From: Nostoc sp. NIES-3756 | GTDB lineage: Bacteria > Cyanobacteriota > Cyanobacteriia > Cyanobacteriales > Nostocaceae | Assembly (NCBI RefSeq): GCF_001548375.1 | Contig: NZ_AP017296.1 | Location: forward strand, 124,001-188,000 | DNA: 64,000 bases | Direction: 5' to 3' | Notes under the pieces: model-generated | What the model saw: only the letters and a program-made list of their open reading frames with translations | Database searches by the model: none | Told to the model about the DNA's origin: nothing | Part shown: piece by piece, positions 1 through 64,000 of the stretch | Position numbering within the stretch: the first letter of the stretch is position 1 | How the letters are laid out: each line of letters opens with the position of its first letter | Made by a program: the position numbers and the translations under genes

Positions 1-121
1 CACTTTTGAGCCACCACAACATCTGTAACTTTTCTTTCTGGTTTCCTGAAGACACTGTTTGTAGGCGTTTTTTCAGTTCCTCTTCGCTCTCGGCGATCGC
101 AATTTTAAATGGGCGGCTCAT
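1..121 (-). CDS. IS630-type transposase, N-terminal helix-turn-helix part (partial)
   Basis: Reading leftward from an ATG at 121, about 40 codons are open to the window edge, starting MSRPFKIAIAESEEELKKRL and continuing to LQMLWWLKS. This resembles the N-terminus of the winged-helix/HTH reading frame of IS630-family transposases, which bind the element ends. Only the start is present. The gene faces away from the DUF4351-type gene at 143-808, which lacks its N-terminus, so this is probably the insertion sequence that truncated that gene. The element end must lie between about 122 and 195; I could not define its inverted repeat. Confidence 0.6.
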   Translation of the reverse strand, partial: MSRPFKIAIAESEEELKKRLQTVSSGNQKEKLQMLWWLKS

Positions 122-142
122 GGTTGGGTTAACTTACCAAGT

Positions 143-808
143 TTGCTTCTCCCATTATATGCAGCTTCATTTTTAATTGGTATAAGAGGCTCATTACAAC
201 GTGAAGCAAATCGAAATAAAACCTCTCTGACAAAATCAAGTATCCCAAAACTGTGGATTCTTACGCCTACGGCTTCTCCATCTCTACTTGCAGGATTCAA
301 CACAATTCAAAAACCAGATTGGTTGCCAGGGATACATTTTTTGGGAGAAACTCTTAGATCAGCAATTGTAGCAATTCATCAACTACCTCAGACAACTGAA
401 ACCCTCTGGCTGAGGATACTTGGTAGAGGAAAAGTACAACAGCAAGCAATTAATGAGTTAGAAGCGCTATCATCTAATCATCCGTTTCGCAGAGCTACGC
501 TAGAATTGCTGTACAATCTCCAACAGAATTTGGCGATGTCTCAAATAGAAGAATCAGATGACCGAGAGTTAATTATGAGATTAGCACCGCTTTATCAACA
601 AGACAAAGAATTAGCTGTACTCCAGGGAGAACAACGCTTAATTTTTCGCCTACTAAATCGCCGCTTTGGTGAGATAGATAATTCGCTGGTTGAGCAAATC
701 AGAGGATTATCTACTGAACAACTAGAGGCATTAGGGGAAGCATTTTTGGATTTTGAGTCTGTTGCTGACTTGGATACTTGGTTAAAGGTGCAACAAACAG
801 ATCGATAA
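143..808 (+). pseudogene. DUF4351/Rpn-type protein, 5'-truncated
   Basis: The 221 residues match the C-terminal two thirds of the cyanobacterial DUF4351 family (Rpn-like PD-(D/E)XK proteins related to recombination-promoting nucleases). Family-typical stretches are LWILTPTASPSLLAGF, ETLWLRILGRGKVQQQAI, and the DUF4351 end (LLNRRFGEIDNSLVEQI through LSTEQLEALGEAFLDF, then a short Leu/Trp helix). The N-terminal nuclease region is absent. The first recognisable family residues, around REANRNK, begin near 200, next to an IS630-type transposase start. The TTG at 143 is only the first possible start in the remaining frame. It is probably a non-functional remnant, although a shortened product cannot be excluded. 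Confidence 0.7.
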
Positions 809-903
809 ATACGATTTTTAGCTAATTTTGAACCTCGCATGACTGGAAGTCACGAGTGTGCGGATTGAAAACATCAAAAAACTTTCAGGAAACGATCAAG
901 GTA

Positions 904-1719
904 TTACTTCTGGTTGGAGGTAGTCTTGCGAACAGTAACATCTGTAATACGATCAACAAATCCTGGTACAATCAGCTTTGCCCAAGGGATTGCCTTTCCT
1001 TTCAATGTCATAATGTGTTCTCGTTTACGCCGCTCTATTGCCCAGATAATTTGACGAACACACTCGTCTACTGACATATTGCCTTGAGTTTCATCACGGG
1101 GACTTTTGCCTAATGGTTTTCCATCTGCTCCCAACGCTCGTTGTCGGATATCAGTTGCCACAAATCCTGGTGAGACAACCAATACATTTACTCCTGTTGA
1201 GTGCAATTCAATCCGCAATGTATCAAAGAAGCCTTGCATAGCGTGTTTACTAGCAACGTAACCTGTACGAGTGGGTACACCTGTTTTGCCACAAATTGAA
1301 GAAATAGCCACTAATTGTCCTCTGCTTGCTTTCAGGTAGGGTAAGGCATAATGGGTACAGTAAACCGCACCCAGATAGTTAACTTGCATTACCTGCTCAA
1401 AAATACAGATATCTCTCACTTCATCAAAGCGGGTCAGCATTCCAATTCCGGCATTGTTAATTAAAACATCTATCTGCCCAAACGTGGCGTTCGCTGTTTC
1501 TATCAACTGCTGGCAAGCTTCTGCTTGAGTTACATCTGTAGGTACTGCAATCACTTTGGCTGGATAGTTTGTACAAGCAGTCAGTGTCTGCTCTAATGCT
1601 TGTTGATTACGTGCTGCCAAGACTAAATTCGCTCCCTTCTGGGCTAACGTAATTGCCAGCGTTCGGCCTATACCTGCCGATGCACCTGTGATAATAATAG
1701 TTTTAAGGGCAAAGCTCAT
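904..1719 (-). CDS. short-chain dehydrogenase/reductase (SDR)
   Basis: Predicted cytoplasmic NAD(P)-dependent oxidoreductase of the classical SDR family, about 271 residues. The Rossmann dinucleotide motif TGASAGIG lies at the N-terminus, NNAG follows near residue 90, and the catalytic Ser and Tyr-x3-Lys are seen in AISSICG and YVASKHA. PGFVATD after the active site is also typical. The substrate cannot be told. I placed the start at the internal ATG (1719) because the SDR fold begins immediately after it; an ATG at 1743 would add eight residues. It lies downstream of, and on the same strand as, the phosphodiester glycosidase gene, so co-transcription is possible. Confidence 0.85.
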   Translation of the reverse strand: MSFALKTIIITGASAGIGRTLAITLAQKGANLVLAARNQQALEQTLTACTNYPAKVIAVPTDVTQAEACQQLIETANATFGQIDVLINNAGIGMLTRFDEVRDICIFEQVMQVNYLGAVYCTHYALPYLKASRGQLVAISSICGKTGVPTRTGYVASKHAMQGFFDTLRIELHSTGVNVLVVSPGFVATDIRQRALGADGKPLGKSPRDETQGNMSVDECVRQIIWAIERRKREHIMTLKGKAIPWAKLIVPGFVDRITDVTVRKTTSNQK

Positions 1720-1774
1720 AATCAATGTTTCCAGTGGGAACATCGCTTATTGTAGAAGGTTACATTCCCTATTT

Positions 1775-2980
1775 TTACAATTTTAGATTTCCCGAAATAT
1801 TCTGCTTATCCCGGCTAGCTACACGGATTATATAACCTGGTTTTACAGCAATTTGTGGTGTCCACTCATAAATCCCATCACTAGCAGTACGAGCAGAAAT
1901 ATCTTGAAGCTTTTTGTTGTTGCGATCATACAATCTAATTGATATATCGCTATTGATATTGTCTCGCCACATTATTAAATAAGGTCGATTTTGTTCAACC
2001 TGTACTTTACCTACTGGCTGATCGATTAATATTTGCGGTATAAGCTTTTGAGAAGGAGCCTTACGGATTCCTAAATAATGTGGTAAATGTCTGAATGTAG
2101 GATTTTCTTGCGGATTAGACAGTTCAGGTAAAACAATATTCCCTATTTTTGAATTAAACAGATAAGTTGATCTGCCACCATCAACGGTAATAATATCTCC
2201 TTTAACACCTAAATTACGTAATAATGAAGCTGCTTCATCTAGAGTAGCTTGATTCACCGTCATAATTAACAGTTGCTCGTCACCCTTTCTACCGTCTTTG
2301 TCTAAAGTCCCAATAACTTGATATTTATTTACTTGATTCTGGGCTAATACTTTTGCTGGATGATCGCTGTATTTATAACTAACGAGCGCATTTTTCACTG
2401 CTTTTTGGTTGAGAGGCGCACCGCTTATTGAATCATAATCTGTAATGTATGCTTGCTGCTCATCCCAAACCAGAGCTTTTAAACGAATTGTGCTGTAAAA
2501 CTTATCTCTTGGTTCTTTAACTGGCCCGTAAGGGCTATTACCCCCACTGACAACTACACCATTAAGTTTAATTGGAAATGATAACTGCGTACTCGATTGG
2601 TATTGCTCAAAAAATGAACAATTAATCATGGAAAATACATCATTACCATATAGTTTTTTATAGTCATCATTTACTTGTGAATATAACTTATTTGCAAAAT
2701 ATGGGCTATAGTGTTTCCCTTCACCTTGATAGTATTTACCTTGACCATATCCCATATTATCAACCTCTCCAATAACTTGGTCAATCCGCATTTTTCGGAG
2801 GTCAATTACTTGTAAATATGCTGTATTACCATTAGTTAACTCTTTCTTATATAATCCGGCTCCGTCTATCACATGAACTGGCTGATAAGAAGATAGTGAG
2901 TTAGGAACTTGAGCTATAAAAACACTAGCCAAAAGTGTAATTACAAAAAATAATAAACTAATTAGGGCATTCATTTCCAC
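1775..2980 (-). CDS. phosphodiester glycosidase family protein, exported
   Basis: 401 residues with a hydrophobic N-terminal segment (about residues 5-23) that looks like a signal peptide or anchor. The core resembles the NAGPA/DUF2233 phosphodiester glycosidase fold: a segment around NCSFFEQ, a later GDIITVDGGRSTYL (family signature DGGxSxxL), and a short C-terminal part with HLPHYLGI. Relatives hydrolyse sugar phosphodiesters or act on envelope glycans; the substrate here is unknown. About 90 C-terminal residues form an extra beta-rich domain. The start overlaps the end of the SNase-like gene by 10 bp, which points to one transcript. Confidence 0.75.
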   Translation of the reverse strand: MEMNALISLLFFVITLLASVFIAQVPNSLSSYQPVHVIDGAGLYKKELTNGNTAYLQVIDLRKMRIDQVIGEVDNMGYGQGKYYQGEGKHYSPYFANKLYSQVNDDYKKLYGNDVFSMINCSFFEQYQSSTQLSFPIKLNGVVVSGGNSPYGPVKEPRDKFYSTIRLKALVWDEQQAYITDYDSISGAPLNQKAVKNALVSYKYSDHPAKVLAQNQVNKYQVIGTLDKDGRKGDEQLLIMTVNQATLDEAASLLRNLGVKGDIITVDGGRSTYLFNSKIGNIVLPELSNPQENPTFRHLPHYLGIRKAPSQKLIPQILIDQPVGKVQVEQNRPYLIMWRDNINSDISIRLYDRNNKKLQDISARTASDGIYEWTPQIAVKPGYIIRVASRDKQNISGNLKL

Positions 2981-3471
2981 ACTCCTACTTTTGTAGCTAT
3001 CCCTATCTTCTCGGCTTGCTCAAAAGACAACTGGTTTGGGCATTCTACCCCAGATTTTCGCGTTTTCGCCAACCCACTTTTGAGTAATTCTTCCCCAAAG
3101 CTGATGTCTAACTCACCTGTTCCATTAGCCATGACTTCAGCTACTGTGTAACCATCACTATCTTTTTCCACCGGGATGAGCATCACCTGATTTTCAGCCG
3201 CCTTTACTAGTGATATAAGTTTTTCTTTGGCTTCCTCATTTAATGCTGCCACAATGCCGCAAAGGCGAACATTTATTTGTTTGCCATCTGCTTGTCGAAG
3301 TGTCAGTCTATCTCCATCAACCACATCGATAACTATCCATTCCTCTGTTAGTGCGATATTTCGTTGATTTATCTGGAGAATTATTAGCCCCCCTGTTACC
3401 ACAACGACCATTAATCCTATTCCTGCGGCGATCGCACCTAAAATAACACCTGTTTTTCCTGGCTTCCTCAT
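2971..3471 (-). CDS. SNase-like (thermonuclease family) membrane-anchored protein
   Basis: 166 residues: an N-terminal transmembrane helix (about 9-33) followed by an OB-fold of the staphylococcal nuclease type (IDVVDGDRLTLR, then NVRLCGI, then an Asp/Gly turn DSDGYTVAEVM). In active SNases the turn usually reads DxYGRT and supplies a catalytic Arg; here that position is Tyr. The first Arg (VRLCG) is kept. The protein may therefore be a non-catalytic or weak member. It overlaps the next gene by 10 bp, so an envelope-related operon with the glycosidase is likely. Confidence 0.7.
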   Translation of the reverse strand: MRKPGKTGVILGAIAAGIGLMVVVVTGGLIILQINQRNIALTEEWIVIDVVDGDRLTLRQADGKQINVRLCGIVAALNEEAKEKLISLVKAAENQVMLIPVEKDSDGYTVAEVMANGTGELDISFGEELLKSGLAKTRKSGVECPNQLSFEQAEKIGIATKVGVWK

Positions 3472-3514
3472 TAGTCACTAATTATACAACAAGCCACAAT
3501 TTTAACCGCATTTT

Positions 3515-3597
3515 CTACAACTCATCCCTCACCCACTCCAATCCCGTCCGCAATGCCGCCGCCGCACTGTAGTAAATCTTTTGTTCGCCAAATATGC
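3515..3597 (-). pseudogene. 3' half of a small gene split by the Tn7-like element
   Basis: On the minus strand the frame reads IFGEQKIYYS, then AAAALRTGLEWVRDEL and a stop at 3515-3517. A stop codon lies a few codons upstream inside the transposon end, so no start is available. When 3598-10124 plus one TATGC copy is removed, this frame joins in phase to the reading frame starting at 10298 (through ISRTGG). The joined protein has 83 residues, or 63 from an internal Met. The join restoring an open frame is direct sequence evidence. The product resembles short conserved cyanobacterial proteins of unknown role, which is recollection rather than a search. Confidence 0.8.
3593..3597. repeat. target site duplication TATGC, left copy
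   Basis: Five bases TATGC directly flank the left inverted repeat and are repeated at 10125-10129 beyond the right inverted repeat. Five-bp duplications are the rule for Tn7-like DDE transposition. Confidence 0.85.
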
Positions 3598-3614
3598 TAT
3601 GATTTGAATCATAA
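3598..3614 (+). repeat. left terminal inverted repeat of the Tn7-like element
   Basis: TATGATTTGAATCATAA. It matches the right end (reverse complement of 10108-10124) at 16 of 17 positions. The repeat is itself nearly palindromic (TATGATT-TG-AATCATA), so a transposase could in principle read it in either direction. Confidence 0.88.
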
Positions 3615-3634
3615 AATAAACTTTTAGCTTATGA

Positions 3635-3684
3635 TATGCTTCAAAAAGCATTAACCATTTTATACTTCAAAAATCAGCTTCAAA
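3635..3684. repeat. left subterminal transposase-binding-like repeats
   Basis: Three 11-mers, TATGCTTCAAA (3635-3645), TATACTTCAAA (3661-3671) and TCAGCTTCAAA (3674-3684), share the core of the inverted repeat read in reverse. Similar sites cluster inside the right end. Tn7-like elements carry several TnsB sites per end, so these are the likely equivalents. Their shared absolute orientation with the right-end sites is unusual. Confidence 0.6.
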
Positions 3685-3775
3685 GTAGAAAAACAACTTC
3701 TTTGGCGTAATATCCCATATTCCGCAGGTACGCTTGTAAATACGGGTAGATATAGCGTAGGCTGATGCTAGTGAC

Positions 3776-3889
3776 AAACTAAACGGTTTAGTTTAAATTC
3801 CAGGGAAAATTAAAAATTGTTAACAGGTTTATCCCAAAAGATGTTAACAAGTTTATATTTTAGCGAGTGTAAGCTGTTAACAAGTTTAT
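3776..3889 (+). promoter_or_regulatory. operator region of the element's regulator-like gene
   Basis: A palindrome AAACTAAAC-G-GTTTAGTTT lies at 3776-3794. It is followed by three direct 15-mers: TGTTAACAGGTTTAT at 3818-3832 and TGTTAACAAGTTTAT at 3842-3856 and 3875-3889. The last runs into the ATG at 3888. Such an arrangement suits binding by an autoregulator, most simply the product of the gene it overlaps. The assignment of the binding protein is inference. Confidence 0.6.
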
Positions 3890-4523
3890 GACTGACCCAA
3901 TAGCCAAAGGTGGGCGAGGCCACAAAGCCCCCTACGAAACTACCCACGTCAGGATTGCTGAGGGGATCAAACCTGTTGTAGAAAGGCTTAGTGCCGTTTA
4001 CCGTCAAAAATTTTTTGGCAATACAAACCCAGACAGCAACGGAGCAACTGAACTAATAGAACGAGTGGAAGCTGCGTTATCACCAGTTGTACCGACCGTT
4101 GAGGATTATCAACAAGTTTGCGTGCGCTACTTGGCATCGTTGCAGCTAGAGGAGCAAGCACCTGAATACAAAAAAGCAAAACAGCATATTGAGGCATTTA
4201 TTCAAGAGTTAAAAATGGCGAGATTGTCACTGACTCCATCTTTGAAGAAGATGAATGTTGAAGCATTGCAACTATTGCGTCAAGAATTTAAAAATAATTG
4301 GTTGAGTTTCTTTGAAGCAATCTCAATCGAACCTGGATATTTTCAGACTTTTGAAGAATTATTACAAGCTTTAGAACGAGAAATGGCTGTACCGTATGGG
4401 GATTTAGAATCTCATGAAAAAGATTTTCTTCGTGGTTGGGATGAGGTTTATAGCAAAGCTTGTGCTGAGGCTGACCGACGAAAACACGGGGCAAGTTATA
4501 ACTTCAACTGGTTTGAGCAGTAG
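3888..4523 (+). CDS. putative DNA-binding protein, first gene of the Tn7-like element
   Basis: 211 residues, no recognised catalytic domain. The N-terminus (GGRGHKAPYETTHVRIAEGI then KPVVERLSAVYRQK) has the look of a basic arm plus short strand and two helices. This pattern recurs in cyanobacterial plasmid and mobile-element proteins and suggests a ribbon-helix-helix-like DNA-binding unit. The rest is helical and charged. Three 15-bp direct repeats precede it, one overlapping its start codon, which fits autoregulation. It lacks the zinc-binding and HTH features of TniQ/TnsD. It could regulate tnsAB-tnsC or help choose targets, but neither role is shown. Confidence 0.6.
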   Translation: MTDPIAKGGRGHKAPYETTHVRIAEGIKPVVERLSAVYRQKFFGNTNPDSNGATELIERVEAALSPVVPTVEDYQQVCVRYLASLQLEEQAPEYKKAKQHIEAFIQELKMARLSLTPSLKKMNVEALQLLRQEFKNNWLSFFEAISIEPGYFQTFEELLQALEREMAVPYGDLESHEKDFLRGWDEVYSKACAEADRRKHGASYNFNWFEQ

Positions 4524-4559
4524 TAGGTGTTAAAAACTTTATCATAGAGAAGAACAAAC

Positions 4560-4928
4560 ATGGTAAATCTAGAACTTAATGATGAACAATTAAACATAAT
4601 TTCAAAAGCTTGCGAACTTCTATCTCGAATCTACATGGGACAAATTGAAGAAGTAGCTTTGTTATTTTCTGACTTGCCAGATGAGCAATATCAAGAATTA
4701 GTTGATACCTTAAAATCACTCAAATCTATTATCAAAGTTACATCAAAACAATCAAACTCTGGAATCAGAGATGAAAATATCCCAGAAGTAGCTCGTTACG
4801 CTTACGATATTCATCAAGTAATCCGCCATTATTTAGCTTGGAAACACTTTCCTCAAGGTGGCTCTGCTGTTCATTTTAATTCGCCTAATGCTTACGGAAA
4901 TCTGTCTCTACCAACAATTAGTGAATAA
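4560..4928 (+). CDS. hypothetical protein, cargo of the Tn7-like element
   Basis: 122 residues, acidic and mostly helical (LELNDEQLNIISKACELLSR at the start), no motif I recognise. It follows the regulator-like gene by 36 bp on the same strand, with a purine-rich AGAGAAGAA sequence before its ATG, so the two are probably one operon. The size and helical content would suit a small partner or antitoxin-like protein, but that is speculation. Confidence 0.6.
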   Translation: MVNLELNDEQLNIISKACELLSRIYMGQIEEVALLFSDLPDEQYQELVDTLKSLKSIIKVTSKQSNSGIRDENIPEVARYAYDIHQVIRHYLAWKHFPQGGSAVHFNSPNAYGNLSLPTISE

Positions 4929-5068
4929 TTTTCTAAAAATCAAATTAGTATTAATTTTCGACTGAGTTTAGTTGTTTTCTTCAGTAAACTGTTGCTAAAC
5001 ATGAAAGATATTTTACTAAACTTTAGTAAGTAACATTTTAAATCTGCTTTTCTTTTTAGACGTAATCT

Positions 5069-5485
5069 TCAAATTGGAAAATGCCGTTGTAAAATTGGGT
5101 ATAAAGAAGCAGCAATTGCCTCGAATTTATCACCATCTGGATAGGGGCGAGAAATTTCTTCACCGTCTTCGTTCAACCATTCTTGCTGTATTGGAGTATA
5201 CTCAAGGGATAGAATAGCATTTCTCCACCAGCCAGATAATGCTAGATGTTCACTCCCCCAAAATAGCCGAAAATCAACCTTATTATTTCGATAAAATTCA
5301 TTAACAGGATTAGCATAAGGACGGTTTTTCGGATCAAAAGTTTCGGTAAAATAACCTTGAAAATCAATTACTAAAAGCCCTTTTTCAATTTCTGCTGTCA
5401 ATTTAAAGCGAGAATGTAAATAATGAGCAGATAAGATTTTAGCGGCTGTTAATTCAAATTCTATAGGTAAAGTAGATAAACTCAT
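5069..5485 (-). CDS. hypothetical protein, cargo of the Tn7-like element
   Basis: 138 residues, single domain, rich in aromatic residues (FRLFWGSEHLALSGWWRN) and ending YPILQRHFPI; no recognised family. It is downstream of tnsC on the same strand with a gap of about 90 bp and may be co-transcribed with tnsAB-tnsC. In Tn7-like elements the position after tnsC usually holds a TniQ-family target selector. This protein has no visible Cys/His zinc cluster and is far shorter, so I do not call it TniQ. Confidence 0.6.
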   Translation of the reverse strand: MSLSTLPIEFELTAAKILSAHYLHSRFKLTAEIEKGLLVIDFQGYFTETFDPKNRPYANPVNEFYRNNKVDFRLFWGSEHLALSGWWRNAILSLEYTPIQQEWLNEDGEEISRPYPDGDKFEAIAASLYPILQRHFPI

Positions 5486-5575
5486 TAATTAATAATTTCC
5501 TTGAATAACAATGCGAAGATTATTGAAAAACTGATGCCTTGGATAAAAACTGTTTATTACTGAATTTTTTAATGT

Positions 5576-7054
5576 TCACTCAAGTCCTACAGTATCTCGT
5601 TTGGGTTTGCGTTGCCCAACACGCCCCGAAGACTTTTTAGTGGTTTTAGGCATTTCCTGTTGAGTTGCTTTTTCATCTAGTGTCTTCTCTTCTAATGTGG
5701 GAGTGCCGATAATATTTGTCTTTAGTGGTGCTTCACTAATTGAAGAATCAGCAAGTTTTGTTTTCTTACGAGTTTGTTTTTTCTTGGGTGCTGGCTCTAT
5801 AGAGGTTTCATCTGGTGTTGTTGAAGTCGTTTCATTATCGCTCTCCCTGACAGGCTTTTTACGAGTTCGTTTCGCTGGAGACGATGGTTTGTCAGATTTT
5901 GGGGGCGGTGCAACTATATCATTATTCCCCTTGGATAAATCCACCGCCGCTTTTGGTACAGAGGTCGAACCCATACCTATCTGTAGCAAATGCCACAAAT
6001 GTTCACGGCGACTTTCCATGTAAGAGAGTTTTTGCTCCCCCTCAGTGGTATCCAAAGCCATACGTTCACATTGGGCTAGTGTGAGGGTATGTTCATGCAG
6101 TCGTTCTAAACTCAAAGTATCGTGACCATCATGCAATGCCGCCGCCACAGCCCGGATGAGCCAGTCTTTGAGTACCCCAACACAACCAATGGAACGCTCA
6201 TAAAAATAAAGCCAATGCTGCATTAGCTCTTTGACATCAACATTCATAGGTACTTGCATCAGGAGTGCCAATAATGCGGCTTGAAAATCCTGGCGGTCAA
6301 GTTCATTCTGATACAAATAACGCGGAAAATGGATATCCAGTCCCCGCCGGGATGCTTGACCACTTAAATTGCGGAAATTGAGCAGTTCGTAAGTCCCAAT
6401 CAGAATGTGTAGCACTCCCGTAACATTGGTCATGGACTTAATCCAGTCCAACTGATCTAAAAGCTTACCAGCACTTGCACCAGTCCCAATCTTCATTAAG
6501 TGCTGTGCTTCATCCAAAATCACTGCCCGTACTCCACGTTTGGTCATCGCCTCTTCTAATGCGTGGCGCAGTTCTGGTGAATCATTAAACTGGGCTGTTT
6601 TAGTCCGCCCACGCCCTTTCTTCTCCCAAGTTTGTTCCGCGTCAATATCTATCAGCATCCGCCGCTCATAGAATGGTTCTCCCAAAAGTTTCAGCGCAGT
6701 GCGGTAATAATCTGCCCGATTAAACACCCCACCATCCGGTGGTCGTGTTTCTAACAGCAATAACGGCATTGGGGGCCCAGAGCCGTTACGATAGCTCAAT
6801 GAATTGGAAACACCCGGTAACTGTTCGGCTACATTTTCATTTAACCGTTTAGCAATCTGGCGAATCATCGTTGTCTTACCCACACCGCTTGGCCCATAAA
6901 CCAACACATGAGCAAATCCGGCGGGTTCTCGAATCGCACGCATCAACAGCATATCTACCCGTTCTAACTGGGGATGTAAAACGGCATACTCCTTAAACTG
7001 GTTAAGTTTCGACTGTATTTCGCCGTTAAGATTGTCGGTTAAAAAGTTGTCCAT
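5576..7054 (-). CDS. tnsC: TnsC-like AAA+ transposition regulator
   Basis: 492 residues. AAA+ ATPase of the TnsC/TniB class that links target choice to the transposase. Walker A GPSGVGKT is at 54-61, Walker B AVILDEAQH at 177-185, and a sensor-like segment (LIGTYELLNF) follows near 215. Residues from about 370 to the end form a long Lys/Arg/Ser/Thr/Pro-rich, probably disordered tail with several basic clusters (RTRKKPVR, KKKQTRKKTK, GQRKPKR), which is unusual in length and charge. The start codon overlaps the stop of tnsAB by one base, so the two are translationally coupled. Confidence 0.9.
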   Translation of the reverse strand: MDNFLTDNLNGEIQSKLNQFKEYAVLHPQLERVDMLLMRAIREPAGFAHVLVYGPSGVGKTTMIRQIAKRLNENVAEQLPGVSNSLSYRNGSGPPMPLLLLETRPPDGGVFNRADYYRTALKLLGEPFYERRMLIDIDAEQTWEKKGRGRTKTAQFNDSPELRHALEEAMTKRGVRAVILDEAQHLMKIGTGASAGKLLDQLDWIKSMTNVTGVLHILIGTYELLNFRNLSGQASRRGLDIHFPRYLYQNELDRQDFQAALLALLMQVPMNVDVKELMQHWLYFYERSIGCVGVLKDWLIRAVAAALHDGHDTLSLERLHEHTLTLAQCERMALDTTEGEQKLSYMESRREHLWHLLQIGMGSTSVPKAAVDLSKGNNDIVAPPPKSDKPSSPAKRTRKKPVRESDNETTSTTPDETSIEPAPKKKQTRKKTKLADSSISEAPLKTNIIGTPTLEEKTLDEKATQQEMPKTTKKSSGRVGQRKPKRDTVGLE

Positions 7055-9771
7055 TAACGGTATTCTCCCAGTATCGGCAGTTGTGTGAGATCCAACAGTT
7101 CAACGTTGTTTTGCAGTGCTGGCAATTGTTCCTCATCTTGACTGTGTACTTCCATAGCCGGCTCAAGAATGCTGACTTTTGGGAATTGGGGTACACATAA
7201 GGTATTGGGTGTTACATTCTCTAGTACCCCAACCGCTTCCAAATCCCGTAACCGTTGCATGAGTAAAGTTTCATGTTCTTGCACCGCCGCGATGAAGTCG
7301 GCAAGGCGTTTGGCAGAGATATTTGTACTCACAGCATTACGCTTATCTTGTTGTCTAATTTCTTGGGCAGCTAACAGCACTTCTTTCTCCGTGCGTCCGG
7401 CAAAGGTGCTGTAATACTGGGAGATACATTTGACCCATCTTCCCTCCAGGTACGCATAAGCTACACCCATATCAAAAGGGTCATAGCGCACACTGACTTT
7501 GGTCTTTTCGACAACCGGATTGCGGAAAGCATCGTTCCAGTAATAAAGATAATTGACTTTTATTCCCTGTCCAGGCTGGACTTTAGCGTTGCCTTTGGGT
7601 GTACTAGGGCGTGTTGCCATGAGGAAGTCTTCGTTGTATGCAATGCGGAGGTGTTCCCTCTCCCCTGTAGCAACGATTGCGTCGGTATAAACTTGTAATG
7701 GTGTTTCACCCAAGGAATCATGTATGCTCGTGTCATAAATGGTGTATGCCCACTCACACAGGTAGGTATATAAATCTGCCAATGTCCAAACGGCAAGTTG
7801 TTTGGGGTCAACAAATGAAGTCAATTGGCGCGGTTGTTTACTGGCTTGGGTGTTGCCCAGTAGGTTAAAGATAAATTCTGTATTGGTTGTGCCGAATAAT
7901 CGCTCAACTACTGAGCCAAAACGGGGTTTACCACCGGGACGAGTCTTTTTAATGCAGTGGTAACGTGCTAATAAGGTATCAAAGTAAACGCTATGAAATT
8001 CCTTACCACCATCTACAACTACGGATTGGGGAAAACGACCCTCACGCTGGACACACAACCGTAGTGCCATCATGCAAGACCTGTAAGAAGGTGGGTCAAA
8101 GGTAAGATAAACTGCTAAGATGCGTCGAGAATAGGCATCAATCAGTAAGGTCAGCCAAGGTCGTCCTAAGTTCCGACCAGTCACTTGGGAGCGTAATTCG
8201 ATGTCGAGTTGGGTGTGGTCAAGATGACAGATAGCAAAGGGGCGGTCTCCGTGCCTGGGTGTAGTTTTAGCTAGTTCTAAAACAATCGGTTCGGTTGCGT
8301 ATGCGGCTTTTGCTCCCTGACGTTTTAAAGTCTGCTCATGGATGGGACGCTTTTTTAGCCGAGTATAAAATGTGCGCTGACTCAGTGGTGGGATGTTGGC
8401 AGCACAGCAGGCTCTTGTATAGGCGCGATAAACGGAAGCGGCGGGAGCTTGTCTTGGTGTCTCGAAATGTTCGGTAATAAATTGATCTAATAATAAGCTA
8501 GCATCCGTTGGTGCTTTGGGTTGGCGATTTCCTCTACTAGCAGTGCGCGGCAGCAACCCAACATAACCGCAACCAAAAGTGGCTTCGGCTTCCCGAAACT
8601 GTTTGACCCATCGAGACAAGGTGCTTTGAGGTATGTCCTGATATATGTCTGTGCGGTGCTGGAAATATGCTTGTACTAGATGAAATCTGTGATTGGCTCT
8701 TTGTAGATCCGTAGGCGAGGCGGCAACCATCAATTCACGCACTTTTTCATTGATGGTTGCGTGTGCTTCTGAATTATGAATGTTGATAGTGCCGCTATCA
8801 AATAATGAATGAAAAAATGCTGTGGGCAATTGCATTGGTTGCCCGACTTCGGGTAAAAGTGTGGTTGTCTTCTCGCCCAAGTTAACTAACGTCCAAAGTT
8901 GTGCGTCCCAGACTAATAAGGTATTGGGCAAAAGTGTTGTGGGCGAGGTGATTTTTTGATGATGCCCAGTTGTCCCTATGGCTAAATGTGTATGAGCAGT
9001 ATAAGTTTGTTGGTCTGCCCATAATTGAACTCGCCAATGTTCCACTAAGGGAACTGCATACAAGTCTACGTAGAGTTGCTCTGTGGCAATCATGGCGTAG
9101 ATATCGTTAGCACGTACTCCAGGTATGCTTGCAAGTGTGGCGGCAATGGTTGTTCCTGGGGTGGCTTGAACTGCTGAAGAGATTTGTTCTGTAATGGAGT
9201 GGGGGATATTGGCACTGAACCTAAAGTAATCTTCTAAAAACATTAGGTTCTGGGTGAATACGGGATTTAGTTCGGTATCGGTGCGAACGTGGTATGTGAG
9301 TCCATAAGATGCGGCGTAAGCTTCTCCTGGTGGGCAATGCCAATGACCAGTTTCAGTTTTTTGGTAGCGTGAGGGGTATTTTTGGGCTAGTCGTTTTAAT
9401 TCGGTTTCGGTTTTCCATTCTTCCCATGCTGCACCGGAAGTCCGCAATACGAAGAAGTCTGGGGTATGGTAATGACCTATTTTTCGTCCGTTTTGGTTTT
9501 GGTACTGAATTTTAAATGGCGGTGGTTGGTCGTAGAACTCTAACACAATAGGATCATGTTCCATTTGATAAATCGCCCACAGTTCTACTGTGTGGCTCTC
9601 AAATTGAATGGTTTGACCCATTTTGCGGCTAGGGTAAACTCCACTGACGTTTTTGGCGCGTCCTTGTACTCTGCGAGAAGGTGGCGCAGCGCGAATTGCG
9701 GCGATTAGTAAGAGTGTTTGTGCCGTTAGTTGCTGTTGCTTACACCAATAATCAAATTCGTCGTCTGTCAT
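7054..9771 (-). CDS. tnsAB: TnsA-TnsB fusion transposase (TnsAB)
   Basis: 905 residues. The N-terminal part is a TnsA-type endonuclease with likely catalytic E63 (TVELW), D105 (HTPDFF) and K120 (EEWKTE), which cuts the 5' ends at the donor. The C-terminal part is a TnsB/Mu-type integrase: helix-turn-helix segments, then the DDE core with D518 (HLDHTQLD), D587 (VVVDGGKEFH) and E623 (GSVVERLFG), exactly 35 residues between the last two. A beta-barrel and C-terminal tail follow. Such fusions are known in cyanobacterial Tn7-like elements, including some type I-B CRISPR-associated transposons. All catalytic residues are present, which predicts cut-and-paste transposition. Confidence 0.93.
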   Translation of the reverse strand: MTDDEFDYWCKQQQLTAQTLLLIAAIRAAPPSRRVQGRAKNVSGVYPSRKMGQTIQFESHTVELWAIYQMEHDPIVLEFYDQPPPFKIQYQNQNGRKIGHYHTPDFFVLRTSGAAWEEWKTETELKRLAQKYPSRYQKTETGHWHCPPGEAYAASYGLTYHVRTDTELNPVFTQNLMFLEDYFRFSANIPHSITEQISSAVQATPGTTIAATLASIPGVRANDIYAMIATEQLYVDLYAVPLVEHWRVQLWADQQTYTAHTHLAIGTTGHHQKITSPTTLLPNTLLVWDAQLWTLVNLGEKTTTLLPEVGQPMQLPTAFFHSLFDSGTINIHNSEAHATINEKVRELMVAASPTDLQRANHRFHLVQAYFQHRTDIYQDIPQSTLSRWVKQFREAEATFGCGYVGLLPRTASRGNRQPKAPTDASLLLDQFITEHFETPRQAPAASVYRAYTRACCAANIPPLSQRTFYTRLKKRPIHEQTLKRQGAKAAYATEPIVLELAKTTPRHGDRPFAICHLDHTQLDIELRSQVTGRNLGRPWLTLLIDAYSRRILAVYLTFDPPSYRSCMMALRLCVQREGRFPQSVVVDGGKEFHSVYFDTLLARYHCIKKTRPGGKPRFGSVVERLFGTTNTEFIFNLLGNTQASKQPRQLTSFVDPKQLAVWTLADLYTYLCEWAYTIYDTSIHDSLGETPLQVYTDAIVATGEREHLRIAYNEDFLMATRPSTPKGNAKVQPGQGIKVNYLYYWNDAFRNPVVEKTKVSVRYDPFDMGVAYAYLEGRWVKCISQYYSTFAGRTEKEVLLAAQEIRQQDKRNAVSTNISAKRLADFIAAVQEHETLLMQRLRDLEAVGVLENVTPNTLCVPQFPKVSILEPAMEVHSQDEEQLPALQNNVELLDLTQLPILGEYR

Positions 9772-9885
9772 GAGAGTTTTTTATACAAGAAAAGAGTGTT
9801 TCTCTTATCAGGAGACAGTTTTAGGCTTTCAGTACGCAAGACAAAACTACGGAGTCATGGTTTTAAGTGAAGCATATCTTGGAAT

Positions 9886-10119
9886 TTTGAACCATATTTT
9901 GAATTGAAAGTTTAAGTTAGAGCAATTTTTTCCGAGATTTTTTGTTCAAGTTTCATTCAATTGTATTTTTTTAACTCATTTTTTAATTATGCTTCAAAAT
10001 TTCAACTCTATCTCATGATTTGATTCAAAGTTTTATTTTGTGATTGGTGAGAAAGCTTGAAATTGCGTTAACTCTTTCTCAATTTATGGTTCAAAATTTT
10101 TCTCATATTATGATTCAAA
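9886..10119. repeat. right-end transposase-binding-like repeats
   Basis: Between the tnsAB start and the right terminus lie TATGCTTCAAA (9988-9998), TTTGATTCAAA (10019-10029), TATGGTTCAAA (10085-10095) and TATGATTCAAA (10109-10119, within the terminal repeat). One inverted copy, TTTGAACCATA, is at 9886-9896. They share a core with the terminal repeat and the left subterminal sites. The 350 bp here hold no gene and are AT-rich, as expected for a transposon end that also carries the tnsAB promoter. Confidence 0.65.
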
Positions 10120-10124
10120 GCATA
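10108..10124 (-). repeat. right terminal inverted repeat of the Tn7-like element
   Basis: TTATGATTCAAAGCATA on the plus strand; its reverse complement TATGCTTTGAATCATAA matches the left terminal repeat at 16 of 17 positions. It is immediately followed by the TATGC target duplication. Confidence 0.88.
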
Positions 10125-10129
10125 TATGC
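10125..10129. repeat. target site duplication TATGC, right copy
   Basis: Matches the five bases at 3593-3597 left of the element. Confidence 0.85.
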
Positions 10130-10298
10130 CTCCAGTGCGGCTGATGATGCGGAACTGCCAGCACTGTCCAGGTGTGTAATAAACAATTAGGACACTACAG
10201 TTGATGCAGACAACAGTATCAACCTTGATATTAGACATGATTTGGTATGAGATTTGAGGTACTAGCAATTGTGCATCATGTTTGAAAAACTGGCTCAC
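10125..10298 (-). pseudogene. 5' half of the small gene split by the Tn7-like element
   Basis: Frame starts at GTG 10298 (or ATG 10238, MSNIKVDTVVCIN) and runs through VLIVYYTPGQCWQFRIISRT to the target duplication, after which it enters the transposon end. The matching 3' half is at 3515-3597. The GTG overlaps the stop of the glycosyltransferase gene, so the intact gene was probably the last member of that operon. A chimeric product reading into the transposon until 10068 is possible. Confidence 0.75.
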
Positions 10299-11638
10299 CC
10301 AATTAGCCCCAAATGCCGATGAAACGCTTCCACAGCATTCGCCACACCATCCTCATTCCGAATCTTCTCCCCTAACTCTTGTGCTTTCAACCGCATCACC
10401 TCATCACCCAACACTACCTTAATCGCTGGAGCTAAAGTCTCCTCTGTCACTTTCTTATACGGTATCGGCACAGGACTTACCCCCAATCTTATTAGCAACT
10501 CGCCCCACACACGCTGATCCGCAAAAAAGGGTACGACAATTGAGGGTATCCCAGCTCGTAAAGTTGCCGCCGTTGTCCCTGCTCCTTCGTGATGAATCAT
10601 TGCCGAGACTTGCGTCAGCAGCCAATCATGTGGAACGTCTTTGACCACGCACACTCGCATTGAATCTTTGACGTTGACTATATTGCCCAGATTTCCCCAG
10701 CCCGACAAGATAACACCACCTTGATGTGTTTTCTTCAATGCTTCCACGATGTAATATGTCAGATATTCTGGGTTAGGCATTGTCATACTGCCGAATCCAA
10801 TGCACAGAGGTTTGACCTTAAATCCAAGGAAATCCAACAATTTATCAGGAGCCTCATCCTCATACGTTTCCCCAGCGTCAATAAACCAGTATCCTGTTAC
10901 GTGTACCCATTGGGGCCAGTCCTGGGGTCTGGGGATAACGTGTGAACTAAACCCATACAGTACCGGAATTTTAGCTACATTAGCTGGGGTTATCCTTCGG
11001 AAGCGCCTGCCCAAATATGGCAACGGAGACAATTGCAAGGTTTCGCTTCTGAAGGCGTTGATTAGTTTTCGGTATCTGAGCCAGTACAATAACTCTGCGA
11101 TAAAGTAACTGGCATAGTTAATGACTTTCTTGAGTGGGTTTTTTGTACTCTGAGCGAATCTCAAAAATCCAAATGCTCCTGTAGGAGTCAATGGTACGCA
11201 TGATGCGAAAAAGCAAGATACACCTAATTTCTCTGCAATGTGATATGCCCAGTTTGTTAGCGGTGTGTAGATAATTACGTCTGTGCCTTGGCAAACTGCC
11301 CAAGCTGATTGCAATTGGGAGCGTAACAGTTCGTCCTCTTGTTCCGGCTTGAGTTTTTCTCCGGCAATTAGCTGCTGACCTTGTTGAGATTGCAAAAAAT
11401 CTTGGAAATTAGGAGCGATGGCGCAAGAGCGCCCAGCATAGCTGATCGCCACAAATTCCAAATCACACTGCCTCACAAAATCAGCAAAGTTTTCGTTGGT
11501 TGCTACTGTTACCTCATGACCCGCACGTTTCAAGCCCATACCCAAAGCACAATACGGTTGAACGTCTCCTCTCGACCCGATTGCGAGGATTGTAATCTTT
11601 AGCGTTCGGCTTGGGGTAGTGGGTGTAGTTTGGGTCAA
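10295..11638 (-). CDS. glycosyltransferase, GT1/UGT-like
   Basis: 447 residues, GT-B fold of the sterol glucosyltransferase/macrolide-type family. The N-terminal domain begins LKITILAIGSRGDVQPYCAL, the usual opening of this family. The C-terminal nucleotide-sugar site reads MIHHEGAGTTAATLRAGIPS followed by VVPFFADQRVWGE, with the conserved His and Asp-Gln. Likely transfers a sugar from a UDP donor to a lipid or small hydrophobic acceptor; the acceptor is unknown. The TTG start at 11638 is preceded by AGGA at suitable spacing. It is followed by the split small gene with a 4-bp overlap. Confidence 0.85.
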   Translation of the reverse strand: MTQTTPTTPSRTLKITILAIGSRGDVQPYCALGMGLKRAGHEVTVATNENFADFVRQCDLEFVAISYAGRSCAIAPNFQDFLQSQQGQQLIAGEKLKPEQEDELLRSQLQSAWAVCQGTDVIIYTPLTNWAYHIAEKLGVSCFFASCVPLTPTGAFGFLRFAQSTKNPLKKVINYASYFIAELLYWLRYRKLINAFRSETLQLSPLPYLGRRFRRITPANVAKIPVLYGFSSHVIPRPQDWPQWVHVTGYWFIDAGETYEDEAPDKLLDFLGFKVKPLCIGFGSMTMPNPEYLTYYIVEALKKTHQGGVILSGWGNLGNIVNVKDSMRVCVVKDVPHDWLLTQVSAMIHHEGAGTTAATLRAGIPSIVVPFFADQRVWGELLIRLGVSPVPIPYKKVTEETLAPAIKVVLGDEVMRLKAQELGEKIRNEDGVANAVEAFHRHLGLIG

Positions 11639-11742
11639 CGGCTGTTCCTACTGTTCACTAGGGTTCTAATCACAGATTTTACCTAATTGCCTGTGATTAG
11701 TGAGTAAGCCGACTTTTACACGTAACCAGCGATCACCCTTTG

Positions 11743-13287
11743 TTATTCTTGAGCCAGTTTTTGCTGATACTGCTGGTATTCCCTGTCTTTATGTTGCCAA
11801 TATTTGTCTACAGTCTCTTTAGCAACCACAGCATTTTCCAACTCATCTCCTCCCTGAGAGATTAATCGCTGTTTGGTTTGCTTACGTAGGTCAGAGACGA
11901 TTTTCCCGTTTACCTTTCTTGTCTGCGACCAATCTAATATTGCTTGGGGGTAAGAACTATTGCCTGTGTATTTCTCTTGAATAATTTCTGGCAAGCTGTA
12001 AGGTCTTAATTCTTCAACCCAATGGTAAATAAAGCTTCCTTCCGGGTCTTTCTCTTGTATATTTTTGTTTGGATTATATATACGAAATGTATCACTCAAC
12101 GGATTAGTTACACCCGATTGCATCTGCCACTGCCAGTTATCAATTGCTAAATCCCCATCTACTAAACAATTCATATAATGTTTCGCTCCGTGATGCCAGG
12201 AAATCCCACAGTTAATTGTTAAGAACGTGGCACACATCGCTCTCATGCGAAAGTTCATCCAGCCCATTGTTTTGAGTTGGCGCATACTGGCATCAATTAG
12301 AGGAAAACCTGTCTGACCCTGAAGCCATGCCTCAAATAATTCCTGCTTTGCTGTTGACAACGCTTCTGGTGTATATAGATTATCAAATTCTTCGTAACGA
12401 TTCTTGTAAGCAATTTCTGGATAAAAATATAGTCTTTGGGTAAAGCTATCATGCCAGCGTAAACGGTCACGGAATGCTTTTAGTGAAAAGTCTGCTTTGG
12501 GCTGATGTTTTAGTTCTTCGGCTCTGAGTTTAGTTCTTTGATAGACATGACGAACTGAAATAGTGCCAAAAGTTAAATGTGGTGATAGATGCGATGTCGC
12601 ACCAAGCTGTGACAACATCGGACGCGACAGCTTCCAGTGATACCCCTGGTATCTACTTTTCAAAAATGAATCTAATTTGGACAAAGCTTGCGTTTCTCCA
12701 CCAGGAAAGTATACTTTCTCTACTGACCAAAAATGCTGATACTTTTGTTTGAGTCCTTCAATTGTTAACTGTGGTAAGTTCACACTTATATTAGGTGTAT
12801 TAATAGTTTGAGGGGCTTGATACTGCGATCGCCTTTGATATGTATAGTAATCCTCAAACCAGTTGTCACGCTTATCTTCTAGCTGCAAAAAGTTATTTAA
12901 CCCAATCTGATAATCGAGCTTTAAATCCTTATAAAAATCAACTATTGCTTTATCTCGACTGATACCGTACTCTACTTGCACATCTCGGTTAGAGAACAGC
13001 TTGGGTTTTTCTGATTGCTCTATTAGCTGTCGTGTCAACTCTTGCAAAATCTCAACCGAATTACCTTCAAATAAATACAGCCGACTTCCCAACTTTCTCA
13101 AATTGAAGTCTAAATTTTCTAACGACTCAAACAAAAACCTAACTCTGGCTTTCCCTACATCAGCCCAAGTGTAAAACCACGGGTCAATAATGAACAGTGG
13201 CACAACTACTGCTCTATTGGCAGTTGCTAGCGTAACTATTTCATTATCCGTTAACCGCAAATCTCGGCGGAACCACAGCAGGTGCAT
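11743..13287 (-). CDS. deoxyribodipyrimidine photolyase / cryptochrome family protein
   Basis: 514 residues. Starts MHLLWFRRDLRLTDNE, the photolyase alpha/beta antenna domain. The C-terminal FAD-binding helical domain has GFPLIDASMRQLKTMGWM, RMRAMCATFLTINCG and DGDLAIDNWQWQMQSG then FRIYNPNKN, all close to class I photolyases that repair cyclobutane dimers with blue/UV-A light. A cryptochrome-like signalling role cannot be excluded. It lies near an RpaB-like regulator and a dinB remnant, giving the region a DNA-damage/light flavour. Confidence 0.88.
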   Translation of the reverse strand: MHLLWFRRDLRLTDNEIVTLATANRAVVVPLFIIDPWFYTWADVGKARVRFLFESLENLDFNLRKLGSRLYLFEGNSVEILQELTRQLIEQSEKPKLFSNRDVQVEYGISRDKAIVDFYKDLKLDYQIGLNNFLQLEDKRDNWFEDYYTYQRRSQYQAPQTINTPNISVNLPQLTIEGLKQKYQHFWSVEKVYFPGGETQALSKLDSFLKSRYQGYHWKLSRPMLSQLGATSHLSPHLTFGTISVRHVYQRTKLRAEELKHQPKADFSLKAFRDRLRWHDSFTQRLYFYPEIAYKNRYEEFDNLYTPEALSTAKQELFEAWLQGQTGFPLIDASMRQLKTMGWMNFRMRAMCATFLTINCGISWHHGAKHYMNCLVDGDLAIDNWQWQMQSGVTNPLSDTFRIYNPNKNIQEKDPEGSFIYHWVEELRPYSLPEIIQEKYTGNSSYPQAILDWSQTRKVNGKIVSDLRKQTKQRLISQGGDELENAVVAKETVDKYWQHKDREYQQYQQKLAQE

Positions 13288-13423
13288 AGCTTATTTTTGA
13301 GTAAACAATACAAATGTATCATTTATTTTCATCGGCGATGGCGCTCTTCGCTTGAATATGGGGCAATTTCGCTATTGCTTAAATCAAACCGACACTTTAC
13401 TGTGGCTTCGCTTATTAGTCAGG

Positions 13424-14089
13424 TTAGCTATGAGGTTTTTTATGCTTTGTCGGATCAACCAATTTATAAGATTGGTCAGCTTGCTTGGTTGGTGGAAACG
13501 GATGCCCCGCAGTTGATGTTACCTCTAGCCCTGTCGCTTCTCCATCAGGATTAATTAATTCATACTGTCCACTGATGGGTGTGCGATCTCCTGGGTTGTA
13601 AAAAGCAGATGCTTGCTCACCGATAACTTCATCATCTACGCGACTAACATTACCAACATCGTAAGTTAAGTTTAACTTGGCGTTAATTTCAAACCCTGGA
13701 AGAGAGCCACCGTGATACGGTATGTTTGTTAACTGGCTCAGTGTACCTTGAATAAAGGAAATTGGTTTAAGCAATTTTTTATGTTCTTGACCCCATTTGA
13801 TAATCTTTGCATCCAGCAATTCCAGGAACTCAAGTGCGTGTAGTGTCGCCTCCTGTTCTTGAAGTTGGCTATCAATAATAATTGATAACTTCAAAGTTAA
13901 TGAAAGTGTAGTCTGGATTTGAACTAAATCATCAGAAGAATCAAAGAGCGTAGAATACTCGTCAACATGAAAACCAAGCTGTGCTTTAAAAGAAGAAAAG
14001 CTGGGTGTTTGCAGTTGCTTATTCAAATACGACAACAATCCGGTATCCGCATCTAATAATATCTGACGAACGATTGGTATTTGTGTCAT
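13424..14089 (-). CDS. hypothetical protein with YjzC-like C-terminal domain
   Basis: 221 residues. The N-terminal ~150 residues are helical and unrecognised. The last ~60 (ASAFYNPGDRTPISGQYEL then AGHPFPPT and YKLVD) resemble the small YjzC-type domain found C-terminally in various bacterial proteins. Function unknown. It stands alone between the photolyase and the response regulator, on the same strand as both. Confidence 0.65.
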   Translation of the reverse strand: MTQIPIVRQILLDADTGLLSYLNKQLQTPSFSSFKAQLGFHVDEYSTLFDSSDDLVQIQTTLSLTLKLSIIIDSQLQEQEATLHALEFLELLDAKIIKWGQEHKKLLKPISFIQGTLSQLTNIPYHGGSLPGFEINAKLNLTYDVGNVSRVDDEVIGEQASAFYNPGDRTPISGQYELINPDGEATGLEVTSTAGHPFPPTKQADQSYKLVDPTKHKKPHS

Positions 14090-14259
14090 GTCTGCCCTAC
14101 AAGCTTTTGATTGGTAAGTTTTAAACTCACACTCTGGCTTACTCCACTACCTTGGGGCATCTATCAAACTGAACAATATTATCTCAATCTATTTACTGAT
14201 TTACTTGCGGTGTTTTTCGTGATGTTCCCATTTTAAGTAGGAACAAATTACAAGTTTTA

Positions 14260-14991
14260 TTAATTCTGTTCTGCTTGAGTAATTCTTTGAAAGAGATAGC
14301 CAGTTCCTCTACTTGTCAAAATAAATTCTGGATTGTTGGGGTCAGTTTCTAACTTCGAGCGCAATCTGGATATATGCACATCCACTACACGAGTGTCCGC
14401 GTGTTGTTCTGCTCCGTATCCCCATATCTGCTGTAGAATCTCTCCACGGGAAAACGATTTTCCACTGTGGCTCACCAGCAACTCTAACAGGCTGTACTCT
14501 AATCCTGTTAAGCGAATCCGCTCATTGCCTCTATAAACTTGTCGCTTATTCGTATAAATTTTGAGATTGTCTATTTCGATTATTCCTGAGTTGGGAATCC
14601 CTTCACTAGTCGCTTTTCTAGAGCGTCGCCTTAATATCGAGCGAATCCTCGATTCTAGCTCTTTGGGGGAAAATGGTTTGGCTATGTAATCATCTGCCCC
14701 TAATTCTAAACCTGTGATCCTGTCGGCAACGTCTGCCAGCGCTGTTAGCATGATAATCGGCACATCTGATTCTTTACGTAATTCTTGACAGACACCATAC
14801 CCATCTAGCTTTGGCATCATCACATCAAGAACTACTAAGTCTGGAGAGGAAGTGCGAAACGTTGTTAACGCTTCTTCTCCGTCTCTAGCTGTTACCACAT
14901 CGTAGCCAATCATCACTAGCCTTGTTTCTAAAATCCGGCGAATACTTGCTTCGTCATCTACTACCAGGATTTTTTCTGTACCACTTTCCAA
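14260..14991 (-). CDS. OmpR-family response regulator, RpaB-like
   Basis: 243 residues. The receiver domain has the acidic pocket DDE at 12-14, phospho-acceptor D56 (LVVLDVMMPKLDGYGVCQEL) and KPF switch Lys; a winged-helix DNA-binding domain follows (RLTGLEYSLLELLVSHSGK, then DTRVVDVHISRLRSKLE). It is close in sequence to RpaB/Ycf27, the essential high-light regulator of cyanobacteria. Since RpaB is normally chromosomal, this is probably a plasmid paralogue. No histidine kinase is adjacent. It could modulate HLR1-type promoters under light stress. Confidence 0.85.
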   Translation of the reverse strand: MESGTEKILVVDDEASIRRILETRLVMIGYDVVTARDGEEALTTFRTSSPDLVVLDVMMPKLDGYGVCQELRKESDVPIIMLTALADVADRITGLELGADDYIAKPFSPKELESRIRSILRRRSRKATSEGIPNSGIIEIDNLKIYTNKRQVYRGNERIRLTGLEYSLLELLVSHSGKSFSRGEILQQIWGYGAEQHADTRVVDVHISRLRSKLETDPNNPEFILTSRGTGYLFQRITQAEQN

Positions 14992-15109
14992 CTTAAACAG
15001 CGCTCCAGGAGATGAAATTTAACTCATCCTTATCATGTCCGAGCCATTGAATTTTGCCACTACCACTGCAACATATCTTATTTGGGCTTTTACTTGTTCG
15101 TGATTAAAG

Positions 15110-15358
15110 CTAAAAAACCATGCCTGAAGTTGAAAACAGTGGCAGTTGAATTACTTGTGTCTGTTTCTCATTCTCCAGGTTGGACAAGTAAATTCCTAAC
15201 AACCTAATACTACGGTTTTCTAGCTCAACTGCCTCAAATAATGCTGTCGCTGTAGCAATAATTGTTTCTGACTCACGGATGTAGTTAGGTAAAGTCTTAC
15301 TGCACGTAATTTGCTGGTCATTGGAGAACTTTATTTTCAGTATAAACGCATTAGAAAT
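15110..15358 (-). pseudogene. dinB (DNA polymerase IV) 3' remnant
   Basis: Leftward frame ending at a TAG at 15110 reads LKIKFSNDQQITCSKTLPNY, IRESETIIATATALFEAVEL, ENRSIRLLGIYLSNLE and a final QLPLF. This is the little-finger domain and the C-terminal beta-clamp-binding peptide of Y-family polymerase IV. No start or catalytic palm is present, since the frame abuts the end of the DUF574 methyltransferase gene at 15359. The rest of dinB was probably lost by recombination or displaced. Confidence 0.8.
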
Positions 15359-16111
15359 CTATTTATAAACAACGCATCCATACATAAACGCTTGTTCATT
15401 AATCTCCATTACTTGTGACGATACTTCCGCTTCCCACATCGACACTGGTAAGATGCCTGCGCTGCTTAATTGCCAACGTCCTAACAATGGTTTTATCATC
15501 GCTGGATTTCGCAAATATAAATGAGCGCCTAATGAGTCCATTAATTGGAGTAGTTGAGGATATTCTGCTGCCGCTTTTCCATCAAAATCTAATGCCAATA
15601 TGCTTCCTGCTGGCGACCAATCATAGAGTTGTTCTAGAACTTGAGTTAAAGTTTCATCTTTAATAAAAGCGCATACACCTATTAACACTATCCCTAAACG
15701 CTGCACATTTCCCAAAACATTTGCTATCACAGACTGATCTAAAGTCATCAAGTTTGTTACATCACAAAATGTATAATCCGCTTGGGGATTATTCGCTAGC
15801 AAGGCACGTCCTATTTCAATATTAGCTCGATCTATATCTGTATATACTACTTTTGACTCTGGTGCTGCTTCATGAACATTGCCACAAGTTGGTAGCCCCG
15901 CACCAAAAACCACAAACTGGTTGATTCCTTGAGATTCCATATAACGCGATACTTTTCCGATATATGCTCTAAGTTCTTGGAATACTTCTGGGCTTTTGGG
16001 GTATACTTGCTCAAATACTTTGGCTGCTTCTTCATCCACCGGAAAGTGATGAGAACCTCCTAACCAATAATCAATAATTCTTGCTGTGTTCGCAACTGAG
16101 GGAACTTCCAT
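15359..16111 (-). CDS. SAM-dependent methyltransferase, DUF574 family
   Basis: About 250 residues. N-terminal VANTARIIDYWLGGSHHFPV matches the DUF574/Methyltransf_19 opening (xARxYDYxLGGxxxF). The Rossmann core follows (VVFGAGLPTCGNVHE, then VVYTDIDRANIE) in the place of the SAM-binding motifs. The family is common in actinobacteria and cyanobacteria and its substrates are largely unknown. I use the ATG at 16111 with AAGGTG upstream rather than the TTG two codons earlier. The dinB fragment begins exactly where this gene ends, marking a recombination joint. Confidence 0.75.
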   Translation of the reverse strand: MEVPSVANTARIIDYWLGGSHHFPVDEEAAKVFEQVYPKSPEVFQELRAYIGKVSRYMESQGINQFVVFGAGLPTCGNVHEAAPESKVVYTDIDRANIEIGRALLANNPQADYTFCDVTNLMTLDQSVIANVLGNVQRLGIVLIGVCAFIKDETLTQVLEQLYDWSPAGSILALDFDGKAAAEYPQLLQLMDSLGAHLYLRNPAMIKPLLGRWQLSSAGILPVSMWEAEVSSQVMEINEQAFMYGCVVYK

Positions 16112-16302
16112 TTTCAAAACACCTTGAACTAAATTTTCTATCTTTAGTTATATTAGAACCCATATATTGCGCGGAAACTAATGCGCTACTTCCCAAGTTG
16201 TGACTTGAAGAAGATTTTGGATAGTTTGTCCAGCTTTACCTGAAAAAAATAGATGTCCAAGTTTACCTTCTAAGAACGTTCAAAAAATAACATAAAGAAA
16301 AA

Positions 16303-16350
16303 TTAGATAATCAACAACTATCTGTGTTAGAAAATCCATCCGTGTCATAC
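16303..16350 (-). pseudogene. 3' remnant of a small RHH-type gene
   Basis: The minus strand reads MTRMDFLTQIVVDYL, which matches LTEMDFLTRIIVDYL at the out-of-frame 3' end of the small gene at 17859-18180. Only about 20 codons survive, with a stop just upstream, so it is a remnant of a related copy. Confidence 0.55.
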
Positions 16351-16445
16351 TAATTTACGAAAAATATGATACAGATGTAAACCTTAAAAGGCTTGCTACA
16401 TCTAATTTATTAAATTGCGAAAAGCAGCGAATTGTGAATTGGTAT
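16347..16445. repeat. MITE-like element, copy 1
   Basis: About 99 bp bounded by ATACTAATTTAC and GTGAATTGGTAT (inverted, two mismatches), with ACAGATGTAAACC after the left end and GCGAATTG near the right end. The same architecture recurs at 37476-37619 (ATACCAATTCAC, TAGATGTAAACC, right end TTGGTAT). No coding capacity. Confidence 0.5.
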
Positions 16446-16542
16446 CAGCCCAGACGCGGCGATCGCCCTAACCAATTCGCCCATGAAGAAGCGGTATGAC
16501 AATTTATACTGAAAACAGCCACACACAGATGACACAACAGCA

Positions 16543-17112
16543 ATGCTTGACTACTTAATGGCGACGATGATTTTTTTTGTCGCAATGGCGGCAATTCAAG
16601 AAGAATGGCTACTTAAATATCGCCTGGGCTATCACGGTAGGTTCTGGACTCTGGCAATTACTTTGGGCTTATTTGTTGCTTTTTTGCTGTCTGCTGCTGC
16701 CTTGATACTAATGATTTCCTCCCTAAATCTTCTCCCTTTTGAGTCTCCTGATAATTATATCTTTTTGACCATTGCAACAGTTTTCTTGAGCTTGTTCCTA
16801 TGGCTGCCACAATGGGTCATACTTCGTCAACAGGAAACAACCCCAAGAATATTTGCCGCGTTGAATACGGCTGTTGCAGTTTTGGTTTATTTGTTGGTAG
16901 TCAGGCTGAACATTAATCGTTTAGATATTGCTGGTGATTTGATCAAGGGCTGGAAGACTGCTATCGTTTTTGCAATTTCTGGTGCAGCTACCGGAGGAGT
17001 CACAGGTAAAGCATTGGATTTCTATTGTCAACGCCAGGAGCAACGGTTACTGCGGCGCGAGAGGGAAGCACACAACTACTCCGAGCAAGATGAGTCGAAT
17101 GAAGAAGAATAA
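16543..17112 (+). CDS. hypothetical integral membrane protein
   Basis: 189 residues with four or five hydrophobic segments (about 3-18, 37-60, 73-95, 105-122, 138-155) and a charged, coiled C-terminal tail (QRQEQRLLRREREAHNYS then acidic). A GAATGGVTG stretch lies in the last membrane segment. I recognise no family. It stands alone on the plus strand. Confidence 0.6.
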   Translation: MLDYLMATMIFFVAMAAIQEEWLLKYRLGYHGRFWTLAITLGLFVAFLLSAAALILMISSLNLLPFESPDNYIFLTIATVFLSLFLWLPQWVILRQQETTPRIFAALNTAVAVLVYLLVVRLNINRLDIAGDLIKGWKTAIVFAISGAATGGVTGKALDFYCQRQEQRLLRREREAHNYSEQDESNEEE

Positions 17113-17249
17113 TACTAGCAATATGATCATCTACTGTTGATGACCGAAGTTTAAACACTAACCTATGTATGCGCTTCGGGCGATGAGGAGGTAGAAATTA
17201 ACGCTGTCTTTAAGCAAGAACTCATTTGTATTCAAACGTGGGAGTATTA

Positions 17250-17462
17250 ATGTTATTCATAAATCCAGTGTTTGTGACTGAAAAATTAACAATAACTATA
17301 ACGAATGAAGTTAAAAAACAGACATATGTAAAGAAGATTAAAATAGCTAATCCTTCTTTTTTTTCTGACTTCTTCCAAGCAAGACTAAATATTTACAGTG
17401 ATCAACTTAGCAATAAACAGAAATCAAATTACACTAACGAATATATAAGCACCGCTATATGA
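17250..17462 (+). CDS. hypothetical protein
   Basis: About 70 residues, basic, no recognised domain. GGGAG six bases before the ATG at 17250 supports this start. Its stop overlaps the start of the next gene (ATGA-type), which supports translation as a pair. Possibly a small two-gene unit; nothing indicates a toxin-antitoxin motif directly. Confidence 0.5.
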   Translation: MLFINPVFVTEKLTITITNEVKKQTYVKKIKIANPSFFSDFFQARLNIYSDQLSNKQKSNYTNEYISTAI

Positions 17463-17845
17463 AAGTTATTACTACTCTACCTGATTGGAGCATTCATTTT
17501 GAGCAAATAGCAAGTGATAGTAAATGGCATTACGTATGGCGGCATAAAGGCAGCTATCTATTACGTGTTTGTTCTATGGAACTCCAACCTTGGGGAAAAC
17601 CTTGTGTTATCAATATCCGAGAACAAAAATATAAATCGGATAAAATCAAATTTACGAATCGGATAGATTTACAAGTATTAGAGATTAATGACATTGAACA
17701 TGCAGTAAGAGGAGATATTCTCTTAGAAACTCCTTTTATGGGCATTCCCCATAGTACCCAATCCACATTACGTTTTTACGCCATTCCTTGTACTGATAAA
17801 AAAGATATTGTTCTCAATATTATGCTTGCTGTCATTTCTAAATAA
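17459..17845 (+). CDS. hypothetical protein
   Basis: 128 residues, soluble, mixed alpha/beta pattern, with LPDWSIHFEQIASDSKWHYV at the N-terminus and LETPFMGIPHSTQSTLRFYA near the C-terminus. No family recognised. It overlaps the preceding small gene by 4 bp and is convergent with the frameshifted gene at 17859-18180. Confidence 0.6.
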   Translation: MKVITTLPDWSIHFEQIASDSKWHYVWRHKGSYLLRVCSMELQPWGKPCVINIREQKYKSDKIKFTNRIDLQVLEINDIEHAVRGDILLETPFMGIPHSTQSTLRFYAIPCTDKKDIVLNIMLAVISK

Positions 17846-17858
17846 TAACTAATGTTAA

Positions 17859-18180
17859 TTACTTTTTAGGTAACTCATCTTCTGCATCCAGATAATCAAC
17901 AATTATCCGGGTAAGGAAATCCATCTCCGTTAAGCCAGACGAGCGCGATCGCCTGATTCAGCTTCTCCTCATACTCAACAGGCATTTTCACCGTCCGTAC
18001 CTTCCCACGCTGAACGCCATAAAATCTACTGTTCTTCCGTAGCGATTCTTTTTTATGATCCGGTGGGGTAGCGATCGCCTGGTCTAAATCCCAGCCTCTC
18101 GAAACCCTGTTGTACAATGTTGTCCGCGAAATTCCATTCGCCAGAGCTTTTTCGTAGTATTTTTCCGGTATCTGTGGCAT
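17859..18180 (-). pseudogene. small HTH/RHH-type DNA-binding gene, probably frameshifted near the 3' end
   Basis: The in-frame product (94 residues, stop at 17896) starts MPQIPEKYYEKALANGISRT with a helix-turn-helix look, then KVRTVKMPVEYEEKLNQAIA. It then runs into an atypical WLNGDGFPYPDNC ending. One base out of frame, the DNA reads LTEMDFLTRIIVDYLDAEDE LPKK and stops at 17859. A remnant at 16303-16350 keeps the MDFLTxIxVDYL version. A one-base insertion near 17946-17949 explains both. The gene is 5 bp downstream of the ParB-like gene, so it is probably part of a partition or copy-control operon. Confidence 0.6.
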
Positions 18181-18185
18181 AACAA

Positions 18186-19112
18186 TTACTTCTTCGCCTT
18201 CGGGTCAAGCCCATACTCTCGCTCCACTGCCGCCAATAGCTTCGCCTGCAATGCCGACAAATACGGTTTGGCTTGTTTCCCTAATCCCTGCAATAGCCAA
18301 TCCACAGCTTCATCACGTAGAGCCACTTCATTCAGTTGCCGCAGCCGCATACATAACTGCTCCATAAATTTGCAATCATCCTCCAGCAATTCTAGTGATT
18401 TCAAATGCTCAACTTTAGCTGTATAGTCGCCATCCCAGGTTTGTAGTGTGCAACTATACTGACCAACATGTGTCACTACACCCCAATACCCAGATTTTCC
18501 CCTCAAGTCCGGGTTGTCTTTAGGATGCAGGACGCAAATTTCACCTACTCGGTAAGGATTAGGAACTGGGGTGCGATCACGGATCTTATCCACAATATCT
18601 TGTACTATGCGCCCAGAAGGAATTTTACCCCCCGCTTCTTTAACTGCTCGTTGCCATACTTTTTGCTGTTGAGACGGTTTTAAATTTATTAATGGCCTTA
18701 CTTGTCTTTCGTTCGTCGGCAAAATGTGATCCATTGGATCACATTTTTCTTTCAGATTATCAAACACTACTGCTGCATCCATCAATAAATAAGGCTGTCT
18801 GCGGCTATAACCAAACCTGTCTTTGCAATATTCCTCAAATGTTTTGTGCGTTGAACGGTATAACCTGCGATCGCGTAACTCTTTCAATGCCTTCCCCGCT
18901 TCCACAAACGCGCTCTCCACTTTTCGCTCCAAGTTCAGGCGATCGCGCTGTTCCTCCTCGGTCATCTCTGGCACTTCCACCGCGTCCACATCAACCGTGA
19001 CTGCGCTTGGATTCTCTGGCTCTTGTGCTGACTTTAGGGCTGGCTTTGGTTTATCAGGAGTTGCAGGAGTTGTCGGGGTGAGTCTTTTGCGCTTGGAAGT
19101 TGGTTGGTTCAT
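18186..19112 (-). CDS. ParB-like plasmid partition/DNA-binding protein (putative)
   Basis: 308 residues. After a basic, Pro/Thr-rich N-terminus, residues about 60-130 (AGKALKELRDRRLYRSTHKT then CKDRFGYSRRQPYLLMDAA) and LPTNERQVRPLINLKPSQQQ match a ParB/KorB-like pattern common on cyanobacterial plasmids. The later segment GGKIPSGRIVQDIV continues that similarity. The C-terminal half carries a small SH3-like stretch (YRVGEICVLHPKDNP) and helices. Likely binds DNA in segregation or copy control; no ParA is adjacent. A 9-bp perfect hairpin covers its ribosome-binding site. Confidence 0.6.
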   Translation of the reverse strand: MNQPTSKRKRLTPTTPATPDKPKPALKSAQEPENPSAVTVDVDAVEVPEMTEEEQRDRLNLERKVESAFVEAGKALKELRDRRLYRSTHKTFEEYCKDRFGYSRRQPYLLMDAAVVFDNLKEKCDPMDHILPTNERQVRPLINLKPSQQQKVWQRAVKEAGGKIPSGRIVQDIVDKIRDRTPVPNPYRVGEICVLHPKDNPDLRGKSGYWGVVTHVGQYSCTLQTWDGDYTAKVEHLKSLELLEDDCKFMEQLCMRLRQLNEVALRDEAVDWLLQGLGKQAKPYLSALQAKLLAAVEREYGLDPKAKK

Positions 19113-19113
19113 G

Positions 19114-19140
19114 CAACCACCTCCAGACTGTAGGTGGTTG
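19114..19140 (-). promoter_or_regulatory. hairpin over the ribosome-binding site of the ParB-like gene
   Basis: CAACCACCT at 19114-19122 and AGGTGGTTG at 19132-19140 are perfect inverted arms around a 9-base loop, one base upstream of the start codon. In the mRNA the Shine-Dalgarno GGAGG lies at the loop/3'-arm junction, so folding would hide it. The same palindrome could be an operator on DNA. Confidence 0.6.
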
Positions 19141-19186
19141 AACGGGTATTTACTTGTGTCATCATATTATTAACGTTTTCGTTTAT

Positions 19187-19216
19187 CCCCATCCTTTTTC
19201 TAGGTTGGGGTTTTTC
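19187..19216 (+). terminator. candidate rho-independent terminator
   Basis: CCCCATCC, a short loop, then GGTTGGGG followed by TTTTT. A second structure with the same frame (TTATCCCC to GGGGTTTTTCATC) is at 19865-19896. No plus-strand gene clearly precedes it, so it may end an antisense or small RNA. Confidence 0.4.
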
Positions 19217-19348
19217 ATCTATTTCTTATATATTTGCATTTCTTCTTAAATGGGTAAACATAAGAAAAAGCAAAAGAATGTCCCCCCGTGGTTGGCGCAC
19301 GAGAATCTGTTTATCCCTAAAACTAGCCAGTAGATAACTACAGATACA

Positions 19349-19383
19349 CGCAATTCGCAATTCGCAATTCGCAATTCGCAATT
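19349..19383 (+). repeat. heptamer repeat (CGCAATT)x5
   Basis: Five perfect copies of CGCAATT. The complementary array (AATTGCG)x4 lies 206 bp downstream, so the pair forms an inverted repeat. Short tandem heptamers of this kind are typical of Nostoc/Anabaena genomes. Confidence 0.85.
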
Positions 19384-19588
19384 AATGAACACCTACTTAT
19401 GTAGCGAAGAGGTATGTATATCATCTATGATATATATTTAACTTTTAACGTTTAAATATAGAGCTTGTAAGCTATCACACCAGAATCTGTATAATAAGGG
19501 TAGCCAAAATCCTTTCGCAATAAGAATTTTCTTTTATCTCACTATGCACCTTAATGTTTTTCACCTTATCTCAAATTAGTCAAATCTT

Positions 19589-19620
19589 CAATTGCGAATT
19601 GCGAATTGCGAATTGCGAAT
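19589..19620 (+). repeat. heptamer repeat (AATTGCG)x4, inverted partner
   Basis: Four perfect AATTGCG units plus AATT, the reverse complement of the array at 19349-19383. The intervening 205 bp are AT-rich and contain a small palindrome (ATATCATCTATGATAT near 19419). Confidence 0.85.
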
Positions 19621-19864
19621 TGGTATCAGTTGCTCATCGCCTGAAAATTTCTCAAGCTACCAAGGTCTACAACGAGCAGTCTTGGGACGAGGAGTGGGAC
19701 GAAGCTCTGGATGAAGAAGAAATTTTTGATGGAACAGTTGGCTAAAGTTAAATATTTCAGTAGATTACTGGTTAATTTACTTATATCTGTGGTAGTAATA
19801 TTAAGTCCGTTGTGTCTAAGTATAGATTATTTATGTACTATGTATGAGATATGGTCTTACTTAT

Positions 19865-19896
19865 CCCCGCCTCACCTACTGTGAACGGGGTTTTTC
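19865..19896 (+). terminator. candidate rho-independent terminator
   Basis: CCCCG, 16-base loop, CGGGG followed by TTTTT, 120 bp downstream of the small frame ending at 19745. Confidence 0.45.
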
Positions 19897-20056
19897 ATCG
19901 CTGTTTATTTCCCTGAATCAGCTTTTGTGATGAATACAACTATCATTAATCATTTATCAATTTTTCTCTCAATCTCACAGTGTAGATCAGCCATTATTTT
20001 GCTCCCAATTCAAAGCTAAATTCATTTTTCAGTCCAGACTTTCTACCTTTACAAAT

Positions 20057-20338
20057 ATGAAACCCATCAAAAAGGCCGATTTACGCATTCTCAAGAAATC
20101 TGCCCACTCACAGCCAGTACAAGAGCCAGAGCCGATAGTTGAGACTATCTCTAATGATGAGCCTTTCATTGAACAGCAACCACCACAGCCACAACTAAAT
20201 TTAGATGTCCCAACCCCAGATTTCTATCCCCATCATCTTCCCGCCTACGATTCTCCTCTAGTACAGTCTGTCGGTAACTCTGGTTGGCAAGTCTCCGACA
20301 TCTGGCGTGATCTGCGGGTTGATGGCTTTTGTGATTGA
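20057..20338 (+). CDS. hypothetical small protein, Pro/Gln-rich
   Basis: 93 residues: basic N-terminus (MKPIKKADLRILKKSA), a Pro/Gln/Glu-rich middle and a C-terminal SGWQVSDIWRDLRVDGFCD that looks like a short conserved end. No domain recognised. It is isolated, with no obvious ribosome-binding site, so coding status rests on amino-acid pattern only. Confidence 0.45.
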   Translation: MKPIKKADLRILKKSAHSQPVQEPEPIVETISNDEPFIEQQPPQPQLNLDVPTPDFYPHHLPAYDSPLVQSVGNSGWQVSDIWRDLRVDGFCD

Positions 20339-21007
20339 TCTGTTATCAATTCATGTTTGTCGTGAATCCTTCTAGTTTTAGGCTACTGTATCTTCATTAG
20401 ATTCATGAAAACCTAATCCCATACTTATCAAGGCACTGGTTGTTAACAAGAGTATTAACTTCCGGTGCATATACACTCTACAAAAATCGCTAGTTGATTT
20501 CCCTTTTTGGCTTCAAACTTTACTTTCTGAAACACTCTCATGATGAGTTAGAAATTATTATAAACATTTGTTTTATATGCGCGAGAAAGCTTTAATAGTC
20601 TTTTTAATTAAAAGCTAACTGATTAAACGCTTATAAACATATATGTAGGATTAGCTTTGCTTATAGTCTTAATGAATATCTTATTTCTTTTTATATATCT
20701 TTAGATAGATGAAATATTAATCTCAAAGCGAAATCACATAAAGAAGATTTTTTCACAGCTTTTTTCTGAACTTCAGACAAAAAATCAATCAAGTTACTTG
20801 CTAAATTGTTCATAATATGTAAAATTTTTAGATAGGTTTTTAATAATCTATATTTACAACACTTTTGAAGTAAGTGAGGTAAACCAATTTACTAAATTCT
20901 TTAAACTTTGATTTTGAATTGATTGCTGTACCTCATAAACATCGAACTTGCTGTGAAAACTAGCTTACAAAACAATTCTTGCTTTTTTTAGAAACATAAA
21001 TAGTATT
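20339..21007. other. AT-rich intergenic region
   Basis: About 670 bp without a coding-like frame, RNA gene or clear repeat. It precedes the VOC gene and must hold its promoter. I see nothing else in it. Confidence 0.5.
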
Positions 21008-21493
21008 ATGAATGACTTTGAACTAAGGGGAATTAATCATTTAGCATTAGTTTGTAGAGACTTTCAGGAAACTATAAATTTTTATACCGTTACGCTTGGA
21101 CTTAAGTTAATTAAAAATATTGATTTACCATCTGGTGGTAAACATTTTTTCATTGATATTGGAAATAATGACACTTTAGCTTTTTTTTGGTCAACCAAAG
21201 CTCCTGAATCTGTACCCGGTATTTCATCAGTGCGTCCAGACGCTTTTTTAACAGGAGATATCATAACAGCTCATGGGTCTATGAACCATGTAGCCTTTCA
21301 TGTTCCCCTAGAAAAACTAGAAGAGTATAGAACAAAACTTATAGATAAAGGAGTACAAGCAACACCAGTATTGCATCATACAGATGTTCCTATGTCCTCT
21401 TTTTATTTTTTTGATCCAAACGGAATACTACTAGAATTTGCTGCTAATCTACAGCCTTTAAACGAATTAAACACTGAGTCGCAAGTTCAATAA
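21008..21493 (+). CDS. VOC (glyoxalase/dioxygenase) family protein
   Basis: 161 residues in the vicinal-oxygen-chelate fold with paired beta-alpha-beta-beta-beta modules. GINHLALVCRDFQETINFYT supplies the first metal-ligand His, MNHVAFHVP another, and SFYFFDPNGILLEFA the C-terminal Glu. Such proteins include glyoxalases, extradiol dioxygenases and resistance proteins; the substrate here is unknown. It is transcribed alone and is followed by a strong terminator hairpin. Confidence 0.8.
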   Translation: MNDFELRGINHLALVCRDFQETINFYTVTLGLKLIKNIDLPSGGKHFFIDIGNNDTLAFFWSTKAPESVPGISSVRPDAFLTGDIITAHGSMNHVAFHVPLEKLEEYRTKLIDKGVQATPVLHHTDVPMSSFYFFDPNGILLEFAANLQPLNELNTESQVQ

Positions 21494-21532
21494 ACCACAT
21501 CTTTTCTACAGATTGCAGATAGTAAAGACAGT

Positions 21533-21570
21533 AGCAGAGTATATAAGTAATCTTGCTATACTCTGCTTTT
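21533..21570 (+). terminator. rho-independent terminator after the VOC gene
   Basis: AGCAGAGTATA at 21533-21543 pairs perfectly with TATACTCTGCT at 21557-21567, followed by TTTT. It separates the VOC gene from the exoprotein operon beginning at 21601. Confidence 0.75.
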
Positions 21571-21600
21571 GAAGCATTTTACTAATTCGTTCTATGAACA

Positions 21601-24138
21601 ATGAACAAAAAATTAAACACATTATACACAAGAATAGTTTTTTCATTTACAAGTTTTATATGTTTTATTCCAATATGCCAAGCCCAAATTAATGCCGATA
21701 ATAGCTTGCAAGATAAAACCCTTGTGAATGTACGAGGTAATATTACATTTATTGAAGGTGGAACTCAACTAGGAAACAATCTATTTCATAGTTTTCAAGA
21801 TTTTTCAATTAATAATGGAGATATTGCTTATTTCAATAATGCTCTTAATGTCCAAAATATTATTAGTAGAGTTACGGGAAATTCTATTTCTAATATCAAT
21901 GGGATAATCCGAAGTAATGGTCGAGCAAATTTGTTTATTATCAACCCCAACGGATTTTTTTTTGGGAATAATGCTAGTTTAAATATTGGTGGTTCTTTTT
22001 TAGCAACTACAGCCAATAGTATTTGGTTTTCTAATGATATAAATTTTAGCGCTAATCATAATCCGCTTGACCCTTTGTTAAAAATTAGCGTTCCTTTAGG
22101 GTTGGTTTTTACAGGTAACTCTAGAGATATCAAAGTTCAAGGTAATGGACATAATATAAATAGAATTGCCAATAATAACCTCGATTTTATTACTCCTATA
22201 GATGCCAGGAGATTTTCTGGATTACAAGTACAAACAGGAAACAGTATTGCTTTAATAGGAGGAAATGTATCGCTAGACGGTGGTATATTAAGTGCAAAAA
22301 ATGGACAAGTACAAATTGGCAGTGTGCAGAGTGGATATGTTGCTTTAGAGCAAAGCGATAATAACATAAATTTTAATTTCAGCAATGTCAATACTTTTAA
22401 CAATATAGTATTAACAAATAATTCTTTATTATTTGTTAATAGCAACTTAGGTTCAAGAAACACTATTAATATTCAGGGTAAAAATATTAATGTTTTAAGT
22501 GGCTCATTAGTATTTGCACAGAATCATGGCTTTAGAACTGGCTCTATAAAAATTAGGGGTCAAGCCTTAAATATTCAAGGCGCATCAAATTTAGCTTTAA
22601 GCGCAATATATACAAGCAACTTTGGAGCTACTCTTGGAGAGTCTATTGAACTTGACGCAAACGATATAACTATTCAAGGTGGACAAATAGCAACTACTAC
22701 TTTTACCAATGCTCCTAGTGGGCCAATCTTTATCAATTCAGATTCTTTAAAAATTTTCGGCGAGGTTCCTTCTTATGCTAATCCTGACGGCTTAGGTGGA
22801 ATAAATACTTTCAGTTATAGTTCTGGAAAGGGCGGAGATATTACAGCTAAAATTAACAATATAATAATAGGACTAGATGGAGTTTTGAATACTATTGCGA
22901 CTGGTTCAGGTGCGGGAGGAAATTTATTTTTAGACTTGGAAAATCTTATCCTTAAAGACGGCGGAGCTTCATTAGGTTCTAGCACTTTTCGTAGTGGACA
23001 CGGTGGCAACGTTTTTATTAAAAGTCAGAACATAGATATATCAGGACAATCACCATCATTACGTGCTAGTAATATTACGTCATCAACTTTTGGTAATGGC
23101 AACGCTGGCAATATAGACATAGGTACTTTAAATTTAATTATTAGTAATGGAGGAGGTATAAGTAGTAGTACACTTTCTGCGGGAAATGCTGGTAATATTA
23201 ACATTAACTCAAGTAATTCAATAAATGTAGTAGGTACGAATCTTAATTCAAAATCACCAAGTTTTATTGATTCGTCAAATTTTCTATTGGTCGATCTAAA
23301 TTTGCAAAATTTATTGTATCGGCAACCTCCTGTACTTATCGGTCAGGCGGGCAATATATTTGTTAATACAAATATTATAAATATAAGTAACGGTGGTTTG
23401 ATTAGCGCCAGAAATCAAGGGCTTAATGATGCAGGCAATATTAAGATTAATGCGAACACAATAAACATTAACAATCAAGGAGAAGTTAACGCCACCACAG
23501 CAATTGGGGAGGGAGGTAATATTACTTTCAATTCTAGAAATTTATTCTTGAACAACGGAATTGTTTCAGCCACGGCAGGAGGTTCGGGCAATGGTGGCAA
23601 TATTATTGTTAATACAGGCATCCTAGTAGGCTCAAATAACAGCCAAATCGTAGCCAATGCCTTCGAGGGTAGAGGAGGTAAAATCCAAATTAATGCTCCA
23701 GGTTTTTTCTTATCATCAGATAGTCGAATAGATTCTAGATCACAAAGAGGGATTGACGGAACAGTTGACATCAATGCAAATGTCTTTTTAGCCCAAACTC
23801 CAGTTAAATCACAGGCATTTCAAGAGTCACCGCAGATTGTTTCCACCTGCCAAGGAAGGTCAAATACAAAAGGAAATAATGAATTTATCATTACTGGTAC
23901 AGGAGGATTACCAACAAGTTCAGAACAATTACCCGATGTTGAATCTACTTGGCAAGCAAACTCGACTGAGAACATCTCTTACATAGAACCAACAGTAGAT
24001 AATGAAATCATAGAAGTGCAAGGATGGGTAAAAAATTCAGATGGCTCAATCACATTAACTGCCCAAGCAAATCCGGTAAGTGCCAATGCAAATCAATCTG
24101 CAAGTTCTTGTAATTATCAACCAAAACCCAAGGTCTGA
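21601..24138 (+). CDS. filamentous haemagglutinin-type exoprotein (two-partner secretion)
   Basis: 845 residues. Signal peptide to about residue 28 (FICFIPICQAQ). Then a TPS domain: LVNVRGNITFIEGGTQLGNN, LFHSFQDFSINNGDIAYF and INGIIRSNGRANLFIINPNG with FFGNNASLNIGGSFLATT, which directs secretion through a TpsB porin. The remainder is a repetitive beta-helix rich in Asn, Gly, Ile and Ser. The C-terminus resembles other cyanobacterial CHAT-linked exoproteins. No TpsB (ShlB/FhaC) gene is in the window, so the porin must be elsewhere. The stop overlaps the ATG of the CHAT gene (TGATG). Confidence 0.88.
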   Translation: MNKKLNTLYTRIVFSFTSFICFIPICQAQINADNSLQDKTLVNVRGNITFIEGGTQLGNNLFHSFQDFSINNGDIAYFNNALNVQNIISRVTGNSISNINGIIRSNGRANLFIINPNGFFFGNNASLNIGGSFLATTANSIWFSNDINFSANHNPLDPLLKISVPLGLVFTGNSRDIKVQGNGHNINRIANNNLDFITPIDARRFSGLQVQTGNSIALIGGNVSLDGGILSAKNGQVQIGSVQSGYVALEQSDNNINFNFSNVNTFNNIVLTNNSLLFVNSNLGSRNTINIQGKNINVLSGSLVFAQNHGFRTGSIKIRGQALNIQGASNLALSAIYTSNFGATLGESIELDANDITIQGGQIATTTFTNAPSGPIFINSDSLKIFGEVPSYANPDGLGGINTFSYSSGKGGDITAKINNIIIGLDGVLNTIATGSGAGGNLFLDLENLILKDGGASLGSSTFRSGHGGNVFIKSQNIDISGQSPSLRASNITSSTFGNGNAGNIDIGTLNLIISNGGGISSSTLSAGNAGNININSSNSINVVGTNLNSKSPSFIDSSNFLLVDLNLQNLLYRQPPVLIGQAGNIFVNTNIINISNGGLISARNQGLNDAGNIKINANTININNQGEVNATTAIGEGGNITFNSRNLFLNNGIVSATAGGSGNGGNIIVNTGILVGSNNSQIVANAFEGRGGKIQINAPGFFLSSDSRIDSRSQRGIDGTVDINANVFLAQTPVKSQAFQESPQIVSTCQGRSNTKGNNEFIITGTGGLPTSSEQLPDVESTWQANSTENISYIEPTVDNEIIEVQGWVKNSDGSITLTAQANPVSANANQSASSCNYQPKPKV

Positions 24139-26606
24139 TGAAAAATCAACAATTGCTCAAGTACCTGCTCATGGTGGCAGTTAGTTGTTTGTTAGCTATC
24201 AATGAGCCAACATCATTGATGGCTCAAGCGAATGATGAAGAATTACAACAAGCACAATCACTGATTCAACAAGGACAAAAACAGTTAAATCAAGGACAGG
24301 CATCACAAGCATTACAGTCTTGGCAGCAAGCAACGCAAATTTATCGACGGCTTCAAGATGAACAGGGAATAAAAGGCAGTCTGATCAATCAAAGTATCGC
24401 ATTGCAAACATTAGGTTTAACCCCTCGTGCTTGCAATGTACTGATAGAGGCATTGAAACTAAATTCTGCCTCCGGAATTTGTACTTCTCCAACGCCATCT
24501 AATGAAACTACAAAACTGTTCGAGCTATTTGACAAAAAAACAGTCTCATCGCTTGATTTGTTGGCATTACAAAATTTAGGTAATGCACTGCGTAAGTTAG
24601 GAAAACTTACTGAATCAGAAGCAGTATTGAGCAAAACTCTTATGCTCTCTGAAAAACAGCCTAGTTTCAATACTAGTTCAGTCTTATTAAGCTTAGGCAA
24701 TACTAAATTTTCTGCTTATAAATTCTTCAAAGATAAATATCTGCAAGTAGAAGAACCCGCATTCCGCCAACAGATATCCAACTTAAGCCAACAAAAAGCA
24801 TTAGAAGCGATTGAGATATATCAACAAATTCTTAGCCAGAAGAATATAACTTCTTCTATCAAGTTACAGTCACTCGTACAAAAGTTAAGCTTGTTATTAG
24901 ATTATAACCAGTGGCTAAATAATACTAAATCTCAAAACCCTTCCCTAAAACATGAGCAGCAAGTTCAAGAGACAGTCAATGTTTTATTAAATAATTCTTA
25001 TCTATTTGAAGAAGTCCCAATAAATGAATCAATTTATTCTCAATTAAATTTTGCTAAAAGTTTAAATCAAATTCCTGATAAAACACTAAATTCATTAGCT
25101 ATAAAATATGCCTTAGCAAGTTTACGAAAAGCCAATAGTATAAATAATAAAAGATTAATCTCGTATAGTAGTGGTATTTTAGGAGAGCTACAGCCAGAAA
25201 AAGCTCATACTTATTTAAGTGAAGCGCTAAGTATAGCTCAATCGATCCAAGCCTGGGATATAGCCTATCGATGGCAACAACAATTAGGTAAATTGTATAA
25301 ACAACAAAGAAAGAATCAAGAAGCTATTACATTTTATGAAGCAGCTATTGAAAATTTAAGTAAAGTTAGAGATAACCTTTCCACAAATAATTTAGATTTA
25401 CAATTCTCATTTTATGAAAAAGTCGAACCTATCTATCGAGATTATATACGCTTACTAATTAGCAGTTCTCATCCTCAACTAGATAAAGCAATTCAAGTTT
25501 ACGAACAACTGCAATTGGCAGAGTTAGAAAATTACTTAAAATGTGGCAAGCTGGAATTTATACCTATAAATAGTATTGCTAATCTAAAAAATAAGCCGAC
25601 AGTAATTAATATTATAGACTTAGGTGAAAGCATTGAAGTAATTGTTCGCTCACCAAATCAATCATTACATCACCACTCAGTCAATGCCAAAACTATCAAA
25701 ATTAATCTTGAAGATTTTTTAAATACTTTACAAGATGAAGAATTTGCTGATATCGAAAAATCTGTAATTATTACTCATTCGCAAATATTGTATCAAGAAC
25801 TAATTGCACCCATTAAAAAATATTTACCATCATCTGGAACACTGCTTTTTACTCTTGATAATTCTTTCCAAAGTATTCCGATGAGTCTACTTCACGATGG
25901 GAGAGATTACTTGTTTAAAAATTATAGTATTACAACCACATTAGGTTCTCGAATCCGACCACCCAAAGCTTTGCTCAAAGAACAGCTAAATGCTCTCATT
26001 GCTGGGCTTTCTCAATTTAGTCCTAGTTTTCATTCAAAAAACGCCCCTCCAGGATTAAAACCTTTACCAGAAGTAGAAAAAGAAGTAGTTGATGTTAAAC
26101 AACAGACTAGAGGATCAATTAAGTTACTAAATGAACAATTTACTAGTGACAATTTTCAACAAGAATTGAAAACGGCTAAATTTCCTATTGTTCATGTGAC
26201 TACTCACGGTCAGTTTAGTTCTGACCCTGAACGAACAGTACTATTAGCTTGGGACAAACCCATTAACATTCGAGAATTTGATGGCTGGTTGAAAGTCCAA
26301 AATAATCAAGACCCTATTGAGTTATTAGTTCTCAGCGCGTGCCAAACTGCTAAAGGTAACAAACGCTCTACTTTAGGCATCGCTGGGGTAGCCGCGCAAG
26401 CTGGCGCAAGAACTACACTTGCTTCTTTGTGGTTAGTAGATACTGAATCTACCGCTATGCTTGTTGAGCAATTTTATAAAGGTTTAAACAACAACCTCTC
26501 TAAAGCCGAAGCTCTACGACAAGCACAACTAAGTTTACTTTCTCATCCTCAATATCAGCACCCTTATTACTGGGCCGGATTTGTTCTGGTTGGCAGTTGG
26601 CTTTGA
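24138..26606 (+). CDS. CHAT-domain caspase-like protein with TPR repeats, exported
   Basis: 822 residues. N-terminal signal peptide (to about residue 31, SLMAQAND), then TPR-like helices through residue ~440. A C-terminal CHAT protease domain carries the caspase-type dyad: His690 in VTTHGQF and Cys735 in VLSACQTAKG, then the GIAGVAAQAGARTTLASLW signature. CHAT proteins cleave partner proteins in development, virulence or defence. The exoprotein gene overlapping its start is the obvious candidate partner or substrate. It converges with the gene at 26567 and overlaps its 3' end by 40 bp. Confidence 0.88.
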   Translation: MKNQQLLKYLLMVAVSCLLAINEPTSLMAQANDEELQQAQSLIQQGQKQLNQGQASQALQSWQQATQIYRRLQDEQGIKGSLINQSIALQTLGLTPRACNVLIEALKLNSASGICTSPTPSNETTKLFELFDKKTVSSLDLLALQNLGNALRKLGKLTESEAVLSKTLMLSEKQPSFNTSSVLLSLGNTKFSAYKFFKDKYLQVEEPAFRQQISNLSQQKALEAIEIYQQILSQKNITSSIKLQSLVQKLSLLLDYNQWLNNTKSQNPSLKHEQQVQETVNVLLNNSYLFEEVPINESIYSQLNFAKSLNQIPDKTLNSLAIKYALASLRKANSINNKRLISYSSGILGELQPEKAHTYLSEALSIAQSIQAWDIAYRWQQQLGKLYKQQRKNQEAITFYEAAIENLSKVRDNLSTNNLDLQFSFYEKVEPIYRDYIRLLISSSHPQLDKAIQVYEQLQLAELENYLKCGKLEFIPINSIANLKNKPTVINIIDLGESIEVIVRSPNQSLHHHSVNAKTIKINLEDFLNTLQDEEFADIEKSVIITHSQILYQELIAPIKKYLPSSGTLLFTLDNSFQSIPMSLLHDGRDYLFKNYSITTTLGSRIRPPKALLKEQLNALIAGLSQFSPSFHSKNAPPGLKPLPEVEKEVVDVKQQTRGSIKLLNEQFTSDNFQQELKTAKFPIVHVTTHGQFSSDPERTVLLAWDKPINIREFDGWLKVQNNQDPIELLVLSACQTAKGNKRSTLGIAGVAAQAGARTTLASLWLVDTESTAMLVEQFYKGLNNNLSKAEALRQAQLSLLSHPQYQHPYYWAGFVLVGSWL

Positions 26607-27544
26607 GCTAAGGCCGACAAACGTTCTTGCACCAACTCCACTTCACTAGGTTTTTTTTGGAACCTAGCTAGTTGAAGTGCTTTAGTGTATGCAGTTTTTG
26701 CTTCTTGAGGCATCCATGCCTCTACATAGCGATCGCCTAAGATGCGGTAAAGGCTAGGATTAAAACTGCCTGCGACAACTCGTGTCTCTAATGCCTTGAT
26801 GGTGTCGTTGAGCAGTCTCTGGGACATATAGATTGCATCTAAGTCAATGTAGGCTGTTTCATCAGCAGATAATCCCAAACTTTGAATTGTTTCAGCAGCT
26901 TGACTAATTTGTTGAGATGATTGCTCTGGCAACAAATGTACTACCAAATTAGCATCAATGATGGGGGTATCCCCTTTATTGGCAATCACTATAATTTTAT
27001 TTGCACTGCCATAAGACAATTCTTGTTGGTCTTGAGGGTAAGATAGTGTTGTGCCAACTACTTGCTTTTGCCACTTCACTCCTCCACCAGAAACTTCTAC
27101 AATGTAACTAGTTGCTCCTGGTACAGCAGTCCATGATATCAAAGGGCGACGGTTGATTAACATTTTACCGTAAGGCTGAATAATATTGGGTGCGTTTTCT
27201 CTTCGATTTGGCCCTTTACGATTTGGACAAACATCTGGAGTTAGTAAAGTACATTTCCGGCTTGCCTGAGTTCCTTTGCACATTGAATTTATTATGTAAA
27301 CTCCTGGTTGCAGCTTCAACATTTTTGGGTCGGAGTAACATATAAATAAAGATTCATTTTCTAAAGTAATTTTTTCATTTTGACAAATTAATCTTCCTTT
27401 GCCTGCTTCAACAATTCGCCCAATTGGTTTAGCACAATCGTTCCTAGCCTGTTTTAAAATAGTTTGTCCCCAACTTTCGTGATTGCTGAAGAATAAAGTT
27501 AGCAATGTAATTAATGAGAATAAATTGAAACTCTTTATTTTCAT
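26567..27544 (-). CDS. secreted hypothetical protein with fibronectin-like and TPR-like parts
   Basis: 325 residues with a signal peptide (to about residue 27, SNHESWGQ). A Cys-containing N-terminal domain (GRLICQNEKI and CTLLTPDVCPNR) resembles surface-stress sensor modules of cyanobacterial CHAT/kinase clusters. Then comes a fibronectin-like segment (PLISWTAVPGATSYIVEVSG) and a helical TPR-like C-terminus (YRILGDRYVEAWMPQEAKTA). Likely periplasmic. It is 52 bp downstream of the kinase gene on the same strand and may provide its external input; that link is inference. Confidence 0.65.
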   Translation of the reverse strand: MKIKSFNLFSLITLLTLFFSNHESWGQTILKQARNDCAKPIGRIVEAGKGRLICQNEKITLENESLFICYSDPKMLKLQPGVYIINSMCKGTQASRKCTLLTPDVCPNRKGPNRRENAPNIIQPYGKMLINRRPLISWTAVPGATSYIVEVSGGGVKWQKQVVGTTLSYPQDQQELSYGSANKIIVIANKGDTPIIDANLVVHLLPEQSSQQISQAAETIQSLGLSADETAYIDLDAIYMSQRLLNDTIKALETRVVAGSFNPSLYRILGDRYVEAWMPQEAKTAYTKALQLARFQKKPSEVELVQERLSALAQSQLPTRTNPAQ

Positions 27545-27596
27545 AATCTTATAACAAATACGTTGAAAAAGTTTTAGATGATTTTATCAAGAAAAT

Positions 27597-29459
27597 TTAT
27601 TTTTTAATTTTATAATTTCTTGGAAGTTGGATTCTTTGCAATATTTCTACTCGCCACTGTACTACTTCGGGCAAGTTTGTATTTATTAGCAAACATGGTT
27701 CCCACCAAACTCTAGCACTTTCAAACTTTCCTAAAGCCTCTTGTGTTTTGGCTAACAGGCAATACGTATCTACTCTTTGTAAATCCAAACTTTGGGCTTT
27801 TTCTAAATTTTTTTCAGCTTCTACATACTTCTTTTCTTCATACTTTGCCCAACCTATAGTTTTATATAGTGCTGCTTTTAATTCAGGTTCTTCAGCTTTT
27901 TGTAATCCCTTATTGGCTATATTAATAGCACCTTCATATTGTCTCTGTATAACCTTTATCCGTGCTAAATTACTTACAGCATCTAATGCTAAATCACTAC
28001 TTTTTATAGCTAGATTATATTGTTGTTCTGCTAAATCATATTTGCCCAAGTCGTCATAGAAACTACCTAATCCATAATGAGATTCCCATTTATTCGGTTT
28101 GAGTTTAAAGACTTCTTTATAACTGCTATTTACACATTCAATGTCTTGTAGTTGCTGACATATTAACGCTAAATTATTATACGCGCTATCATTCTGAGGA
28201 TTGTATTTAATAGATAATTCATAATATTGTCTAGCTCTTTGGGGAGAAATATCACGTCTAATCCCTTGCTCTAGGTAAAAATTTGATACTTGTTTTGCTA
28301 TATCAGGTTTGATTTTAACTGCTTGCTGAAATTTGTTTTGAGCCTTATCAAGCTGATTCTGTTCTAAAGCTTTTTTTCCTTGGTTTAAAAAACTTTCTGC
28401 TATTACAGGTTGTGAAAATATGTATGAAGCTAAACTAACTAATAAAAATATACTAACTATACTAATTTTAAATATATGTGAACTAATTATTCGATGAACT
28501 TGAGAATGCCAAGGCAGATTTTCCAATCTTTCTAAAATAATTTTAGTGCTTTGTGGACGTTTTCCCGGTAGAGGTGACATTAACTCATCCAAAAAATCAG
28601 CAAAAGGCTTATCAATTTGAGGCGCTTTATTTCTCCAGATTAGTTTGCCCGTTTTTTGATCAGTTGGCAATTGCAACAAGGACACCCCAGTAACCAAGCG
28701 GACAATAGTTCGACCTAGCGCATAAAAATCCGACTGAGGCACTGCTCTACCGTTAATTTGTTCTAATGGACTGTATAAAGGTGAAATTACAGTTGTAATT
28801 TCGTAGTTCCCTATAGTTGTCTCTGTTCCTCCACTGGCACTAATTTTCGCTAAGTAAGTATCTGTAATACGCCGAGCCGTCCCAAAATCAACTAAGGCTA
28901 ATTGTCCATTTGGTTGCAGAATGATGTTAGCTGGTTTTACATCTCTATGAAAAAATTCATTATGATGTATGACATCAAGAATTTCTACTAATTGTTTAGT
29001 CCATTCCCAAGCAAGATTTTGTGTAATCTTATCGTGGCTCTTTATCCAATCATCTAAATTCTCGCCTTCAATTTTATCCATCAACAAACAACGTAACTCT
29101 AGTGGACTATTATGCGGCGTGAATGTAAAAAAATCATTTATGTTACATTTAGGTATGTTTGGATACTTAATTAACTGTAAAGTTAGAAATTCTTGCTCAA
29201 TCAATTCTCTATATTTAGAAGAGTTCCATTTTAAAACTTTCATCACTCGCCGTTGATGAACAGGATACTCTTGAGTCCACCTATCCTCCACTTCAAACAC
29301 CTCAAAGTAGTTCTGGGGATCTAAGCTTAATTCTCTTAATGGTTTTAGTAGACGGATGCGGTTATTAATTATAAGTGGAGTCCCACAGGCAAGACAGACT
29401 TCTGCATTGTCCGGATTTTTTCGTTGTTCACATAGGGGGTTTATGCAATAAACTGACAT
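27597..29459 (-). CDS. membrane Ser/Thr protein kinase with zinc ribbon and TPRs
   Basis: 620 residues. N-terminal four-Cys zinc-ribbon-like motif (CINPLCEQRKNPDNAEVCLACG). Kinase domain: Lys in RRVMKVLKW, catalytic loop HRDVKPANI, DFGTARR, then the activation segment (SPLYSPLEQINGRAVPQSDF). A transmembrane helix near residue 330 (ISIVSIFLLVSLASYIF) precedes about eight TPR-type helical pairs on the far side of the membrane. The layout resembles cyanobacterial Pkn2/Hanks-type kinases. It probably senses an external partner through the TPRs; targets are unknown. Confidence 0.88.
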   Translation of the reverse strand: MSVYCINPLCEQRKNPDNAEVCLACGTPLIINNRIRLLKPLRELSLDPQNYFEVFEVEDRWTQEYPVHQRRVMKVLKWNSSKYRELIEQEFLTLQLIKYPNIPKCNINDFFTFTPHNSPLELRCLLMDKIEGENLDDWIKSHDKITQNLAWEWTKQLVEILDVIHHNEFFHRDVKPANIILQPNGQLALVDFGTARRITDTYLAKISASGGTETTIGNYEITTVISPLYSPLEQINGRAVPQSDFYALGRTIVRLVTGVSLLQLPTDQKTGKLIWRNKAPQIDKPFADFLDELMSPLPGKRPQSTKIILERLENLPWHSQVHRIISSHIFKISIVSIFLLVSLASYIFSQPVIAESFLNQGKKALEQNQLDKAQNKFQQAVKIKPDIAKQVSNFYLEQGIRRDISPQRARQYYELSIKYNPQNDSAYNNLALICQQLQDIECVNSSYKEVFKLKPNKWESHYGLGSFYDDLGKYDLAEQQYNLAIKSSDLALDAVSNLARIKVIQRQYEGAINIANKGLQKAEEPELKAALYKTIGWAKYEEKKYVEAEKNLEKAQSLDLQRVDTYCLLAKTQEALGKFESARVWWEPCLLINTNLPEVVQWRVEILQRIQLPRNYKIKK

Positions 29460-30086
29460 TTTGCCCAGTCTTTAATAACTTTTCCGATTAAATATAAAGT
29501 TTTGTATCTTATCGTCAATATAATTCTAGATACAGATTTGGCATTTTACTTTATGTGCAAAGCTCTTGAGTATAGATAGTTTCTGTATCTCTCTCAATCT
29601 ACGCTATTTTTTACATTTTTAAGGTTAAATTTTCGTATATTACTCTTAAAGTATGGAGTAAAATAGCCGTTTTTATGATTCAGAATTTAGATATAGCAAG
29701 ACTTGAAGCTTTTTAGTACCCGCCATACTTTTACTAAAGTATGGTCTTGCTAAATTTCTTTGATTTTAATATCTAATATAATTCAGGGTTCTTATAAACA
29801 AAAACTAATCATTTATTTATCTGTTGGTAGAGAATAAATTTTCAGCATCATTGTCGCTGGTTTATATAGAACAAATATTTTTCTTTTTTACTTCCTCTAC
29901 ATTACATATTATTCTTTTTTCAGAGTAATAGTTGCTAGTTGAGATAGTAGAAAATTTCTCTTCATAAAATCAGCCAAATATCACCATACTTTTCAAATCC
30001 ACGGGAACATAGTCCAAAAAATCTAGTATGATTATTGTCAAGTTGAGCTACGCCTAACACCAGTACTTGTATATCAAAGGCACTCT
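29460..30086. other. divergent intergenic region between kinase and NTPase genes
   Basis: 627 bp, AT-rich, no coding-like frame. It contains a nested inverted repeat: outer arms TAGCAAGAC (29694-29702) and GTCTTGCTA (29744-29752), inner arms CCATACTTT (29723-29731) and AAAGTATGG (29736-29744). A further AAAGTATGG lies near 29648. This could be an operator shared by the divergent genes or a small structured RNA. Confidence 0.45.
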
Positions 30087-31628
30087 ATGAGTATACTTAC
30101 TGACTCCAATGAAACTAGTCATTTGCCGGACTCTTGTTTTAGCACTTTGGAAAAACAAAATTTTCATAATTCCTTATTTTCCGTGCCGGAGGCTTTTGAG
30201 TTCTCTTTAGTAGTGGTAAATGACTTGGTGTTTGCCAAAAGAGGCAAACATTTAACTGACGCTGAACTAGTTGTGATGCGGGGAGCGCTCAATAATTTAG
30301 ATTATGAGGAGATTGCCCACAACTCAAATTATACTGTGAACTATTTGCAGAGGTGTGTAGCTCCTCTTTTATGGGATACTCTTTCTGAAACTATTGGCAA
30401 TGGCGATCGGGTAGGAAAGAAAAAACTACGGCAAATATTAGAAGAACTTAACCAAAAGTATCATATCCAATCTCCTTTTGAGCCATATCTAGCTTTATCC
30501 TCTAGTGATAATTCATCTTTAATCATTAGAGGGCAACTACCCGAAATCTCTAACTTTTATGGACGAATACATGAACTCAACCTTCTTAAAGAATTGATTT
30601 TTAAGCATCGTTGCATAACACTTCTAGGGGTAGCTGGAGTCGGAAAATCCTCCTTAGCGACTAAATTAATAGTAGAATTAAGCAAGAAACCTCGACGGCA
30701 ATTCGATGCTTTAATTTGGAAATCACTATCTCATATTCCTTCACTTCCAGAGTTAACGCATGAGCTAATTGCTCTGATTCAACCATCTTTAGTTCCTGAG
30801 TTACCCTTATCTAGTTCTACACATAGCTTGATTTCAATATTAATTCAACAATTGCAATCTTGTCCCTGTTTGCTAGTGCTTGATGGTTTTGAAGCTTTGT
30901 TTCAAAGAAGTAATTTTACACAACGTCTCGAATATAGCATTTTTTTAAATCGTTTAATTGATGAAGCTTCTCCTAGTTGCTTACTTTTAACTACTCGATT
31001 TTTACCTGATGAGTTAAACATTCTCATCAAAAATAATCCATCTACTATTAAAGTTTTTAAACTTAATGGACTAGATATAGATGCAGCGACACAACTTTTA
31101 TCAGATTTAGGATTACAACAGGAAGAAAATTATCAATCTCTAATCAATACTTATTGGGGAAACCCTTTAGAGTTAAAAAATGTAGTTAGCCGAATTGAAC
31201 GTTTCTTTGCTGGTAGCACTCTCAAGTTTCTAGAGAATAAAACTACTCTGATTAGCCTTCAACTTCAGACGATGCTTAATGAAATGTTCGGTCAGGTCTT
31301 AAGTGATCTTCAACGCCGGATTATGATCTGCATAACCGAGGAGTTAGTCTTAACATCTCAGCCAATCAGTTTTGCTAAATTATTAACCCGATTAAGACAA
31401 CTCCCTAATTTACCAGTGTCAACATCAGAATTGATAACAGATTTAGAAAAACTTGAAAGATTATCATTAATTGAAAGTGGAAAAGATAATACTACTAAAG
31501 AAATTACTTTTACTCTGCAACCAGTCGTTAAAAAATATATTAATACAGATCCAGCAGGTTTAGTACATCCCTCTGAGCAGTTCACCCCCTATTCCACCAC
31601 CACTCAAAAAAATATTCATGCTCATTAA
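30087..31628 (+). CDS. STAND NTPase: vMAP N-terminal domain plus NB-ARC
   Basis: 513 residues. N-terminal ~110 residues (VVVNDLVFAKRGKHLTDAEL then EEIAHNSNYTVNYLQRCVAP) match the vWA-MoxR-associated N-terminal HTH domain frequent in cyanobacteria. The NB-ARC ATPase follows: Walker A GVAGVGKSS near residue 185, Walker B LLVLDGFEAL near 268, and a TTR sensor (LLTTRFLP). The C-terminal part is winged-helix-like and lacks WD40 or TPR sensor repeats, so the protein is short for a STAND sensor. Related proteins regulate signalling or defence; the role here is unknown. Confidence 0.8.
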   Translation: MSILTDSNETSHLPDSCFSTLEKQNFHNSLFSVPEAFEFSLVVVNDLVFAKRGKHLTDAELVVMRGALNNLDYEEIAHNSNYTVNYLQRCVAPLLWDTLSETIGNGDRVGKKKLRQILEELNQKYHIQSPFEPYLALSSSDNSSLIIRGQLPEISNFYGRIHELNLLKELIFKHRCITLLGVAGVGKSSLATKLIVELSKKPRRQFDALIWKSLSHIPSLPELTHELIALIQPSLVPELPLSSSTHSLISILIQQLQSCPCLLVLDGFEALFQRSNFTQRLEYSIFLNRLIDEASPSCLLLTTRFLPDELNILIKNNPSTIKVFKLNGLDIDAATQLLSDLGLQQEENYQSLINTYWGNPLELKNVVSRIERFFAGSTLKFLENKTTLISLQLQTMLNEMFGQVLSDLQRRIMICITEELVLTSQPISFAKLLTRLRQLPNLPVSTSELITDLEKLERLSLIESGKDNTTKEITFTLQPVVKKYINTDPAGLVHPSEQFTPYSTTTQKNIHAH

Positions 31629-32014
31629 ACTCTTACAGATGCACTTCTATACACTAGATGGCAGCACATTAAAGTTCATTGCTTATGTACTACTGACCAA
31701 CTCAAAGGGCAATTATCAAAAGCATTTGATAGCGCTTGCTCTTCAAATCTGTCAGTTAAGTAATTATAGGTTCGTGTTGAATGAACTTAATCAATAAGTT
31801 TTCCCGCGTCAATCCCTACAGCATGTTAATCTACCAGGGTTGGCTTAAGAAAAGAAAAACCCTTACTCAATAGGGTAATTTTATCAAAGTTAACACAACA
31901 GGAGGTAATTTACTAAAGAATCAGACTTTACCAGATGCGAAAAGACCCGAAGTTTTGTAAGATCAAGCTTGTCAATATTACGTAAATAGGAGAAAAGCAG
32001 AGAACACATAAAAA

Positions 32015-32245
32015 TGTAGGCAAAACCTACTAAGGAGTAGAGCTTTGCCTGGAATCCGGACAATTGAATAACTTCAGAGCGAGGTTGATCTCGGACTGAC
32101 AATGAAAGTGGGGTTTAAAGTTTGGCGACTTGCATTCCACTGACTTGTCAAAAAGATGCCACGCTGCTTTGCTTTGCCAATTATAGCCAAAAAGGGGAAG
32201 GTAAGGACAGGTTTTGCTGACCTTTTTTTGGCGAATTGGTGAAAA
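32015..32245 (+). ncRNA. candidate structured RNA upstream of the rep gene
   Basis: AGGCAAA (32018-32024) pairs with TTTGCCT (32044-32050), enclosing CTACT-AAGG-AGTAG (32027-32040). CGAG-GTTGAT-CTCG follows at about 32079-32092. The segment ends in a terminator-like structure: CCAATT...GCCAAAAAGG folding on CCTTTTTTTGGC..AATTGG, with inner AGGT-TTTGCTG-ACCT and seven Ts near 32220. No RNA family recognised. It may be a plasmid copy-control RNA or an unknown small RNA; coding is unlikely. Confidence 0.35.
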
Positions 32246-32451
32246 ATTTTATATTTTTTTTAGTAAATTTTTGTAAAGCAGCATCATCAATTCGCAACGT
32301 CCTACGGGTTCTGGCTACGCAATTTGGAGCTATTACACGTTGCAAATTTCAATTTGCACTTTTGGTTTAGCTACTGAATTTTAGGTGGAACCAATTCTGG
32401 CACTCTTGAGGCAGACCATGTAGCACCTGTTGTGTGCTGCTACATCTAAAT

Positions 32452-32498
32452 CCTTAATTGCGAATTGCGTAGCAAGACCCCGTAGGGTATTGCGAATT
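32452..32498. repeat. dispersed Nostoc-type repeat
   Basis: Contains AATTGCGAATTGCGTAGCAA and CCCGTAGGGTATTGCGAATT. A near copy with the same GCGTAGCAAGA(T/C)CCCGTAGGG core lies in 37537-37610. No coding capacity. Confidence 0.6.
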
Positions 32499-32549
32499 GA
32501 AATCAACTCTCTCTGAGACTTGAAAACCAAGTTATCGGAGGAATCTACT

Positions 32550-35500
32550 GTGTCTAATAACCAATACCCAACTGTGGGTATTGGGGATCAATTGCTGTCA
32601 AAAGAAATTGAATACCCCAACAATCTCACTGCCGCAGAGTACCACGAGCTGGCGGTGGGAAGCGCTATTCATTTATCATTGATTGAGCGCAACTTTTCAC
32701 ATATAGAAGGTGAAACAGTTTATGAGTATCTGTTCATCTCAAGAGATATTCCGCGTAAAAATGCGGGTCGAGTAACAGATGGATTCTTAAAAGCATATCT
32801 GCACCTACTAGCAGGGGGGATGTGGATATCCGGACTAGACCCCCAACGCAACTGGCAGCCGATGGAGTGGGGACGGTTCAAACCCTGCAACCCTCGTATT
32901 GATTGGGAAAAAGGCAAGCCAGTTAAGTACGAATCGCCACCCAAAACAGCCAACCGAGTAACATATTTTGATGTACCTGATTGCATTTGGGGGCTAGTGG
33001 CACGAAGGTACAACATCAAGCGATACCATTCATCTTTGTCCCGGCGTTTACAAGATAAACTCCGCGCACTCATATTCTGGGAGTGGGTAATCGCTCATCC
33101 CGAAATCCCCGTCATACTTTGCGAAGGTGAAAAGAAAGCGGCCTGTCTACTGGGCTTAGGGTTTGTAGCGATCGCACTCCCCGGTATTTGGAACGGACGG
33201 GTAGGACGCTCTGACTTTGACGAGAGACTACACCCAGACTTGCTACCACTAGCGCAACCAGGGCGGAAATTTCAAATTCTTTTCGACCACGAGACAAAGT
33301 TGAAAACCCGTTGGTCGGTTTATCAGGCCACAGTTCGCACGGGTCAGGCAATTGAACAGGCAGGATGTATATGTGAAGTAGTGCAACTGCCAGGGCCAGA
33401 GAAAGGCGTGGATGATTTCGTGGTGGCACGGGGGGAAGATGCCAATGCACTGCTAACGGCGATCGCTCATGATGCGCTATCGCTCAAAGACTATCAGCAA
33501 TCATTCTTAGTGAAACACCGGGGGCTAAGGAAGTACAAAGCGGATCTGGTTGTCAATGAACGCTACCTAACTCAAGCACTTGTAGTTGAGGATGAACTAG
33601 CCGAAGCACAGCAGCCACCGCCAGTTGAAAGTATAGTCCAGCTTGAGCCACAAGAGGATGATGATTTACAACAACTATTATTAGAACTTTTCCCCCAAAC
33701 TCCGCAGACAAAACTCAAAACACTACCCCAATCTCCCCCACAAACCCAAACCGAAACTCAAACTAACGCTCCTGTTGGCAAAAAGCGGAAATTACTACTA
33801 CCAAAATCAGGATTAGTCGGGATCAAAAGCGGGATGGGGACTGGCAAAACCGAGTTAATGGCTTGGTGGCGCGAGATTTATCCCCAACAACGATTTCTCA
33901 ACAATGGGCATCGTGTAAATTTACTCAAGAATTTAGCAGGGCGATTGAAAACTCTCATGTATTCTGAAGTCGGTCATGTTGGTATGGCTAAGGCGATTGC
34001 ACTTAGCATTACCATTGATAGCCTTTATAAATTAAATACCGAAGCCCTAACCTACGGCTGTATCTTTATAGATGAAGCCTGCCAATACCTAACGCACTTA
34101 TTACTGAGTAAAACTTGCAAGGAACATCGGGCGCTCATTCTGGAAACATTACATCATATCGTCTACAATGCCCCCCTGGTCATCATCGCTGACGCACATT
34201 TAGATGATGTCACTATCGACTTTTTCCGCGCCATGCGCCCCGAAGGTGAACAACCATATATTATTGAAAACCAATGGCAAAACGGCGATCGCACTATATA
34301 TTGGTATGAAGGTGAGAACTCCAGTGCCTTGGTGGCCAAAATCAGCGCGGCGGTAATGACAGGGCAGAAAGTTATGGTAGTTTCTGACTCTAAGAGATTT
34401 ATTAAGAAACTGGAAAAGTCTCTATTGACTTTACAAACTGTGGTAGAGTCCGATGCGAGTCCTGGGGTTGACATTAACCCGATATCTAATTCTCCACCAC
34501 CTCAACGCCGAAGCAATTTACGAGTTTGGTCAATTCATTCTGATAATTCAGGCAGCGAGGAAAATGTAGCCTTCATCAAAGACATCACCAACGCCATCAA
34601 AAATATAGATGTATTACTTACATCTCCCAGCTTGGGGACTGGTGTTGACATCTCGCAATATCATTTTGATGCGGTGTTTGGTGTATTTCATGGCGTTTCA
34701 CAGACAGCCACCGAATGCGCTCAACAGCTGTGGCGTTACCGTCCAAAAGTCCCGCTTCATGTTTGGGTAGCCCCTAAGCCTCCCTTTGGTTATCTCGACA
34801 CCAACCCGACTAAGATTAAAGAACGGCTGCTGCAAACCAACGAGATTACCGCTTTTCTATTACGGATTGACCGAGAAACAGGCAAGCGTGGGGCTGAAAA
34901 GGATTGGGCGCTTGAAGCTTACTGTAAAATCAAATCTGCTCGTCACCAATCTATAAATAATCTGCGCTCTGACTTACGCGAATTGCTTAAGCAGATGGGC
35001 AATCAAATTGTAAGTGTGGGTGATGAGCTTGATGCCCCGGCTTGGGAACTGTTGAAGACGGCGGCTGATGCTCTCGACTCGGCTCATCATCAAGCCGTCG
35101 CTAGGGCAAATAATATTTCTAAAAGTGAGTACCGCGCTCGTCAAAGCAAGGATTACCTCTCACCCGAAGAAGTCTACGAGTGTGAGAAGTTCCGCATTCA
35201 TGATTCCTACGGTATGGAAGTTACGCCAGAACTTGTTGAGCAAGATAACGGTGGTCGGTTGGTTGGAGCGATCGCATCCCTTGAGGCTATCCTTTCGCCA
35301 CCTGATTCAACGATTGATGATAACGGTAAACAGTACCCCATCCCACCGGATTTTGTCACCAACAAAGATAGAGCCGAACGTGATAAACTGCCATTCTGCA
35401 TGGACTGGGGAAATTATTCGGCGAGGTGGCTGGCACGTTTTAACCTGGGACTGCACCACATTCTGACTCGACTCGTTGCCTCTGAGGAGATTAAGGCGGA

Positions 35501-36131
35501 CGATGCACATCTATTAAATATGTCGGCGATCGCTGTTGACTGCGCTGCTCATATCAAAGCCATCCTTGGCTTCACCATTCCCCCCAACTGTCAACCAATC
35601 TGGCTGTTGGGGATTTTATTGGATCAACTGGGACTGAAGCTGACTTATCGCAAGCAGGGGCCACGGGGTCAACAGGTGAAATTGTTCTCTTTATCTAAGA
35701 AAGAACTAGACTTTGCATTACAAGTTATTACCCATCGACAAGCCAAACGTGCGGAAAATCAAGCAAAATATGATATCCCTAGCAGTGAAGCTGTGGTATT
35801 CACCCCCCCCATAAATGGTATAGGAAATTCCCCTTATGAGCCGGGGGCGACTACCGCTCTTGAGCAGGGGAGCAGGGGAGCAGGGGAGGATTTACCGCCT
35901 GATAGAACCACCATACTTCACGGCGTGGAAATGCTGCGTTCTAGCATTTTCCTTGGGCTGGAAGCTGTCAAAGGCATTCTCCGGCGTTGGGGTGCTGACT
36001 TGCGTTGGCTTGTCGTGCTGGAGTTGGAGAAAGTCGCGGCGGTTGAATTGCGATCGCTCGAAGCGGCAGAACCTGAATTTTACTCTTTGCTAAGTGAGGA
36101 TGTTTTGCCGATGGAATTTGGGCAAATCTAG
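32550..36131 (+). CDS. plasmid replication protein, CyRepA1-like (DUF3854 plus helicase)
   Basis: 1193 residues from GTG 32550, chosen because GGAGG lies at 32537-32541; a TTG at 32520 would add ten. The N-terminal third is a DUF3854/TOPRIM-like module (YESPPKT, then IPVILCEGEKKAACLLGLG and KGVDDFVV), as in primases. A P-loop helicase core follows (GIKSGMGTGKTELMAWW near residue 425, then CIFIDEACQY). An arginine-rich motor segment comes later (TSPSLGTGVDISQY, AQQLWRYRP). This architecture matches large cyanobacterial plasmid initiators of the CyRepA1 type. It probably opens the origin and unwinds DNA; oriV is likely close by. Confidence 0.8.
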   Translation: MSNNQYPTVGIGDQLLSKEIEYPNNLTAAEYHELAVGSAIHLSLIERNFSHIEGETVYEYLFISRDIPRKNAGRVTDGFLKAYLHLLAGGMWISGLDPQRNWQPMEWGRFKPCNPRIDWEKGKPVKYESPPKTANRVTYFDVPDCIWGLVARRYNIKRYHSSLSRRLQDKLRALIFWEWVIAHPEIPVILCEGEKKAACLLGLGFVAIALPGIWNGRVGRSDFDERLHPDLLPLAQPGRKFQILFDHETKLKTRWSVYQATVRTGQAIEQAGCICEVVQLPGPEKGVDDFVVARGEDANALLTAIAHDALSLKDYQQSFLVKHRGLRKYKADLVVNERYLTQALVVEDELAEAQQPPPVESIVQLEPQEDDDLQQLLLELFPQTPQTKLKTLPQSPPQTQTETQTNAPVGKKRKLLLPKSGLVGIKSGMGTGKTELMAWWREIYPQQRFLNNGHRVNLLKNLAGRLKTLMYSEVGHVGMAKAIALSITIDSLYKLNTEALTYGCIFIDEACQYLTHLLLSKTCKEHRALILETLHHIVYNAPLVIIADAHLDDVTIDFFRAMRPEGEQPYIIENQWQNGDRTIYWYEGENSSALVAKISAAVMTGQKVMVVSDSKRFIKKLEKSLLTLQTVVESDASPGVDINPISNSPPPQRRSNLRVWSIHSDNSGSEENVAFIKDITNAIKNIDVLLTSPSLGTGVDISQYHFDAVFGVFHGVSQTATECAQQLWRYRPKVPLHVWVAPKPPFGYLDTNPTKIKERLLQTNEITAFLLRIDRETGKRGAEKDWALEAYCKIKSARHQSINNLRSDLRELLKQMGNQIVSVGDELDAPAWELLKTAADALDSAHHQAVARANNISKSEYRARQSKDYLSPEEVYECEKFRIHDSYGMEVTPELVEQDNGGRLVGAIASLEAILSPPDSTIDDNGKQYPIPPDFVTNKDRAERDKLPFCMDWGNYSARWLARFNLGLHHILTRLVASEEIKADDAHLLNMSAIAVDCAAHIKAILGFTIPPNCQPIWLLGILLDQLGLKLTYRKQGPRGQQVKLFSLSKKELDFALQVITHRQAKRAENQAKYDIPSSEAVVFTPPINGIGNSPYEPGATTALEQGSRGAGEDLPPDRTTILHGVEMLRSSIFLGLEAVKGILRRWGADLRWLVVLELEKVAAVELRSLEAAEPEFYSLLSEDVLPMEFGQI

Positions 36132-36513
36132 TTCTCAATAAATTTTAAAAAATGCCCAAAGACAATTCTCTGACTTTGGACATGTTAGATCCGATAATGT
36201 TAGTTTTCGGATCTAAGCGCCGAAAACCCTATATCTTTCGTTGCCCCAGTACAAGACTTACTGCCACTCTTAGTGCAGTTGAGCCAAAATGGTCACGCCT
36301 TGTTGATGCGTTGATTGCCACTCGTCGCGCGATCGCCTTCAGGTGGGGCGTAAGCTCATCGCGCTTAAGGCAGGGCTACCTCGTCTTGCGACGATGCTCC
36401 ACCTAGAAGAGAAAATTCATGAACAGGAGAAATTAAATTCCCCCAGGAATTGATAATTGAGAAAGGGACACAATTGCTTGATTGTCTATTTGTTGTGTGC
36501 CTTAACGAGTTAG
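36132..36513. other. region between replication and recombinase genes
   Basis: An inverted repeat TTAGATCCGA (36185-36194) / TCGGATCTAA (36207-36216) with a 12-base spacer lies here. It could be a recombination or operator site for the downstream recombinase. An 84-codon frame at 36152-36406 (MPKDNSLTLDMLDPIMLVFG) spans it. Its second half runs through Nostoc-type repeat sequence, so I do not call it a gene. Confidence 0.4.
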
Positions 36514-37425
36514 ATGCGAACACCAGGGGCTGAAAACTGTGTACAGAAAATGGCAGATGTTACCAACACTGCCCAAATAGTCGAGCTGTGGAAAAGTAGC
36601 AAGCTATCGCCCCAAACCCGACGATCTTATGAGACAGATATCCGTCAGTTTATTGGTTTTGTGTTAGGTGTAAATCCAAAACAAGTACAACTCAATGATT
36701 TAGATTTGCGAACAGTCACCATGAATGACGTGATGGCGTTCGCTGATTATCTGGAAACTAAAGAATATGAAACGTCAACTCGTGCCAGAAGAATAGCAGC
36801 GCTCAGGAGTCTGCTGCGATTCGCCCATGAGGTGGAGTGGACAAAATTTAATGTCGCGGCGCAAGTGCCGTTACCCCAGCCGAAAGACAAGCTAGCCGAA
36901 CGCATTCTCAGCGAATTAGAAGTGATGATGATGATTGCTCATGCCCCCAAAGGACGCGACCGACTGGTGATTCAACTGCTGTATTATACGGGTGCAAGGG
37001 TGAGTGAGATTGCGAGTTTAACTTGGCGTTCAGTGCAGCTTGGGCATGAGGGGAATGGGCAAGTGACACTTTACGGTAAAGGACAGAAGACCAGAACTGT
37101 AGTTATACCCAAAAGTGTTTATCAAGATTTAGTAGTACAAAGAACTAGCACCCTTACCGATGCACCAGTGTTTGTCAGTCGCAAAGGTGGGGCGATTGGT
37201 GAGCGGCGTATCCGCAAAATTGTTGCTGATGCGGCTCTTTCGGCACAGATTAGTGGTAATGTATCCCCGCACTGGCTGAGGCATTCTCACGCAACACACA
37301 GTTTAGAGCGGGGCGCACCCATACAACTGCTACAAGCTACTCTAGGGCATTCATCGCTAGAACAAACTGGACGCTACACTCATGTCCGGCCTAATGACAG
37401 CACGGGGCTTTACTTGCCAAAGTGA
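36514..37425 (+). CDS. tyrosine recombinase / integrase (XerC/D-like)
   Basis: 303 residues. A SAM-like N-terminal DNA-binding domain (about 20-110) is followed by the catalytic domain with the full set: R162 (TGARVSEIASL), K189 (YGKGQKTR), H253 and R256 (HWLRHSHATH), H279 (LGHSS) and nucleophile Y288 (TGRYTHV). It probably resolves plasmid multimers or integrates/excises DNA at a specific site. The start could also be ATG 36550 (MADVTNTAQIV). Its place beside the replication gene favours a dimer-resolution role. Confidence 0.88.
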   Translation: MRTPGAENCVQKMADVTNTAQIVELWKSSKLSPQTRRSYETDIRQFIGFVLGVNPKQVQLNDLDLRTVTMNDVMAFADYLETKEYETSTRARRIAALRSLLRFAHEVEWTKFNVAAQVPLPQPKDKLAERILSELEVMMMIAHAPKGRDRLVIQLLYYTGARVSEIASLTWRSVQLGHEGNGQVTLYGKGQKTRTVVIPKSVYQDLVVQRTSTLTDAPVFVSRKGGAIGERRIRKIVADAALSAQISGNVSPHWLRHSHATHSLERGAPIQLLQATLGHSSLEQTGRYTHVRPNDSTGLYLPK

Positions 37426-37475
37426 AGTGTTTCAAGTTGATCAAGGAATAGTTGCGCCTGTTTGTATCGCATCTT

Positions 37476-37619
37476 ATACCAATTCACTAAAATAATGAAA
37501 TAGATGTAAACCCCTAAACCTTTGTAAAATCAAGCTTTCTCAATTGCGTTAGCGGAGCGGGGCGTTAGCCCATTGCGTAGCAAGATCCCGTAGGGTATTG
37601 CGAATTGCGCGCTTGGTAT
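37476..37619. repeat. MITE-like element, copy 2
   Basis: About 144 bp from ATACCAATTCAC to TTGGTAT. It shares TAGATGTAAACC and the terminal arms with the copy at 16347-16445 and contains the GCGTAGCAAGATCCCGTAGGG repeat internally. Non-coding. Confidence 0.5.
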
Positions 37620-37739
37620 TAACCCCTGCACCTGTTCACAGTAATTATTTAAAATTTATAGTTTCAAGCCCATTAACTTATTGATGGGCTTGGCTAAACC
37701 ATGAAACTTCGATAGTTAACAACCAAATTGCACTCAAGT

Positions 37740-37954
37740 ACCTAACAAAATGCAGAGACTCGCAGCATTTTTTCACAAAAAGGTTCGCCTTTGACCTGAA
37801 AAATGCAGACAGTACAAACATTTGTGCAGAAAAAGTAAATCTTTATACCTAAAACATTGCAACGAGTACAAATATTTGGTCACAAAAATTGTCTTGTTGT
37901 ACCTAACAAAATGTAGAAAAAACAAACATTTTTTCACATGAAGTTTAGCAGTTT
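37740..37954 (+). repeat. four ~54-bp degenerate tandem repeats
   Basis: Units begin ACCTAACAAAATG or similar at 37740, 37794, 37847 and 37901 (spacing 54, 53, 54). Each contains an inverted pair around ATGCAGA...ACATTT; unit 1 pairs AAAATGC with GCATTTT and unit 4 pairs AAAATGT with ACATTTT, so the base pair changes while pairing is kept. They lie just before the transfer operon. They could be binding sites for a transfer regulator, or iterons of the plasmid origin. Confidence 0.75.
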
Positions 37955-38025
37955 GTCAGTTGAAATTAGCCTGCAACAATTGAATACTAAGTTCATAGTT
38001 GCTGATGGTAATTGTTGAGGCAAGT

Positions 38026-38616
38026 ATGCAAACGTACTATCTAGATAGAGAAGAAGAAATATCGGATTATGAAGTAACGCCAAGAATTAGGCGGAGAAAC
38101 AAAGCAGTTGAAAGCACAACAGTAGGATTGATGTGGGTCAATGGAGTACTGATGGTATCATCCATGAGCCTGCATGGAATCATGTTGGGCGGACTAATTC
38201 TAGCAGGAGCAATGGCAGTAGTCTTCCAAAGTAAGATCAATGAATTGTTGACCAAGTTGGAAAAGAAACAACGCAAGTATGGAATAAACATCTACGCCAT
38301 ACTATTTGCGTTGCTGACAGTAGTGTTTATGCTGGACTTCGCGTCAGCACCAGCCCAAGCACAATTCTTTCAAAACGCACAACAATGGATAACCAATACA
38401 GGATTTGCAGGAGCAGCTAACGCGGATACGGCGGCAACAATTACAGGTATTTTTAATATTCTGCGGATATTGTTCTTGTTGTACATAGCCGTATCGGTGG
38501 TCAACGTCATTCAAGCAGTACGAAGAGATGAAGACTGGGCGAGTGCGGCGAGAACGCCATTGGTTGTCTTGACTGGAGTATTTGCTGCGGATTTTCTAAC
38601 AACACTCATCATCTAG
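38026..38616 (+). CDS. VirB2/TrbC-like pilin candidate with N-terminal membrane extension
   Basis: 196 residues from ATG 38026 (GAGG upstream). An N-terminal ~95 residues with two hydrophobic segments precede a pilin-like half. That half has a signal-peptidase-like site (SAPAQAQ, then FFQNAQQW), a short loop, and two membrane helices (TGIFNILRILFLLYIAVSVV and TPLVVLTGVFAADFLTT). This is the pattern of VirB2/TrbC major pilins. It is first in the transfer operon, where the pilin gene usually sits. Assigned from topology and position; similarity is weak. Confidence 0.6.
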   Translation: MQTYYLDREEEISDYEVTPRIRRRNKAVESTTVGLMWVNGVLMVSSMSLHGIMLGGLILAGAMAVVFQSKINELLTKLEKKQRKYGINIYAILFALLTVVFMLDFASAPAQAQFFQNAQQWITNTGFAGAANADTAATITGIFNILRILFLLYIAVSVVNVIQAVRRDEDWASAARTPLVVLTGVFAADFLTTLII

Positions 38617-38720
38617 ACGAAAAGTAGGAGGTGGATTAATAAGTCAGAACTGGGAAGTTGGAAGTTGAAAGTAATCATTTTCAACTTCCGATTTTTGACC
38701 TCTTAAAAAGAATTGTGTAT

Positions 38721-39095
38721 ATGCCGGAAAATAAAAAATTTCGTGTCGTAAATCAGACATTAGGAACACAACCAAGAATAGGCCCCATCCCTACAGAACT
38801 AATATTTCCTTGGTTAGCAATAGTAATAGCGTGTATATTTGTCGTCTACTATGTCCTGGTCTGGGGATGGTTAGCAACATTATTTGCCTGTTTCTGGGGA
38901 TGTGCGACATGGTGGTTTGTATCAGCAAATAAAAGCTTTTTAGGAAAATTTGTAGGAACTCCCCGTATTAGTAGAGGATATATGGAATTTGTATCTTTAA
39001 TTAATCCCCCCAGAAGAAGTAGGGGAGGCATGGGGAGCAGGGGAGGAAAAATTTATTATTTAATATTCTTGTTCATAAGTGTTCATAAGTATTAA
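38721..39095 (+). CDS. VirB3/TraL-like small membrane protein
   Basis: About 124 residues from ATG 38721. An N-terminal NQTLGTQPRIGPIPTELIFP precedes two adjacent membrane segments (WLAIVIACIFVVYYVLVW and WLATLFACFWGCATWWF). Position between the pilin and the VirB4 ATPase and its size fit VirB3/TraL, which anchors VirB4 at the inner membrane. Its C-terminal ~30 residues are low-complexity, from a GGGGAG-type repeat in the DNA, and may be degraded. Inference from context. Confidence 0.5.
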   Translation: MPENKKFRVVNQTLGTQPRIGPIPTELIFPWLAIVIACIFVVYYVLVWGWLATLFACFWGCATWWFVSANKSFLGKFVGTPRISRGYMEFVSLINPPRRSRGGMGSRGGKIYYLIFLFISVHKY

Positions 39096-39152
39096 TTTAT
39101 AAGATTTAAAACATAAAAAATTTTTGTGAAAAATTCCTATATATAAGAAACT

Positions 39153-41927
39153 ATGCCTAAGCGAAATGAAGATAAACTAGGGAAGAAAACATTAACGCTA
39201 ACACCATTTGAAGACGTGGTAGATTTGGCAGGTATTTGTGAAATGGAACTAGGAGGGAGGCAAGGAGTAGGAGCATTAATAATAAAAAAGAAATCCAATA
39301 TTCAAGTGAGATTTGCCTTTGATTGTTTAGGAATCCACCCCAACCTAACGACAGAAGAAATCCAGCCGATATTTGAGGGGATAGAGGGAGGATTAAAAGA
39401 AATCCCAGAACGAGAGTTTTTCACAATACATTTTGGCTCATTTACCGATGATTATTTAAGACAAAGAGAAATCAAAAGAATTGAATCTCAATGTCAAATA
39501 GAACCAATAAAACTATTATTACGTAGTGAAAGGTTACGTATAAAAGAGTTAACCGCGTTGGGATTGAGAAAGAATAAATTCTTGAGGTTATGGTGTACCT
39601 ACACAGTGGAGGAGGATGAAAAACTAGAAGATTTAGCAGAAATAGGACTGAAGAAGTTACAAAAACTTTGGCATCAGTTTACGGGAGAGATTCACCAACT
39701 AAATAAGGCTCGTGTAGAAAATATATTACGCAGTTCATTCTTAGATGGATTTCAAAGTTGGGAACAGATTCTCTCCAATAAAATGGGATTAACAGTAACA
39801 CCCCTCTCGGCAGAAGAAATCTGGGGATTATTGTGGGATACATTCAACCCTGATGAACCACCCCAAATCCCAAATCCGCTAAAACTAACAGATGATGAGC
39901 TAATCGAGACACAAACAAGTGAATTTCATATCAGGCATTTGATGCTGGGGAACGAGAAATCAGTACCCATATTTGATAAGAAGTGGGTAAAACTTCAAGA
40001 TAAATATATAGGAGCGCTAAATTTCAGTCATAAACCAGGGGGATGGGTAGATGAATATTCACAGTTGCGCTACTTGTGGTCAGCAATTTCAAAAGAAAAG
40101 GTAGCGGATACAGAAATATTTTGTCAAATAACAAAGGATAATCAAGGTATAGCCAAGGTAAATTTACAGCGATTAACCAAACAGTCGATAACATCAACCT
40201 CGATGTCAACGGATAGGGGCAATATTGATGTTAAGGCAGGACTCAATATCGAAGAATCAGTAGAAGCGCAACGCACACTATACCAGGGTAGTGTTGTGCT
40301 AAATACAGCAGTGGTGTTTTTAGTACATCGTAGCGATTTACAAAAATTAGAAGAGGACTGTCGGTATTTAGCAAGTTGTTTTCTGCGACCTGCAATAGTA
40401 TCTCGTGAAGTGGAATATGCCTGGAAGCTGTGGCTACAATGTAGCCCCATTGCCTGGGAAGCATTACTCTCCAAACCATTCAATCGCCGTCTAGTGTACT
40501 TCTCTAGCGAAGCACCAGGACTAACGCCGTTAATACGCACTGCCACAGGAGATAGGAGTGGGTTTGAGTTAATTGCAGAAGAAGGCGGCACACCTGTACA
40601 TCTGGACTTGTACCAAAGCCATAAAAACCTCGCAGTATTTGGGACGACTCGTTCCGGTAAATCGGTGCTGGTGGCAGGAATTTTAACCCCGGCGCTGGCG
40701 ATGTCTATCCCAGTAATTGCACTGGATTACCCAAAACCAGATGGTACGTCAACATTTACGGACTACACCAAATTATTAGGAGAAGATGGGGCTTATTTTG
40801 ATATAGCTAAAGAATATAACAACTTGTTTGAGTTACCAGACCTGCGTTCGATGAGTGAAGAAATCATCAAAGAGCGAATGGCGGATTTTCAAGAATTTCT
40901 CAAATCAACATTAATGACAATGATTATTGGTACAAACCCGATAGGTGTGAGTTTTTCGACGACATCGCTGATTGAATCGCTCATATCATTGGCATTACAA
41001 AAATTCTTCAATGATGATGAAATCAAACTACGCTATCAAGCAGCATTAAGGTCAGGAATCGGTACAAAAGAGTGGCTGGATACACCAACCTTAAAAGATT
41101 TTTGTAAGTATTGCTCATCAGGATATATAAACTTAGATTCACTATCAACTAATAGTACCGAAGTAAGTCAAGCATTGGGACAGATACAAGTAAGATTAAA
41201 GTATTGGCTCTCTTCAAAAGTAGGGCAATCAATATCATCACCTTCCAGTTTTCGGGCTGATGCCAAATTACTGGTATTCGCCCTGAGAAACCTATCTAGT
41301 GATAGTGATGCAGCTATACTTGCACTGAGTGCCTATGCCGCCGCCTTACGTCGCGCTCTAAGTTCAAAAGCAAGTATTTTCTTTCTGGATGAAGCACCAA
41401 TCTTGTTTCAATTTGATGCGATCTCCGAGTTGATAGGACGATTATGTGCTAACGGTGCAAAAGCGGGGATTCGCGTTATCCTCTCGGCACAAGAGGCAGA
41501 GAGTATATATCAAAGTAAATCAGCCCAAAAAATATTTGCCAACATTACCACCCGATTAGTAGGGAGGATACAATCATCAGCGATTGACCCATTCGTGGAA
41601 AGATTCAAATATCCCTATTCCATTATTAGTAGGAATAGTACGGAATCTTTTTATCCAAAGAAAGAAGGGATTTATTCTAGCTGGTTATTAGATGATAATG
41701 GCAAGTTAACATTCTGCCGTTACTATCCGGCTTACTGTTTGTTGGCGGCGGTAGCAAACAATCCAGCAGAACAAGAACTCAGATATGTATTCCTGAATAA
41801 ATATAAAGATAATCCTTTGTTGGGATTATACAAGTTTAGTCAAGATTATATACGGATGATTCGAGGAGAAGAACTATCAGCCCAAGCAAAACAATTATTG
41901 AAACAAACTTTAAGGGAGGCATCGTAG
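39153..41927 (+). CDS. VirB4/TraC-like conjugation ATPase
   Basis: 924 residues. The N-terminal half is the VirB4 membrane-proximal domain. The C-terminal ATPase has Walker A GTTRSGKS (NLAVFGTTRSGKSVLVAGIL, near residue 496), Walker B IFFLDEAPILF near 742, and a later QEAESIYQSKSAQKIFANIT typical of VirB4/TraC. It powers pilus assembly and substrate transfer at the inner membrane. It is followed at once (2 bp) by the VirB5-like gene, so translation is probably coupled. Confidence 0.9.
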   Translation: MPKRNEDKLGKKTLTLTPFEDVVDLAGICEMELGGRQGVGALIIKKKSNIQVRFAFDCLGIHPNLTTEEIQPIFEGIEGGLKEIPEREFFTIHFGSFTDDYLRQREIKRIESQCQIEPIKLLLRSERLRIKELTALGLRKNKFLRLWCTYTVEEDEKLEDLAEIGLKKLQKLWHQFTGEIHQLNKARVENILRSSFLDGFQSWEQILSNKMGLTVTPLSAEEIWGLLWDTFNPDEPPQIPNPLKLTDDELIETQTSEFHIRHLMLGNEKSVPIFDKKWVKLQDKYIGALNFSHKPGGWVDEYSQLRYLWSAISKEKVADTEIFCQITKDNQGIAKVNLQRLTKQSITSTSMSTDRGNIDVKAGLNIEESVEAQRTLYQGSVVLNTAVVFLVHRSDLQKLEEDCRYLASCFLRPAIVSREVEYAWKLWLQCSPIAWEALLSKPFNRRLVYFSSEAPGLTPLIRTATGDRSGFELIAEEGGTPVHLDLYQSHKNLAVFGTTRSGKSVLVAGILTPALAMSIPVIALDYPKPDGTSTFTDYTKLLGEDGAYFDIAKEYNNLFELPDLRSMSEEIIKERMADFQEFLKSTLMTMIIGTNPIGVSFSTTSLIESLISLALQKFFNDDEIKLRYQAALRSGIGTKEWLDTPTLKDFCKYCSSGYINLDSLSTNSTEVSQALGQIQVRLKYWLSSKVGQSISSPSSFRADAKLLVFALRNLSSDSDAAILALSAYAAALRRALSSKASIFFLDEAPILFQFDAISELIGRLCANGAKAGIRVILSAQEAESIYQSKSAQKIFANITTRLVGRIQSSAIDPFVERFKYPYSIISRNSTESFYPKKEGIYSSWLLDDNGKLTFCRYYPAYCLLAAVANNPAEQELRYVFLNKYKDNPLLGLYKFSQDYIRMIRGEELSAQAKQLLKQTLREAS

Positions 41928-41929
41928 CT

Positions 41930-42646
41930 ATGAAAAAAATCAGCACAAAAATTATTTTACCAAGTTCAATTGTGCTAGCAGTAGTATCAGTGAGTACACC
42001 AAGTTTAGCATTTGAATTATCAATCCCCAATTTCATCAGTTCGATATTCAACGATGTCAAGGAAGAGTACAGCAGATTAGAGAAAGAAGTACAGCAACAA
42101 ATAGATGATTCCTGGGCAAATATATCAACAGATGCAAAAGAAGCAATTCAAGCGGCTATCGGAGAAATGGGGACACCAGACCCGACTTTAAGTACCCAAG
42201 AGTTAAGGGAAAGACTGAGAAATAGTCGCTCATTACCAGAAGCAAAAACGCTAACAGGAAGATTGGAAAGAGACATAACCCGTGCGGCTGTCAACTCTAC
42301 ATTAGGGCTAGAAGGACAACAGGATACGAAAGAAAAAATCGCAGCCACCACGCAAATATCAGGGGAAACTCAAGCCCTTGCCCAACAAGCGCAATCATTA
42401 GATGCTTCACAAAATATCTTGAAAGTCTTAGCAGCACAAAACGCGCAGATGGTATCAGCAATAACACGCTTTCATGCTGATTCATTAGCGGCAAGACAAG
42501 ATTCAGCCCAAACAAATTTGATGCTGTCTCAAGTAGCAGAAAATATGGCTAATTCGACCACAAGAGAAGAACTCAGGACAACAGGGCAAGCTTCTTTGAC
42601 TCAGGAATTAGTCTTGATGTCTGTGTTAGACCCAGCAAGAGAATAA
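41930..42646 (+). CDS. VirB5/TrbJ-like secreted transfer protein
   Basis: 238 residues. Signal peptide (SSIVLAVVSVSTPSLAF, cleavage near residue 28), then a long helical, Gln/Ala-rich body with coiled-coil character (EEYSRLEKEVQQQIDDSW and ETQALAQQAQSLDASQNIL). VirB5/TrbJ proteins, minor pilus components, look like this and sit between virB4 and virB6, as here. Assigned by position and architecture. Confidence 0.55.
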   Translation: MKKISTKIILPSSIVLAVVSVSTPSLAFELSIPNFISSIFNDVKEEYSRLEKEVQQQIDDSWANISTDAKEAIQAAIGEMGTPDPTLSTQELRERLRNSRSLPEAKTLTGRLERDITRAAVNSTLGLEGQQDTKEKIAATTQISGETQALAQQAQSLDASQNILKVLAAQNAQMVSAITRFHADSLAARQDSAQTNLMLSQVAENMANSTTREELRTTGQASLTQELVLMSVLDPARE

Positions 42647-42673
42647 ATAACTGGATATCTGCGAGAAAATAAG

Positions 42674-43798
42674 ATGTTGATATATTTATTAAGTCAAATT
42701 CCTAATGGTGTAATTTCTAACGATAATTTAGCGGATAGAGCCGCGCAGGTATCACTTGGAGTAGCTCAAGGATTTGATGAATTATGGCGAGAAGTATTAG
42801 GCGGAGAACTATACGGCTCACTGTGTGATGTGGGAACGCTATTCGCCCTGACTACGTTGGGATTTTATATATTGGAGTGGACAAAACAGGTATTAAATAA
42901 TGAAGAGCAACGAGCGTTTAGCTCGTTTATTTGGCCATTAATTATTGCCACATTGTTAGCGAATGATGGACAACTGCTGGGAAGAACAACAGTGGCAATA
43001 AAAGATTACATCAACAATGTCAACAACTACGTACTGACAAGAACAGCCGTAGGAGTAGACTTACGTGCTGCATACTCAAAAGCAATGGGAGTAGCAGCAG
43101 TCAGATCGGCCATAGGCAGGGAGATTGAAGCTTGCCGTACATCGCAACTTTCACCCTCCGAAACAGTACAGTGTTTGGAACAAGCCAAGCAATCATTATC
43201 ACAGCAGTATCCACAATATTTTCGAGCAAACGGGCCATTTGCTTGGTTGATAGACAGAATAGATAGGATTGTACGCGCTCCACAAGAGGCAATACAATCA
43301 GGAGCAAATCCAATTCAAGTACTACTATCCCCTTTCAGTGCCTTTGTGGGTTCAGTGGTAGCAGAAAACATTACCAATATACTAGTAGGACTATCAGGAG
43401 CATATCAGTGGGGAATTGAGCTAACGATGCTGCTGACGGCTTATCTGGGGCCATTAGCGGTAGGAGGTTCGTTGTTGCCCTATGGTGCGAAACCGATGCT
43501 GGCGTGGTTGACGGGGTATTTTTCCGTGGGATTAGCCAAACTGAGTTTTAACATCATCGCCGGATTTGCTGCTGAATTAATTGCAAATTCGCGTGCAGAT
43601 CAACCACTATTTTTCTTATTTACAATAGGGATTTTTGCGCCAGCGTTAGCAACAGGTTTAGCCGCAGGTGGAGGTATTTCGCTATTGATGCAGATTAATA
43701 AAGCCGCAGATGAGGCGAAAAATTTTGCTAAAGATGTTGCTGTAACTGTAGTAACGGGTGGTGCTGGTGGAGTGGCTAAATTTATTCGTCCCAAATAA
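42674..43798 (+). CDS. VirB6/TrbL-like inner membrane channel protein
   Basis: 374 residues with several membrane segments clustered in the C-terminal half (AYQWGIELTMLLTAYLGPLA, then LTGYFSVGLAKLSFNIIAGF and a Gly/Ala-rich last helix LATGLAAGGGISLLM), plus a periplasmic-type loop with two Cys in the middle. Topology, size and position after the VirB5-like gene suit VirB6/TrbL/TraG-N, which forms the inner-membrane path for DNA. Confidence 0.7.
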   Translation: MLIYLLSQIPNGVISNDNLADRAAQVSLGVAQGFDELWREVLGGELYGSLCDVGTLFALTTLGFYILEWTKQVLNNEEQRAFSSFIWPLIIATLLANDGQLLGRTTVAIKDYINNVNNYVLTRTAVGVDLRAAYSKAMGVAAVRSAIGREIEACRTSQLSPSETVQCLEQAKQSLSQQYPQYFRANGPFAWLIDRIDRIVRAPQEAIQSGANPIQVLLSPFSAFVGSVVAENITNILVGLSGAYQWGIELTMLLTAYLGPLAVGGSLLPYGAKPMLAWLTGYFSVGLAKLSFNIIAGFAAELIANSRADQPLFFLFTIGIFAPALATGLAAGGGISLLMQINKAADEAKNFAKDVAVTVVTGGAGGVAKFIRPK

Positions 43799-43939
43799 GT
43801 ATTCATAGTAGTCTGCCAAGGTATTTTTGACAGACGCGGTAAAAGGTAAAGGGTAAGAGTTTAAATCTTGTCCCCTTTAACCCTGAACTTTTAAGCGATC
43901 TACACCTATTAATATTTGTCTAGTGAACTAATAGGTATT

Positions 43940-44752
43940 ATGTTAAACCTTGTGAATTTAAAAATCGCTAAATCAAAACCGAAAGACCCTGAGAAAAATA
44001 CAGTCCTCAGTTATGGTTCATCAGTTCCCACGAGGATAGCAATTATAGCGGTGATGGGTTGTTTGATGGGAGGCATTTCTTTAATTATCCAATTTCTCAA
44101 CTACGGAGCAATTAGGAGGTTAGCCAGGAATGAAGTCCCCTCACTCGTTCAGTTGTCGTCAGGTGAAACAATTTATGCCAAAGCAGTACAACCAGCCGAA
44201 CGCTCAGATGAAACGATAAAGCAGTTTGTCTCGGATTCATTTGTGGGGATGTTTAATTGGGATGGATTAGTTCAAAAAAATAATGAGCAAGGGAAGTTAA
44301 TAGTAGAAACTGATCCTGGTGTAGAAATCAAGGGAGTAGATAATAACCCAACCAGAAAAATCACAACCAGAGCATATGAAGCAGCATTTGCACTATCAGA
44401 AAAAAAAGGGTTTCGCGCAGCCTTCCTGCGGAGATTATCACAAATGACAGACCCAGAAGTGTTTAGCGGCAATATGCGAGTGGCGCTGATTCCCCACTAC
44501 ATATCCCCTCCCCGAAAAATTAGGGATGGCAAGTGGGAAATAGATTTTCAATCAACATTAGTTACTTTTAGAAAGCTAGATAATGCTGGGAACGGGATAG
44601 CGCTAAATAAAACAGTAACAGTAGAAGCTGTCACTACCCCACAAAAGCCCCCAGAGGATACTACAGAATTAGCATTAAAAATCTATAAAATCCGCAAAAG
44701 TGGACTAGAAATAACACAAATAGTAGATTTGAATTTAGGGAAAAGCCGATGA
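43940..44752 (+). CDS. VirB8/TraE-like bitopic transfer protein
   Basis: About 270 residues from ATG 43940. A short cytoplasmic N-terminus is followed by one membrane helix (IAIIAVMGCLMGGISLIIQF), then a periplasmic alpha+beta domain with KIRDGKWEIDFQSTLVTF late in the sequence. VirB8/TraE assembly factors have this form. The stop overlaps the start of the VirB10-like gene (ATGA). Confidence 0.6.
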   Translation: MLNLVNLKIAKSKPKDPEKNTVLSYGSSVPTRIAIIAVMGCLMGGISLIIQFLNYGAIRRLARNEVPSLVQLSSGETIYAKAVQPAERSDETIKQFVSDSFVGMFNWDGLVQKNNEQGKLIVETDPGVEIKGVDNNPTRKITTRAYEAAFALSEKKGFRAAFLRRLSQMTDPEVFSGNMRVALIPHYISPPRKIRDGKWEIDFQSTLVTFRKLDNAGNGIALNKTVTVEAVTTPQKPPEDTTELALKIYKIRKSGLEITQIVDLNLGKSR

Positions 44753-46302
44753 ATCACAATCCCTTAACAGTTGATGAAATAATAAATCTTGATGATGAAC
44801 AAGAGAAGTTAGACGATAAATTACCCCCAATAGACGAGACCCAAAATTTAACCGAGCATAATTTAATTACATCACCTTGGTCAAGGATAGGAATAATTGG
44901 TGTACCATTAGGGATTGGTTTTTTAGTGTTTTATTTCCTGTTTAATAACATCATTAATGGTAAACAAACAGCTAGTGATTCCAACCAAAACGAACAAAAA
45001 TCAACGCAAGCAACAGCGCAATCCAACAACTCCGATGGGGATGTTTATGCACAGTTGGCTTTGGCGAAACAGCAAGAACAATTAGAGAAGCTGAATAAAA
45101 ATAAGGAAAAAACACCAGCCCTAGTACAAAACTCTTCTACCCAAGAACTTAAACCAGTAGCCAAACAAACTCAAGGAGTCCAAGTATCATCTGCGCCACC
45201 ACCGCCAAGAACTTATTCATCCCCATCAACAACTTATTCACCACCAAGGGCTTATTCACCACCATCAAGAACTAACTCATCATCACCAAGGACATACTCC
45301 GTACCCCAAAGTAATTTAGTGGCGGCTTCAACACCAGCACCCGACCCAATTGCAGAAATTGAGCGACTGCGCTCAATCGGGTCATTTGGTCAAGTGGTTT
45401 ATGGCGGTAATGGCGGTAATCAAATAATAACTACAGCAAATGCAGACATTGATACCCAAACAAATGTCAATACAGGGCAACCACTGTCTCAAACTGATGA
45501 TGAACTACCATTGTCAACAAATGAGGAAACTGTAGAAGATACGGGAATTGAAAAGATTCGCCCCAGGTGGTCATCAGTTAAGTCTAATACTAAAAACTAC
45601 TTACCAGAGGAAAGCCAGATTATCCAAGGGCGTAAAGCTCAATATCTGGTAGTAGGGCAGATGGCGAGTGGGGTTTTGGTGACACCACTAATTAAAGAAC
45701 AATCCGACAGAAATCCAAATGGCAACGCTACTCCAGATGATGGAAGACGTTATGTAGCAAAGCTTACAGGGGAATTGAAAGACAATCACGGGCAAATAGC
45801 CATCCCGAATAGCAGTTTGTTAGCAGTTGAATTAGTGTCAGTGGATGGAGCCAATCATGCGATCGCTCAAGTCAGAAGTATTATCCTCAATAACACCGAA
45901 TACCAAATCAAACCAGGTGCAATCACTGTACTAGGAAATAATAGTCAGCCCTTGATTGCCCGGAAATTTCACGACAGAGGTGGTGATATTGCAAGAGGTG
46001 ATTTGACTGTTGGGGTAGTTTCAGCTTTAAGCAAAGTCGGTGAAATGATTAATCAACCAGATAGTGAAGAAGAAATTGAAGATGAATTTACGGGCAGGAT
46101 TCGCAGACGTAGCAGTGGCAATAGGCGCAACCTAACTGGGGCGCTGCTGGAGGGTGCATTCGGTTCTATGTCATCTATTTTAGGTGAACGCGCTCGTAGT
46201 GCTACAGAAGAAATTCAATCTCGTCCCAATATCTGGTACATCCCTAAAGACACTCGTGTAACATTCTTGGTCAACCGCACTTTGGAGTTGGAGTTGCCAT
46301 GA
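44749..46302 (+). CDS. VirB10/TrbI-like outer-membrane-spanning protein
   Basis: 517 residues: cytoplasmic acidic N-terminus, one membrane helix near 48-68 (IGIIGVPLGIGFLVFYFLF), a Pro/Ser/Thr/Tyr-rich linker (about 145-195, repeated YSPP/RTYS units), and a C-terminal TrbI beta domain. The end IPKDTRVTFLVNRTLELEL is very close to the usual VirB10/TraB finish. It bridges both membranes and gates the channel. It overlaps both neighbours by 4 bp. Confidence 0.85.
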   Translation: MNHNPLTVDEIINLDDEQEKLDDKLPPIDETQNLTEHNLITSPWSRIGIIGVPLGIGFLVFYFLFNNIINGKQTASDSNQNEQKSTQATAQSNNSDGDVYAQLALAKQQEQLEKLNKNKEKTPALVQNSSTQELKPVAKQTQGVQVSSAPPPPRTYSSPSTTYSPPRAYSPPSRTNSSSPRTYSVPQSNLVAASTPAPDPIAEIERLRSIGSFGQVVYGGNGGNQIITTANADIDTQTNVNTGQPLSQTDDELPLSTNEETVEDTGIEKIRPRWSSVKSNTKNYLPEESQIIQGRKAQYLVVGQMASGVLVTPLIKEQSDRNPNGNATPDDGRRYVAKLTGELKDNHGQIAIPNSSLLAVELVSVDGANHAIAQVRSIILNNTEYQIKPGAITVLGNNSQPLIARKFHDRGGDIARGDLTVGVVSALSKVGEMINQPDSEEEIEDEFTGRIRRRSSGNRRNLTGALLEGAFGSMSSILGERARSATEEIQSRPNIWYIPKDTRVTFLVNRTLELELP

Positions 46303-47030
46303 AAAAGTTACTCATCTTTAGTGCGATCGCCTTTATGTTGTGTCAGCCAGTGGCGGCGGTTGCTACTCCAGTAGTGCGATCGCTTCATCAATCACTAGCC
46401 AGTGGTACAGGTGCAAAACCACAAACAATCAATGTGTGGAATGGTCACGGCGTGAGCATTTCATTTTATGGGGTAGGTGAAGCTATCCAGCGAGTATGGA
46501 TTGATGACCCCTCACAAATTTTGATAGATACAGACGGATGCTTAAAAGGAATTGACTCTGAGTGTGAACAACCGGGTGCAGGACTACTTCACTTACGACG
46601 CATTAAAAAGCTGTCTATTCGTGGGTTGCCACAAGTGAGAGCGACACATTTAACTATAATTACGCAAACAATAACTGGAGAGCGTAAATCATATCATTTT
46701 GTCGTAGCACCGTCTAATGGTAAACCGCAGTATAGCCAAATTGCCATCACGGGTGATGAATCACCACCATTAGCGACACCACCACCGCGTACATTACAGC
46801 CCATCACACAAACCATGAATACTAGTAGACAAATCAGGTTTGGTGTAGCGGTGGCGATCCGAAATAAATTACTACAACCATCATCTGCACTTCATGGACG
46901 GATTGAACAATTAATTACTTACTTAGTACAAGGTGATGAATTGTCAACGGCGGCTAATAAAGCTGTCGTTTCAATGGAATTAGTCAACAAATTAATTCAA
47001 CTTGGTCAAAGTCCATCTCTAAATATATGA
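46299..47030 (+). CDS. VirB9/TraK-like exported transfer protein (putative)
   Basis: 243 residues with a signal peptide (LLIFSAIAFMLCQPVAAVAT). The body is beta-rich (TINVWNGHGVSISFYGVGEA and ATHLTIITQTITGERKSYHF), matching the first part of VirB9/TraK, where GVxTxIxF and ppxxxNLxV-type strands occur. It would be the outer-membrane-proximal ring protein. Placement after rather than before virB10 is unusual. Start and stop overlap both neighbours. Confidence 0.5.
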   Translation: MKKLLIFSAIAFMLCQPVAAVATPVVRSLHQSLASGTGAKPQTINVWNGHGVSISFYGVGEAIQRVWIDDPSQILIDTDGCLKGIDSECEQPGAGLLHLRRIKKLSIRGLPQVRATHLTIITQTITGERKSYHFVVAPSNGKPQYSQIAITGDESPPLATPPPRTLQPITQTMNTSRQIRFGVAVAIRNKLLQPSSALHGRIEQLITYLVQGDELSTAANKAVVSMELVNKLIQLGQSPSLNI

Positions 47031-48373
47031 GCCAGCAGCCAGAGCAATCAACTCAAGCCAATAATCAACAACGCATTCAATCAACCCAAGACGATAATCA
47101 ATCTCTGATTTATCTAATGTTGGGTATTCTACTTAATCAGTCAGTTAATTACACTCAACAGCAGCCAAAAATAGATAAGCAAAAATTTAAAACTCAAAAA
47201 GATGAGCGAATCAGATATTTAATATTTTTTGGCTTGATGTTTTTCTTATTTATACATAGTTTTTGGAAGTACGGGATACTTAATCAAGCAATTGGGTTGA
47301 TTATGCCCAAGGCTTCAGCACAAGTCCCCATCGTTAATTCGGCCAGTGGGTTTGTCCCTGATTGGTCGCGGTTACGTTTTAGCGACATGATTATAGGAGA
47401 GTCCGGCAGCGTAACCTACCCTGGTTCAAGAGGGACGGAAAGCAGAAGCTGGAGGGCTGGTCAAAGTATTGCTGAATTTATGGAACTAGGAGATTTTGAA
47501 TCGGATGAACTAGCTATAGAAAGCTTGAACCTCTCAACTATAGCTTTGGTACAGGGAATCAATTTAAATCGGCTAAGACTGGATAATTTTCAATTAACAA
47601 GTTGGCAAACAATACCCTCTTTAGTCAAAGCCGTTCCTGGTTTGGGTAATAGGAGTGTTGCCAGTGTACCACCCATCAGGGATTTTGCCCGTAGATTTGG
47701 AGTGGGTGGAGGACGCATAGCTGATATCACTCGCTATTCTAATTTACGTAATCTTCAATTGGGGCGAGTAATTAATTTAAGAAATTATTCAATCACATCA
47801 ATACCTAACATCCAGAACGCATCAATAAATCGTTTCACCAATTGGCAAGACTCAAAGATTAATGGCGTACCCGGACTATCAACATTGACATGGGATAATT
47901 TACCCAGACTGCGATCGCTAAACCTCTCGTTTGTGGGTAAAGTCGATTTAGTATTACGAGACATTGAGGCAAATCGGGTGCGCTCCATCTCTGGCAGTTA
48001 TCAGGAAGGGTTTAATGTTCCCTGTCTACAGCCAAACTGCGCTCACGTAGAGATGGCAGGTTTGGGAAAAACTACTGGTACACAGTGGATTTCTGGCAAA
48101 GTACAACTTGTCCGAGGAGGTTTCGGGATACTAAAGGTATTGAATGGTGGAAAAGAACCTACAGGGAGACATCCGTTTGGCTCGTCATTTAAACAAGTAG
48201 TTTGGAATATTGATGAAGCAAGCGCAACAGCAGAAACTTCAATGTTCTTCCGCATCTGTAAACGCATTGCATTTGTTCGTACTTGCAGTCCCTACTTTAT
48301 TGGCCCCGTGCCTTTTATCGAATATAGAGAAAAAGACCCTGTAGTTCTGGGACAGCCAAATTCTTTACCTTAA
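47027..48373 (+). CDS. unknown membrane-anchored protein of the transfer operon
   Basis: 448 residues. Gln/Asn-rich N-terminus, a membrane helix at about 65-85 (YLIFFGLMFFLFIHSFW) and a possible cleavage site at PKASAQVP. The exported part begins SGFVPDWSRLRFSDMIIGES and holds repeated Leu/Ile/Asn/Arg motifs (SLNLSTIALVQGINLNRLRL; NLRNLQLGRVINLRNYSITS) suggestive of a beta-helix. Cys residues near the C-terminus (CLQPNC, CKRIAFVRTC) could form disulfides. No known T4SS family; it is embedded in the operon by a 4-bp overlap. Confidence 0.6.
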   Translation: MSQQPEQSTQANNQQRIQSTQDDNQSLIYLMLGILLNQSVNYTQQQPKIDKQKFKTQKDERIRYLIFFGLMFFLFIHSFWKYGILNQAIGLIMPKASAQVPIVNSASGFVPDWSRLRFSDMIIGESGSVTYPGSRGTESRSWRAGQSIAEFMELGDFESDELAIESLNLSTIALVQGINLNRLRLDNFQLTSWQTIPSLVKAVPGLGNRSVASVPPIRDFARRFGVGGGRIADITRYSNLRNLQLGRVINLRNYSITSIPNIQNASINRFTNWQDSKINGVPGLSTLTWDNLPRLRSLNLSFVGKVDLVLRDIEANRVRSISGSYQEGFNVPCLQPNCAHVEMAGLGKTTGTQWISGKVQLVRGGFGILKVLNGGKEPTGRHPFGSSFKQVVWNIDEASATAETSMFFRICKRIAFVRTCSPYFIGPVPFIEYREKDPVVLGQPNSLP

Positions 48374-48498
48374 CGAGCTTTTTGAGTTTCTATGATTCAC
48401 TCTGCAATAGAAACTGGACATCCAATCTTTAAAAATAGACAGTTAAACAAATCACTAATTTCGGTTTGACCAATTACAAAATTTTCAGGACAAAATAA

Positions 48499-48765
48499 AT
48501 GGCATGGTACATTAACGATCAAGGAAAAGAATATATGTCTCTTCTTTGTGATAAATGTGGGAAGTCAATAGGTGGAAACAATTCAGTAATCAATCTAGAA
48601 GAACAGATGGGTAAATTTATGGGGTTATGTCTAGATAGGCATCTGTACCCCACCGATAATTGCCCAGGCTCTCCTTCTAGAGTAGCTTTAATCGAATCTG
48701 ACCCCCAATGGCAACAAGCTTACTCAGCAATTGGGTCGTTCAAGCTATATACCCCAAAACAGTAG
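48499..48765 (+). CDS. hypothetical small Cys-containing protein
   Basis: 88 residues. CDKCGK plus later CLDRHLYPTDNC could bind one zinc ion. No further domain recognised. It lies between the operon's unknown protein and the coupling protein gene on the same strand. Confidence 0.55.
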   Translation: MAWYINDQGKEYMSLLCDKCGKSIGGNNSVINLEEQMGKFMGLCLDRHLYPTDNCPGSPSRVALIESDPQWQQAYSAIGSFKLYTPKQ

Positions 48766-48860
48766 TTTTACAAGTCTTACAAAATTCTAAATTTTTTCTG
48801 TGCAGGATGAATTGGCTGACTCAGCGAAATAAGTAGAGCAGAAGTTTCCCTTTCCTCAAG

Positions 48861-50621
48861 ATGAACCAATCTTTAAAGATAGATAGCGAAACCAATCAGG
48901 GATTTCGGTTTGAACAACTACAAGAACCAAATAATAGTATTGGGCAGTATACGCACTATTTTTTTACTCCTAATGGCTTAGGCATTTTAGGAGTATTAGG
49001 AGCATATTTTCTCTTACAAATATTTTTTAGTAACCCAAAAAATAACAAGTTAGCATCAAGCTATTGGGGAGGAAGCAAAGAAACTAACAATGCCAAAAAG
49101 AAGGCAGTAAAACAAATAGAATCGCCTAAGTGTGACAGTGCAGCTTTGTTTATTGGTCAACATAAATTTAAAGGAGTAAAAACTCAAAAGGGTACTAGTG
49201 CAATACCGTTATATGTACCAGATGCACAAAGGGGAACAGCAGCGATAGGCGCTCCGGGTAGTGGAAAAACCTTCTCGGCAATTAACCCGATGATTTACTC
49301 ATCAATTGACCAAGGTTTTCCCATTGTTTTGTACGATTTTAAATATCCATCGCAAGCGAAAGTAGCAGCCTATGCCAAATTGAAAGGTTACGATGTACAT
49401 ATCTTCGCGCCGGGTTTTCCTGAAACATCCGTATGTAATCCCCTCGACTTTTTAAGAGATTCAGGTGATGCAGAAACTGCCAGACAATTAGCAACAGTTA
49501 TTAACAAGAATTTCCGTATTTTATCTAATGCAAGTGAAGATGGGTTCTTCGGGCCATCTGGAGATCAGCTGACTCAGGCGATATTAATGTTGACCAAAGA
49601 GTTTGGAGAACGCGCCGACATCATGACCGCCGCCGCTATACTATCGTCGGAACAAATGGTGAACCGTTTAATGGCAGCTAATTTAAACCCTTGGATTAGA
49701 ATCGCCTTTGGTCAGCTATTTAGTTCAGCCGGTAGTGAGAAAACAGTGGCAGGCATCACAGCTACAGCCAGCCTCATGTTCACTCGCTTCATGGCGAAAA
49801 ACACATTAGGATGCTTTCTTGGTCAGACAACCTTACCTTTGGAAATCAAGGGTAAGCAGATGATTATTTTCGGGCTGGACAGAGAACGCCGGGATGCGGT
49901 AGGCCCCTTGATGACGAGTATCTTACACATGACAATCGCCCGTAATATCGCCTCCAAGCGGAAAGACCCCTTGATAGTAGCTTTGGATGAATTACCCTCA
50001 ATTTATTTACCAGATTTATATCGATGGCTCAACGAATCACGTTCTGAGGGGTTTTGCGGGATTATCGGCTTCCAAAATATGGGTCAGCTAGAGAAAAGCT
50101 ATGGTAAAGAAATTTCCAAAGCAATCCTTGGTGCTTGTAGCACTAAGTTTATTTTTAACCCTGGTGAGAATGAATCAGCACAGTTATTTTCTGGTTATTT
50201 AGGAGAAGAAGAAATTAGATACAAGCATAAAAGTAGGTCTACTGGAGGAGGTAAACCCAGTACAACAGTCAGTGAACAAGAGAAAACTAAAAAGTTATTT
50301 GAATCGGCACAATTTCTCAAGCTGCCACCAGGAAAATGTGTATTTATAAATCCGGCTTATGCAAATAAGAATGAAGGTTCAGTTCCCCTACTAAAAACTA
50401 TCAAAATTCCTAAATTGATATTATCAATTGAAGAATACAATCAACAACAATGGGATAAGTTAGTAGTAAAAATGGCGATAAAAAGCACTCAATCAACGCC
50501 GACACAGCAAGATTTAGACCAAAGAATAGCACTGGTTGACCGTCGCCTACCAATACCTGTTGAACCAGTAGAGCCGGGAGTGCAAATGTTATCTGTCGAT
50601 GGCGTGAGATCCATGCTTTAA
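48861..50621 (+). CDS. VirD4/TraG-like coupling protein
   Basis: 586 residues. One N-terminal membrane helix (LGILGVLGAYFLLQIFF), then the ATPase: Walker A GAPGSGKTFSAINPM near residue 133, IVLYDFKYPSQAKVA, Walker B LIVALDELPSIYLPDLYRW, and FCGIIGFQNMGQLEKSYG. These are the marks of type IV coupling proteins that bring the relaxase-DNA complex to the channel. Only one N-terminal membrane helix is evident, where two are common. Confidence 0.9.
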   Translation: MNQSLKIDSETNQGFRFEQLQEPNNSIGQYTHYFFTPNGLGILGVLGAYFLLQIFFSNPKNNKLASSYWGGSKETNNAKKKAVKQIESPKCDSAALFIGQHKFKGVKTQKGTSAIPLYVPDAQRGTAAIGAPGSGKTFSAINPMIYSSIDQGFPIVLYDFKYPSQAKVAAYAKLKGYDVHIFAPGFPETSVCNPLDFLRDSGDAETARQLATVINKNFRILSNASEDGFFGPSGDQLTQAILMLTKEFGERADIMTAAAILSSEQMVNRLMAANLNPWIRIAFGQLFSSAGSEKTVAGITATASLMFTRFMAKNTLGCFLGQTTLPLEIKGKQMIIFGLDRERRDAVGPLMTSILHMTIARNIASKRKDPLIVALDELPSIYLPDLYRWLNESRSEGFCGIIGFQNMGQLEKSYGKEISKAILGACSTKFIFNPGENESAQLFSGYLGEEEIRYKHKSRSTGGGKPSTTVSEQEKTKKLFESAQFLKLPPGKCVFINPAYANKNEGSVPLLKTIKIPKLILSIEEYNQQQWDKLVVKMAIKSTQSTPTQQDLDQRIALVDRRLPIPVEPVEPGVQMLSVDGVRSML

Positions 50622-50682
50622 TACAATTCGCAATTTGCAATTCGCGCTCGTTATTTTAGGAAAGAAATTAATCGGAGTCGGA

Positions 50683-51144
50683 GTGGAATTAATAATTATT
50701 GAAAATTCTTTGGGGGATTTTCAGCCTATTTCCATATTAGACCAAACTCAAAAAAGACTGATGGCAAACACTATCAATTTTTCTGACCCCACATCCTGTA
50801 TTATTAATGCTTTCCAAAAGCAATCTCATCTAAGACCCAAACTCAAAAAATTTGGGATCTACGTTAAGCTCATATTTAAGAATACTCAAGACTTGTTAGA
50901 AGAAAGATTTTTCCGACAGATTCTTAGCCAATATTTAGAAGAGATTGGCTGGAGCGACCTACAATATGTATCTTTTATAACTTATAGTCAAAACTCTATC
51001 CAAATAGATATTATTTTCAATCGAGTAATTTCTAGATGCCAAATTATAGATTTGAAATGCTTAAAAGCGACTAAGAGGCAATATAAAATCTTACGCCAAG
51101 CTTATATAAAGACTTGCAACAGTATAGAGAAAAGTTATGTTTGA
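50683..51144 (+). CDS. hypothetical protein, start uncertain
   Basis: About 150 residues, basic and beta-rich (KKFGIYVKLIFKNTQDLLEE, SDLQYVSFITYSQNSIQIDI), no family recognised. The frame is open from 50635 through an AATTCGC-type repeat. GTG 50683 or ATG 50761 are possible starts. It overlaps the next gene by 8 bp, so it is probably translated with it. Confidence 0.5.
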   Translation: MELIIIENSLGDFQPISILDQTQKRLMANTINFSDPTSCIINAFQKQSHLRPKLKKFGIYVKLIFKNTQDLLEERFFRQILSQYLEEIGWSDLQYVSFITYSQNSIQIDIIFNRVISRCQIIDLKCLKATKRQYKILRQAYIKTCNSIEKSYV

Positions 51145-53716
51145 TGAACGTAGTGTCAATATATTTAATAATTATACGGTACTGTCCCAAGAAGATTTTC
51201 ACAATAATTTAAAAATTTGGAATGAGGCGATAGTCCCTTTAATTGAGGCATCATTAGAGCGCCTCAAATATGAATGGGATAAACGAGCCAAGATAGAAAT
51301 TGGTGATGAGACTTATGTTCTCAAGCCGAATGAGTCAGGGGGTTACTCTTGGGCAAAGATTGACCCATTGACAGACCTCGAATGGGATTTTGAAGGGGAA
51401 GAATTGGAAGTGTCATCTACACCATTCACCTCTACAGCATCTACATCAGAATCTACACAACCAACCACCTCAGCACAGCAATCAGAAACATCGACACCAA
51501 AAGCAACACAAACACCAGCATCCCCACCAACACAACCACCCGTATCATCTGGCAAAAAAACTACACCACCAACAACAGCGACACAACCACCCCTAATTTT
51601 TACACCAACACAATCAAAGGCATCGTCAGTCTCTGTCCCTCCCCCAGAACATATCGACCCCAATCATTGGCAGGAACTAGTTCAAAACAGTGCGATCGCA
51701 CCTGATATTGCACAGATGAATTTTCAAAGTCTGCACTTTAGTCAGGCAAGAGGTTCACATGAAGCTTGGGATCGGTTGATGATTAGCGATAAACTACCGC
51801 GCACAAATACAGGTAGATTATCTAATGAGACGCTGAAAACATACTCTTACCTAGATTCTACAGATGGTTGGTGGTGTAATGCGGGAGTAGATCCGCGTAG
51901 CTTTAAGAGTTTAACCCCTGGTGAAGCTGCCCCGCATAAAGAATGGGGATGTTATAAGCCAGATCAGCCAAGACCAAAAAAAGATGAGGATGGTCAGATA
52001 ATTGAAGGGAAGTTTATTAAGTATGAACATCCGCCGAAGACTCAATTATCGACTTTCTTGCTGGATGTGCCAGATAATATTGCTAATCAGGTTTATCAAA
52101 GAGCAGGTGTAGACCCAACCGAAAGGGATCGGCGATCAGGATTCTGGTACTGTGTGTGGAAACACAATGTACCAGTCATCGTGACTGAGGGCGCGAAAAA
52201 AGCAGCCAGCATACTCAGCCTTGGTCATGCTGCCATCGGGCTACCAGGAATTAATGCAGGCTACCGTAGTAAAGACGAACAGGGAAACCTGATTCAGCCT
52301 CAGTTACGAGAAGAATTTGCCATGTTCGCTACACCAGGCAGAGACATCAAATTTTGCTTTGACCACGATACTAAGCCTAAAACGGTAGCTAATGTTCACA
52401 AGGCACAGTTAAAGACTGGAAAATTGCTCCAGGAAGCTGGGGCGAAAGTTAGTATCATCGCTTTACCAGGGCCAGACAAGGGCGTAGATGATTTTATTGT
52501 TAATAATGGAGCGCAAAAGTTTCAAGCTTTAGTCAATGATGCCCAATCTCTTCAGGAATGGGAGAAAAATAATTCATTACCTGATTTACGCTTAACAATA
52601 CAACTGAAAAACGGACAGGTATTGAAGCTGTACGAAAAGCTTAAAGATGGCACTGTGACAGAAAACCCAGCAAACTTGCCCCCTGAACAAGTAGCACAGG
52701 CGATTCCTACTGGTGTGGCATCACCCTCAAGCCCAGAACTGCAACAGCCACAGTCCAACACTGAGCAACCACAGCAGGATGAGCAGGGGGAGCAAGGGGA
52801 GAATGTACCGGACGACTTTAATTCCCACCTCTCCCCCAGTTTAAGAGCGTTCCAACTTACTACAGTTGCTACAGGCCAAAAGTATTGGGCAGCAAAACAA
52901 AAAGTGCCAAACTATGCCCAAACTTTACCGAGAAAATTTTTGAGAGAAAAAGAAAATGAAGATATTGCAACTGCTGCCAAAAAACTGCTTGATAAATATG
53001 GACAGGCACTAGACGATGGCAGCACTGTTTACAGGAGTGATGCCTTTACTATTAGGAAATTCAAAGACACCTACAGTATTCATCGTGCTGGTGATGAGAA
53101 AGAGAGTTATTTCTCTAACCCTTTAATGCAATTTGAGATGAATAAAAAAGGTGAACCAGTAATTAAAAACTCAGAGACTTTACTAATGATAGAGCGTCAG
53201 GAATTTCTCAATGTTAATCAGAGATTTCAGTCAGTCACTCAACTGCCTTCATTTTATGATGATGCAATAACACTAAAATCTCATCTAGGTTCTCTCGCAC
53301 CATTGGGAACACAAGATGTCGTCAAGAAGTTAGAAATTTCCGAAGTCGCCCAACTGCTGAATCATACTTTAAAAACAGCACAGTCTCGCCATTTACAAAT
53401 AGGAGATTATCGGCTGAAATCGGAAGCTGATAAACAAACTGGTGAAGAGTTAGTGAAACTTTCTAAAAAAGAAAGTGATGGGTTGTACAGAGAAGCTTTC
53501 AGGATTAACCTATCGACAAACGAAGCTCCAGTCATGAGGATGGGCGGACAAGACTTAGAAAATCTGAGGTTAATAGCCAAGCGGGTGCAACTAGAATATT
53601 CTCCTCAAAATAAATCACCTAATACTGTTGGAGATTTATCGCCAAAACAAAATACTCAATATCGACATTCTCAGGTTAGAAATAATAAATCCACCTCTAA
53701 TGATATCGAGTTATAA
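51137..53716 (+). CDS. DUF3854 (TOPRIM-like) protein of the transfer region
   Basis: 859 residues. Residues ~95-165 are a Thr/Pro/Ser/Gln-rich linker. A DUF3854 module (~175-480) has LPRTNTGRLS, KYEHPPKTQLSTFLLDVPD, VPVIVTEGAKKAASILSLG (TOPRIM Glu) and GPDKGVDDFIV. It is clearly paralogous to the N-terminal part of the replication protein at 32550, but lacks the helicase core. The C-terminal half is unrecognised. Related proteins accompany transfer genes and may act on DNA entering the recipient, for instance priming; this is inference. Confidence 0.7.
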   Translation: MFDERSVNIFNNYTVLSQEDFHNNLKIWNEAIVPLIEASLERLKYEWDKRAKIEIGDETYVLKPNESGGYSWAKIDPLTDLEWDFEGEELEVSSTPFTSTASTSESTQPTTSAQQSETSTPKATQTPASPPTQPPVSSGKKTTPPTTATQPPLIFTPTQSKASSVSVPPPEHIDPNHWQELVQNSAIAPDIAQMNFQSLHFSQARGSHEAWDRLMISDKLPRTNTGRLSNETLKTYSYLDSTDGWWCNAGVDPRSFKSLTPGEAAPHKEWGCYKPDQPRPKKDEDGQIIEGKFIKYEHPPKTQLSTFLLDVPDNIANQVYQRAGVDPTERDRRSGFWYCVWKHNVPVIVTEGAKKAASILSLGHAAIGLPGINAGYRSKDEQGNLIQPQLREEFAMFATPGRDIKFCFDHDTKPKTVANVHKAQLKTGKLLQEAGAKVSIIALPGPDKGVDDFIVNNGAQKFQALVNDAQSLQEWEKNNSLPDLRLTIQLKNGQVLKLYEKLKDGTVTENPANLPPEQVAQAIPTGVASPSSPELQQPQSNTEQPQQDEQGEQGENVPDDFNSHLSPSLRAFQLTTVATGQKYWAAKQKVPNYAQTLPRKFLREKENEDIATAAKKLLDKYGQALDDGSTVYRSDAFTIRKFKDTYSIHRAGDEKESYFSNPLMQFEMNKKGEPVIKNSETLLMIERQEFLNVNQRFQSVTQLPSFYDDAITLKSHLGSLAPLGTQDVVKKLEISEVAQLLNHTLKTAQSRHLQIGDYRLKSEADKQTGEELVKLSKKESDGLYREAFRINLSTNEAPVMRMGGQDLENLRLIAKRVQLEYSPQNKSPNTVGDLSPKQNTQYRHSQVRNNKSTSNDIEL

Positions 53717-53747
53717 TTAATAATATTGATGCCCAAAAATCAAACCT

Positions 53748-54575
53748 ATGGAAGCAAGAAAATCCTCTACCCTGGAAAAAATTAGAGAAATAAATCCTGG
53801 GGGCATCTCCGATAACATGATGATAGCGAGATTATCTCGCGTACTTAAAGAAACCCCTATTCAACAGCCATCTTTATCAATAGATACCTCTGCCCAAGAA
53901 TCAGACCCTAATCGTCAACAAAAAATCCGAGAAGAATTGGGGCAATTGCTGTCCAAAGGTAGTCCCGAAGAAGATGTACAGGCTCTTAAACAGCAGTATC
54001 TTCAGCAATATTTAACAAAATTTGGTCTAGAGGATGTCAGACCTCAACAATCTCAAGCTGACAATCTCATTACTCAACTTGGGCGATTGAAAGAGCGCCA
54101 AAAATCAGCTTTATCTACAGCTAATCAACCCAAAAATACTGTATCATCATTTGTTAAACAAACTTTTGACAAGGTAGTGAAGACATTTGAGAATCAGCAA
54201 CAATCCCCAGATAGAAAGTCATTCATTAGGACAGTAATCGACACTATTATCACTAGAGGTAAAAGTCTTGGTGAGCAGCAGCGTGAATACGAAAATGACT
54301 CCTATAGAGCTTCACTTCAAGTAGAAGAACAAGGGCAAATTCTCAATATAAATCGTAAACAACCACAGCCTGATCAGGAAAATCTCGCTTTCAAAGCCCT
54401 GAAGCAAGGAAATGGTGATTTCCAAGTTTTACGGGACAATCTCTCCGTGCAGGAAGCTCAAGATGTAGTAGCTAACAATCCGCAGTCGCAGCAGTCGCAG
54501 CAGCCACCACAACCTTTTAAACCCCGGATTCCACAAAAACGGACTGAGAAAACACAAGGCCCTTCACTTGACTAA
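53748..54575 (+). CDS. hypothetical Gln-rich protein, last gene of the transfer operon
   Basis: 275 residues, hydrophilic and helical, Gln-rich with coiled-coil tendency (EEDVQALKQQYLQQYLTKFG), ending in a QQSQQPPQP-rich tail. No domain recognised. It follows the DUF3854 gene by 31 bp and is followed by a clear terminator, so it ends the rightward transcript. Confidence 0.6.
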   Translation: MEARKSSTLEKIREINPGGISDNMMIARLSRVLKETPIQQPSLSIDTSAQESDPNRQQKIREELGQLLSKGSPEEDVQALKQQYLQQYLTKFGLEDVRPQQSQADNLITQLGRLKERQKSALSTANQPKNTVSSFVKQTFDKVVKTFENQQQSPDRKSFIRTVIDTIITRGKSLGEQQREYENDSYRASLQVEEQGQILNINRKQPQPDQENLAFKALKQGNGDFQVLRDNLSVQEAQDVVANNPQSQQSQQPPQPFKPRIPQKRTEKTQGPSLD

Positions 54576-54608
54576 CTTACAATTTTCACCCCCACACTAT
54601 ATGCACGT

Positions 54609-54642
54609 AAGACCAGCAAAATTAGTATTGCTGGTCTTTTCT
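54609..54642 (+). terminator. rho-independent terminator of the transfer operon
   Basis: AAGACCAGCAA (54609-54619) and TTGCTGGTCTT (54628-54638) form a perfect 11-bp stem with an 8-base loop, followed by TT. The mirrored A-run also lets it serve the convergent leftward operon. Confidence 0.8.
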
Positions 54643-54652
54643 TGAATGGGAA

Positions 54653-55264
54653 TTATTTTGATTTCCTAATTTTGACGACACAGCGATCTAACAAACGCTC
54701 GTCCCTGCGACAGACTTCAAGTTCAATCTTATTGTCTTGTGCCAGAAGTCTTGCTTGTTGACCCTCGGTGGATTTAGCCCACTGTAAAAGCTTAAGGTCA
54801 TTGGCGGTAACGTCACTATTGCCAATACCAATGTAATTAGCAATCACATTCCCAGTAGTAACAGACCCAAGCAAAGCCCCGATAGCAATCATGCCGCCGA
54901 GTATGCCACCAATAGACCAGACTCCCAGCTTGACTTTACCAATTTGTGGCGCTTCTACTGGTAGGGAAATTGTAGGTCTGAGTTTAGGAAGCTCTTCTTT
55001 AAGACTTTCTTTAACAGCAGAGGTAATGACGGCGTGTTGCATAACTTCTGCCGCCCTAGTAGCATCGGAGAGTCTTTTATCCATCATCAGCGCCCCGGCT
55101 TCTAGTAAAGCCTCCATTTGTGTAGGAAATTTCCCCATCATCTCCTCAAAATTCCCCAGGACGGTCATTATTTGAAATAACGGGTCATCAGGGTCAAAAC
55201 CTACCTCATCAGCAAGCTCCCTAATTCGCTCTTGGTCTTCTTGGGTGTAATTAGAAATCGTCAT
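54653..55264 (-). CDS. membrane protein of the relaxase/ParA operon
   Basis: 203 residues. An N-terminal helical part (QERIRELADEVGFDPDDPLF) begins like mobilisation accessory proteins. A membrane segment near 120-145 (VWSIGGILGGMIAIGALLGS) follows, then a short soluble C-terminus. The start overlaps the preceding ParA-like gene by 14 bp. In RP4-like systems, small helical/membrane proteins (TraM class) follow a ParA-like TraL; the same arrangement is seen here, though homology is not evident. Confidence 0.6.
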   Translation of the reverse strand: MTISNYTQEDQERIRELADEVGFDPDDPLFQIMTVLGNFEEMMGKFPTQMEALLEAGALMMDKRLSDATRAAEVMQHAVITSAVKESLKEELPKLRPTISLPVEAPQIGKVKLGVWSIGGILGGMIAIGALLGSVTTGNVIANYIGIGNSDVTANDLKLLQWAKSTEGQQARLLAQDNKIELEVCRRDERLLDRCVVKIRKSK

Positions 55265-55994
55265 AAACAGGCTCCTGCGGCTGGTGTAACCCTAAATATT
55301 GACAAGCTAAAGAATTGTTGAGAATTGATTGATGAAAACTTCTGATCCACTTGTAAGCGTATGTTCGGTAAAGAGAAAAAATCTCAATATCTTTTTTGAT
55401 TTGTGAATATGGTTTTTTGGCTGTTTCTATAGCTTCATAGCTATGCTTATTTAGTTGTTTCAAGACAATCTCTGTTCCTCCCAAACTCATTACTTGGGAA
55501 CGCCCTAACTTTTGATATATTTTGAATTGGCGGTCAAAATATTCATTTTTGATAATCACATAATCAGCCTGATTTCCAGCAAAGGCTAAAAGCTCAGATA
55601 AATACTCATTACAGTCGGCCCGGTGAGAAATTGGTTGAAGGAATGTCAAACGCCACCCAACTTTCGCTAGGATTTTAAACAATTTTACCTCGTCAATATA
55701 ATGACAAATGCTGTTGATATGCTGTCCTGGCATATCAACAATGATGGCATCATAACCATTGACCAGTTGTTCTATAACCAAATCAGTTCCTTCGCTGAAA
55801 TTGAGACTTTCAACTTCAATCAGAGTTTTGTATGGTTCTAACTTCTGGCGATTGTCGTGGTCATAGGCTCTTATGTGCTTTCCTTGAGAAATAAGGAAAT
55901 CAATTAACAGTCGCATCGTTGTCGACTTACCAACGCGAGAATCTCCTACACTCATAATCAAGCGTTTAGGTTGAGGGTTGTTGTAAGGAGACAT
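55251..55994 (-). CDS. ParA/TraL-like P-loop ATPase, second copy
   Basis: 247 residues. N-terminal P-loop GDSRVGKSTTMRLL keeps the GKST of ParA/MinD proteins but not the signature Lys of KGGxGKS. A DHDN switch-like segment and a Walker-B-like DAIIVDMPGQH follow. It is divergent from its neighbour at 55966. Start overlaps that gene by 29 bp. Probably acts with the MobV relaxase in transfer initiation rather than in segregation, since the plasmid has its own ParM system. Confidence 0.7.
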   Translation of the reverse strand: MSPYNNPQPKRLIMSVGDSRVGKSTTMRLLIDFLISQGKHIRAYDHDNRQKLEPYKTLIEVESLNFSEGTDLVIEQLVNGYDAIIVDMPGQHINSICHYIDEVKLFKILAKVGWRLTFLQPISHRADCNEYLSELLAFAGNQADYVIIKNEYFDRQFKIYQKLGRSQVMSLGGTEIVLKQLNKHSYEAIETAKKPYSQIKKDIEIFSLYRTYAYKWIRSFHQSILNNSLACQYLGLHQPQEPVYDDF

Positions 55995-56799
55995 CTTTCA
56001 ATCCCAGCAAGTGTTTGACTGGTTCAATAGAACTCTGAAAATTTTCCATCCATTTTTCGATTCGAGCCTGGACTGAAAGCTTTTCGCTTTGCTCTATACC
56101 TTTAGCAAATGAATAGTTGTTCTCATCTAAATAATCGTAAGCGCGTGCAATCAAATCTGGCATACAAATCTCCGGCATTGATTTATTCGCCTCGGATAGT
56201 TCTTTGACTAATGGGGAATTGTCATACCTCTCGAAACTATCATTACTGCCAAAAAACAAATTTTTGACCACAACATAATCAACCCTGTCCCCACAAAAAC
56301 CACGTAAATGGCTCAATTGGTTAACCGAATCCTTTGTGCGATTAATCACTGCTGCCATAGTGATTCTCATATCCAAATTCTTTTCTACCCTTGAGAAAAA
56401 GCCTATTTCTTCTTCAAATAACCGGAAAAAATGAATTGATTGTGGTGGTAACTCCAGCAGGAATAAAGATTTACCCGGAGCTACCACTTCCCCGTTCTCT
56501 TTTGTCGTTGGTTGGATGAGGTCTTTAAGTTCGTCCAATAGTCCATCAGCTTCTCCCCGTTTGAAAATATCTACTGGCGAAACAGAACATTCATCTTCAT
56601 AAAACCTTTTGATTTGTGGATTAGATGTATCCGCATCAAATGCCGCAAAATTTTGATTAGTATCCAGGTAAGTTTGAAGTAAGGCTCTGGAAAATGTTGA
56701 TTTTCCTACACCGCCTTTGTCTCCAGTGACAATCACTAATCTGCGAGTGTATTCCTTGGTTTGATTATTACTGTTATCTGACATTTTTTTCTTGTTCAT
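55966..56799 (-). CDS. ParA/TraL-like P-loop ATPase, first copy
   Basis: 277 residues. RLVIVTGDKGGVGKSTFSRA is the deviant Walker A with signature Lys of ParA/MinD ATPases; FAAFDADTSNPQ is the switch region, and SLFLLELPPQS takes the place of Walker B. It is second in a leftward run after the MobV gene, 255 bp downstream. Similar ATPases (TraL, MobD) occur next to relaxase genes on many conjugative plasmids. Likely role: positioning or regulating the relaxosome. Confidence 0.75.
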   Translation of the reverse strand: MNKKKMSDNSNNQTKEYTRRLVIVTGDKGGVGKSTFSRALLQTYLDTNQNFAAFDADTSNPQIKRFYEDECSVSPVDIFKRGEADGLLDELKDLIQPTTKENGEVVAPGKSLFLLELPPQSIHFFRLFEEEIGFFSRVEKNLDMRITMAAVINRTKDSVNQLSHLRGFCGDRVDYVVVKNLFFGSNDSFERYDNSPLVKELSEANKSMPEICMPDLIARAYDYLDENNYSFAKGIEQSEKLSVQARIEKWMENFQSSIEPVKHLLGLKDVSLQQPST

Positions 56800-57054
56800 C
56801 TTGTAGCGATTTCTGAACGCATTCTATCGAATTTATCAAAACCCAGCTTTGAATTGTGCGATGTCTGCGACGATGCTCCGCCTACGCGCAACTGCATTGG
56901 CATACCCAAGCACAACAGCTATAACTATTCTGCACTAAATTATGCTTCAACAAATTATTTTGTAGTGGAAATTTTCTAATATTAAAGTTTCTCTTATTTA
57001 AAGAACACATCCAAATAATACTTTTGTACTAAACACAAGTGAAAAATACAAAAT

Positions 57055-58848
57055 TTAATACTCAATACCTTGGGATGCTTGTTGTTGTTGAAGAAGTTGA
57101 CGCTGTTTTAATTCCTCATTCCAGTCAGCCAATTGTGGTTTTCTCCTGTGAGCATGAGATAAAACCTCCTGAATGATTCGCGTTGTTTCATCGTCAGCTT
57201 CGGAATTACCGTAAGCCAATTCTACTGTTGGTATATTCCCTAAAAATTTCCTTGGTAAACTTTGAGGACTATCGGCGGCTAAATACATTGTTCTAGTGGC
57301 TGTTGATGGTTCCATGACCGCAACAGATATAGCCTCAATTGGCGATTTACACAATACCACTCGTTCAACTTCATCAGTTGGTTTTTTACCACCCATACGG
57401 AACCAAAACCATCCATCACTACGTGAAGTGCCTTTTTCATACCCCATAAAAGTATTGTCCTCACCCTTGGTTCCTCTCAAAAATGCCCCGTTAACTTCCC
57501 CTAAGAGCGAGCGCATTACGAACACAGCATTTTGTCGCTCATCAGCGTAAACCAGTCCCCGCTCATGGAGTGCTTGTACTAAATTGACTGGTAATTGACG
57601 TTTTTCGGTTAAATAATTCTGTAGCACCTGCCATTGCGCTTCATCTTCGATTGGCGCTGTAAATTCGGCTTTTGTGCCAGTCATGGCGATCTCTTTCGCT
57701 TGTTGTTTAGCCCAATGTACCGATGCTCGCTCCAACCTGGAGCTACCATATTGTTGATTAAGCCAAGCCAGTGCTGTGGTGAAATTACATTCATTGACGT
57801 GCATTACCAAGTCAATAGAACCACCGCCGCCCTTTTGTTGACTAGGGTGAAAGTCGTAAAATTTGGACTCATGAATATTAATGATGTGATTGCGTCCTTT
57901 CCAATGATTAAAGTTTTTCCAGTCGGGATTTAAACCTAATTGCCAAGCTACATCCTCCAGTGGTAAATCACGTAACTGTTGTATTTGCTGGCGTAATGAT
58001 GAGTTCTCTTCCAATAGCTGTGCGACCGTTTGTTCTAGCTTAATACGGGATTGTTCGGCAGTAACAGCATTTTGGTTAGCTCTTAGTGATTTTTGTAGTG
58101 TGAATTTGCGATCTGCTAACTGATGGTTAATTGCTTGAATTGAGGGATCTTCTTGAATGCGCTCAAATAATTGCTGTGCGGTTTCCCCTCTCAGTGGCGC
58201 GAGTCTATTAAGTTCCAAGGTGAGTGGTTCACTGTTGACCGCTTGGTAATATTCCTTAACTTTAGTATGAGTCGCTTGAGAGCCTTTGACACCCCTTTGA
58301 ATGCCTAATGGTGCTAAAGCCTGTGCGTAAGAATCTTGGAGCTTGGATAATTTCAGCCTTCCTTGTGCTTGAGAACCTCCAAACATTTCCTTATAACTGA
58401 GTCGTTTGGTTTTCTCATTAATCGGCACTACATAAGCATGAATGTGCGGGGTAGCCTCATCCAAGTGCAATTCGGCTCTGACGCATTTATCACCATAGTT
58501 TTCCTCTAACCATGTCTTCGCAGTATTCGTAAAATCCTGCATCCTGTCTTGATCCCACACACCAGCTTTTGATGGGGAATCGGGGCGAAAGTATTCAGGA
58601 GATGCACTTAAAAATATTTCACTACACAGCACCGCGTCTTTCCTCGGCTGGTATTTTGTTTTTGATTGTATCAATTCTTTAACCACATCTTCTAGCGATC
58701 GCTCATCTCCATCCCCAATTAGTCTAATATTTTGTTTAGTGGGGTCAGCATTAGGTGTTTGTTGAAGTCGAGCCGTATGTTTTTCACTCCCACCGATATT
58801 ACCAAATGATTTTAATTTTTCTACTCGCAGTATTGCTAAGGCTACCAT
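57055..58848 (-). CDS. mobV: MobV-family relaxase fused to a DUF3991/TOPRIM primase-like region
   Basis: 597 residues from ATG 58848, where MVALAILRVEKLKSFGNIGG starts with the MobV motif I. The open frame upstream runs through repeat DNA and is ignored. HLDEATPHIHAYV at 128-140 is the metal-binding motif III. A coiled coil (about 230-290) separates it from a DUF3991/TOPRIM_2-like part (HPSQQKGGGGSIDLVMHVNE; NAVFVMRSLLGEVNGAFLRG; VVLCKSPIEAISVAV). The relaxase nicks oriT and leads the strand into the recipient; the fused part may prime synthesis. oriT should lie just upstream. Confidence 0.85.
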   Translation of the reverse strand: MVALAILRVEKLKSFGNIGGSEKHTARLQQTPNADPTKQNIRLIGDGDERSLEDVVKELIQSKTKYQPRKDAVLCSEIFLSASPEYFRPDSPSKAGVWDQDRMQDFTNTAKTWLEENYGDKCVRAELHLDEATPHIHAYVVPINEKTKRLSYKEMFGGSQAQGRLKLSKLQDSYAQALAPLGIQRGVKGSQATHTKVKEYYQAVNSEPLTLELNRLAPLRGETAQQLFERIQEDPSIQAINHQLADRKFTLQKSLRANQNAVTAEQSRIKLEQTVAQLLEENSSLRQQIQQLRDLPLEDVAWQLGLNPDWKNFNHWKGRNHIINIHESKFYDFHPSQQKGGGGSIDLVMHVNECNFTTALAWLNQQYGSSRLERASVHWAKQQAKEIAMTGTKAEFTAPIEDEAQWQVLQNYLTEKRQLPVNLVQALHERGLVYADERQNAVFVMRSLLGEVNGAFLRGTKGEDNTFMGYEKGTSRSDGWFWFRMGGKKPTDEVERVVLCKSPIEAISVAVMEPSTATRTMYLAADSPQSLPRKFLGNIPTVELAYGNSEADDETTRIIQEVLSHAHRRKPQLADWNEELKQRQLLQQQQASQGIEY

Positions 58849-59025
58849 TATTTTTTTCACCCTATGAGTAATATGAATGCAACTTCCACGCTCCCAGCAG
58901 GGCGAACTACTTTCGCGTTCCGAGCGCAGCGAGGAATGGGCGTAGCCCACCCGTAGGGCGTGAAAGTAAAGTGAGTACACCATCATGGTACTCCACTCGA
59001 AATCCCTAAAAAATACTCCACTAAG
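58849..59025. other. likely oriT region with palindromes
   Basis: Upstream of the MobV gene. It holds a Nostoc-type inverted element (TACTTTCGCG at 58908-58917 against CGTGAAAGTA at 58959-58968) and a second inverted repeat, GTGAGTAC / GTACTCCAC (58971-58996). MobV origins usually lie directly before the relaxase gene and contain such inverted repeats. I cannot place the nick. Confidence 0.4.
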
Positions 59026-59150
59026 AGCCGCAACTTGCCGCAATCTCTCTCAAAGAGCCACAATTCATAATCCTGAATACTCTCATTTTTTATCACAAAT
59101 AGCCTCAATCAGACGCAATTGATAACAACTAGACGCAGGCAAACTCAATT
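59026..59150 (+). promoter_or_regulatory. parC-like centromere: two blocks of phased decamers
   Basis: Block A (59026-59065) is four consecutive 10-mers: AGCCGCAACT, TGCCGCAATC, TCTCTCAAAG, AGCCACAATT. Block B (59091-59150) is six: TATCACAAAT, AGCCTCAATC, AGACGCAATT, GATAACAACT, AGACGCAGGC, AAACTCAATT. Consensus is roughly AGMCNCAAYY, always in 10-bp register, with 25 bp between blocks. It lies just before parR-parM. Plasmid R1 parC has the same plan: two blocks of 11-bp ParR sites flanking the promoter. Confidence 0.75.
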
Positions 59151-59206
59151 TTTTGCGGAGTAAATTTAGGTGTGTTCTAATACATATATGCGTATGGGAA
59201 AAGAAG

Positions 59207-59947
59207 ATGAAAACTTCCACTCAACTTGATATAGAATTACCCAGAATTAAGAGAGTCAAAAAATCCTGGACAGGAAAAGTAATCCAATATTTAATGGAGC
59301 ATCCATCAGGCAGTCCTAGCTGTGAATTAGCGATAGAAGCGATCGCTGGCTACTGGTTGATTGAAGCATTAGAAAACAAAGTAAGCCATCAACAATTAGT
59401 AATAGCTGGTAGAAACGCCAGTGAAAAGCTAGGTGGGAAACTGACAACCATTAGAAAAATAGTTGAGCAGCAATTAACAGTAAATTCCTCTTATACTGAT
59501 ATTAAAAATGAATTAAATCTTTATGTGGAGTTATCACGGGTAAAAAGGGCTAAAGACTCTTGGGAAGGACAAGTTATTCAATATTTACTACAGCACCCTT
59601 CCAATAAACCTGTTACGGAATTAGTAATCGAAGCCATTACCTCTTACTGGCTGGTAGAAGCATTGTTAGAACACAATGTTGCATACTCAGAAATTGTCAA
59701 AGCTAGCAGGATGGCTATCGAAAAACTCGGAGCAAAGTTAACTACTATCGACAAGATAGTAGGAACTCAAAAGGAGCTTACTACCACTTGGATGACAAAT
59801 ACCCAACCAGACACATCTAATAAAATAGTTAGCTCTGTAGAGATAGATTCAGAGCCAAACGATGAATTGAATGACTCTGACGATGAAGACTGGAGTGATT
59901 TTCTAGATGATGAAACACGTTTGTTAGCCAACATATTAGGAAGTTAA
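59207..59947 (+). CDS. ParR-like centromere-binding protein, internally duplicated
   Basis: 246 residues from ATG 59207 (an upstream in-frame start at 59153 has no support). Two copies of a ~75-residue unit: RIKRVKKSWTGKVIQYLMEH to KLGGKLTTIRKIV, and RVKRAKDSWEGQVIQYLLQH to KLGAKLTTIDKIV. Each ends in helices typical of small DNA-binding dimers. The C-terminus is acidic (NDSDDEDWSDFLDDETRLLA), as expected for the ParM-binding tail of ParR. The parC decamers precede it and parM follows by 3 bp. The duplication makes a single-chain pseudo-dimer, unusual for ParR. Confidence 0.7.
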   Translation: MKTSTQLDIELPRIKRVKKSWTGKVIQYLMEHPSGSPSCELAIEAIAGYWLIEALENKVSHQQLVIAGRNASEKLGGKLTTIRKIVEQQLTVNSSYTDIKNELNLYVELSRVKRAKDSWEGQVIQYLLQHPSNKPVTELVIEAITSYWLVEALLEHNVAYSEIVKASRMAIEKLGAKLTTIDKIVGTQKELTTTWMTNTQPDTSNKIVSSVEIDSEPNDELNDSDDEDWSDFLDDETRLLANILGS

Positions 59948-59950
59948 ATA

Positions 59951-61156
59951 ATGTCAATAGATTTATCCCAATCAAACAAGCTAGTTTTGACTTGTGATTT
60001 AGGCGGTAGTTTGTCACGCGTGATCGCTCAGGTCTATCCTGATGGAGTACCAGAGTTAATCATCATGTCTCCAGAAGTGGCAGATGTGAGGCGTGACTCC
60101 CTCAAACACGTACAGATTGAGCCTACTGCAACTGACTCTGCATGGGTAGGTTTGGGAGATGATTACTATGCTTTAGGTACGTTAGCCAAAAATAATTTTG
60201 CTGGTATTCCTTCGCTCAAAGCATTGAAAAATAAGTATGCTTTGCCAAAAATTGCGGCTTTACTTTGGCAAGCTTGTTATCGCCACCAATTGAAAAATCC
60301 AGAAGTGATGATTCACTTACTACTTCCTTCGGGAGAGACTAAGGATAAAGATGTGGAAGAATTGTCACAAAAATTAGAACTATTTCTTAAACAGGGCATA
60401 AATACACCTACAGGGTTGTTAAAAGCTAAACTACGGAACTTTTACGTATTGCCAGAAGGTTCGGGTGTATTGTCTTATCGTTTACGTTCTTTAGGAAACC
60501 TCGCTTTTCAAAAAAGTATTGGGATTTTAATGCTGGGATATCGTAATTCCAGCTTTTTCTTATGTGATAAAGGAAGTAAAGGTAAGTCTGAAACTACTAC
60601 TCTGGGTATGAGTTGGATGTTACAACAATTTGTTGAACGTACATCAGTAGGTTTGTCTAAAGATGATTTACGGTTAGTGCCTGCATTAGTAAGTGGAGAA
60701 AGTGGGAATTTCCAAAGCTTTCGGACGCTTTCACGTCAGCCCACAGTTGAGGGCATACAATCAGATTTACAATTATTTTCCGAAGTCTTGCCAATTGTCA
60801 AAGATGAATATTGTCGAGCTTTAATAAGATGGCTTGACAATATTGGTGCAGTGTTTGACGAAATTTTAATTTGTGGTGGCACTGCTTCATTTGTCCGTAC
60901 TGAGCTTGTCAATCATTTTAAGAATGAGAGAGTGCCTATTTGCTGGAATGGTGAGGTGAATGTCCCTTCAGCTTTAGATACTCATAAATTGGGGGAGCGT
61001 TTAGTTGATATTTGGACAAGTCATATCAGCCATATCAAATTGATAGATAAGAAAAAACGTTACGACCGTCAGCAGCCTCTGTTTCCTCAACCCGCTAAAG
61101 CCTCGGAACCAACAAAGGATCGCTGGAAGAACTTCTTACCAATGCTTGAACCCTAA
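59951..61156 (+). CDS. parM: ParM-like plasmid segregation actin
   Basis: 401 residues of the actin/ParM/StbA family. Phosphate-1 motif LVLTCDLGGSLSRVIAQVY is near the start; the phosphate-2 and adenosine parts are around GILMLGYRNSSFFLCDKG and EILICGGTASFVRTEL. It should polymerise with ATP and push ParR-parC-bound plasmids apart. It lies directly after parR and overlaps the next gene by one base, completing a type II partition cassette. Confidence 0.8.
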   Translation: MSIDLSQSNKLVLTCDLGGSLSRVIAQVYPDGVPELIIMSPEVADVRRDSLKHVQIEPTATDSAWVGLGDDYYALGTLAKNNFAGIPSLKALKNKYALPKIAALLWQACYRHQLKNPEVMIHLLLPSGETKDKDVEELSQKLELFLKQGINTPTGLLKAKLRNFYVLPEGSGVLSYRLRSLGNLAFQKSIGILMLGYRNSSFFLCDKGSKGKSETTTLGMSWMLQQFVERTSVGLSKDDLRLVPALVSGESGNFQSFRTLSRQPTVEGIQSDLQLFSEVLPIVKDEYCRALIRWLDNIGAVFDEILICGGTASFVRTELVNHFKNERVPICWNGEVNVPSALDTHKLGERLVDIWTSHISHIKLIDKKKRYDRQQPLFPQPAKASEPTKDRWKNFLPMLEP

Positions 61157-61536
61157 TGAATAATACCGAAAAACTCACACAACTTGCCCAGCAGCAAAAC
61201 TTTGACGATAGGACTGTGCAAATCTTTGACCGTATTTACGCTCATTCAGGTATTGCCATCGCACAACTAGGGCAAACGACTGTTACACAAGCAGATAGTT
61301 TAATCTTGGTTCTCAAACAGAATGATGCTACCCCTGAGTTTGTGAAAAATCTGCTAGTTTATTCTCTTACAAAAGGAATGCCTGTTTATGTGATAGACCA
61401 CATCCTCAACAGCGATCATGATCAAGACGGCAGAACCTTATCGGAGGAGCTTTTCATCGACAATACTGACCCTTATTTAGTAGACAACCGCCCTCAAAAA
61501 AGTTCCAAGTTACGACAAGTAGAGTTAGAGTTATGA
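61156..61536 (+). CDS. hypothetical protein with a TSP3/EF-hand-like Ca-binding motif
   Basis: 126 residues, helical. DHILNSDHDQDGRTLSEELF followed by IDNTDPYLVDN has the DxDxDGxxxxEE...TDP spacing of thrombospondin type-3/EF-hand calcium loops. It overlaps the parM stop by one base, so it is the third gene of the partition operon. A role in segregation is possible but unproven. Confidence 0.6.
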   Translation: MNNTEKLTQLAQQQNFDDRTVQIFDRIYAHSGIAIAQLGQTTVTQADSLILVLKQNDATPEFVKNLLVYSLTKGMPVYVIDHILNSDHDQDGRTLSEELFIDNTDPYLVDNRPQKSSKLRQVELEL

Positions 61537-61552
61537 TGCTTTGCAGACAAGC

Positions 61553-61590
61553 ACTGCAAAATGTCAGGTGATTGAGTGACATTTTGCAGT
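61553..61590. promoter_or_regulatory. perfect 14-bp inverted repeat after the par operon
   Basis: ACTGCAAAATGTCA (61553-61566) and TGACATTTTGCAGT (61577-61590), 10-base loop, no T-run after it. The CAAAATG core also occurs in the 54-bp repeats at 37740-37954. It could be a terminator without U-tract, or an operator for the gene at 61692. Confidence 0.6.
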
Positions 61591-61691
61591 AGTTTGATGC
61601 AAAAGGTCACTCAAAATTTAGCGTTTTGCTGGATGTAATTAGAAGTGAAAATACGTAGAATTTACTTACTTTCACGAATGGTTGTGAGTTT

Positions 61692-62051
61692 ATGTTAAAG
61701 CAAGCCATTAATTTGAACACCTCTACCCCAAAAGCATTGAAACCCCAAAATTTAGCACAGAATCAATTACCAGAATTGGAAACTCTTCTTTGTGAACGAG
61801 TTAAGCAGGGAGGAGATGTCCACTCGGTTCTTTCGGCATTACACTATTTCAAAGATCATGATAGTCAAGAATACTGGTACAGTACATTTAGAAAACAATA
61901 CCAAGAGCGTTCAACTTTTGAATCGCTACAAAGGGTCTTTATGACTGCCTTTGCTGTCTTAGGCATGGTTGTTGTATTTGACAGACTGTTCAATCCACCC
62001 ACATCTACAAGTAATAACCCTAACCCACCATCTATTGAAAAATCAAATTAG
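61692..62051 (+). CDS. hypothetical membrane-anchored small protein
   Basis: 119 residues. A helical N-terminal part, one membrane segment near 83-101 (VFMTAFAVLGMVVVFDRLF) and a short Pro/Asn/Ser-rich tail. No family recognised. Convergent with the nuclease-like gene, overlapping it by 4 bp. Confidence 0.55.
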   Translation: MLKQAINLNTSTPKALKPQNLAQNQLPELETLLCERVKQGGDVHSVLSALHYFKDHDSQEYWYSTFRKQYQERSTFESLQRVFMTAFAVLGMVVVFDRLFNPPTSTSNNPNPPSIEKSN

Positions 62052-62614
62052 CGTAGGTAACGATTCCGATAATTGTTTTTGGAGAGCTTTTTTGACTTTT
62101 CAAGAGTCCATTGCCATACAGGGGTTAACTTTTCGACATCTTTGAATAATGGTTGCCAAGAATCATTAAGCGTGTACTTACTAATGACATTAGCTAGTAC
62201 ACGTAGACATCGTAGTTGCTGAGAACTAACTTGTTCTTCAGCGAACCGTAGGACTATCCAATTAGCTTCGACAAAGCATTTGTTACGGTAATCATCCTTT
62301 CCCACATGATGAATTGGTTCATGAGTAGCAAAACTAAATGGCTCATCAATCTCGATATCAATGTGCAAGTTTGTATTTGGTTCCACGAATAAAAAATCGG
62401 CGCTGTAAGCGTTTTGATGGTCTAAAGGTAGTAGTTCTTGTTGAGAGTAAATGTGAGGAGCAAAATACTTTTCTAGAATCTGACCAAACTGAAACTCGGA
62501 AGCACCCAATTTTGTGGTATCGCTTGATTTTGAAGGTAAGAGAGTCGGCGTTAGCTTACCCAGCTTAACATCTTCAGGAATTATTAATATTGGATAACAA
62601 GGACGATTTTCCAT
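62048..62614 (-). CDS. PD-(D/E)XK-nuclease-like protein (putative)
   Basis: 188 residues. ADFLFVEPNTNLHIDIEIDE, then KDDYRNKCFVEANWIVLRFA, is the arrangement of DUF559/very-short-patch-repair-like nucleases: Asp, then ExD/E on the next strand, then a helix and a Trp/Arg strand. Catalytic competence is uncertain because the usual ExK Lys is replaced by IEIDE. It shares its start codon region with the divergent AAA+ gene. Confidence 0.55.
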   Translation of the reverse strand: MENRPCYPILIIPEDVKLGKLTPTLLPSKSSDTTKLGASEFQFGQILEKYFAPHIYSQQELLPLDHQNAYSADFLFVEPNTNLHIDIEIDEPFSFATHEPIHHVGKDDYRNKCFVEANWIVLRFAEEQVSSQQLRCLRVLANVISKYTLNDSWQPLFKDVEKLTPVWQWTLEKSKKLSKNNYRNRYLR

Positions 62615-64000
62615 GAGAGATTTAATTCAACAACTCTTTAGTTTAATTAAACTACAAAATCCCTTAATAGCCGTCGAATCTCCTTTGCAAGAGCGTTTGA
62701 GGTTCCTGAGAAATCTAGCCCAAGAATGTGAATTACAAAATATTAACTGCTATTTATGGTCACTAGAAGATGACCAACTGCGTCAATTACAAATTGTAGA
62801 TGATGCTCTGACACTACAAAGTATAAGTGAGTATCAACCTATTACTGATAAGTCTCGTCCTGAACATTACTTTCAAATTCTCCGATTTTGGCAAGCTAGC
62901 TCACTACAAGGAATATTGCTGCTAGAGGGGATATTTCCTTGGTTAAATGATAATCCCGATTTTCTAACTTCTGAGTGGATTAAGGGGGCATTGATTAATC
63001 TCAAATTTGAGGTAACTGACCATAAATATCAATTGACTCAAACTCAAAATCTGTGGTTCCTTGAGAGTTCGACTGCTACTAGTTTAGTTTATCGCCACTC
63101 TTCTAAAACGACTATTCTGTTAGGCCCAAACGCCACATTATCAGCCTCTCTTGCCGCCGAGATTCCTACTATCACTCAAGAACTACCGACAGTAGAAGAA
63201 ATCAGGGTTTACTTGAAAGAAATTTTACCTGACTCCTATAGCATCTTAGAAATTGATAATTTGGCGATCGCGGCAGTTGGAATGTATTTAGCAGACATCG
63301 AATATGGTATCCGCCAAGCAATACTCTTAATGAACTATATCTCGGCGCAAGAGTTAACTAAACAACTATCAACTTACAAAATCAAACTGCTCAAACGAGT
63401 TCATCAAGTAGAATTTCTCCTCCCACCATCAATTAAGGTAGGAGGACTTGAACTAATGCAAGAGGCATTCAGAAAGTATAAGCGCCTGATGAGTTCTTTG
63501 GCACAAGCTTACAATCTGCGCCCTCCCAAGGGGATTTTACTAATCGGCCCACCCGGTACAGGAAAATCGTACTCGGCTAAAGCCTGTTCTGCTTTACTGG
63601 GCATACCCTTGATTGTTGTCGAGTGGGGTCAGTTTTGTAGTTACGGTAATTTAGCCGAGTATAAGCTAAAAAAACTACTAGCATTAGTCGATAGAATTGA
63701 CCGTATGCTCTTCTATTTAGACGATTTTGACAAAGGTTTTGCCGGAGATGATGATTTATCCAGACGACTCGCAGGAATGTTACTTACCTGGATGCAGGAA
63801 AGAACGAGTAATGTCATCATTATTGCCTCAGCTAATAATTTAGAACTACTGCCACCGGAATTGACCAGATGTGGACGATTCGATGACATCTTTAAAGTAG
63901 ACTTGCCCAACAACGGGGAGAGGCACTCAATTTTTAAGATTCACCTAGCTCGATTTGATGCACGCTTCCGTAACGGCGGCGATGCCTATACTGAAGAAGA
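62613..64000 (+). CDS. AAA+ ATPase, Ycf46-like (partial, runs off the window)
   Basis: At least 462 residues, open to the window end. The N-terminal domain (NPLIAVESPLQERLRFLRNL) resembles the opening of Ycf46-type cyanobacterial ATPases. The AAA+ core has Walker A GPPGTGKSYSAKA, Walker B MLFYLDDFDKGF, sensor 1 IIIASANNLELLP and arginine finger PPELTRCGRFDDIF. The start ATG (62613) overlaps the start of the divergent nuclease-like gene by two bases (CATG), leaving no room for a promoter between them. Confidence 0.8.
   Translation, partial: MRDLIQQLFSLIKLQNPLIAVESPLQERLRFLRNLAQECELQNINCYLWSLEDDQLRQLQIVDDALTLQSISEYQPITDKSRPEHYFQILRFWQASSLQGILLLEGIFPWLNDNPDFLTSEWIKGALINLKFEVTDHKYQLTQTQNLWFLESSTATSLVYRHSSKTTILLGPNATLSASLAAEIPTITQELPTVEEIRVYLKEILPDSYSILEIDNLAIAAVGMYLADIEYGIRQAILLMNYISAQELTKQLSTYKIKLLKRVHQVEFLLPPSIKVGGLELMQEAFRKYKRLMSSLAQAYNLRPPKGILLIGPPGTGKSYSAKACSALLGIPLIVVEWGQFCSYGNLAEYKLKKLLALVDRIDRMLFYLDDFDKGFAGDDDLSRRLAGMLLTWMQERTSNVIIIASANNLELLPPELTRCGRFDDIFKVDLPNNGERHSIFKIHLARFDARFRNGGDAYTEE

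Follow-up and report, generated by a model that had tools for sequence, protein, structure and literature searches.

A Tn7-like transposon of Nostoc sp. NIES-3756 belongs to a branch of TnsAB-TnsC elements in which no TniQ was found

The window analysed here, a stretch of 64,000 nucleotides from Nostoc sp. NIES-3756, contains at positions 3598-10124 a complete Tn7-like transposon of 6,527 bp, the only copy in this genome, carried on a contig of 447,304 bp beside a 6.46-Mb chromosome. The exact borders that an earlier note had read from the sequence hold: TATGC stands at 3593-3597 and again at 10125-10129, directly outside terminal repeats identical at 16 of 17 positions, and the delimited homologues have their ends at the equivalent place, none of them outside this interval. 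A small ORF on the minus strand is interrupted by the insertion, its 5' part lying at 10130-10298 and its 3' part at 3515-3597. One homologue of this ORF (L149, 87% identity) is open across the joint and another (L150, 81% identity) has a stop codon; the window flanks overlap by exactly the five duplicated bases when aligned to L150, and by three when aligned to L149.

The end distal to tnsAB (3598-3614, plus strand) reads TATGATTTGAATCATAA, where close relatives have TGTGATTTGAATCATAA, and the end next to tnsAB reads TATGCTTTGAATCATAA from 10124 to 10108 on the minus strand. Two further TnsB-type repeats, which are predicted sites, follow the distal end at 3634-3645 and 3660-3671 (minus strand, one mismatch each); on the tnsAB side such predicted sites lie at 9886-9897 (plus strand) and at 9987-9998, 10018-10029, 10084-10095 and 10108-10119 (minus strand), with 0 to 2 mismatches. 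Every one of the four exact matches to TTTGAANCATAA in the 64-kb window is at the transposon ends; with up to two mismatches allowed, this sequence is not enriched over the window as a whole (34 observed, 53 expected from shuffles). The TATG ends, which the earlier note had contrasted with the usual TGT, do not form a separate end class: they are TGT ends in which position 2 has changed from G to A, a single-base variant lying where the TGT ends lie. The window copy has TAT at both termini, compared to the TGT...ACA of Tn7-like transposons. Among 20 delimited insertions, 13 have TGT and 7 have TAT at the tnsAB-side end; at the opposite end TGT stands in 19, and TAT in the window copy alone.

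Two of the five genes encode the transposition proteins. The tnsAB gene (7054-9771, minus strand) encodes a 905-aa fusion of endonuclease and DDE transposase and overlaps the start of tnsC (5576-7054, minus strand), which encodes a 492-aa AAA+ ATPase whose residues 362-492 form a long tail that bears Lys/Arg patches, as is typical for the clade described below. The claim of an intact TnsAB is confirmed, with E63, D105, K120, D518, D587 and E623 all present; by the TnsA and TnsB motifs we take the first three and the last three to be the respective catalytic residues. The other genes, best read as cargo, are small: 3888-4523 (plus strand, 211 aa; low-confidence structural model without a PDB match at E ≤ 0.001), 4560-4928 (plus strand, 122 aa) and 5069-5485 (minus strand, 138 aa). 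The 138-aa protein is common to L091, L109, L112 and L125 and was not found in the other loci compared. Pfam finds TnsA, rve, Mu-transpos_C, TniB and AAA domains in the five proteins and, in agreement with the earlier note, no TniQ, TnsD, TnsE or Cas family, so that the element does not qualify as a CRISPR-associated transposon. Nothing supports a guide RNA in the element, as Rfam gave no match at the gathering score in the window and in the related locus L098. In a 4.75-kb relative, the sequence on either side of the two genes amounts to 348 and 216 bp.

The TnsB-type DDE transposase with Mu-transpos_C, the adjoining gene for the TnsC AAA+ protein, and the end structure of repeated predicted TnsB sites with a 5-bp duplication are Tn7-like features, and the TnsA domain with E63/D105/K120 predicts an activity as in cut-and-paste Tn7-like transposons. 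The IstA-IstB pair of IS21 also consists of a transposase and an AAA+ ATPase, with no TniQ. MuA-MuB is compared in the same terms in passages of PMC11406308; the working of these systems is similar, whereas the TnsA domain, end structure and phylogeny make the window element Tn7-like. Among solved structures, the best matches by sequence are 9bw1 for TnsAB (residues 4-850, E 1.3e-262) and 8fcu for TnsC (residues 14-361, E 6.3e-74). Both presumably represent the Type I-B2 CAST PmcCAST, in contrast to which no Cas genes, TniQ or TnsD were found in the window element and the TnsC tail after residue 361 is unmatched. The closest named element is Tn5469 of Fremyella diplosiphon, which has TniQ. Tolypothrix PCC 7712 has four copies of an element of ~4,904 bp that share 99.98-100% identity and contain tnsAB, tnsC and tniQ; we take them to be Tn5469, an element of 4,904 bp with a 5-bp duplication. 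Their TnsAB is 74% identical to that of the outgroup row L138, and 44% (TnsC, 31%) to that of the window element; they encode a TniQ of 273 aa and a TnsC of 375 aa, compared to a TnsC of 492 aa and no TniQ found in the window element, which therefore departs from the Tn5469-type set of TnsAB, TnsC and one TniQ. Tn5469 is described, in passages of PMC11406308, as carrying no cargo and one TniQ and apparently capable of untargeted transposition only. The Type I-D CAST (CyCAST) is reported to retain a low level of RNA-guided transposition without TniQ and TnsD (passages of PMC10293859); this residual activity is guided by Cascade, however, and no Cascade gene was found in the window element.

In a TnsAB tree made by a quick method from 62 different sequences (L059/L116 and L025/L161 being duplicates), one branch with SH-aLRT of 100 splits 35 TniQ-less from 29 TniQ-bearing rows. 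Some rows come from short contigs, beyond which a TniQ might lie (L018, L019, L025, L027, L114, L117, L120, L123 and L161); Gloeothece L213/L214, the decayed L058, and L215 and L216, decayed and outside the clade, were left out. Alignment A1 took in 20 of 39 homologues. L215 and L216 have a broken tnsC and no TniQ by a custom profile. That profile finds TniQ at all 29 outgroup loci, 17 of which supplied it; within the clade it gave weak matches in L093, L100 and L106 (E 0.017-0.13), those of L100 and L106 falling outside the delimited elements and L093 being not delimited, and it missed a Pfam-detected TniQ (G041:C4:24919) inside L106. Because of these weak matches and this miss, the absence of TniQ rests mainly on Pfam, which detects TniQ in 25 of 25 comparison genomes (partial matches in G185) and, in 32 genomes, none that shares a contig with a clade copy and lies within 9 kb of it, G108 lying outside the search. 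No TniQ was found inside any delimited element of the clade. By descent, as judged from sequence comparison, the element thus belongs among the Tn7-like TnsABs despite having no TniQ, in a TniQ-less branch of TnsAB-type Tn7-like elements that are relatives of Tn5469 and of the I-B2 and I-D CASTs. A TniQ/TnsD selector is considered near-universal in Tn7-like elements in passages of PMC11406308 and ubiquitous in those of PMC10293859. The departure from such written accounts, to which the earlier note had pointed, is upheld: no TniQ-less TnsAB-TnsC clade came up in the literature searched, the cyanobacterial Tn7-like survey of Hsieh and Peters (2023) perhaps mentioning some, and none appears in passages of PMC10293859, PMC8649781, PMC11406308, PMC11656645 and PMC12669027.

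The absence of TniQ coincides with a longer C-terminus of TnsC, of 116-201 residues in 21 clade loci (L142, with its truncated tnsC frame, outside the count) vs 25-49 in 17 outgroup loci. Such tails are present in deep clade members too and bear Lys/Arg patches, one basic patch being found also in 9 of the 17 outgroup tails; among the 120 listed of 1,702 TnsC homologues, fragments included, the tail measures 0-208 residues with a median of 126. The long tail and the loss of TniQ are linked by a single evolutionary event, so that comparing the tails adds no independent evidence. At its N-terminus TnsC has an FPxxLL motif, whose F is present in 16 of 17 outgroup rows, as is its P (16 of 17); the motif is altered in the clade, where F stands in 8 of 21 rows and P is not among the residues listed. 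Passages of PMC11406308 describe for Tn7 a way of bypassing target selection that is of the Walker-B type; it is unsupported here, the Walker A residues and the D181/E182 pair being conserved in clade and outgroup alike.

Relatives of the window element have moved recently. The lineage is reduced in Nostoc sp. ATCC 53789 to 4,749 bp (348 bp, tnsAB, tnsC, 216 bp), and its four copies there, each on a plasmid of its own, are identical over this length, of which 4,748 bp are visible in one. Trichormus variabilis ATCC 29413 has elements of the same kind as the window copy, cargo included, on plasmids A and C, identical to each other over 6,495 bp; strain 0441 shows an empty site of this element, with a single GTCGG between identical flanks of 2,996 and 800 bp, and a related plasmid of NIES-2107 has an empty site as well (94-96%). 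These identical copies, together with the tree, rule out a degenerate single copy that has lost TniQ. They bear also on the earlier suggestion that a selector is to be sought among the three small proteins. In favour of this, the small genes are carried within the element, and on both identical ATCC 29413 copies. However, relatives with tnsAB and tnsC alone, without any small gene, have multiplied, which contradicts this suggestion for the lineage; the 211- and 122-aa proteins are matched, among the other loci compared, in L091 only, and no TniQ match was obtained for the small proteins by Pfam or NCBIfam, or by fold for the low-confidence 211-aa model, the sole one searched. We consider a cargo-encoded selector very improbable.

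No two of the 20 delimited insertions share their 5-bp duplication. The end search required a duplication, with borders of multi-copy elements taken from alignment, so that the duplications found by that search arise partly by construction; loci with one or both ends seen and no matching duplication (L092, L104, L115, L119, L121, L124 and L125), and those with the left end missing or too short a contig (L014, L074, L108, L114, L117, L120 and L123), lie outside the count. The duplications of L094 and L095 are swapped. A full tnsC match is missing in five of the 20 (L106, L107, L111, L116 and L118), and a full tnsAB in L126. No target motif is visible across the 20 aligned sites, and no shared target or neighbouring gene was seen among the eight annotated ones, which speaks against a common target gene or motif.

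The earlier note had also raised the possibility of borrowing TniQ in trans, the source of which would be a TniQ-bearing Tn7-like element or CAST residing in the same genome. Co-residence is indeed common: 25 of 32 clade genomes, including G014, G119 and G211, hold at least one PF06527 match (E ≤ 0.01), NIES-3756 itself has a second element with two TniQs and a TnsAB 42% identical, and the clade copy L106, without tnsC, has the above TniQ 9 kb outside its element. The tnsC-less derivatives L106 and L107 carry perfect duplications, which makes it likely that members of the family act in trans on one another. Against this, no PF06527 match exists in seven of the 32 genomes (G006, G008, G059, G090, G101, G121 and G148), nor was TniQ found in six of ten further genomes or records, two of which are plasmid records alone; G499 and G585 seem to be a single assembly, and G582 seems to repeat G198, which is among the 32. 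Intact tnsAB and tnsC occur in the TniQ-free G006, G101 and G121 (L104, L117 and L119, with no duplication established there), the FPxxLL motif of TnsC is changed, and the diversity of the clade fits lasting independence. The supply of TniQ in trans is thus disfavoured and, we believe, quite unlikely.

Of the earlier alternatives, unguided transposition is the best supported. We lean towards the view that the element, a TnsAB-TnsC cut-and-paste transposon from the TniQ-less branch, chooses its target DNA with no TniQ, perhaps by means of the TnsC tail, unguided in sequence. By analogy to known Tn7-like systems, TnsAB would bind the end repeats, excise the element and join it to the target with a 5-bp duplication, and TnsC would bind target DNA and recruit TnsAB. 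TnsC might need no sequence-reading selector to load on DNA, being assisted by its Lys/Arg-rich tail; insertion would then be unguided in sequence. The TniQ-TnsC contact is described as a conserved step of transposon recruitment (passages of PMC11406308); a clade that moves in nature and itself encodes no TniQ offers a direct test of the capacity of TnsC alone and of how Tn7-type transposons work unguided, and bears on off-target insertion by CAST tools. The 4.75-kb two-gene element would be a small model and a possible insertion tool.

Lastly, the clade is found mostly on plasmids. When every candidate was scored, plasmids held 12 of the 14 intact clade copies in eight replicon-resolved genomes, vs 16 of the 46 full-length copies that 23 genomes have outside the clade (Fisher P 0.0015). 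Plasmids make up about 3-16% of those genomes, and the chance of 12 of 14 is 8.5e-11 for random landing of independent copies, though copies that share a genome are not independent of each other. The count excludes clade copies that are broken or partial (the second of G013:C4, G014:C3:9727, two of G041 without tnsC, G119:C6 and G207:C3). In PCC 7712, plasmids carry each of the four intact TniQ-less copies, whereas three of four copies of the TniQ-bearing 4,904-bp element are chromosomal, and seven of eight plasmids read were typed as conjugative or mobilizable, one being non-mobilizable. Such figures are what one would expect if TnsC or TnsAB actively read plasmid or replication structure, in the manner of TnsE without TnsE. 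But no sequence motif or common neighbouring gene is seen, two intact copies are chromosomal (G006 and G193, so that two of the eight genomes have a chromosomal copy only), and selection against chromosomal insertions gives the same pattern; we regard active plasmid reading as unlikely. The observed enrichment may come from selection or from copies arriving by conjugation; the clade bears on how plasmid preference could arise without TnsE, TniQ or CRISPR. More tentatively, and with considerable doubt, one might imagine a Tn7-like lineage that has permanently lost TniQ, in which TnsC, through its repeated Lys/Arg-rich tail, became a self-loading, plasmid-directed selector, making a two-protein, insertion-sequence-like Tn7 that spread through cyanobacterial plasmids. 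A strict immunity of one copy per plasmid is not claimed, as two copies share one plasmid in PCC 7712.

The lack of TniQ in the window element is shared by a whole branch of its relatives. In a midpoint-rooted TnsAB tree of 64 rows, 62 of them different, built by a quick method, one branch of length 0.82 (SH-aLRT 100) separates 35 TniQ-less rows, the clade to which the window element belongs, from 29 TniQ-bearing outgroup rows, and one change is sufficient for the distribution of TniQ on the tree. The clade is represented in Nostocales, Chamaesiphon, Xenococcaceae, Pleurocapsales and Prochloraceae; similar elements, with their genes broken, occur in Gloeothece. Absence was judged mainly by Pfam (PF06527), together with our own TniQ profile, which detected TniQ at all 29 outgroup loci, 17 of which had served to build it. 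Among 32 genomes with clade members, 25 contain Pfam TniQ matches and seven are entirely without them, and no match shares a contig with a clade copy at a distance of 9 kb or less; all 25 comparison genomes contain TniQ. Six of ten further clade-bearing genomes or records, including the 6.2-Mb genome of locus L032, have no TniQ match, although two of these are records of one Gloeothece plasmid each, and G499 and G585 are apparently one assembly. Strain 0441, sister of Trichormus variabilis ATCC 29413, has five Pfam matches. In another phylum, a decayed TnsAB of Ktedonobacteria bacterium brp13 (L058), with no TniQ by our own profile, is ~60% identical to the clade over one segment, a hint of wider spread.

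The exact delimitation proposed in the earlier note was borne out: the element spans 3598-10124 (6,527 bp) and is flanked by a TATGC duplication, its 17-bp ends differing at one base. Besides TnsAB (905 aa) and TnsC (492 aa), it encodes three small proteins (211, 122 and 138 aa) of unknown kind. TnsB-type repeats (TTTGAANCATAA) are grouped at both ends, where all four exact matches in the window lie; at two mismatches, the window is not richer in this pattern than shuffles. The element splits a small ORF, the joined frame of which has an open homologue in genome G207 (87%) and a second one, with a stop, in strain 0441 (81%); aligned to the latter, the flanks overlap by the five duplicated bases. 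The carrying replicon is 447 kb in a genome of 6.99 Mb (chromosome 6.46 Mb). This genome holds no second copy of the element, and its chromosome carries a TnsAB relative (42% identity) accompanied by one TnsC gene and two for TniQ.

The lineage is mobile: several relatives occur in multiple near-identical copies. Four plasmids of Nostoc sp. ATCC 53789 have one copy each, without a difference between them over 4,749 bp (one copy shows 4,748 of these), and the copy read through is made up of 348 bp, tnsAB, tnsC and 216 bp; a fifth copy is broken by a transposase gene. Three plasmids of Tolypothrix PCC 7712 hold four clade copies at 99.9-100% identity, and on its 192.9-kb plasmid the inverted copies L094 and L095 have exchanged their duplications, GTGTT and CTTAT, which is the mark of inversion by recombination between them. 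Plasmids A and C of ATCC 29413 each carry one element, identical over 6,495 bp; its DNA is 94.7% identical to that of the window element, three cargo genes included. The plasmid C site is empty in 0441, with a single GTCGG between identical flanks of 2,996 and 800 bp, and also in a related NIES-2107 plasmid (94-96% identity). These empty sites are most simply explained by a recent insertion in ATCC 29413, precise loss from 0441 and NIES-2107 being less likely. Some copies are incomplete. On a single 431-kb replicon of genome G041, two 3.52-kb copies (L106 and L107) have ends and perfect duplications (ACTTC and GTAAA); in both, the match to tnsAB stops at residue 769 and tnsC was not found. They are probably non-autonomous derivatives, moved in trans. 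At L111 (the same locus as L012), tnsC is internally deleted, yet the ATAAT duplication is perfect. In genome G026, an open frame of 1,317 aa at L108 contains the clade tnsAB, joined in frame to sequence upstream of it.

How might such elements engage DNA? Residues 14-361 of the window TnsC match solved TnsC, and the C-terminal tail beyond this part has 116-201 residues at 21 clade loci versus 25-49 at 17 outgroup loci, a correlation with TniQ absence that represents a single evolutionary event. Upstream of a final VGxRxPKRDxVG-like motif common to most rows of both groups, clade tails carry one to three patches such as KRTRKK, KKKQTRKK and KKRQTRKKK, outgroup tails none or one. In the clade the Walker motifs are retained and the FPxxLL motif seen at the N-terminus of outgroup TnsCs is altered; this motif may formerly have served TniQ. 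We infer, as a likely mechanism, that TnsC would engage DNA by itself, with its tail assisting.

The 20 delimited insertions have 20 different duplications; no clear target motif emerges from base counts around them, and no neighbouring gene is common to the eight sites located in annotated plasmids. With every candidate scored, plasmids hold 12 of the 14 intact clade copies in eight replicon-resolved genomes (copies confined to plasmids in six genomes and to the chromosome in two), against 1.5 expected under random landing (P 8.5e-11, with rounded genome sizes, all non-chromosomal contigs counted as plasmid, and same-genome copies not independent). Full-length copies outside the clade are on plasmids in 16 of 46 cases (23 genomes; Fisher P 0.0015 versus the clade), and of the four PCC 7712 copies of a TniQ-bearing 4,904-bp element, taken to be Tn5469, three are chromosomal and one is plasmid-borne. 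Selection could also cause the same plasmid pattern.

In reviews, TniQ is described as near-universal in Tn7-like elements (PMC11406308) and ubiquitous in the Tn7 branch (PMC10293859). A survey gives tnsD/tniQ in 73-97% of transposons, depending on the clade (PMC8649781), so some transposons without either had already been counted. TniQ-lacking CASTs named in print are Mu-like or telomeric transposons (PMC12669027). We found no description of a TniQ-less clade of the present kind in a literature coverage that is incomplete, one relevant survey lying outside it; with that reservation, we consider the window element Tn7-like, departing from the Tn7-like elements described.

Both window ends do begin with TAT, as the earlier note had remarked in setting its TATG apart from the usual TGT, but the difference comes down to G-to-A at position 2, close relatives mostly starting with TGT at the equivalent position (e.g. 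TGTGATTTGAATCATAA). Seven of the 20 delimited insertions (window, L105, L106, L107, L110, L111 and L116), with seven different duplications, have TAT at the tnsAB-side end; at the distal end it occurs in the window alone. As copies L106 and L107 occur together in one genome, the TAT end is probably usable.

The three small proteins are best called cargo. The 138-aa protein is common to the window, L091, L109, L112 and L125. Among the other loci compared, only L091 has matches to the 211- and 122-aa proteins, and the remaining loci have different small genes or none. A protein search returned 39 homologues of the 211-aa protein, the named sources being mostly Nostoc. Predicted structures of the 211- and 138-aa proteins are weak (mean pLDDT 63 and 66), and a PDB search with the former model gave no match at E<=0.001. 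Directly 5' of the 211-aa gene, at 3812-3889, a TGTTAACAAGTTTAT-like repeat occurs three times in near-identical form, perhaps as an operator. Elsewhere on the same replicon (G000:C2:7480-7785), a stretch of DNA is 68% identical to the 122-aa cargo gene.
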